DNA of 22,360 bases from a virus: positions 1 to 22,360 of IMG/VR virus record IMGVR_UViG_3300031578_000375; one strand, 5' to 3'. Position 1 is the stretch's first letter. Each line of letters opens with the position of its first letter. The notes below the pieces were generated by a model. That model saw nothing but the letters and a program-made list of their open reading frames with translations. It had not been told where the DNA came from and made no database searches. Shown piece after piece: positions 1 through 22,360 of this stretch. Both the position numbers and the translations under genes were made by a program.

Positions 1-57
1 AATATGAATAGTGCAGCACTCGATAGACCTTACCAAGCTGAGAGAACAGCCGAATAA
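1..57 (+). CDS. 3' end of a possible upstream gene (partial)
   Basis: Of the three forward frames at the left edge, only the first is open. It reads 18 codons, ending in the residues DRPYQAERTAE, before a TAA at 55-57. The other two frames hit stops within the first ten bases. The composition looks protein-like, but the piece is too short to identify. It could equally be a chance opening. Confidence 0.3.
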   Translation, partial: NMNSAALDRPYQAERTAE

Positions 58-116
58 ACACCGAGGGCAAACGGTAGGGGCATTTGCCAAGCTGTATTAT
101 TTAGAAATGATATAAA

Positions 117-134
117 TTACAACAAATGTTGTAA
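117..134. promoter_or_regulatory. Operator-like palindrome, copy 1
   Basis: TTACAAC, four bases (AAAT), then GTTGTAA form a perfect 7-4-7 palindrome. A second copy begins exactly 42 bases downstream, about four helical turns, so a protein bound to both would sit on the same face of the DNA. No matching repressor gene is visible nearby. Function is inferred from symmetry and spacing. Confidence 0.5.
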
Positions 135-149
135 ATAATTGCTAAAATG

Positions 150-181
150 TTTGGATAATTACAACAATCGTTGTATCTTTA
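150..181 (+). promoter_or_regulatory. Bacteroidota-type promoter
   Basis: TTTG at 150-153, a 20-base spacer, then TATCTTTA at 174-181. This matches the Bacteroidota primary sigma consensus (TTTG, N19-21, TAnnTTTG) except for the last base. The first downstream start codon is at 213. The operator copy at 159-176 fills the spacer and the start of the -7 box, so a bound repressor would block polymerase. Box match and spacing are seen; activity is inferred. Confidence 0.6.
159..176. promoter_or_regulatory. Operator-like palindrome, copy 2, inside the promoter
   Basis: TTACAAC, AATC, GTTGTAT: the same half-sites as the copy at 117-134, with one mismatch in the last position. It lies between the -33 box and the -7 box of the promoter at 150-181 and overlaps the first bases of the -7 box. 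This is the usual place for a repressor operator. Confidence 0.55.
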
Positions 182-212
182 CTTCATAATAATAACACAA
201 AAAATTATAACG

Positions 213-452
213 ATGGTACATGCAAAAAATGTAAAAGACAGCAGAGGAACATTTAAAATTGAAGTATCTCTTTGGATTGTAAAACAAAGCTGGGAAACCG
301 ATATTAATGGTAATAGCCACAGATATGATATTCATGTAGAATTTACTCCAAAAGGTAAAAGGAAACCACTGCACGGAAACCATATAGACATGATTAGTGA
401 AGAAGATTTACAAGCTTGTAGAGTTGAATTTTGGAAAAAACTACAACCGTAA
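213..452 (+). CDS. Small hypothetical protein, first gene of the + strand operon
   Basis: A 79-residue protein starting MVHAKNVKD and ending FWKKLQP. The frame is open upstream to a TTG at 171, but that TTG overlaps the operator and the -7 box. The ATG at 213, about 30 bases after the promoter and preceded by an A-rich stretch, is the likely start. No known domain is recognised; the sequence is polar and basic with alternating beta-like segments. Its TAA overlaps the ATG of the next gene by one base, so the two are probably co-translated. The position directly after a repressible promoter suggests an early accessory phage gene. Confidence 0.6.
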   Translation: MVHAKNVKDSRGTFKIEVSLWIVKQSWETDINGNSHRYDIHVEFTPKGKRKPLHGNHIDMISEEDLQACRVEFWKKLQP

Positions 453-613
453 TGGGAAATATAGATAAACTTATAAACTGGGGAGAACTTAGCCGAACAT
501 TGGCAGGTTCTCGCTCTGTTGTTACTAAAAATAGAATGCCTAAAAAGCACGAACCTAAAGTTAATGAATTACGTGAACTGCTCAAAAAATGGCTCGACTC
601 TTTGCGTCCTTAA
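452..613 (+). CDS. Small basic hypothetical protein (53 aa)
   Basis: Starts at the ATG that overlaps the previous stop codon (TAATG). The longer reading from a TTG at 431 would run inside the previous gene and is less likely. The protein is basic and helical, with a core reading INWGELSRTLAGSRSVV followed by KKHEPKVNELRELLKKWL. Similar short Bacteroidota phage and mobile-element proteins with a WxELSR...N/S-R...K-x-R-x-PKK pattern seem familiar, but no function is known to me. A small DNA-binding role is possible but not shown. Confidence 0.55.
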   Translation: MGNIDKLINWGELSRTLAGSRSVVTKNRMPKKHEPKVNELRELLKKWLDSLRP

Positions 614-638
614 ATGGGTGGTAACGTTTGACGGTAAA

Positions 639-665
639 CTCTCGTTGCCGTTTTAAATACGAGAG
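639..665. repeat. Small hairpin downstream of the 452-613 gene
   Basis: CTCTCG at 639-644 pairs with CGAGAG at 660-665 around a 15-base loop. A competing pairing of ACGG/CCGT lies just upstream. No T tract follows, so it is not a standard terminator. It occupies the place where the left border of the cassette array would be, but no RYYYAAC/GTTRRRY pair can be found in it. Confidence 0.3.
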
Positions 666-690
666 ATAAATTTTCAAAATAGTAGAAATT

Positions 691-906
691 ATGAATGAAA
701 TAATAAATATCGGAAATGCACAAGGCAATGGAGTTTTACCGTGTGTTATGCCCAGTTGCATTGATGAATGGTTGCCACTTATAGCAGATTATTACCATGC
801 AGAAAGCGAAATGCGTGGTAATGTGCAAATTACAACCAAAAGCGGAATAATAAACGGCAAAATATTTATAAGATGTTCAATAGTGCCAATTGGCAATTGG
901 GCCTAA
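691..906 (+). CDS. Hypothetical protein of the first array gene (71 aa)
   Basis: An ATG start and 71 residues. The middle reads as a short helical segment (CIDEWLPLIADYYHAESEMRG), followed by a beta-rich end with the strand-like segments VQITTKSGIINGKIFIRCSIV. I do not recognise the family. The notable feature is the end: the stop codon TAA (904-906) lies inside the 7-base box GCCTAAC that opens the attC-like site at 901-995. This is the arrangement seen in integron gene cassettes. No matching GTTAGGC box is found upstream, so the left border of this unit is not defined. Confidence 0.5.
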   Translation: MNEIINIGNAQGNGVLPCVMPSCIDEWLPLIADYYHAESEMRGNVQITTKSGIINGKIFIRCSIVPIGNWA

Positions 907-995
907 CGTTTTTAATAAGATTAGTAGTGCGACCACTACAGATTAATAGATGCGGAACGGCTGACACGCACTATTAATTTTATTTATTGTTAGCC
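901..995 (+). repeat. attC-like recombination site, copy 1
   Basis: A 95-base imperfect palindrome. The outer boxes are GCCTAAC (901-907, fits RYYYAAC) and GTTAGCC (989-995), complementary over the core CTAAC/GTTAG. After a 6-base spacer, an 18-base arm (914-931) pairs with 967-984 at 16 of 18 positions, the two exceptions being G-T wobbles. A 35-base apical region separates the arms. R box, spacer, L arm, loop, L arm, spacer, R box is the attC layout of integron cassettes. The left box contains the stop codon of the preceding gene. A plain terminator is unlikely because the stem is long and interrupted and no T tract follows. Confidence 0.6.
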
Positions 996-1376
996 ACTTT
1001 TATAGAGCGATGGATATATTAAGCGATAAAATAGTAAAGACACGCAAAAAGCATAATTGCAGTGCGTGCGGGAGGATATTTGATAAAGGAACTATGATGC
1101 GAACCCAAGTAAACACATACGATGGTATTGGAACATGGAGAGAATGCCCAACCTGTACGGAATTACTAAGTAAATACCGTTCGCATTTTGAAGACGACTA
1201 TGACCATATGTGTTATGGTGACTGTGTAAGTGAAGTATTGGAGCGAGGGCAAACACCCGAAGAGCTACTAAGTGCATTTGCTAATTGTGGCTAACGTATA
1301 GGCAATATGAAGCGGTTGCCTGAATGTCGCTTCAAAATTACTAAACAGCTTAATAGCAACTGATTTATATTGCATG
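990..1376 (+). mobile_element. Candidate integron-like gene cassette 1 (387 bp)
   Basis: In integrons the crossover falls between G and TTRRRY of the right-hand box. Applied here, the unit runs from TTAGCC (990) to the G at 1376. Its own 3' box, GGCTAAC (1289-1295), is the exact reverse complement of its 5' box, GTTAGCC (989-995), over all 7 bases, although the boxes are about 290 bp apart. That is the expected signature of an excisable cassette, since the two boxes pair in the circular form. It carries one gene (1010-1294). No integrase is in the window, so mobility is inferred. Confidence 0.55.
1010..1294 (+). CDS. Small zinc-binding protein carried by cassette 1
   Basis: A 94-residue protein with two CxxC pairs, Cys17/Cys20 (in HNCSACGRIF) and Cys46/Cys49 (in ECPTC), that probably bind one zinc. 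An acidic helical tail follows. Phage genomes often carry similar small proteins (K-T-R-K-x-H-x-C-x-x-C, later G-T-x-M-x-x-Q-V). I know no proven function. It starts 14 bases after the right box of the attC-like site, and its TAA (1292-1294) lies in the next box GGCTAAC. A sampled stretch (1081-1140) is 40% GC against 27% at 2161-2220, a hint of separate origin. Confidence 0.65.
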   Translation: MDILSDKIVKTRKKHNCSACGRIFDKGTMMRTQVNTYDGIGTWRECPTCTELLSKYRSHFEDDYDHMCYGDCVSEVLERGQTPEELLSAFANCG

Positions 1377-1382
1377 TTAAGC
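1289..1382 (+). repeat. attC-like recombination site, copy 2
   Basis: A 94-base site of the same design as copy 1, with little primary sequence in common. The outer boxes are GGCTAAC (1289-1295) and GTTAAGC (1376-1382, an exact fit to GTTRRRY). A 6-base spacer leads to an 18-base arm (1302-1319) that pairs with 1356-1373 at 14 of 18 positions, with GCAATAT/ATATTGC perfect at the base. The apical part is 36 bases, against 35 in copy 1. Conserved structure with diverged sequence is typical of attC sites. An alternative inner hairpin (AGGCAA/TTGCCT at 1300-1305/1316-1321) could also form. Confidence 0.6.
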
Positions 1383-1396
1383 ACATTTATTTGATT

Positions 1397-1753
1397 ATGA
1401 AAAGAATTAAATTAATTTGGCTATATTTATTTCAATGGATGTTTCCTAAATTTATTAGGTTTAAAAATCACACAGTATATCGTATTCCAAACGATAAATA
1501 TACATTGATAATTGCAAATTGCAAAAAGGATAAATTACTAATTCCAAAAGAGTTTAAAGATATTGATTGCTTATTAATGCCTTATAATAATATTATTGGT
1601 AATCTTGATTTATCCGAATTAAGCTTTAATGAACTTAATATGAAAATATTAAAACATGGACATCATGAAGGAATTGGGAAAAATGGTACACTAAATTTTA
1701 TCTGTGATATTTGTGGTAAATCTCAAACAGATAACGAATGTAATTGTGCTTAA
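1397..1753 (+). CDS. Hypothetical protein of cassette 2 with a cysteine-rich C-terminus
   Basis: 118 residues from the ATG at 1397; a TTG at 1370 in the same frame lies inside the attC-like site and is rejected. The N-terminus is basic and aromatic (MKRIKLIWLYLFQWMFPKF), possibly membrane-associated or a poor signal anchor. The middle contains a short leucine-rich stretch (IIGNLDLSELSFNELNMKIL). The C-terminus has FICDICGKS followed by ECNCA, four cysteines that could bind zinc. No family is recognised. The stop codon TAA (1751-1753) is part of the box GCTTAAC. Confidence 0.55.
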   Translation: MKRIKLIWLYLFQWMFPKFIRFKNHTVYRIPNDKYTLIIANCKKDKLLIPKEFKDIDCLLMPYNNIIGNLDLSELSFNELNMKILKHGHHEGIGKNGTLNFICDICGKSQTDNECNCA

Positions 1754-1778
1754 CATCCAGCTAAATCTACCTTTTTAA
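1748..1778 (+). repeat. attC-like half-site at the right end of the array
   Basis: GCTTAAC (1748-1754) overlaps the stop codon, as in the two complete sites. The following 24 bases would be the spacer and first arm. No partner arm or right-hand box is found within the next 150 bases. It is most simply a truncated site at the array border. Its identity rests on the perfect match to the GTTAAGC box at the start of the same cassette. Confidence 0.4.
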
Positions 1779-1787
1779 AAAAAATAA

Positions 1788-1937
1788 ATAAAACGGTTCT
1801 TAATTGCCATTTTCAGGCGCAAGAAACACAAGGAAAACAATATAGATGAATTAAGCTTCAAAACTATTGAGAAATTGAGCAAATTAGCTGATACTTTTAG
1901 GGTTTTAATTAATTCAAAGGAAAATGGTAAAATATAA
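1788..1937 (+). pseudogene. Open frame without a normal start, overlapping the HNH gene
   Basis: Between the cassette array and the HNH gene one frame is open from 1788 to a TAA at 1935-1937. Its product looks protein-like and basic-helical, with the segment DELSFKTIEKLSKLADTFR near the end. There is no ATG, GTG or TTG in the frame. It overlaps the start of the HNH gene (1924) by 14 bases, as neighbouring phage genes often do. Either an ATT or ATA start is used, or the 5' end was removed when the cassette array was joined here. I favour a 5'-truncated gene. Confidence 0.35.
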
Positions 1938-2178
1938 GCAAGTATATATTGATTTTTGGGGATATACGATAGCAGATTTCATTCCATGCGCTTATTGTAG
2001 TTCAACATCAGTTGATTTCCATCATTTAGTATTCAGAAGCCATGGTGGCAAAGATGAACCAGACAATTTAATTGCTTTATGTAGAACTTGTCATGAGAAA
2101 GCGCATAATGACAAAACATTTAACGATTATTTAAAAGAATTAAATCAAGATAACATTAGAAAATACACCAATGACTGA
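1924..2178 (+). CDS. HNH endonuclease
   Basis: An 84-residue HNH nuclease. The zinc-holding cysteines are Cys22/Cys25 (PCAYC) and Cys53/Cys56 (LCRTC). The catalytic core is D31-F-H33-H34 in VDFHHLVFRS, Asn48 in EPDNLIAL and His57/His61 in CHEKAH. This fits the compact phage HNH type often found beside terminase genes, where such enzymes assist packaging and DNA cleavage in some phages (HK97 gp74 is the known example). It overlaps the next nuclease gene by 8 bases, so the two are translationally coupled. A free-standing homing nuclease is the other possibility; the operonic overlap argues against it. Confidence 0.85.
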   Translation: MVKYKQVYIDFWGYTIADFIPCAYCSSTSVDFHHLVFRSHGGKDEPDNLIALCRTCHEKAHNDKTFNDYLKELNQDNIRKYTND

Positions 2179-2563
2179 AAAACAACTACATAGGCAAATA
2201 TGTGATTATTTAAATTTGCAATATCCCAAAGTGTTATTTAATACCGATATGTCTGGATTAAAACTAACAATGGGGCAAGCAGTTCATGCAAAAAATTTAA
2301 GGTCGAATAATGGATTCCCTGATATTGTAATTTATGAATCTCATGAAAGTTGGCCTAATGGTGAATCATATAAATCTCATGCTTTATTTTTAGAAGTTAA
2401 AAAAGAAAGTCCTTATAAAAAGAATAGCATTGAATTAAAGAAAAATTCACATATCGAAATGCAGATAGAAACACACAAATTGCTGGAGGATAAGGGTTAT
2501 GAATGTGAGTTTGTATGGAGTTTCGATATGGCAAAGAAGATTATTGATGAATATTTACAGTAA
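2171..2563 (+). CDS. VRR-NUC domain nuclease
   Basis: 130 residues that match the VRR-NUC branch of the PD-(D/E)xK nucleases. The likely active-site residues are Asp51 in GFPDIVI and Glu75-Val-Lys77 in LFLEVKKE, followed by Gln98 in HIEMQIETHKLL. The C-terminus ends in the usual helix after a strand-rich YECEFVWSFD. Stand-alone VRR-NUC proteins are common in phage replication and packaging operons and are thought to cut branched or Holliday-type DNA. Here the gene overlaps the upstream HNH gene, suggesting that the two nucleases act in the same process. Confidence 0.8.
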   Translation: MTEKQLHRQICDYLNLQYPKVLFNTDMSGLKLTMGQAVHAKNLRSNNGFPDIVIYESHESWPNGESYKSHALFLEVKKESPYKKNSIELKKNSHIEMQIETHKLLEDKGYECEFVWSFDMAKKIIDEYLQ

Positions 2564-2592
2564 GAATTATTATTCACTTAACAATCAATATT

Positions 2593-2802
2593 ATGTGTAA
2601 ATGTAAATTATGCGGTACTGAAACTGCCAAAGGCAGACAAGTTTGTAAAGGGTGCCAAGCATTAAAGGCAACCGCTAAAAGTAAAGAATTCACGCCAAAA
2701 AATATAATGAGTGTGGCAAGTAATCATCTGGACAGAAACCCCCACTTATTACAAATAAGCTGGAAGTCGTTCTGGAAAAAGAATACAAAAAATATTGTTT
2801 AA
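2593..2802 (+). CDS. Small zinc-ribbon protein
   Basis: 69 residues beginning MCKCKLCGTE, then VCKGC: five cysteines (2, 4, 7, 18, 21), four of which can make a zinc knuckle of CxxC...CxxC type. The rest is basic and polar with no recognised domain. It stands 30 bases after the VRR-NUC gene in the same operon. A nucleic-acid-binding or transcription-adaptor role is possible, but nothing in the sequence proves it. Confidence 0.6.
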   Translation: MCKCKLCGTETAKGRQVCKGCQALKATAKSKEFTPKNIMSVASNHLDRNPHLLQISWKSFWKKNTKNIV

Positions 2803-2817
2803 CTTAAAACTTTACTG

Positions 2818-3078
2818 ATGAAAACAGGAATTAAAACAAAACAAAAAGTCGATTACAAAATAATGTCGGAAATAAAATGCTCAAAATGTAAGATGCCATT
2901 AAAACAAAATGTGGTAAGTAGAAATCAACATGCAAAACTATGCTATGTTTGTTTTAAGGTATCGCAAGGAAAGTTTAAATCAACTGAGCATAAAGTAATT
3001 AACGGTGAAAAAATTGAAGTAAAGAAAGTCGATTTTCTTAAGTTGCAAAAAGAAAATATTAACAAGTATAAATATTAA
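2818..3078 (+). CDS. Small zinc-ribbon protein
   Basis: 86 residues from ATG 2818. A second ATG at 2863 (residue 16), directly before the zinc ribbon, is an equally plausible start. Cys21/Cys24 (KCSKCK) and Cys42/Cys45 (LCYVC) form the metal site; the remainder is lysine-rich. It is separated from the preceding gene by 15 bases and followed by a stable hairpin that may end the transcript. The family is not recognised. The basic charge and zinc ribbon suit nucleic acid binding. Confidence 0.6.
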   Translation: MKTGIKTKQKVDYKIMSEIKCSKCKMPLKQNVVSRNQHAKLCYVCFKVSQGKFKSTEHKVINGEKIEVKKVDFLKLQKENINKYKY

Positions 3079-3091
3079 CCCCCTATTAATT

Positions 3092-3110
3092 GGAGCCGAA
3101 AGGCTCCTTT
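3092..3110 (+). terminator. GAAA-tetraloop hairpin, possible weak terminator
   Basis: GGAGCC (3092-3097), loop GAAA, GGCTCC (3102-3107), then TTT. The stem is perfect and capped by a stable GNRA loop. The T tract is short, so termination may be partial. It could instead protect or process the mRNA between the upstream nuclease/zinc genes and the terminase group. Confidence 0.55.
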
Positions 3111-3123
3111 AACTTTAAGAATT

Positions 3124-3333
3124 ATGACAGATAGAATAAAGGGATTTACAGTAACACTAGAAAAGGACATTCGAATTGACGATGTAGAAATAATTTTAAA
3201 TGCTGTGCGAATGATAAGAGGTATAGCGCATGTTGAACCAAGCATAAGTACATCTGAAGACCATATGATAAGTATGCGATTAAAATGGGAACTAAGAGAT
3301 AAATTCCATAACTTTATGAAAGATAATCTTTAA
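3124..3333 (+). CDS. Small conserved phage protein (69 aa)
   Basis: The order is beta strand, acidic segment, helix, strand, helix: FTVTLEKDIRIDD, then ILNAVRMIRGIAHVEP, then basic-amphipathic MRLKWELRDKFHNFMKDNL. Small phage proteins with the same plan (short strand, D-x-R-x-D-D, N-A-x-x-x-I-R-G-V-x-x-V-x-P, terminal R-x-E-L helix) occur in many tailed phages near the packaging or replication genes. I know of no assigned function. It is two bases from the next gene. Confidence 0.6.
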   Translation: MTDRIKGFTVTLEKDIRIDDVEIILNAVRMIRGIAHVEPSISTSEDHMISMRLKWELRDKFHNFMKDNL

Positions 3334-3335
3334 TT

Positions 3336-3626
3336 ATGAAATTATTAGTTTGTTTAGAATGTGGTGATATTTTTTCTTTAAGAGAAATAGTGCGTACCTG
3401 TATTTGCGGTGAATCATCTGGAAGCTATATTAATAGTTTAAGTGCTGAAATAAAAGGTAATTGCAAGGCTATAGGGTTTGCAAATGATTCTTTTAAAACT
3501 GCTTATAAGATGCAACAGATTGACGATAAAGCACAGGTAGGTACTGATAGTTGTTGCTTTGGTGTCGAATTTATAGCTTTTTTTATACCGGAAACGGCTA
3601 ATAGTGTTAATCGGGTTAATCAATGA
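3336..3626 (+). CDS. Zinc-ribbon protein coupled to the terminase
   Basis: 96 residues with an N-terminal treble-clef-like zinc site: Cys6/Cys9 (VCLECGDIF) and Cys22/Cys24 (TCICGESSG), then G-x-Y-x-x-x-L-x-A-E-I-x-G-N. Similar proteins with this C-x-x-C...C-x-C-G-x-S-x-G order occur in phages and mobile elements. The stop codon overlaps the terminase start (ATGA), so translation of the terminase is probably coupled. By position it could be a packaging accessory, although it does not look like a classical small terminase. Function unknown. Confidence 0.6.
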   Translation: MKLLVCLECGDIFSLREIVRTCICGESSGSYINSLSAEIKGNCKAIGFANDSFKTAYKMQQIDDKAQVGTDSCCFGVEFIAFFIPETANSVNRVNQ

Positions 3627-5044
3627 CTAGAAATATACTATTTGATCCATTTCCAAAACAACAAGAGTTTCTTGATGCTGCATTAAGTGGAAAATATAAT
3701 TTCGTACTATACGGTGGCGGCGTTAGGGGCGGTAAATCATATTCAGGGTTAGGATTGTTAATTCTACTTTGTAAGATATATCCAGGGAGTAGGTGGGCCG
3801 TCACAAGAAAGGACATGCCCACTATAGAAAAAACCATTTTCCCTATTTGTGATAAACTAATCCCCCAAAACTTTGTTAAATACAATAGGCGCGCAAGTAC
3901 AAAAAATCCACATTATGAATTTACAAATGATTCGATCCTCTTATTTTTCCCGGAAAATTATGTACAAGATAAAGAGCTAGAACGATTTAAAGGTCTAGAA
4001 GTCAACGGGTTCCTGGCCGAAGAGATGCCAGAACTTCAATACGCGACATTTATAAAATTACAAGAAAGGGCAGGCTCTTACATAATACCAATTAAAGAAC
4101 ATAGAAAAAACCCAATACAACCTAAACCATTAATTATAGGTACATGTAATCCATCGCCTGGGTGGTTAAAGGAGGTATTATATACACCTTGGAAGGAAGG
4201 TTTATTGCAAAATAACTGGACATTTATTCCAGCCATCGTATATGATAATCCTTATGTGTCTCAAGAATATATAGATATATTAGAAGGATTGCCATTATAT
4301 CATAAAATTATATACGTATCAGGATCGTGGAACTTTCAACTAAAAAAAGAAAATTGTTACTGGCGTGGGTTTGAGCTTGACAAGCATGTCAGTAATATCC
4401 CAATAAACCCATATTTGCCTATTCATGAATCAATTGATAGTAACGTATTGCCTTATTGCGCTATTTCATTATGGCAATTGGATGGAGGTCATGCAGTACA
4501 AGTTGACGAAATATCAGCCGAAGATCCAGACAATACAGCTCAAAAATCGGCCGGTTTAGTGAATAAATACTTAACCAAAATAGGGCATGAAGAAATAGTA
4601 ATTTTGCATGGAGATGCTTCAGCTAAAGCAAAAAATACAATTGACAATGAAAAGAGATCTTTTATTCAGCTTCACGAGGGCATTTTAAAAGAAGAATTTA
4701 TTGTAAGAAACCGGGTTTCAAATTCAAATCCATCAGTAACAATTAGGGGTGAATTTATCAATGCTGTTTATGAGGGATTAGTGCCAGGGTTGTCTATTTC
4801 AATCAACGAGAGTTGCAAAGATTCTATTAACGACTACATTACTGTTGTTCAAGACGAAAACGGGGGAATGCAAAAGAGAAGAATAACAAAAGACGGCCTA
4901 ACCTACGAGCCTTTTGGTCACTTTTCCGACACTAAAGCTTATTTTCTATGCGATGTGTGGAAAAAGGAATTTAACGAGTTTAAAAATGCCGGGAGTACGC
5001 ATGAGTATATCTTAAAGATTAATAAGTCTTATAATGTGATGTAA
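3623..5044 (+). CDS. terL: Terminase large subunit
   Basis: 473 residues, a normal length for the packaging ATPase-nuclease that drives DNA into the procapsid. The Walker A loop is GGGVRGGKSYS (residues 31-41). Walker B is GFLAEEM with Glu133/Glu134, and the coupling motif is GTCNP (173-177). The C-terminal RNase H-like nuclease has probable metal-binding acids Asp272, Asp331 (in LHGDAS) and Asp436 (in HFSDTKAY). This arrangement fits the Terminase_6 type. The start overlaps the upstream zinc-ribbon gene (ATGA). It is the last + strand gene of this block; the opposing gene ends 4 bases away. No portal gene follows, unlike in most phages. Confidence 0.93.
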   Translation: MTRNILFDPFPKQQEFLDAALSGKYNFVLYGGGVRGGKSYSGLGLLILLCKIYPGSRWAVTRKDMPTIEKTIFPICDKLIPQNFVKYNRRASTKNPHYEFTNDSILLFFPENYVQDKELERFKGLEVNGFLAEEMPELQYATFIKLQERAGSYIIPIKEHRKNPIQPKPLIIGTCNPSPGWLKEVLYTPWKEGLLQNNWTFIPAIVYDNPYVSQEYIDILEGLPLYHKIIYVSGSWNFQLKKENCYWRGFELDKHVSNIPINPYLPIHESIDSNVLPYCAISLWQLDGGHAVQVDEISAEDPDNTAQKSAGLVNKYLTKIGHEEIVILHGDASAKAKNTIDNEKRSFIQLHEGILKEEFIVRNRVSNSNPSVTIRGEFINAVYEGLVPGLSISINESCKDSINDYITVVQDENGGMQKRRITKDGLTYEPFGHFSDTKAYFLCDVWKKEFNEFKNAGSTHEYILKINKSYNVM

Positions 5045-5048
5045 TCGT

Positions 5049-5153
5049 TTATTGAGTCTTTTTAAATTTCATGACTTTAACGCGCCATATAATAATACTA
5101 AATAGGATGATTAATATAAAGCATTGTGCTATTTCTAATAAGTTAATTGCCAT
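5049..5153 (-). CDS. Single-span membrane microprotein (34 aa)
   Basis: A short gene reading M-A-I-N-L-L-E-I-A-Q-C, a hydrophobic run of about 18 residues (FILIILFSIIIW), then a basic tail (RVKVMKFKKTQ). That is one membrane helix with a positive cytoplasmic end. Its ATG lies one base after the stop codon of the XhlA-like gene, so translation is very likely coupled. As the last gene of the presumed lysis group it could be an antiholin, a holin partner or a spanin-like piece. Small size and lack of a recognised family limit certainty, but the tight coupling supports a real gene. Confidence 0.55.
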   Translation of the reverse strand: MAINLLEIAQCFILIILFSIIIWRVKVMKFKKTQ

Positions 5154-5154
5154 G

Positions 5155-5400
5155 TTAAAATAATTTTAATTTTTCTACTACCTGGTACGCAATATATAAA
5201 AATATGGTAACATAAAAAGCTATTTCACGCCTCGTTACGGCATTGTTTTTTTCTATTTCAAAGACTCTTTTCTCAAGATCCTCCATATCATCGTTGCTCT
5301 TATCCAACCTTCTATTTAATGATACTTCAAATTTTTCTATCCCTCTCTCAAGTCTACTTAATAAGTCAAATAATTGTGATATTCTATCTTCTACACTCAT
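5155..5400 (-). CDS. XhlA-like coiled-coil protein with a C-terminal membrane anchor
   Basis: 81 residues. Residues 1-52 form a charged heptad-patterned helix (ISQLFDLLSRLERGIEKFEVSL and onward). Residues 59-75 (EIAFYVTIFLYIAYQVV) form a single membrane span, ending VEKLKLF. This is the plan of the haemolysin XhlA family, which is associated with holins and lysis in phages. The start overlaps the upstream membrane gene by 17 bases. A role in the lysis complex is inferred from topology and position. Other small tail-anchored coiled-coil proteins, such as inner spanins, cannot be excluded. Confidence 0.55.
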   Translation of the reverse strand: MSVEDRISQLFDLLSRLERGIEKFEVSLNRRLDKSNDDMEDLEKRVFEIEKNNAVTRREIAFYVTIFLYIAYQVVEKLKLF

Positions 5401-5587
5401 TTCTGATTTTTTTTATTTCTTTTATCTTATACTTTATGTATAATATACTTTCTTTCCTGTTTTTTTTTACCTTGTAAAAATACGCATAAACCGTCAAACT
5501 TGCAAATAGACCAGCTAAGATCTCAATTTTAAGCTCCCAAAGTACGTTAAGAATATCAGTATAATAATAAATGCTAATTGACCCCAT
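5384..5587 (-). CDS. Small membrane protein overlapping two neighbours
   Basis: 67 residues with one membrane span at about 21-40 (IEILAGLFASLTVYAYFYKV), followed by a strongly basic tail. The ATG at 5587 makes it overlap the holin-like gene by 73 bases in another frame. A later TTG start just beyond that gene's stop would leave only half of the span, so the long form is preferred. It also overlaps the XhlA-like gene by 17 bases. Long overlaps between small membrane genes are typical of lysis cassettes (compare the Rz/Rz1 and S105/S107 arrangements). It has no lipobox, so it is not an outer-membrane spanin. Confidence 0.5.
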   Translation of the reverse strand: MGSISIYYYTDILNVLWELKIEILAGLFASLTVYAYFYKVKKNRKESILYIKYKIKEIKKIRNECRR

Positions 5588-5919
5588 AAACCATCATTAA
5601 AAAGTAACACTTTTTCGTCTATTTTAGCCAAGTAACAGAATTCTTGATACAATTCCACTAAATTCCATCCAATCGCCCCCACAACCAATGATTTTGATGC
5701 TCTTTTAGCATCTGATATCATATTGCTTTTCCACACGAAATATAACAGAATCAAAGATGTTGCTAAATTTCGAAAAGCAAGAGTAAAATAATAAATAGGA
5801 GCATTCATATTAACCTTATCGCTAAATGGAATGCCCTTAAACGCTAAATGTAAAAGTTCATTCGTAAGTAACAATACGATTATTATTAATGCCGCCCAAT
5901 TATTTTTAAGAAATTTCAT
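5515..5919 (-). CDS. Holin-like membrane protein with four spans
   Basis: 134 residues with four hydrophobic segments at about 8-27, 42-64, 76-98 and 111-130, and a short basic N-terminus (MKFLKNNW). It is the most hydrophobic product in the window and sits in a cluster of small membrane genes after the tail genes, where phages usually keep holins. Two charged residues inside the third and fourth regions (Glu, Asp) may help pore formation. I do not recognise a named holin family. It overlaps the preceding gene by 14 bases. No endolysin accompanies it in the window. Confidence 0.5.
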   Translation of the reverse strand: MKFLKNNWAALIIIVLLLTNELLHLAFKGIPFSDKVNMNAPIYYFTLAFRNLATSLILLYFVWKSNMISDAKRASKSLVVGAIGWNLVELYQEFCYLAKIDEKVLLFNDGLWGQLAFIIILIFLTYFGSLKLRS

Positions 5920-6097
5920 TTCTCAATTCAATTTCAGCTTTCAAAATAGCTATTTGCTTAATTAGGAATGTTATTACTTTATTGTTCCTGATTTCGCTGC
6001 TTTCGCTTGCTTCAAACTCATCATGTAACTCAAGTGTTAATTGAGTTGTAATCTCCGATACCCTTTTTGAGGGTGGTAAATCTTCTTCTCTTGGCAT
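5906..6097 (-). CDS. Small acidic helical protein (63 aa)
   Basis: 63 residues, starting MPREEDLPPSKRVSEI, followed by long amphipathic helices rich in Glu and Ile (VITFLIKQIAILKAEIEL). There is no membrane span and no known motif. Its end overlaps the holin-like gene by 14 bases, so it belongs to the same transcription unit. A cytoplasmic regulator or partner of the lysis proteins is possible. Function unknown. Confidence 0.5.
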   Translation of the reverse strand: MPREEDLPPSKRVSEITTQLTLELHDEFEASESSEIRNNKVITFLIKQIAILKAEIELRNEIS

Positions 6098-6134
6098 AAT
6101 ATACTTATTAATGACTATTGGTTTGTTTTTGTTA

Positions 6135-6143
6135 CCCCCCCCC
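6135..6143. repeat. Nine-base C/G homopolymer
   Basis: Nine Cs on the + strand, G9 on the coding strand; the first G is the last base of the TAG of the leucine-rich-repeat gene. The rest of the window has no other G/C run of this length. Slippage would change only the gap to the next gene. Confidence 0.7.
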
Positions 6144-7294
6144 TAAGAGGTTGTTACTGTAATACCTTTTGCAGTTAAATCAATTATTGCTTGTGTGCCG
6201 TTGTATCCACCGCTTGAGCTGTCTGGAGCTGCATTTGTTCCATCTATCCTTATTGTCCTTCCAGTATAATCTCCGCCTGCACCTTCTCCGGAAACTAATG
6301 AGTACAGGTCTACTAATTCATGATTCACATCAGCAACAGCCATTGAATTATTTTCTAGTCGTAAACTTCCATTAATTATAGCAAATGATAAGTTTGTAAA
6401 ATCTACATAATTTAACGAATTTGATATAAACAGGAATCCAAATATATTTCCATTTCCTGAACTGGCAAAAGTTATGCCTGTTAAATTTGAATTTGAATTT
6501 ATTTGAACAGTCGTCCCAACTGGAACGTTTGATAAATCTAAAGTGCCAGTTAAGTCATTTGAAGCTAGACTAAAATTCAATATAATGGTATTCCCAGAAC
6601 TTGCAAATGTTATATCTGTTAAGTTTGGGTTACTATATATCTGTACAGTTCCACCAACAGGATTATTAGATAAATCTAAAGTACCAGTAAGGTTGCACGA
6701 GTACATCCTTGTTAATGTAAATTTAGCATTTCCAGAATTTGCAAATGTTATGCCTGTTAATCCAGAGTTTGATTGACACTCGAATCTACCACTCAAAGGA
6801 ACATTTGTAAAATCAAGGGTGCTAAAATTGCATGAGTAAAGCCTAGTATCTGTTATGATTGCATTTCCTGAACTGGCAAATGTTATGCCTGTTAATCCAG
6901 AATTTGTATAAGTCCATAATCTGCCACTTATAGGAGCTAGTGACATATCCAAGCCTCCAGAGTATAAATTATTATTTATAGTGAAATTTGTTAACAATCC
7001 AGTTTTTAAATTAGCTATACCAGTAATCTTGCAATTATCTGCAACAAATGCAGTGATATTTGTTAAATCTCCAGTAATTTCTGCTATATAAGTCCCTGCA
7101 CTAACATATTGATGAGTTAATTCAACTCCACTGACAAAGTTCTCAGGTGTGCTTCCATCCTTCCAATCAATAGTCAATGTGCCACTGGCAAAAGTCAGGT
7201 TAATACCAGCCGTAAATAGTACGGTTGGGGTCATTGTTATTAATATGGCATCACTACCCTTGTTACTTAATAACCCTACTGGATAAGTTATCAT
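6143..7294 (-). CDS. Leucine-rich-repeat adsorption protein (383 aa)
   Basis: A virion surface protein by position, last of the tail fibre genes. Residues about 20-80 resemble an Ig/PKD-like beta sandwich (IDWKDGSTPENF, then HQYVSAGTYIAEI). Residues 132-315 hold four copies of a 45-47 residue repeat beginning [SP]xLTxITFAxSGN and containing xLDxxNxPxxG; each copy is two LRR-like turns. The C-terminal cap (DVNHELVDLYSLVSG, then RTIRIDGTN, then AIIDLTAKGITV) is of the kind that closes Bacteroidota surface LRR proteins. It probably binds the host surface. Repeat copy number could change by recombination. Exact placement on the virion is inferred. Confidence 0.65.
   Translation of the reverse strand: MITYPVGLLSNKGSDAILITMTPTVLFTAGINLTFASGTLTIDWKDGSTPENFVSGVELTHQYVSAGTYIAEITGDLTNITAFVADNCKITGIANLKTGLLTNFTINNNLYSGGLDMSLAPISGRLWTYTNSGLTGITFASSGNAIITDTRLYSCNFSTLDFTNVPLSGRFECQSNSGLTGITFANSGNAKFTLTRMYSCNLTGTLDLSNNPVGGTVQIYSNPNLTDITFASSGNTIILNFSLASNDLTGTLDLSNVPVGTTVQINSNSNLTGITFASSGNGNIFGFLFISNSLNYVDFTNLSFAIINGSLRLENNSMAVADVNHELVDLYSLVSGEGAGGDYTGRTIRIDGTNAAPDSSSGGYNGTQAIIDLTAKGITVTTS
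6350..6901 (-). repeat. Four tandem ~138-bp repeats encoding LRR units
   Basis: These encode residues 132-315 of the LRR protein. The segments that encode SGLTGITFAxSGN remain nearly identical at DNA level (a block around aatgttatgcctgttaatcc recurs), while the inner parts have diverged. The pattern suggests past duplication and continuing exchange between units. Confidence 0.7.
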
Positions 7295-7297
7295 ATT

Positions 7298-7798
7298 TTA
7301 TAATTTAGTCCAACCACTGGCAGTTACTGCTTGCGCATCGGCAATAGTTAATATGGTAACACTAGCTCCTATTTGATTGATTATAGAAATTTCAGAACCT
7401 AACAAATAACTTGCTGCGTTTGTTGCAAATGGATTTGTGTAAAAAATGATTTCAGTGTTATCATCTTTTTCCCAAAGTTCAGCCCCCGGAACAAACCAGT
7501 CATTAAAGGTCTTAACCGTGGCATCCCATTTTAATCGTTTAGGAAGCCCAACTGGTACATTAGCGCCTAGTATGGCTATCGGCGCGCGCACAGCCATTAA
7601 ATACTCATACACCTCACCTGAACCTGCTAATATACTTGCAACTTCACTAATTGATAGATTAAAATTATCAGATGCCGTGGCCAATGTATCAGTTGTCGTT
7701 TTCTGTACATCACTTCTGATAATTGCATTGTTGTAGTAGAAATTAAATAAGCTACCTCCGATTTCTACTTCTGCAATTGGTATTTCTATTTTACTCAT
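7298..7798 (-). CDS. Hypothetical tail/adsorption protein (166 aa)
   Basis: Starts MSKIEIPIAEVEIGGSLF. It contains a helical middle with an Asn/Ser-rich stretch (ASDNFNLSISEVASIL), then a beta-rich end finishing in SGWTKL. No family is recognised. It lies three bases from the LRR gene and 23 bases from the next gene in the same direction, so it is part of the tail fibre/baseplate group and probably a virion component or a fibre assembly protein. Confidence 0.5.
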   Translation of the reverse strand: MSKIEIPIAEVEIGGSLFNFYYNNAIIRSDVQKTTTDTLATASDNFNLSISEVASILAGSGEVYEYLMAVRAPIAILGANVPVGLPKRLKWDATVKTFNDWFVPGAELWEKDDNTEIIFYTNPFATNAASYLLGSEISIINQIGASVTILTIADAQAVTASGWTKL

Positions 7799-7821
7799 CT
7801 GTTTTTATTTTAAATTATTTA

Positions 7822-8289
7822 TTAAGCAGTTCTTGTATTAATTGTGTATTCCTTATCTCCATTTGCATCAACCACTACCGTAATTGTGTTTGTGTCTCCG
7901 TTTGCATCTAACAAAGTTGCGTTATTATCAAAGGGATCTCCTAAGCTGGCATGTGGTGTTATGACTGGGCTTGCACCTGAATTTATTTCTAATTTAAGTA
8001 TGTAAGTTCCAGGCAGTTCATTTGAAAGCCCAACAGTCGTACTTGCTGTAACCTCCATGTACTGATTATTCCCGTCATCAGCGTCAAATGTAGCGGATGC
8101 TGAAAAGTCTTTAACATAAGATCCTCCATGTGCTTGCCCTCCGAAATTAAAAGCATCAGTCATGCCGTCTAAGGCTGGATTATCTTCTGGTGCTATAAAC
8201 GAGTCCCAAACATCGTCGTAATTAGTTTCAAACGGTTTAAATAAGCTAATCCATAATGCTTTTAATTGCGCCCTTGTTAATATTGCCAT
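7822..8289 (-). CDS. Short tail fibre-like protein (155 aa)
   Basis: The N-terminus reads MAILTRAQLKALWISLFKPFETNYDDVWDSFI. This L-K-x-L-W...F-K-P...N-[FY]-x-D-[LV]-[WL]-D-S-F block looks like the N-terminal module found in many Bacteroidota phage and tailocin fibre proteins, probably for attachment to the baseplate. The remaining 120 residues are acidic and beta-rich (FSASATFDADDGNNQYMEV, VVVDANGDKEYTI). The likely role is a short adsorption fibre or fibre base. The family link is from memory. Confidence 0.55.
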   Translation of the reverse strand: MAILTRAQLKALWISLFKPFETNYDDVWDSFIAPEDNPALDGMTDAFNFGGQAHGGSYVKDFSASATFDADDGNNQYMEVTASTTVGLSNELPGTYILKLEINSGASPVITPHASLGDPFDNNATLLDANGDTNTITVVVDANGDKEYTINTRTA

Positions 8290-8290
8290 A

Positions 8291-8581
8291 TCAATAAACT
8301 ATTAATGTGTCTTCAATTATATCGTAATCTATCCCTTCTAAAATAATTTCTACAGGTGTTTCAATTTCGTTATTCGTAAAAACCAACCCTTGCTCCTGTA
8401 TCTTCCCTTTTATATCATCTTCGCCCTTACCTATTGCATTAATATTTATATCTTGATTCGGTTTTATTTCTTTATCTAATCCAAGTTTATTGGGAACTAA
8501 AATATCAGTAAACAGATTTTCAAGCGTTCCAAATTCTTGCAAGGCAATATCGAATATGTTTTGATTTTGATTAACTTCCAT
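8291..8581 (-). CDS. gpX/LysM-like tail protein, downstream paralogue
   Basis: 96 residues. NIFDIALQEFGTLENLF, then PNKLGLDKEIKPNQDININ resembles the LysM-like fold of P2 tail protein X, which sits in the baseplate hub (D-I-A-x-x-x-[YF]-G-[ST]-x-x-x-[LV]-F...L...L-x-P-G-Q-x-[LI]-x-I). It is clearly homologous to the gene just upstream but keeps a longer C-terminus (ETPVEIILEGIDYDIIEDTLIVY). Its ATG overlaps the end of the upstream copy by 11 bases. Location after the spike gene fits a hub or baseplate role. Confidence 0.55.
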   Translation of the reverse strand: MEVNQNQNIFDIALQEFGTLENLFTDILVPNKLGLDKEIKPNQDININAIGKGEDDIKGKIQEQGLVFTNNEIETPVEIILEGIDYDIIEDTLIVY

Positions 8582-8801
8582 CTATTTCTCCATTAGTTAA
8601 TATCAATCCTTCTTCCTGTATTTTCTCTTTTATAGACTTAATGCCTTTTTCAAAATTATTAATATTGACCGTTTCATCCGGCTTTAATTCCTTATCTAAA
8701 TTCAAACTATTCGGTATCACAACATCAGAAAACAAATTTTCCAATGTTCCAAACTCCTGTAAAGTTAGAGTGAATATATTTTGGTTATTTTTAACTTCCA
8801 T
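8571..8801 (-). CDS. gpX/LysM-like tail protein, upstream paralogue
   Basis: 76 residues. It shares with the downstream copy the start MEV, QNIF, LQEFGTLENLF, PN-x-L-x-LDKE-x-KP, KIQE-x-GL and TN-x-EI, about half of all positions. It stops shortly after TNGEI, where the reading frame runs into the start of the second copy (ATGGAAGTTAA serves as start of one and stop of the other). The layout suggests a tandem duplication in which the first copy lost about 20 C-terminal residues. Both copies have intact frames. Confidence 0.55.
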   Translation of the reverse strand: MEVKNNQNIFTLTLQEFGTLENLFSDVVIPNSLNLDKELKPDETVNINNFEKGIKSIKEKIQEEGLILTNGEIDGS

Positions 8802-8813
8802 CTCACAAATTTA

Positions 8814-9386
8814 CTAAATAGTTTTTATTTCGTCAATTTTAGCTCCTGAAATATCGCCTGTGCTTGCTACCGCTGGGATTCCTGCGCCTGGTGTCGGTAT
8901 TGATGGCGCACCAGGCGCAGCAGTCGCATGCATATGCGCATTAAATGCATTAACTAAATCATCATGATCGCTTTTTAATTGATTATAAGCCGTTTCTAAC
9001 TCTGAAAACCGGACCATAAAATCAGTATCCCCACCAATTTCAATAAAATCAGACTTGATTTGAATATATCTATCCCCAACTTTATGTAAAACTTTGCTTA
9101 CATCTGTAACAGAAGATATAAATCCGGTTGTTTCATTGATAAATGTAACTAATACTTTACTATTTATAACTGGAAGAATTACAATACTACTTGCTGCTAA
9201 GGCCGTATCATCTTCGCTAATTGTTGCACCTAATCGAACTGTTTTATTAGCATTACTCGAAATAAAAGAAACTTCAGCGGTCATATTATCCTCATCAATA
9301 CTAACGACCGTAGCAATTTCAGAATAAATCCGTTGCTTTCGTAATTCGTTGGTGAAAAATGCTGTTAATATGTCGTTTATATTCAT
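8814..9386 (-). CDS. Baseplate spike protein, gpV/gp45-like
   Basis: 190 residues. The N-terminal helix (about 1-20) is followed by an OB-type barrel (about 22-95: EIATVVSIDEDNMTAEVSF ... VILPVINSKVLVTF), a short beta segment (RYIQIKSDFIEIGG), a coiled helix (MVRFSELETAYNQLKSDHDD), then His151-x-His153 and a Pro/Gly-rich end. P2 gpV and Mu gp45 spikes share the OB barrel, beta stem and an HxH iron site near the tip. Here the stem is short and the HxH is followed by PGAPSIPTPGAGIP. The start overlaps the hub stop (ATGA). Confidence 0.75.
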   Translation of the reverse strand: MNINDILTAFFTNELRKQRIYSEIATVVSIDEDNMTAEVSFISSNANKTVRLGATISEDDTALAASSIVILPVINSKVLVTFINETTGFISSVTDVSKVLHKVGDRYIQIKSDFIEIGGDTDFMVRFSELETAYNQLKSDHDDLVNAFNAHMHATAAPGAPSIPTPGAGIPAVASTGDISGAKIDEIKTI

Positions 9387-10420
9387 GCGTTTGCCTCCAC
9401 TTCACTTATTCCAAAATCTACTGTTACATTTTGCCTTAATCCTCCCCCGACTGTCATTTCAGTAACAACAGATCGAACTTTGTAAGTGCCATTTCTTTCT
9501 TTGTTTTTTAAATCCCTCAGCTTAATCCAATCGTTGTATTTAATAACAGGTTCCCCAAAAGTAGTAAAACTGCCTTGTAATCCTGTGAAATTCGTTGTCT
9601 GGTACACTCTTTTTAAAGTTGCTTCTAATTGATCCGATGTTTGATATTGAACGTTTAATGTCCGTAATTCACCGTTTGATATTTCATCACTTATCGTTAT
9701 TACACCATCTATTTTAGTTGCATATTTTATTATCCTTGAATTATCTCTTTGTATGGATATGCCCTTTAACACTCGCAAGGTGTCATTTGCCTCATTTTTA
9801 AGGTCATCTTCACCTATAAGATTTAATTCTTTTAATAAATAATGAGTTACACCAGTCGAATCATAAGGAACGCCAACATTTAACACCCCGTCTTTTATAT
9901 AACTAACAAATCCATAAGGCTCACCTTTGAGTTTTTCTAATACCTTCACAGCATTAAGCTCTGAGTAATTCTCTATTACCCAATCGCCCAAACCTGCATT
10001 ATCATCAATTAGATTAGTTTCGATATCAATTCCCTCTGTAATATAATCAATTATGGTTTTTAATGTAGCATTTTTAAACACCTTACTTACTAGGTTTTTC
10101 TGCTTTAATGCATACATGGCATCTTCGCAACCTATCTCAATCAAAGTGCCTGTTTTTACTTTTGAAATAAAACCTTTAAATATTGTTTCTAACGTGTCAA
10201 ATGATTTGTTGTAACCTGCTCGAATTTCAACTGGATCGCCCTTCTGCAACAAAGTGTCAAGCCCTACAGTCGCGTTGCTTGTTTCAGATTTAAAAATCTC
10301 ATTGGGAACAACGATAAAAGCAGTATCAGTGAACATATCCCAACTGCTTTCTGCAAGAAACCTCTCGCAAAAGTTAAGTGTAATATTATTAAGCTGTATG
10401 TATACGCTAATTGCTTTCAC
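9383..10420 (-). CDS. Tail hub protein, gpD-like (phage late control D family)
   Basis: 345 residues, close to the size of P2 gpD and Mu gp44. The domain signs are an N-terminal strand-rich part with GDPVEIRAGY and GFISKV (about 60-110), a middle with LKTIIDYI and GDWVIENYSELNAVKVLEKL, then GEPYGFVSYIKDGVLNVG, and a C-terminal barrel ending KERNGTYKVRSVVTEMTVGGGLRQNVTVDFGI. The hub trimer connects tail tube, tape measure and spike, and its gene lies directly before the spike gene here. Overlaps of four bases at each end indicate one operon. Confidence 0.8.
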   Translation of the reverse strand: MKAISVYIQLNNITLNFCERFLAESSWDMFTDTAFIVVPNEIFKSETSNATVGLDTLLQKGDPVEIRAGYNKSFDTLETIFKGFISKVKTGTLIEIGCEDAMYALKQKNLVSKVFKNATLKTIIDYITEGIDIETNLIDDNAGLGDWVIENYSELNAVKVLEKLKGEPYGFVSYIKDGVLNVGVPYDSTGVTHYLLKELNLIGEDDLKNEANDTLRVLKGISIQRDNSRIIKYATKIDGVITISDEISNGELRTLNVQYQTSDQLEATLKRVYQTTNFTGLQGSFTTFGEPVIKYNDWIKLRDLKNKERNGTYKVRSVVTEMTVGGGLRQNVTVDFGISEVEANA

Positions 10421-11097
10421 CCTGTTAATAATTGACTTAACTTTTGATTATTTTCTAAATCCCCCTCTGATAATACTATCTCAATTGGCCTATCACTGAT
10501 TAAATTTAATTGAAATCTTTGATAGTTCATACCAGCCGTATCTCTTAGAAATTTATAGCTAGTTACAACAACATAATCAATACCAAAAATAGGCCCCAAT
10601 ATATTATTTGTAACAGGAATTGCAGCTGGAACTTTGATAGCCCTTACCATATCCCGTACATACCTTTCTGGATATAAGCTAGAACTAAAAAAAGATTTAC
10701 TTACTGGATTGTATATACCAGATAACACCCCATCAATAGATATTTCAAAATCACCATCGCTAACATATTCTTTTATAGTGCCATTATATCCTTGTAATGG
10801 CGTGGTTATTATGTTTTTTGATTGTGCAATTTGATATGTACATTCATGGAATTTTAAAGGGGTGAATGATTTTGTTTCACCAAACTGATCAATGTAATTA
10901 TTTGCGGACAAATTTTTAAGATCCCCAAATGTAAAGCTACCATATACAGGTGTGTTCAAATAGCTCTGATAATCAGAAACATCAAGAAAAGAAAATGACG
11001 TTGCTAATCTTGCCCTTACAATTCCCTCTCTTAATTGAGATAGAGCAGCATCCTGTATTATTATCGGTGCTTTTGTTATGTGAATATTTCCTCTCAT
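10417..11097 (-). CDS. Tail protein resembling DUF6046
   Basis: 226 residues between tape measure and hub. In P2/Mu-like phages this position is held by a tail protein (gpU or a LysM-type adaptor). The last third, LGPIFGIDYVVVTSYKFL, then GMNYQRFQLNLISDRPIEI, resembles what I recall of DUF6046, found in Bacteroidota phages and tailocins. A likely job is joining tube and hub. The start codon overlaps the tape measure stop by one base. The family call is from memory. Confidence 0.55.
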   Translation of the reverse strand: MRGNIHITKAPIIIQDAALSQLREGIVRARLATSFSFLDVSDYQSYLNTPVYGSFTFGDLKNLSANNYIDQFGETKSFTPLKFHECTYQIAQSKNIITTPLQGYNGTIKEYVSDGDFEISIDGVLSGIYNPVSKSFFSSSLYPERYVRDMVRAIKVPAAIPVTNNILGPIFGIDYVVVTSYKFLRDTAGMNYQRFQLNLISDRPIEIVLSEGDLENNQKLSQLLTG

Positions 11098-12953
11098 TAT
11101 CGTTGCATTATTGATGCATCATTTATTGCGTCCAGTAATACTTTTGTCATTTCTTCTTTAACTCTTATTGGTGCCTCGTTTATTTGCTTGGTTTCTATAT
11201 TGAATGATTCAACTAAATTACCTATATTTATAGTTACCATTTTGGCTGCCCCTGCTCTTATACCTGTTTCAAGGGTCTTCTTGGTTTTTTTATCTAATCC
11301 TACGCCGCCGCCTGCGCCTCCAGGTATATTTAATTTGTTTGTTTTTGCCCCTTTGCTTATTTCATCTTGCAGCTTAAATAATTCATCTAATTCGTCATAT
11401 GTGTCTCTTATTTCTTCTGTAAACTCTCCTTGGGTGTTTTTCATTTGGTTTACTAACGTGCCAGTACCTCCTAGCAATAGTTTTACTTTTGTCCAAAATC
11501 CCTCTGTTGCTTTTTCTGCGAATTTTGAGGCGTTGCCCCGATCCCTCTCTAATTGTAGCTGCTTATCACTTGTTTCAAGAATTTGTTTTTCAATGGCTTG
11601 CAATTTAGCTTTTATTTTTAATTGCTCATTAATCATTTGCAATGCCGCAGCAATATCTTCATCTGTCGATTTCTCAGTCAGTAAATTATCTAAATATTCT
11701 CCATAATTCGAATTAATATCTTTAATTATACCAATTCTTTCTTTTTGGGTTAAATTTCCAGCCTCAAACGTAGATTTAAGAACATTTAACTTGCTGGCCA
11801 TCTTGATATATATCTCCGATGATTTTTCGCCTATTTCATTTAATACTTTTTGTTTTGCAGACAGCTTTTCTGTACCATTTATGATTTTGAACAATATAGG
11901 AGCTAATAAAACAAGTCCAGCCACAACTGCACCTATAACATTAGCCTTTGTTACCTTATTGAATGCAGCCATAGCAATTCTCCCTAGCTTTGTCGCTTTT
12001 GTCGATGCTAATGTAGTAATCATTGATGCTTTTTGGATGGCTTTATACATCATCAGCCCTTTATTTACTGCAAAAACAGTGGCCTTATAGGCGACAAAGG
12101 CAGCAGCCCCCATACCGACCCACTTAACCACTGCTATAACTGTATCTTTGTTGTCCTTTAGTACGTTTGTAAGAGCAATTAGCTTATCAAGTAAACCTCC
12201 AATTGCAGGGTTTGCGCTTTCACCTAATTCAGCAGCTAACAATCCTAAACTGCCCTGTAATGTGCTTAATTTACCCCCTGCTGTGGCGGATTGTTTTTCC
12301 ATCATATTGAAGAACATTCCACCTTCACTTGCCATCGTTTGAAATGCCCCTGCAATTATATCACTTGAAAGCTTGCCATCACTACCCATTTTCATGACTT
12401 CCTCACGAGTAATACCAAATTTATCGGCTAATACTTGCAAAATAGGAATGCCCCTTTCAGCCATTTGATTTAATTCTTCAGCTTGCGCCTTACCTTTGTT
12501 CATTATCTTGCCATAAATGGAAGATAGATCGGTAAGTGGCACTTTTGCTCCGGCTGCTACATCGCCAATATTTTTTAATGTCCCTATTAGTTTTTCGGCT
12601 GGTGTGTTTGCGGCTAATAAAACCCGACCTGATTTTATTACCTCATCATTATTGAAGGGAGTTATATTTGAGAATTCATTTAATTCAGAAATGACTTTAT
12701 TTCCTTTATCGGCATCTTTAAGGAATGTGGCGAAAGCAACCCTTGTTTGCTCCATATTTATGCCAGCGGTGAAGATTTCTTTAGCAACTAGCCCTATACC
12801 AAGCCCAGCGAGCATGCCTCTCATTTTGCCAAAGCTTAAACTCGCTGCATTTGCACTTTTGTCAAGTTGATTTATGCCCTTGTTAGCAGTGCCTAAGTTT
12901 TTGGAAAACTTATCCCTTAGTTCTAATAAATATGTAACTTTCTCCGTACTCAT
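11097..12953 (-). CDS. Tail tape measure protein
   Basis: 618 residues. The N-terminal 65 residues are helical, then residues about 65-245 carry the tape measure domain (VAFATFLKD, SNITPFNNDEVIKSGR, LADKFGITREEVMKMG, GGKLSTLQGSLGLL). Hydrophobic segments lie at about 272-297 and 338-357; the rest is coiled coil (KLQAIEKQILETSDKQLQLE) with a glycine-rich break near 550. Tape measures set tail length; at about 0.15 nm per residue this predicts a tail near 90 nm. It follows the frameshifted chaperone gene, the conserved order. Its ATG overlaps the stop of the frameshift ORF. Confidence 0.9.
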   Translation of the reverse strand: MSTEKVTYLLELRDKFSKNLGTANKGINQLDKSANAASLSFGKMRGMLAGLGIGLVAKEIFTAGINMEQTRVAFATFLKDADKGNKVISELNEFSNITPFNNDEVIKSGRVLLAANTPAEKLIGTLKNIGDVAAGAKVPLTDLSSIYGKIMNKGKAQAEELNQMAERGIPILQVLADKFGITREEVMKMGSDGKLSSDIIAGAFQTMASEGGMFFNMMEKQSATAGGKLSTLQGSLGLLAAELGESANPAIGGLLDKLIALTNVLKDNKDTVIAVVKWVGMGAAAFVAYKATVFAVNKGLMMYKAIQKASMITTLASTKATKLGRIAMAAFNKVTKANVIGAVVAGLVLLAPILFKIINGTEKLSAKQKVLNEIGEKSSEIYIKMASKLNVLKSTFEAGNLTQKERIGIIKDINSNYGEYLDNLLTEKSTDEDIAAALQMINEQLKIKAKLQAIEKQILETSDKQLQLERDRGNASKFAEKATEGFWTKVKLLLGGTGTLVNQMKNTQGEFTEEIRDTYDELDELFKLQDEISKGAKTNKLNIPGGAGGGVGLDKKTKKTLETGIRAGAAKMVTINIGNLVESFNIETKQINEAPIRVKEEMTKVLLDAINDASIMQR

Positions 12954-13111
12954 TATTTGAATTTTAAGGGTATTTGCGGCATCGGTACTTGTTCTGTCAT
13001 TACTAGATATTTAAAATCAGCCCAATATTCAGCCATTTCATCTAGTGTTTGTGGGTTATACTTAAAATGGTATCGGATTATTGCCCTCTGTTGCGCATAT
13101 CCGAGAACCAT
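12953..13111 (-). CDS. -1 frame extension of the tail assembly chaperone (gpE'/gpT-like)
   Basis: A 52-codon ORF starting MVLGYAQQRAI and containing YNPQTLDEMAEYWADFKYL, placed between the chaperone and the tape measure. The same frame is open back to the A9 tract of the chaperone gene: nine extra codons (I-E-F-F-S-I-K-T-K) join the two with no stop. A -1 shift there gives a fusion of about 186 residues, as in lambda G/GT and P2 E/E'. Independent translation from the ATG is possible, but the conserved position and the slippery tract favour synthesis mainly as a frameshift product. Confidence 0.75.
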   Translation of the reverse strand: MVLGYAQQRAIIRYHFKYNPQTLDEMAEYWADFKYLVMTEQVPMPQIPLKFK

Positions 13112-13134
13112 TTTAGTTTTTATAGAAAAAAATT

Positions 13135-13512
13135 CTATTTTTTTTTATAGTCTATGTGAGCTATATCAACTATTTCATGATACGCTTTCATGCACAAACT
13201 CGAATATAAAACAGGATATTTTTGGATTTCTTCAAGAGTACCTTGATTTCCATCATAACAGGCATCAAATGCCACTTTGCCGGAACTGGCAACATCTAGC
13301 TCTCCACCTTGTCCGTATACGGCCCTAAGTGCGCTTGATATTACTTCAAATGTGGGTTCAACTAGATTAAACTCAAACGGAGTTGCTTTTATTGTTCCTG
13401 ATTCTATTAAAGCCCCTTCTGTTGCTGATATCAATTGATAATTCTCATCAAGATAAGCAACTAAGGTTTTAATCTTAGGCTTTGAATTCCTTAACGCTTC
13501 TGTTATTTTCAT
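13135..13512 (-). CDS. Tail assembly chaperone (short form, gpE/gpG-like)
   Basis: 125 residues, helical, starting MKITEALRNSKPKIKTL. The centre reads PFEFNLVEPTFEVISSALRAV and the end is HIDYKKK. Position between tube and tape measure identifies it as the short form of the two-part chaperone that binds the tape measure during tail assembly. The last three lysine codons are nine As followed at once by the TAG stop, which creates the slippery site for the long form. Confidence 0.75.
   Translation of the reverse strand: MKITEALRNSKPKIKTLVAYLDENYQLISATEGALIESGTIKATPFEFNLVEPTFEVISSALRAVYGQGGELDVASSGKVAFDACYDGNQGTLEEIQKYPVLYSSLCMKAYHEIVDIAHIDYKKK
13138..13146 (-). other. Programmed -1 frameshift site, A9
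   Basis: Coding strand: TAT AAA AAA AAA TAG. Nine As satisfy the X-XXY-YYZ slip rule in several registers, and the zero-frame stop sits directly after them. Moving back one base gives ATA GAA TTT TTT TCT and continues to the stop at 12955-12953. An RNA structure just downstream is not obvious (the following bases are T7 and A5 runs). Confidence 0.75.
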
Positions 13513-13530
13513 TTTGCTGCTGTATTAAAT

Positions 13531-13956
13531 TTATACTGTTTTAATTTCGTAATGTGAACATTGAGCCGTAAAGCTCATTTTAATATCCTTATTATCCACG
13601 TCTGAGGGTAATTCATGCGATTGAATAAGCACATTTTTAATACTTATTCTCATCGGTTTAGCCTCGTTAAGTAGAGTTAAAGGTATATTGAAAGGAGCTA
13701 ACCTATTTGGATTATTTTCAGGGCTTGCTTTAATGATTGCTCTCGCATCTGTTAAACTAAGCGTGAAAGTTAGATCCCCTGGCTCATCCCGTCCATCTCC
13801 ATAACCTACTGGAGCCATAGATGTTCCGTAACTAAACTCTCTTTGCGTTGCATTGGTTAATGTAATGTCAGAAAGAGAAAGAAGTGGAACGCCGCCTACA
13901 TTAAACACAATTTGTTGATGTGTATAATTTTGACCGTTAATTAATGCTATTGCCAT
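13531..13956 (-). CDS. Tail tube protein
   Basis: 141 residues, beta-rich, with the pattern of a contractile-tail tube: MAIALINGQNYTHQQIVFNV, then SLSDITLTNATQREFSYGT, GDGRDEPGDLTFTLSL and IKMSFTAQCSHYEI. It immediately follows the sheath gene (four bases between them) and precedes the chaperone, the standard order sheath-tube-chaperone-tape measure. Tube hexamers stack to form the inner channel. Confidence 0.75.
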   Translation of the reverse strand: MAIALINGQNYTHQQIVFNVGGVPLLSLSDITLTNATQREFSYGTSMAPVGYGDGRDEPGDLTFTLSLTDARAIIKASPENNPNRLAPFNIPLTLLNEAKPMRISIKNVLIQSHELPSDVDNKDIKMSFTAQCSHYEIKTV

Positions 13957-13960
13957 GATT

Positions 13961-15595
13961 CTACCCTCCTGTATTTACTTGATAACTATTATTAACTTGA
14001 ATATATCTGGCTATCCCAACTGGCTGTATACTGAACGAAATTTCGAGCTTGCTTGTTACGGCAATGTCTTGATCTGGATCAATAGTTACAATCGGGGCAC
14101 CGGAAATATCACCTTGCACCTGTAATTGAGTTAGCGCAGTTATCACCAATTCTTCAAAATCATTTATTGAATCCCTACTTAACTGACCGGCATCATTAAG
14201 ATAAACCCGACTGTTAAGCCTTGGTAATAATGCTGAATAAACCAATCTTTCAGCCTCATCCATTACCTCATTTCTAGCCAATGACCGATAATCATTAGTT
14301 CGTGAAATAGCCGTGTAATCGTCGGTGAAATAAACACCTTCCCGACCTTCGAGTGTGCGAAGAAAAGTGTAATTCTTATCAGCAAGTAGGTTTTTTTGTC
14401 CGGTTGTTAAATCTTTAAATAAATCACCAGTTGATATACCTGCCTCGCTAAGAGTAACTCCTGCGGTCAAATTAAATGCCTGAACTTCACCAATATTCTG
14501 AGATAATGCACCGGCGGCTTTTGTTCCAACTTCGTTTCCTAATGTTGAAATTGAAAATCCGGTAATAGCTCTAAGATTATCAGTTAATTTAGTCCAATAA
14601 TTAGTATCGTAAGGGCTATTTCCTGTTGATGCTAGAAGACATTGGTAAATCCCCTCTACAAATGTAATCTTGTCTCCAGCCGAATAGCTTTTCGTGTTAC
14701 TATAAGCTGCTAGTAAGAAATTTCCATCTTCCCCTGCATTTACATTTACTTTTGATGCCGTTGCATTGGTCAAGTCGGCCAAATCATCTACATCTAAAGA
14801 AGACATATTCGCATGAAGGATAGCATCTGCTGGCTTATGTTCGTCTCTTGCTGTCACCAATTTAGCCTGAATAGCACTCAACATAGATGTTGCAAAAGGT
14901 TCAACTTTTTCAAAAATACCAATCCTTCGAACTTCACCATTTGCGTAATTGATTATTTCTGCAATTCCTGTTCCATCAAATGTTCCTTCAGCATAAATAC
15001 CAATATATAGTTTTCCATCAGGCTTTTGCCTAAAGAATTCAGATATATGATAATGCATAACTGCGAACATACTTCCTACTGCGCTAGTACTAACAAAGTC
15101 AGTTACACTAGCCACACCTGTTCCATCACTTGAAAATGTCAATGCATTTCCTGTTAGTGATTTTCCTGCGCCCACGGGAGGAACTATTGTAATAACTGCC
15201 AACGCAGATGTCGCAGTAAATTTATGCACCTTAGTATTTGCATTAATCGCAGCGGCTATTCCAACAGCCTCTAAAGTAGGGGTTGTATCAGTACTTAGCA
15301 TTGTGTATGAAGCAAGTAGAGCACCTCCTATAAGAACAGATTCAACGTCGCCCGTTGATCCTTGTGTGGTTATTTCAACTTCTCCAGCAACAGCAGCCGT
15401 TTCATCAGCATAATCATCGACTATCCCTAAATCTTCAGCCTGTTGAACGCTAAATACTGATTTTATGCGCTCCAATGTCGTAAAACCACTCGGTAAAGTG
15501 TCGTTGTAAAAAAGCTTTGCAGAAATATGGCTATTTATTAGGTCTACGCCTCCAACTCCTTGGGTACGTATAAAATTAATATCTGGTAAGCCCAT
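13961..15595 (-). CDS. Contractile tail sheath protein with two inserted domains
   Basis: 544 residues. The N-terminus (PDINFIRTQGVGGV) and C-terminal part (GREGVYFTDDYTAISRTNDY, then DEAERLVYSALLPRLNSRVYL, then ITALTQLQVQGDISG) match sheath proteins of Bacteroidota phages (DUF2586-like). Two segments look added. Residues about 68-172 are a Ser/Thr/Gly-rich beta domain between GIVDDYAD and MFAVMHYHISEFF. Residues about 298-338 (SYSAGDKITFVEGIYQCLLA ... TNYWTKL) have the Y-x-x-G-D-x-V...Y...W pattern of CBM5/12-type carbohydrate-binding modules. The insertions probably decorate the outside of the tail. Start and stop overlap or abut neighbours. Confidence 0.8.
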   Translation of the reverse strand: MGLPDINFIRTQGVGGVDLINSHISAKLFYNDTLPSGFTTLERIKSVFSVQQAEDLGIVDDYADETAAVAGEVEITTQGSTGDVESVLIGGALLASYTMLSTDTTPTLEAVGIAAAINANTKVHKFTATSALAVITIVPPVGAGKSLTGNALTFSSDGTGVASVTDFVSTSAVGSMFAVMHYHISEFFRQKPDGKLYIGIYAEGTFDGTGIAEIINYANGEVRRIGIFEKVEPFATSMLSAIQAKLVTARDEHKPADAILHANMSSLDVDDLADLTNATASKVNVNAGEDGNFLLAAYSNTKSYSAGDKITFVEGIYQCLLASTGNSPYDTNYWTKLTDNLRAITGFSISTLGNEVGTKAAGALSQNIGEVQAFNLTAGVTLSEAGISTGDLFKDLTTGQKNLLADKNYTFLRTLEGREGVYFTDDYTAISRTNDYRSLARNEVMDEAERLVYSALLPRLNSRVYLNDAGQLSRDSINDFEELVITALTQLQVQGDISGAPIVTIDPDQDIAVTSKLEISFSIQPVGIARYIQVNNSYQVNTGG

Positions 15596-15978
15596 TATTT
15601 CGTTTCTTTATTATTTTCATATAATTTTCGTAATTGGGCAAATTTTAAATCACTCCATTCTGATTCCTCGATTTTACCTTCTTTAGTGAGATCTTGAAAG
15701 TGTTTTTTCAGAGAATTAAAGCTCATCGGCTCCTTTGTCTCTTGTGGATTATCTTCAACCACTTCAACAACTTCCTTTTGGCTGCTTTGTCCTTTAGAAT
15801 AAAACCAGCTCTTTTCTAAATTGTTAGCTCTTTCGTGTATTTTAAGATAATGAGCCTTGTCCGCATAAAAAACTTGCCCATCCCTGGTAACATACAGGGC
15901 ATGGACAGATTCATTTTTGAAGTACATGGCTGCAATCTTATCTGCTGCTTCTTTTGTGATTGTGTTAACTCTTGCCAT
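15595..15978 (-). CDS. Hypothetical protein between capsid and sheath (127 aa)
   Basis: The N-terminal half (EAADKIAAMYFKNESVHALY, VTRDGQVFYADKAHYLKIH) is a small alpha/beta unit, V-x-x-L-Y-V-T-x-D-G-Q-x-F, similar to short proteins next to the capsid gene in other Bacteroidota phages. The C-terminal half is charged and helical (SFNSLKKHFQDLTKEGKIEE). Its start is 12 bases after the capsid stop and its end overlaps the sheath start. A head-tail interface or capsid accessory role is possible; unproven. Confidence 0.5.
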   Translation of the reverse strand: MARVNTITKEAADKIAAMYFKNESVHALYVTRDGQVFYADKAHYLKIHERANNLEKSWFYSKGQSSQKEVVEVVEDNPQETKEPMSFNSLKKHFQDLTKEGKIEESEWSDLKFAQLRKLYENNKETK

Positions 15979-15990
15979 ATCTTATTATTT

Positions 15991-16926
15991 TTATGCTTCT
16001 TGAACGATAGTAACTAAACCTTTTAAATCGGTTCTAAGAGCTTTGTTGTTAAAACGAGTTCTTGAACTATATATATCTCCTTGATATTCTGGTTTGTCTA
16101 AATCAGAATATATGCGAGTTGAGCCTAATGCACGAGCTACATAATTTGCATTCCAGCATATAGCTGCGCCTGTATCATCAGCGGCAATTGCGGCTCCAAA
16201 GGCTTTTTTGGCAGTAGCAGCGGCATTATAGCGAGCTGTTTCTCCCCTATTTATTAAATACCATCCGTGAACGTAAGAAACAATCCCTTGAGGAAGATTT
16301 CCTCTGTTCATATAGTCATTATTTAATACCTCATCATTTGCATTAACAAAATCCCAATACATATTTGAAGGCATCAAACAAAAGAAATTATCCATTTCTG
16401 GTACATTATCGTTACCCATTTTTGCTTTTGCCCGTGCAAGGTCATTAATCAATAACGATTTCCTGTTGCCAGTAGCACCGACCGGAGTTGCTGCGGCTGT
16501 GGCTGTTCCTGTTGTTCGTAGAACTCTGCCAGTTGCATAAGTATCAGTTGGATCAACTGCCAAATTAAAAGCCCCAAAGTCCCCAATAGACTGGTTTAAT
16601 TTATCAACATGATTCCGAAATACCGAAGTCGCTTTGTTGTAAGATAATTCTAAAGCTTCAGAATCTTCAATCAAAGTTGGTGGAATACGAAAATTCCACA
16701 AAGGATAAGTCTCCTTACCGTCTTCTCTTGGAGAAATAGGAAGAGGTAATACAACATCTCCCTGGTCAATTAGAACATCGCCCACATCGCCTGCCTGTGG
16801 TAATTCAACATTTGCTCCATTCACAAATGCATCATGACTCACGGCATAGTTTAAAAATTCTGCACCACGGAACAGATTCTCTTGGATTAAGTTCCAGAAC
16901 GTGGTTATTACTACTTGATTTGCCAT
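15991..16926 (-). CDS. Major capsid protein
   Basis: 311 residues beginning MANQVVITTFWNLIQENLFRG. Features expected of HK97-fold capsid proteins are an N-terminal helix, an extended E-loop-like region (VLIDQGDVVLPLPISPREDG), a long spine helix (LSYNKATSVFRNHVDKL), a P-domain with MPSNMYWDFVNANDEV, and a C-terminal strand ALRTDLKGLVTIVQEA. Identification rests mainly on context: protease/scaffold and decoration genes upstream, tail genes downstream. An A-rich leader precedes the ATG, as for other strongly expressed genes here. It has no obvious pro-domain; the scaffold is supplied by the protease gene. Confidence 0.8.
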   Translation of the reverse strand: MANQVVITTFWNLIQENLFRGAEFLNYAVSHDAFVNGANVELPQAGDVGDVLIDQGDVVLPLPISPREDGKETYPLWNFRIPPTLIEDSEALELSYNKATSVFRNHVDKLNQSIGDFGAFNLAVDPTDTYATGRVLRTTGTATAAATPVGATGNRKSLLINDLARAKAKMGNDNVPEMDNFFCLMPSNMYWDFVNANDEVLNNDYMNRGNLPQGIVSYVHGWYLINRGETARYNAAATAKKAFGAAIAADDTGAAICWNANYVARALGSTRIYSDLDKPEYQGDIYSSRTRFNNKALRTDLKGLVTIVQEA

Positions 16927-16950
16927 TTTTTTAAATTTTAAATTTTAGTA

Positions 16951-17508
16951 TTATGAAGCCATTTGCCACATTATGTGAATTACTCCTGTTGCTGTCACAT
17001 CGCCTGCGCCTGCCCATCCATCGGCACAATTCAAATAAAATGTTTTTGCACTTGCAGCCACATTTAACGCAATACCTGTGAAGGCTCCTGCGGTTGCAGT
17101 CTTTAAAACTGTTACTGCATTTGCTCCGCTTATGGCTCCAGATGTTTGCCCATCTACATAATCAATCATGGTTGTGGTCAATAATGCAATTGCACCAGTT
17201 CCAATTGTTGAACCAACGCCAATATCAGGTGTGTCACCTACAATGGTGATTGTTCCGGTTAATGCAACATTGAAATAAACAGCCTTTACTATTTGCGCTC
17301 CTGCTGGGAGGGTATATAGTAATGCTCCAACTGCTAGATCTGCCGCTGCAACTGCTGATCCTACTGCAAAATCTGTCAATGTTAAAATAGTCTTGTGATT
17401 AATTGCATCTCCTTCTTCGGTTACAGCCAACCCTGTAGCTGTTGCAACTGTTCCAACTGTTTGGACATCTTCACCAAACGGGGGTCTTACTTCTGAGATA
17501 TAGCTCAT
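16951..17508 (-). CDS. Probable head decoration protein
   Basis: 185 residues, Ala/Gly/Thr-rich and almost all beta: LYTLPAGAQIVKAVYFNVAL, then DIGVGSTIGTGA, FYLNCADGWAGAGDV, ATGVIHIMWQMAS. The LPxGAxIV...GIGS...LN...GWA...TG-x-I-x-x-x-W pattern recurs in phage proteins encoded just before or after the capsid gene. The overlap with the protease stop (17505-17508) and the position before the capsid gene support a capsid-binding beta protein. An alternative is a head fibre or spike base. Confidence 0.6.
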   Translation of the reverse strand: MSYISEVRPPFGEDVQTVGTVATATGLAVTEEGDAINHKTILTLTDFAVGSAVAAADLAVGALLYTLPAGAQIVKAVYFNVALTGTITIVGDTPDIGVGSTIGTGAIALLTTTMIDYVDGQTSGAISGANAVTVLKTATAGAFTGIALNVAASAKTFYLNCADGWAGAGDVTATGVIHIMWQMAS

Positions 17509-18776
17509 TTGTTTTCGCCTTTATATTTGTTAATATACTCATCACTCAAAGCCTTATATATTAAAGGCTGCTTTTCCTTGATTGATTTTAATTGCTTAGG
17601 ATCATTCTTTTGCAAATACTCAAAGCGTGTAAGACCTTTAAGCGAATCCTCGCTTATTTCACCCAAAGCGCCTTCCATTTCAAGTAATTCAGAGATTTTT
17701 GGCTTTGGTTTGCCTTCAATCTCTTTTTGACTTGACGGAATCATTTCGATCATAGATTTAAAGCCGTCAATATCCGCCTTAGCTTTTTCAATCAACTCTT
17801 TACGGTTATCGGCCTTAAATTTCCCTGCTTCAATTGCATCATTCACAATATCAACAGCAACAGCATCTTCAAACTCTTGTAATTTAGCTAACTGAACAGA
17901 AACGTCTTTTTCCAACTGCTCATTCTTAGCATCAACATCCTCTTTTTCCTTTAGGATATTGGCGTAATCGGTTTTTAGAGCTGCAATTTCATTTTTGTAA
18001 TTCGCAATACTGTTTGTAAGCTCTTTATTTTGACTTTTTTGTTCGGTCAAACGGGCTTCATATTGCACTTTCAAATCTTCCATTTGCGTTATTTTTAAAT
18101 TATTAATAGTATTTTGCTCTAATGAGCAGTAAAAATCCTTTATTTTGTTTACATATTCCATTGCTGGCATAGTTGTATATTCTTCTTTTCGTGGAGCGTT
18201 TGGATTTGAGGATGAAATAATTCTATTAACCCAGCCTCTATTTTTTACCTCATCGCAATCCATCCAGGTTTCCTCATCCATCATTTTAGATAAGGTATCT
18301 TCACTTAAATTTTTGCATTTTGATAAAATTAGCCGCATAAGCTGTTTTTTCATGCGCTCAGCGACTTCCTTCTTTTTTGGGTCTTCTATTTCGTTCATGT
18401 CGACACCCATCATTTGAGGATTGTGGAGCATTAAAAGCCCAAAATCAACCATTTCTCTTTCATCTCCTAATAAATAAAAAACACCTGCAATACTGCAAGC
18501 GTAGCCTTTATTTATAGTGGTAATTGGAACTTTCGAAGAAACCATTTCTGACGCTATACGAACCCCATCTATAATTGAACCCCCTTCGGAGTTAATTTCC
18601 ATGTACATTCGTTTTGCGTTTATTTTATTGAGGTAAATTATTTCATTGGCTATCTGTGTACCCTGTACTTCAAAACTCCCTATTGCATCATTTATATAGA
18701 GTGTGTAAACATCTGTTTCGGCAGCGGCTTTGAAATATTTTAAATCCATAAGGGTAGTTTTTACAAATTTATACAT
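17505..18776 (-). CDS. Head maturation protease (ClpP-like) fused to a scaffold
   Basis: 423 residues. Residues about 20-190 are a ClpP/S14-type fold: EINSEGGSIIDG, nucleophile Ser95 in GYACSIAG, His118 in LLMLHNP, and the region EETWMDCDEVKNRGWV that would supply the third catalytic residue. Residues about 230-330 form a highly charged coiled coil and the end is Lys-rich, as in capsid scaffolds. The protease part cuts the scaffold out of the procapsid. An in-frame ATG (Met232, at 18083) after an A-rich stretch could start a separate scaffold, as with lambda C/Nu3. Confidence 0.85.
   Translation of the reverse strand: MYKFVKTTLMDLKYFKAAAETDVYTLYINDAIGSFEVQGTQIANEIIYLNKINAKRMYMEINSEGGSIIDGVRIASEMVSSKVPITTINKGYACSIAGVFYLLGDEREMVDFGLLMLHNPQMMGVDMNEIEDPKKKEVAERMKKQLMRLILSKCKNLSEDTLSKMMDEETWMDCDEVKNRGWVNRIISSSNPNAPRKEEYTTMPAMEYVNKIKDFYCSLEQNTINNLKITQMEDLKVQYEARLTEQKSQNKELTNSIANYKNEIAALKTDYANILKEKEDVDAKNEQLEKDVSVQLAKLQEFEDAVAVDIVNDAIEAGKFKADNRKELIEKAKADIDGFKSMIEMIPSSQKEIEGKPKPKISELLEMEGALGEISEDSLKGLTRFEYLQKNDPKQLKSIKEKQPLIYKALSDEYINKYKGENK
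18081..18083 (-). promoter_or_regulatory. Possible internal start for a stand-alone scaffold
   Basis: In-frame ATG inside the protease gene at Met232 (QMEDLKVQYEARL), just where the coiled-coil scaffold begins. The bases before it are A/T-rich (TTAAAAATAACGCAA), like the leaders of other genes in this genome. It would give a scaffold of 192 residues. Confidence 0.35.
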
Positions 18777-18811
18777 TTAAGTAATTAAATACCGAAATAC
18801 TAGAATTATTG

Positions 18812-18831
18812 ATGTTAATTAATGTTAATTC
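18812..18831. repeat. Tandem 10-bp repeat in a divergent intergenic region
   Basis: ATGTTAATTA followed directly by ATGTTAATTC, one helical turn apart. It lies in the 101-bp gap between the divergent protease gene and the helix-turn-helix gene at 18878. It may be a binding site for that helix-turn-helix protein. Confidence 0.35.
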
Positions 18832-18865
18832 ACGTATTTATATGTCTATGTATTGTATTTTTTAG

Positions 18866-18873
18866 TATATTTG
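18866..18873 (+). promoter_or_regulatory. -7 box for the + strand island
   Basis: TATATTTG is a perfect TAnnTTTG box. The -33 region (18841-18846) is a poor match to TTTG, which suggests that an activator may be needed or that the promoter is weak. The box ends only 4 bases before the ATG at 18878, so the predicted transcript starts at or next to the start codon and would be leaderless. Confidence 0.5.
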
Positions 18874-18877
18874 TGGC

Positions 18878-19168
18878 ATGGAGTACCTAAGAAAAAAGAT
18901 ATTCAACAAAAGAAAGCTGGCATTGCTTATTGGTATGTCCCCGACACTGTTTGATGCTAAGTTGAATCATCGACACTATAATAAATTCAATCCTGATGAA
19001 CTTGAATTAATCAATAAGAAGATTAAAGAACAGTTTCAGGATATGCCGGATGTATTGAGAGTTTTATTGATAGATTTCTGCGAGGAATTGAGTATCCCTG
19101 CTTTGAATTTACTTGAAGCTGGTGAGTTTGGGTATGTTGTGGATAATTATATAAATAAATTAATGTGA
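18878..19168 (+). CDS. Helix-turn-helix protein heading the + strand island
   Basis: 96 residues. Residues about 11-48 (NKRKLALLIGMSPTLFDAKL, NHRHYNKFNPDELELI) follow the Xre/Cro-type helix-turn-helix plan: L-A-x-x-[IL]-G-[MV]-S-x-x-x-x-x-x-K-L-N...F-x-x-x-E-L. The C-terminus is acidic and helical. Probably a DNA-binding regulator. It is transcribed against the surrounding head genes, from a consensus -7 box right before the ATG. It may repress its own promoter or the protease promoter on the other strand. A later start at Met20 would destroy the first helix. Confidence 0.65.
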   Translation: MEYLRKKIFNKRKLALLIGMSPTLFDAKLNHRHYNKFNPDELELINKKIKEQFQDMPDVLRVLLIDFCEELSIPALNLLEAGEFGYVVDNYINKLM

Positions 19169-19173
19169 TAATT

Positions 19174-19326
19174 ATGGACTCAGAAAACCACGAAAAGAAT
19201 AAAGAACAATTGGCAAAATTATTGCTAAAAAAGAACCCTACTGAGCAAGATGTTGACTATATTGACACGCTAAGAAGTGTTATAGAATCATTTGAAGATT
19301 TACAACTTAATAAAAGAACATTATGA
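19174..19326 (+). CDS. Small acidic protein (50 aa)
   Basis: 50 residues from ATG 19174 to TGA 19324-19326, starting MDSENHEKNKEQ with a helical remainder (KKNPTEQDVDYIDTLRSVIE). It begins five bases after the helix-turn-helix gene and its TGA overlaps the next ATG (ATGA), so the three genes form one coupled operon. The family is not recognised. High charge and heptad-like spacing suggest a helical partner protein. Confidence 0.55.
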   Translation: MDSENHEKNKEQLAKLLLKKNPTEQDVDYIDTLRSVIESFEDLQLNKRTL

Positions 19327-19559
19327 TTAAAATCATCAAGAAAACCAGACTAAAAGAATTACTCCTAAGAGAAAAGTTATTCTTAAACCCTAAATTAGGA
19401 AACCTCACATACAATGAGCTGATTGAGTTGTATAAGAAAGAACATACTAAGTTAAACGATATTGCCAACCGTATTAAACGTATTCAGATCACGTATGATA
19501 CGATGAAAAAAGCAAATGGGGGTAGTTTAAAGGACTATAAACGGAAAACTAAGGAATAG
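19323..19559 (+). CDS. Small basic helical protein (78 aa)
   Basis: 78 residues, starting MIKIIKKTRLKELLLREKLF. The middle helix reads LTYNELIELYKKEHTKLNDI and the tail is strongly basic (KKANGGSLKDYKRKTKE). No family is recognised; it may bind nucleic acid or the preceding acidic protein. It is coupled to that gene by an ATGA overlap. Its last 11 bases overlap the end of the converging tail gene, leaving no room for a terminator. Confidence 0.5.
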   Translation: MIKIIKKTRLKELLLREKLFLNPKLGNLTYNELIELYKKEHTKLNDIANRIKRIQITYDTMKKANGGSLKDYKRKTKE

Positions 19560-20130
19560 GCAATTCAGGCCTATCTCCAATATTCTCAAAGCCATCATCA
19601 ACTCCAAATTCATCAATTGAACCAATTTCCACATCAAGATAAGCACCTTCTTTTACTTCAGTTGAATAAGTAGTCATGTAATCTTGATTAGCATTTATTT
19701 CGATAGGCAATTGGTCTTGTACTTTTATAAGTCGGGTGAAAAAAGGATCTATGTAATGTAGATGGACTGCTCTATGGACTCTGTGCCTAATATCCTCATT
19801 CTGAATAAAGGCTTTCGTGTCATCATTTCTGTTATAAAACATCGTATGTATAATGATAGTCGCTGATCCTTTGCTTTGTCTGCCAACCGCTCCACTAACA
19901 GCCGGGTTCTCGGTATTTGTTCCAACAGTTTCATTACTGTACCAATTAATGATCATTTGAACAGAAATATAAGGATAAGTAAAGGGGCGCTGAACATCCT
20001 CGTTACCTTCTTGGTTTGAGAATACTACAACCTCGCTAATCTCAGGCACTTTATCTGCTATTCTTGCCTGAATTGCTTCGAATATGATCAATAAAGTGCT
20101 TTTGTCTGTGTATTCTGAAATGTGTGTCAT
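19549..20130 (-). CDS. Tail completion/terminator-like protein (193 aa)
   Basis: 193 residues starting MTHISEYTDKSTLLIIFEAI. The N-terminus is an amphipathic helix, the middle has strands (YPYISVQMIINWYSN, SATIIIHTMFYN), then a conserved-looking IRHRVHRAVHLHYIDPFFTR and an acidic tail. Genes of this size just after gpG-like genes in Mu-like phages encode head-tail completion proteins, and the fold order (helix, strands, helix, strands) fits. The start overlaps the gpG-like stop by four bases. The assignment is by context. Confidence 0.5.
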   Translation of the reverse strand: MTHISEYTDKSTLLIIFEAIQARIADKVPEISEVVVFSNQEGNEDVQRPFTYPYISVQMIINWYSNETVGTNTENPAVSGAVGRQSKGSATIIIHTMFYNRNDDTKAFIQNEDIRHRVHRAVHLHYIDPFFTRLIKVQDQLPIEINANQDYMTTYSTEVKEGAYLDVEIGSIDEFGVDDGFENIGDRPELPIP

Positions 20131-20624
20131 ATCAATAAATCTTTTAATTCATCGCTAATTATCCTTGCATTTTGTCTTTCCAATTCAGTTGATTTACCTA
20201 TAAATTCACGCTTTGGCATTGTAAAACCTTTTCCCCGGCCACTTCTTAGGCCTGAGTTATGAACATCTGCATAGTCAATCGTAATATTTGATGTACTTAT
20301 TTCTATTCGGCTAAAGATAGCTATTCTTTGTTTTACATCACGTTTTAATGTGCCTCCACCTAATCCAGTTAATATACCCCTGCCTTGACTTTGAGCTCTT
20401 TGCTTTTTACTGTATTTTCCTGGATTAGTATCTACAGCTCTTTTAGCCCATCCGCCTTTACTTGTGTCTGTTTGACCTCCACCTTTGTTTCCACCTTTCT
20501 CAAACCCCCTTCTGAAATGTTTTTCGGTATTAACAGCTAATTTAATAGGAACAACCCTGGCCACTTTCATGAAGTCTGCCTTTGAGCCTATATTGAATTT
20601 GCCGGATATTCTTTTTAGTGTCAT
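20127..20624 (-). CDS. Phage virion morphogenesis protein, gpG-like
   Basis: 165 residues, basic. The N-terminus is helical (ADFMKVARVVPIKLAVNTEKHF), the centre is rich in Gly, Lys and Arg (QTDTSKGGWAKRA), and the end has the hallmark YADVHNSG...GRGKGFTMPKREFIGKS followed by a terminal helix. The VHN-x-G...MPxRxFIG pattern is that of the virion morphogenesis family containing Mu gpG, needed for head-tail joining. It overlaps both neighbours by four bases, as in Mu-like operons. Confidence 0.75.
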   Translation of the reverse strand: MTLKRISGKFNIGSKADFMKVARVVPIKLAVNTEKHFRRGFEKGGNKGGGQTDTSKGGWAKRAVDTNPGKYSKKQRAQSQGRGILTGLGGGTLKRDVKQRIAIFSRIEISTSNITIDYADVHNSGLRSGRGKGFTMPKREFIGKSTELERQNARIISDELKDLLI

Positions 20625-21346
20625 ATCAAATCATAAACAGATTTCTTATACTCCTTTGGTATCTTAAAATAAGAATGAATGTCTTTACCCTTCTCTTTGA
20701 AGATAAAACCAGATTTAGCCGGATTATTCCTGAATTGCAAGTCAATTTCTTTTCGATGGGTTGACATTTCTTGTGTAGAAACGGTGCTTTCTTTTGCTAT
20801 GTCTAATTGTTCTACAGTACATCGGCAATTATACCCATTTGGTGGCATAAATTCATCCCAAAATGAGCTTTCAACCTTTTTAATCGTGCCATGCAAAGCA
20901 GCGTGGGCATGTCTTACCCTCTCATCTAATGCAGTGACATACCGTAAATAAGGCATTACATCTTTTTGATCATCATACACATACCAATCATTAACAGTCA
21001 TGGACTGCTTAACTACAAGGTCGTTTTCTACTTTTTGCCATGTTTTATTGTAGAGCTTAAACTTATTGGCCATTTCAGCCGTTGTTTTTTGACCTGAAAC
21101 CGCTTTAATAAGCTGGTATGTCTTAGCCGCCGCGAACCTTCTAAGATTACCAGATAATTGTAAATAAGTACCGAGCATTCTTTTAGGAGCCGTCTCTCTA
21201 ATGGTCGGTAGATTCATTCCCCTTGCCAAGCTATTTTCTAATTGCTCAAAAATATCCAAATAAATCTCACGGGGCAACGAATCAATACTTATTAATCCAG
21301 ATCTTATTGCCTCAATGATTGAATTTATTTCTTTTTTAGTTAGCAT
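20621..21346 (-). CDS. Minor head protein, Mu F-like
   Basis: 241 residues. The signature of the Mu gpF/SPP1 gp7 family is clear: YVTALDERVRHAHAALHG (about 136-153) and PPNGYNCRCTVEQL (about 168-181), with Asp141, His148 and two cysteines. The N-terminal 100 residues are helical. These proteins sit at the portal inside the head and affect DNA ejection or head assembly. The length is shorter than many members (Mu gpF is over 400 residues), so this is the core form. A portal gene would normally be just upstream (to the right), but fibre and secreted-protein genes are found there instead. Confidence 0.85.
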   Translation of the reverse strand: MLTKKEINSIIEAIRSGLISIDSLPREIYLDIFEQLENSLARGMNLPTIRETAPKRMLGTYLQLSGNLRRFAAAKTYQLIKAVSGQKTTAEMANKFKLYNKTWQKVENDLVVKQSMTVNDWYVYDDQKDVMPYLRYVTALDERVRHAHAALHGTIKKVESSFWDEFMPPNGYNCRCTVEQLDIAKESTVSTQEMSTHRKEIDLQFRNNPAKSGFIFKEKGKDIHSYFKIPKEYKKSVYDLI

Positions 21347-21767
21347 TATTAAATGTAAATCGTAAAAATATTTTGTCGTGACTTCCGCGCCTTGTTATTT
21401 GAGGCAACTCATTATGTTGATTAATTATAGGGTGTAAGCATGAATGTTCGTAACCTATTGCCAAAAACTTCCATTTGTAAAATAATCTTGTTTTGTATTC
21501 TATTTCTGCAACACTAAAAGCTTTGCCATCTTGATAATCGAATACATTAAATAATTGTGTTTCTAAATGTACGTTTTTTAGCGAAAAATCCAATGTAATA
21601 TCTGAATATAAAGCATTTCCAGATTGATAATAAGACACATACCCTTCATTATTTAACGCATATGTTTCATTTAAATACCCTGCCTCAACAAATCCGCGGA
21701 CTTTTATTTGTCCGTTAACACTCTGTAATACAATGAGCGAAGTTAGAATAAAAAATAATTTTTTCAT
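21336..21767 (-). CDS. Secreted beta-rich protein, probable moron
   Basis: 143 residues from Met at 21767; the frame extends upstream, but only this start gives a signal peptide: MKKLFFILTSLIVLQSVNGQ, with cleavage likely near VNG-Q. The mature part alternates strands with aromatic residues (VRGFVEAGYLN, VHLETQLFNVFDYQ, EYKTRLFYKWKFLAIGYEH) and ends KIFLRFTFN, which suggests a small beta-barrel or lipocalin-like protein for periplasm or outer membrane. It is not a virion gene by appearance. It has a TATATTTA box upstream and ends inside the Mu F-like gene start. A superinfection-blocking or host surface-changing role is a guess. Confidence 0.6.
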   Translation of the reverse strand: MKKLFFILTSLIVLQSVNGQIKVRGFVEAGYLNETYALNNEGYVSYYQSGNALYSDITLDFSLKNVHLETQLFNVFDYQDGKAFSVAEIEYKTRLFYKWKFLAIGYEHSCLHPIINQHNELPQITRRGSHDKIFLRFTFNNAN

Positions 21768-21788
21768 GATTTCATATTTTAGTTTGTG

Positions 21789-21796
21789 TAAATATA
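21789..21796 (-). promoter_or_regulatory. Possible -7 box for the secreted-protein gene
   Basis: TATATTTA on the - strand, seven of eight matches to TAnnTTTG, ending 21 bases before the ATG at 21767. No good TTTG is found 19-21 bases upstream. This weakly supports separate transcription of the moron-like gene. Confidence 0.3.
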
Positions 21797-21835
21797 CAAC
21801 TAAAATATAATACATTTTAACTTTATTAACATTTT

Positions 21836-22360
21836 TTATAGATTTAAAGGAATCATTGCATTTATCACAACATTGAATACTATCGTTGAAGCTACATTAA
21901 ATTCTATTTTCCCGTCCGGTTTTAATACACACGCACTATCAAAATTAACACCAGATCCTGCATCATAACTAGAGCTAACTGGAAACCAAGTATCATTACT
22001 TGGCCTAAATCCAGCAGGAAGAGTGGTTATTAACTCGGTTAATGTTGCATCTTTTGCAATCCAACATATTACCTGTATTGTTGTACTGTTTATCTTTCGG
22101 TATCTTAATGTTTGAGATAATATTGCAGTCCAAGCAGCGCCAAGGGTCGCAGTAGCCCACGCTTGAGGCTTATAATCATTTAATTTTAAAGGCGTTATCA
22201 TTCGGGTATCATCTGTTCCGGTCGATGTCTCTGCTATAGTTGCAATTTCAGCCCCCCCTTTTGCGCCCTCAGTCGCTTGTGGGATTTGTCCTGTCACAAA
22301 TACAGTTCCCCTTAATGTAGAAGGAGCAATAAATCTTGTGGCATCTGTTCCGGTATTGAC
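21836..22360 (-). CDS. 3' part of a fibre gene (partial)
   Basis: The frame is open to the right edge of the window, so only the last 174 residues are seen; a GTG at 22297 need not be the start. Two copies of a repeat, NTGTDATRFIAPSTL and STGTDDTRMITPLKL, lie about 40 residues apart. T-G-T-D-x-T-R-x-[IV]-x-P-x-x-L repeats are usual in phage tail and head fibres. The C-terminal 100 residues are beta-rich (TLRYRKINSTTIQVICWIAK, FRPSNDTWFPVSSSYDA, IEFNVASTIVFNVVINA) and resemble a fibre head that binds a receptor. It lies upstream of the head genes, so it may be a head or tail fibre. Confidence 0.65.
   Translation of the reverse strand, partial: VNTGTDATRFIAPSTLRGTVFVTGQIPQATEGAKGGAEIATIAETSTGTDDTRMITPLKLNDYKPQAWATATLGAAWTAILSQTLRYRKINSTTIQVICWIAKDATLTELITTLPAGFRPSNDTWFPVSSSYDAGSGVNFDSACVLKPDGKIEFNVASTIVFNVVINAMIPLNL

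Follow-up and report, generated by a model that had tools for sequence, protein, structure and literature searches.

Arrays of integron-type recombination sites without an accompanying integrase are already known from phages. Clusters of at least two attC sites with no integrase nearby (CALINs) were described in virulent phages, namely, Polaribacter phage P12002L, TJE1, and PH101 (Qi et al. 2023, PMC9892861), and attC2 of P12002L is reported to recombine with attI1 through IntI1. The cargo consists of small genes and DNA methyltransferases, no Flavobacterium phages are named in the main text, and, as far as the text consulted shows, neither exchange between sister phages nor a reversed cassette polarity is described. 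A second relevant set consists of ten Flavobacterium "Moomin" phages from one isolation study (L112-L119, L108, and L111; Nilsson et al. 2020, PMC7077304), in a paper that mentions neither integrons nor cassettes. Chromosomal integrons of Vibrio and Shewanella have an integrase and palindromic sites with AAC/GTT cores, and the complementarity of attC sites extends over 9 to 11 nt (Bouvier 2009, PMC2727003). Complete integrons are reportedly rare in Bacteroidetes; the one described in Bacteroidetes proper, in Salinibacter ruber (PMC9024848), shares its phylum-level host group with the locus studied here.

We analyzed IMG/VR virus record IMGVR_UViG_3300031578_000375, of which a stretch of 22,360 bases (the window) was examined. 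Positions 619 to 1754 very probably constitute an array of three integron-kind cassettes without an integrase, i.e., a CALIN, in a tailed phage of Bacteroidota. The first-pass annotation of this DNA had proposed an integron-style cassette array in a phage, and this proposal is supported by the boxes that match across units, by covariance-model matches, and by exchange in related arrays. Its expectation that such an array would be unusual in a phage does not stand, since integrase-free attC-type sites in tailed phages have been published, including an IntI1-active site in a phage of Bacteroidota (PMC9892861). In contrast to those arrays, the one in the window lacks a methyltransferase, and no function is known for its three small genes. 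Relative to this literature, the new elements are a site anatomy proper to the family, the exchange of units between sister phages, a likely reversed unit, and start codons inside the sites.

The phage context is marked by a terminase large subunit gene (3623 to 5044, + strand; PHROGs E 1.6e-19), and the window also encodes an HNH endonuclease (1924 to 2178, + strand; Pfam HNH 2.7e-11) and long structural genes. From its relatives and its base composition, we infer that this is probably a tailed phage of Bacteroidota. The array lies in a region of small genes directly left of the packaging genes and right of the early genes, and the endonuclease, which is syntenic in the related contig L020, belongs to the phage backbone on its right. 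A search for relatives of the nuclease gene at 2171 obtained none. Next to the right end of the array, positions 1818 to 1922 (+ strand; translated similarity RKKHKENNIDELSFKTIEKLSKLA / KSKQHNKIDELHYKTIDRLSKIA) hold what remains of the C-terminal part of a small phage gene that is intact in L020 at 668 to 889. In the same place, L020, whose terminase is 74% identical to that of the window, harbors a different cassette-like gene bounded by matching boxes (GTTAGCGG / CCGCTAAC). This suggests that the insertion spot has been used repeatedly; the joint itself is unresolved, with 63 nt of unknown origin. Farther upstream, before the first gene, there is an inverted repeat rich in A and T (105 to 189, around TTACAACAAATGTTGTAA and TTACAACAATCGTTGTA), which has the look of an operator or origin-like element and is the third covariance-model match, at E 0.065.

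The sites in the window are imperfect palindromes of 94 to 133 nt with inverted AAC/GTT core boxes, and the three of them fit inside 764 bp. Site 1 (619 to 751, + strand) runs from TGGTAAC (619 to 625) through a 5-nt spacer and a stem, with a body of 119 nt, to GTTATGC (745 to 751). Site 2 (901 to 995, + strand) extends from GCCTAAC (901 to 907) to GTTAGCC (989 to 995) and site 3 (1289 to 1382, + strand) from GGCTAAC (1289 to 1295) to GTTAAGC (1376 to 1382). The right end of the array is a terminal half site, GCTTAAC (1748 to 1754, + strand), that lacks a second arm, giving seven boxes in all, at 619, 745, 901, 989, 1289, 1376, and 1748. The palindromes at 901 to 995 and 1289 to 1382, on which the first-pass annotation rested, are real: when the full length of the window was scanned blindly for TAAC, a stem, and GTTA, they ranked first and second, with stem scores of 16 and 13.5. 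Site 1, with a stem score of 13, had been overlooked. The symmetric 6-base spacers attributed to these palindromes were wrong, as 5 to 6 nt follow TAAC and 2 to 4 nt precede GTTA in the window.

The observation central to the cassette interpretation, that boxes are complementary across a gene rather than within a site, holds for all three units. The two matches put forward earlier, between 989 and 1289 and between 1376 and 1748, are longer than had been claimed, at 9 nt (GTTAGCCAC) and 10 nt (GTTAAGCACA, at 1376, with the terminal half site), and they are the only cross-gene box matches of at least 8 nt in a scan of the window. In the third cassette, the box of site 1 matches that at 901 in 9 of 10 positions (GTTATGCCCA / GTTAGGCCCA). 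The RYYYAAC/GTTRRRY consensus of integron boxes is met by GCCTAAC, GCTTAAC, and GTTAAGC, but TGGTAAC, GGCTAAC, GTTATGC, and GTTAGCC deviate from it, as do several genuine Vibrio boxes.

This arrangement is not readily produced by chance. When the window was shuffled with its dinucleotides preserved, one site with a stem score of at least 13 and a cross match of at least 9 appeared in 5 of 4588 sequences, and two chained cassettes appeared in none. Covariance models were trained on sites of other phages. Model R1, in which the loop had been trimmed, recovered no sites other than those with short loops, and R2 and R3 were therefore built, with the sites of the window left out. In the window, these recovered three sites and no other place at E < 0.01: site 1 by R3 (57.0 bits, E = 1.4e-9) and sites 2 and 3 by R2 (39.4 bits, E = 1.3e-8, and 35.4 bits, E = 1.7e-7). 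The next matches had E values of 0.065 and 0.12, and site 2 scored just 11.3 bits with R2 on the opposite strand. The covariance-model check of the window, in which E values went down to 1e-9, thus used models of Bacteroidota phage sites and not the standard attC models. The same model family matches the published P12002L array, in which R1 and R2 found four sites (E ~2e-6); the IntI1-active attC2 has not been matched to any one of them. Since the training sites were chosen by our own palindrome search, the pair counts lean toward structure. An Rfam scan of the window returned zero matches, a distant blastn search with window positions 1 to 5000 and a site of contig L003 against phage and plasmid records found nothing, and a genome collection scanned with the gene B protein and with the site pattern gave zero loci.

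The family to which these sites belong was grown from L003 and comprises at least 10 viral contigs plus isolated phages of Flavobacterium, Polaribacter, and Tenacibaculum. Matches of 9 to 10 nt across a unit were present in 27 of 38 unique neighboring site pairs versus ~1% of mismatched pairs, and the 19 pairs with a 10-nt match all have a G opposite an A at position 11. The test itself is valid because genuine integron arrays yield 9 to 12 nt (9, 10, 10, and 11 in Vibrio; 9, 9, 11, and 12 in Shewanella). The anatomy of the phage sites is nevertheless distinct from that of Vibrio sites, in which both spacers measure 3 nt and three bases are extrahelical, whereas the phage family has spacers of 5 and 1 to 4 nt and conserved G.T pairs. 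In nearly all sites of the family, 5 nt follow TAAC and 1 to 2 nt precede GTTA; single bulges are absent, the upstream arm is 2 to 4 nt longer, and the mismatches are one-sided. Most of the latter in the viral sites oppose a G of the 5′ arm to what reads as A once the 3′ arm is reverse complemented, which amounts to G.T wobbles on the coding strand. In an alignment of ten sites, both partners vary in 15 of 18 stem pairs, a level reached by 0 of 500 shuffles; one G.T pair never varies, and the covariation signal is lost if the partners are shifted by one column. Since it is on the coding strand that these wobbles account for most of the stem mismatches, that strand is most likely the one that folds. 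It gives the better fold in 23 of 26 viral sites, but in only 14 of 20 Flavobacterium sites. We infer that the coding strand of a site would fold into a hairpin when single stranded.

The three genes of the array lie on the + strand. Gene A (691 to 906; 71 aa, unknown) has its start codon at 691, within site 1, and its stop codon, TAA at 904 to 906, in the box of site 2; a Pfam search gave zero matches. If the polarity deduced below for the sister phages applies, the corresponding exchange unit A (625 to 906, + strand) consists of the body of site 1 and the gene. An otherwise different phage contig, L120, aligns with window positions 635 to 903, without gaps after the ATG and with its right break at the 901 box, and has thus kept the site body, the start codon, and a relative of gene A together, which to judge from this alignment agrees with a unit made of a site plus its downstream gene. 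Gene B (1010 to 1294) encodes a 94-aa zinc-ribbon-like protein (phrog_19515/7314/16244, PHROGs E 6e-10), with its stop codon, TAA at 1292 to 1294, in the box of site 3. Copies are found beside such sites in two other viral contigs, L002 (95% identity) and L003 (76%). In L003, both boxes of the gene B cassette are altered in concert, to GTTAGGCAAC / GTTGCCTAAC, and further cassettes follow, two of which are methyltransferase genes. Three other contigs with gene B homologues (L004 to L006), inspected by eye, have no such sites near them and present compact phage gene clusters, arguing that this cassette gene itself belongs to a phage gene family. Gene C (1397 to 1753; 118 aa, unknown), listed as an open reading frame, has C-terminal CxxC motifs and ends with TAA at 1751 to 1753, in the terminal half site; no clear family and no relative among viral contigs was found for it. 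We rejected the idea that genes invariably use the TAA in the box as their stop codon, as it is true for three of three window genes but for just 9 of 31 units tested.

Start codons inside sites are not restricted to the window (691 to 745). An ATG is present within many sites, among them L003:1915-2045 and those of L007, L008, L009, and L011 to L016, and its frame crosses the loop, the 3′ arm, and the box into the next gene. The resulting leader, e.g., MNIDTTNAPNTTETAIGFIPC, is found on different DNA methyltransferases, and phage homologues align only from about residue 24 to 27. In phage filifjonk9-1, 5 of ~14 sites contain the start codon annotated for the gene that follows.

Whole units are gained, lost, and relocated between the Moomin phages. 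Their arrays comprise 12 to 14 units in the same genomic place and resemble that of the window in site anatomy and in 10-nt boxes matched across units, differing by their length and by several methyltransferases. A 476-bp unit is present in some sister phages and absent from others, and a 439-bp unit is mid-array in lillamy9-6 and at the array end in lillamy9-7; in addition, 794 bp have been inserted in one case and 342 bp lost in another, and a block of 1181 bp also differs. The breaks are within the stop-side TAAC box, the sister phages sharing just 6 to 12 bases at the joints, and their ambiguity is limited to the shared strings ATAACG, TTATAAC, TAACGTT, ACATAACG, TAACGT, and CTTGCTTATAAC, of which TAAC is the common part. 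Exchange at precise breaks had been predicted to occur exactly after the G of the start-side GTTRRRY. Whole units do swap at the box core, but the breaks in the sister phages are at the stop-side TAAC. For the window itself, the evidence of exchange is limited to single comparisons with L002, L003, and L120, and current activity in its phage is an inference.

In these comparisons, one left gene is joined to differing sites, and the site body accompanies the right-hand gene, arguing that the moving unit is a site plus its downstream gene. On sequence comparison alone, the most likely arrangement in this family is thus the reverse of a classical cassette. Such a unit would end at a TAAC box, often overlapping the stop codon, and its two ends would stay complementary over 9 to 10 nt because they meet in the circular form. 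A reversed unit is compatible with the crossover taking place on the coding strand in its folded form; for a mutated attC, use of the top strand is reported to move the crossover to the R'' box (Bouvier 2009, PMC2727003). The classical alternative, in which a cassette consists of a gene and the site that follows it and is cut on the non-coding strand, behind the G of the start-side GTTA, is unlikely but keeps some support. Upstream of gene B, divergence between L002 and the window starts exactly at GTTAGCC, so that both polarities may occur; the R'' side has the longer arm, which is also true of canonical attC sites, and the sites after gene B in L003 and in the window are faintly similar. The classical polarity is opposed by the joining of the left gene to differing sites at TAAC in every clean sister-phage event, by the travel of site bodies with the right-hand gene, by the upstream site kept with unit A in L120, and by the better fold of the coding strand.

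How the units are moved is inferred. We propose that a tyrosine recombinase supplied in trans would cut beside TAAC/GTTA and join the sites, through which phages may gain, lose, and reorder accessory genes. A search for a tyrosine recombinase (PF00589) was negative in the window and in 14 similar viral records, these being fragments; on this evidence, the array does not qualify as a complete integron (intI plus attI). The earlier designation as a CALIN is borne out by three sites and no such recombinase in the 22-kb record, which is possibly a fragment. The simplest inference would be an integrase that is encoded by the host and acts in trans. Relatives of integron integrases occur in at least 313 viral contigs, and among the best 80 that were examined (L027 to L106), our array finder showed one array, and none with the present site family was seen.

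The features of classical attC sites are present only in part: the RRRY part of the box is not kept, there are no single extrahelical bases, and at E ≤ 1, R2 does not match any Vibrio, Shewanella, or class 1 material. It is about evenly balanced whether phages of Bacteroidota share a distinct, unrecognized system, with a site 5′ of each gene, a folded coding strand, a crossover at the stop-side TAAC, a site that often provides the start codon and an N-terminal leader, and an unknown host recombinase reshuffling units between phages.

The array could also be a relic that originated in a host integron, entered phages once, and now changes by homologous recombination only. The failure to find an integrase in the window and the 14 like records, the mere half site at the terminus, and the loss of the boxes of the L120 cassette would be in line with this. 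We find this doubtful, as the box pairs in the window are intact and units have moved precisely between sister phages of one isolation study with so little shared sequence at the joints. It is more improbable still that units that merely look like cassettes are moved by an enzyme from outside the integron family, be it a different tyrosine recombinase or an HUH enzyme. IntI was not found in the window or the 14 records, and the sites are unlike Vibrio attC in having spacers of 5 and 1 to 2 nt, G.T pairs that are conserved, and box letters that are free; nevertheless, the AAC/GTT core, the 9- to 10-nt complementarity of the boxes, and the stem-loop form are all attC-like, and the covariance-model family includes P12002L, of which an attC is reported to be recombined by IntI1. 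An interpretation of the palindromes as plain repeats between genes or as terminators, which their position and palindromic form might suggest, can be virtually ruled out, given that they have neither a T run nor a strong hairpin, that complementarity across genes would have no reason and never chains in shuffles, and that whole units are exchanged in sister phages.

The integron-kind cassette reading bears on phage biology mainly through the methyltransferases. Because sister phages gain, lose, and move genes, e.g., DNA methyltransferase genes, as whole units, the arrays look like a phage gene-swapping system. Phages that plate poorly on strain LMO6 are reported to be without one specific methyltransferase (PMC7077304). 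The two poor platers named there, lillamy9-1 and morran9-1, have no cassette block J-K-L; the block is present in snork, sniff, and filifjonk and absent from lillamy and morran, and its unit L holds a methyltransferase gene. We infer that this is the methyltransferase missing in the poor platers. If so, cassette content may set the plating efficiency of such a phage on its host. The reversed polarity, if true, would be a real exception to integron rules. The arrays would provide a concrete, site-specific route for virulent phages to trade small accessory genes, which is directly testable in the isolated Flavobacterium phages lillamy, snork, sniff, morran, and filifjonk, whose cassettes include a set of DNA methyltransferases.
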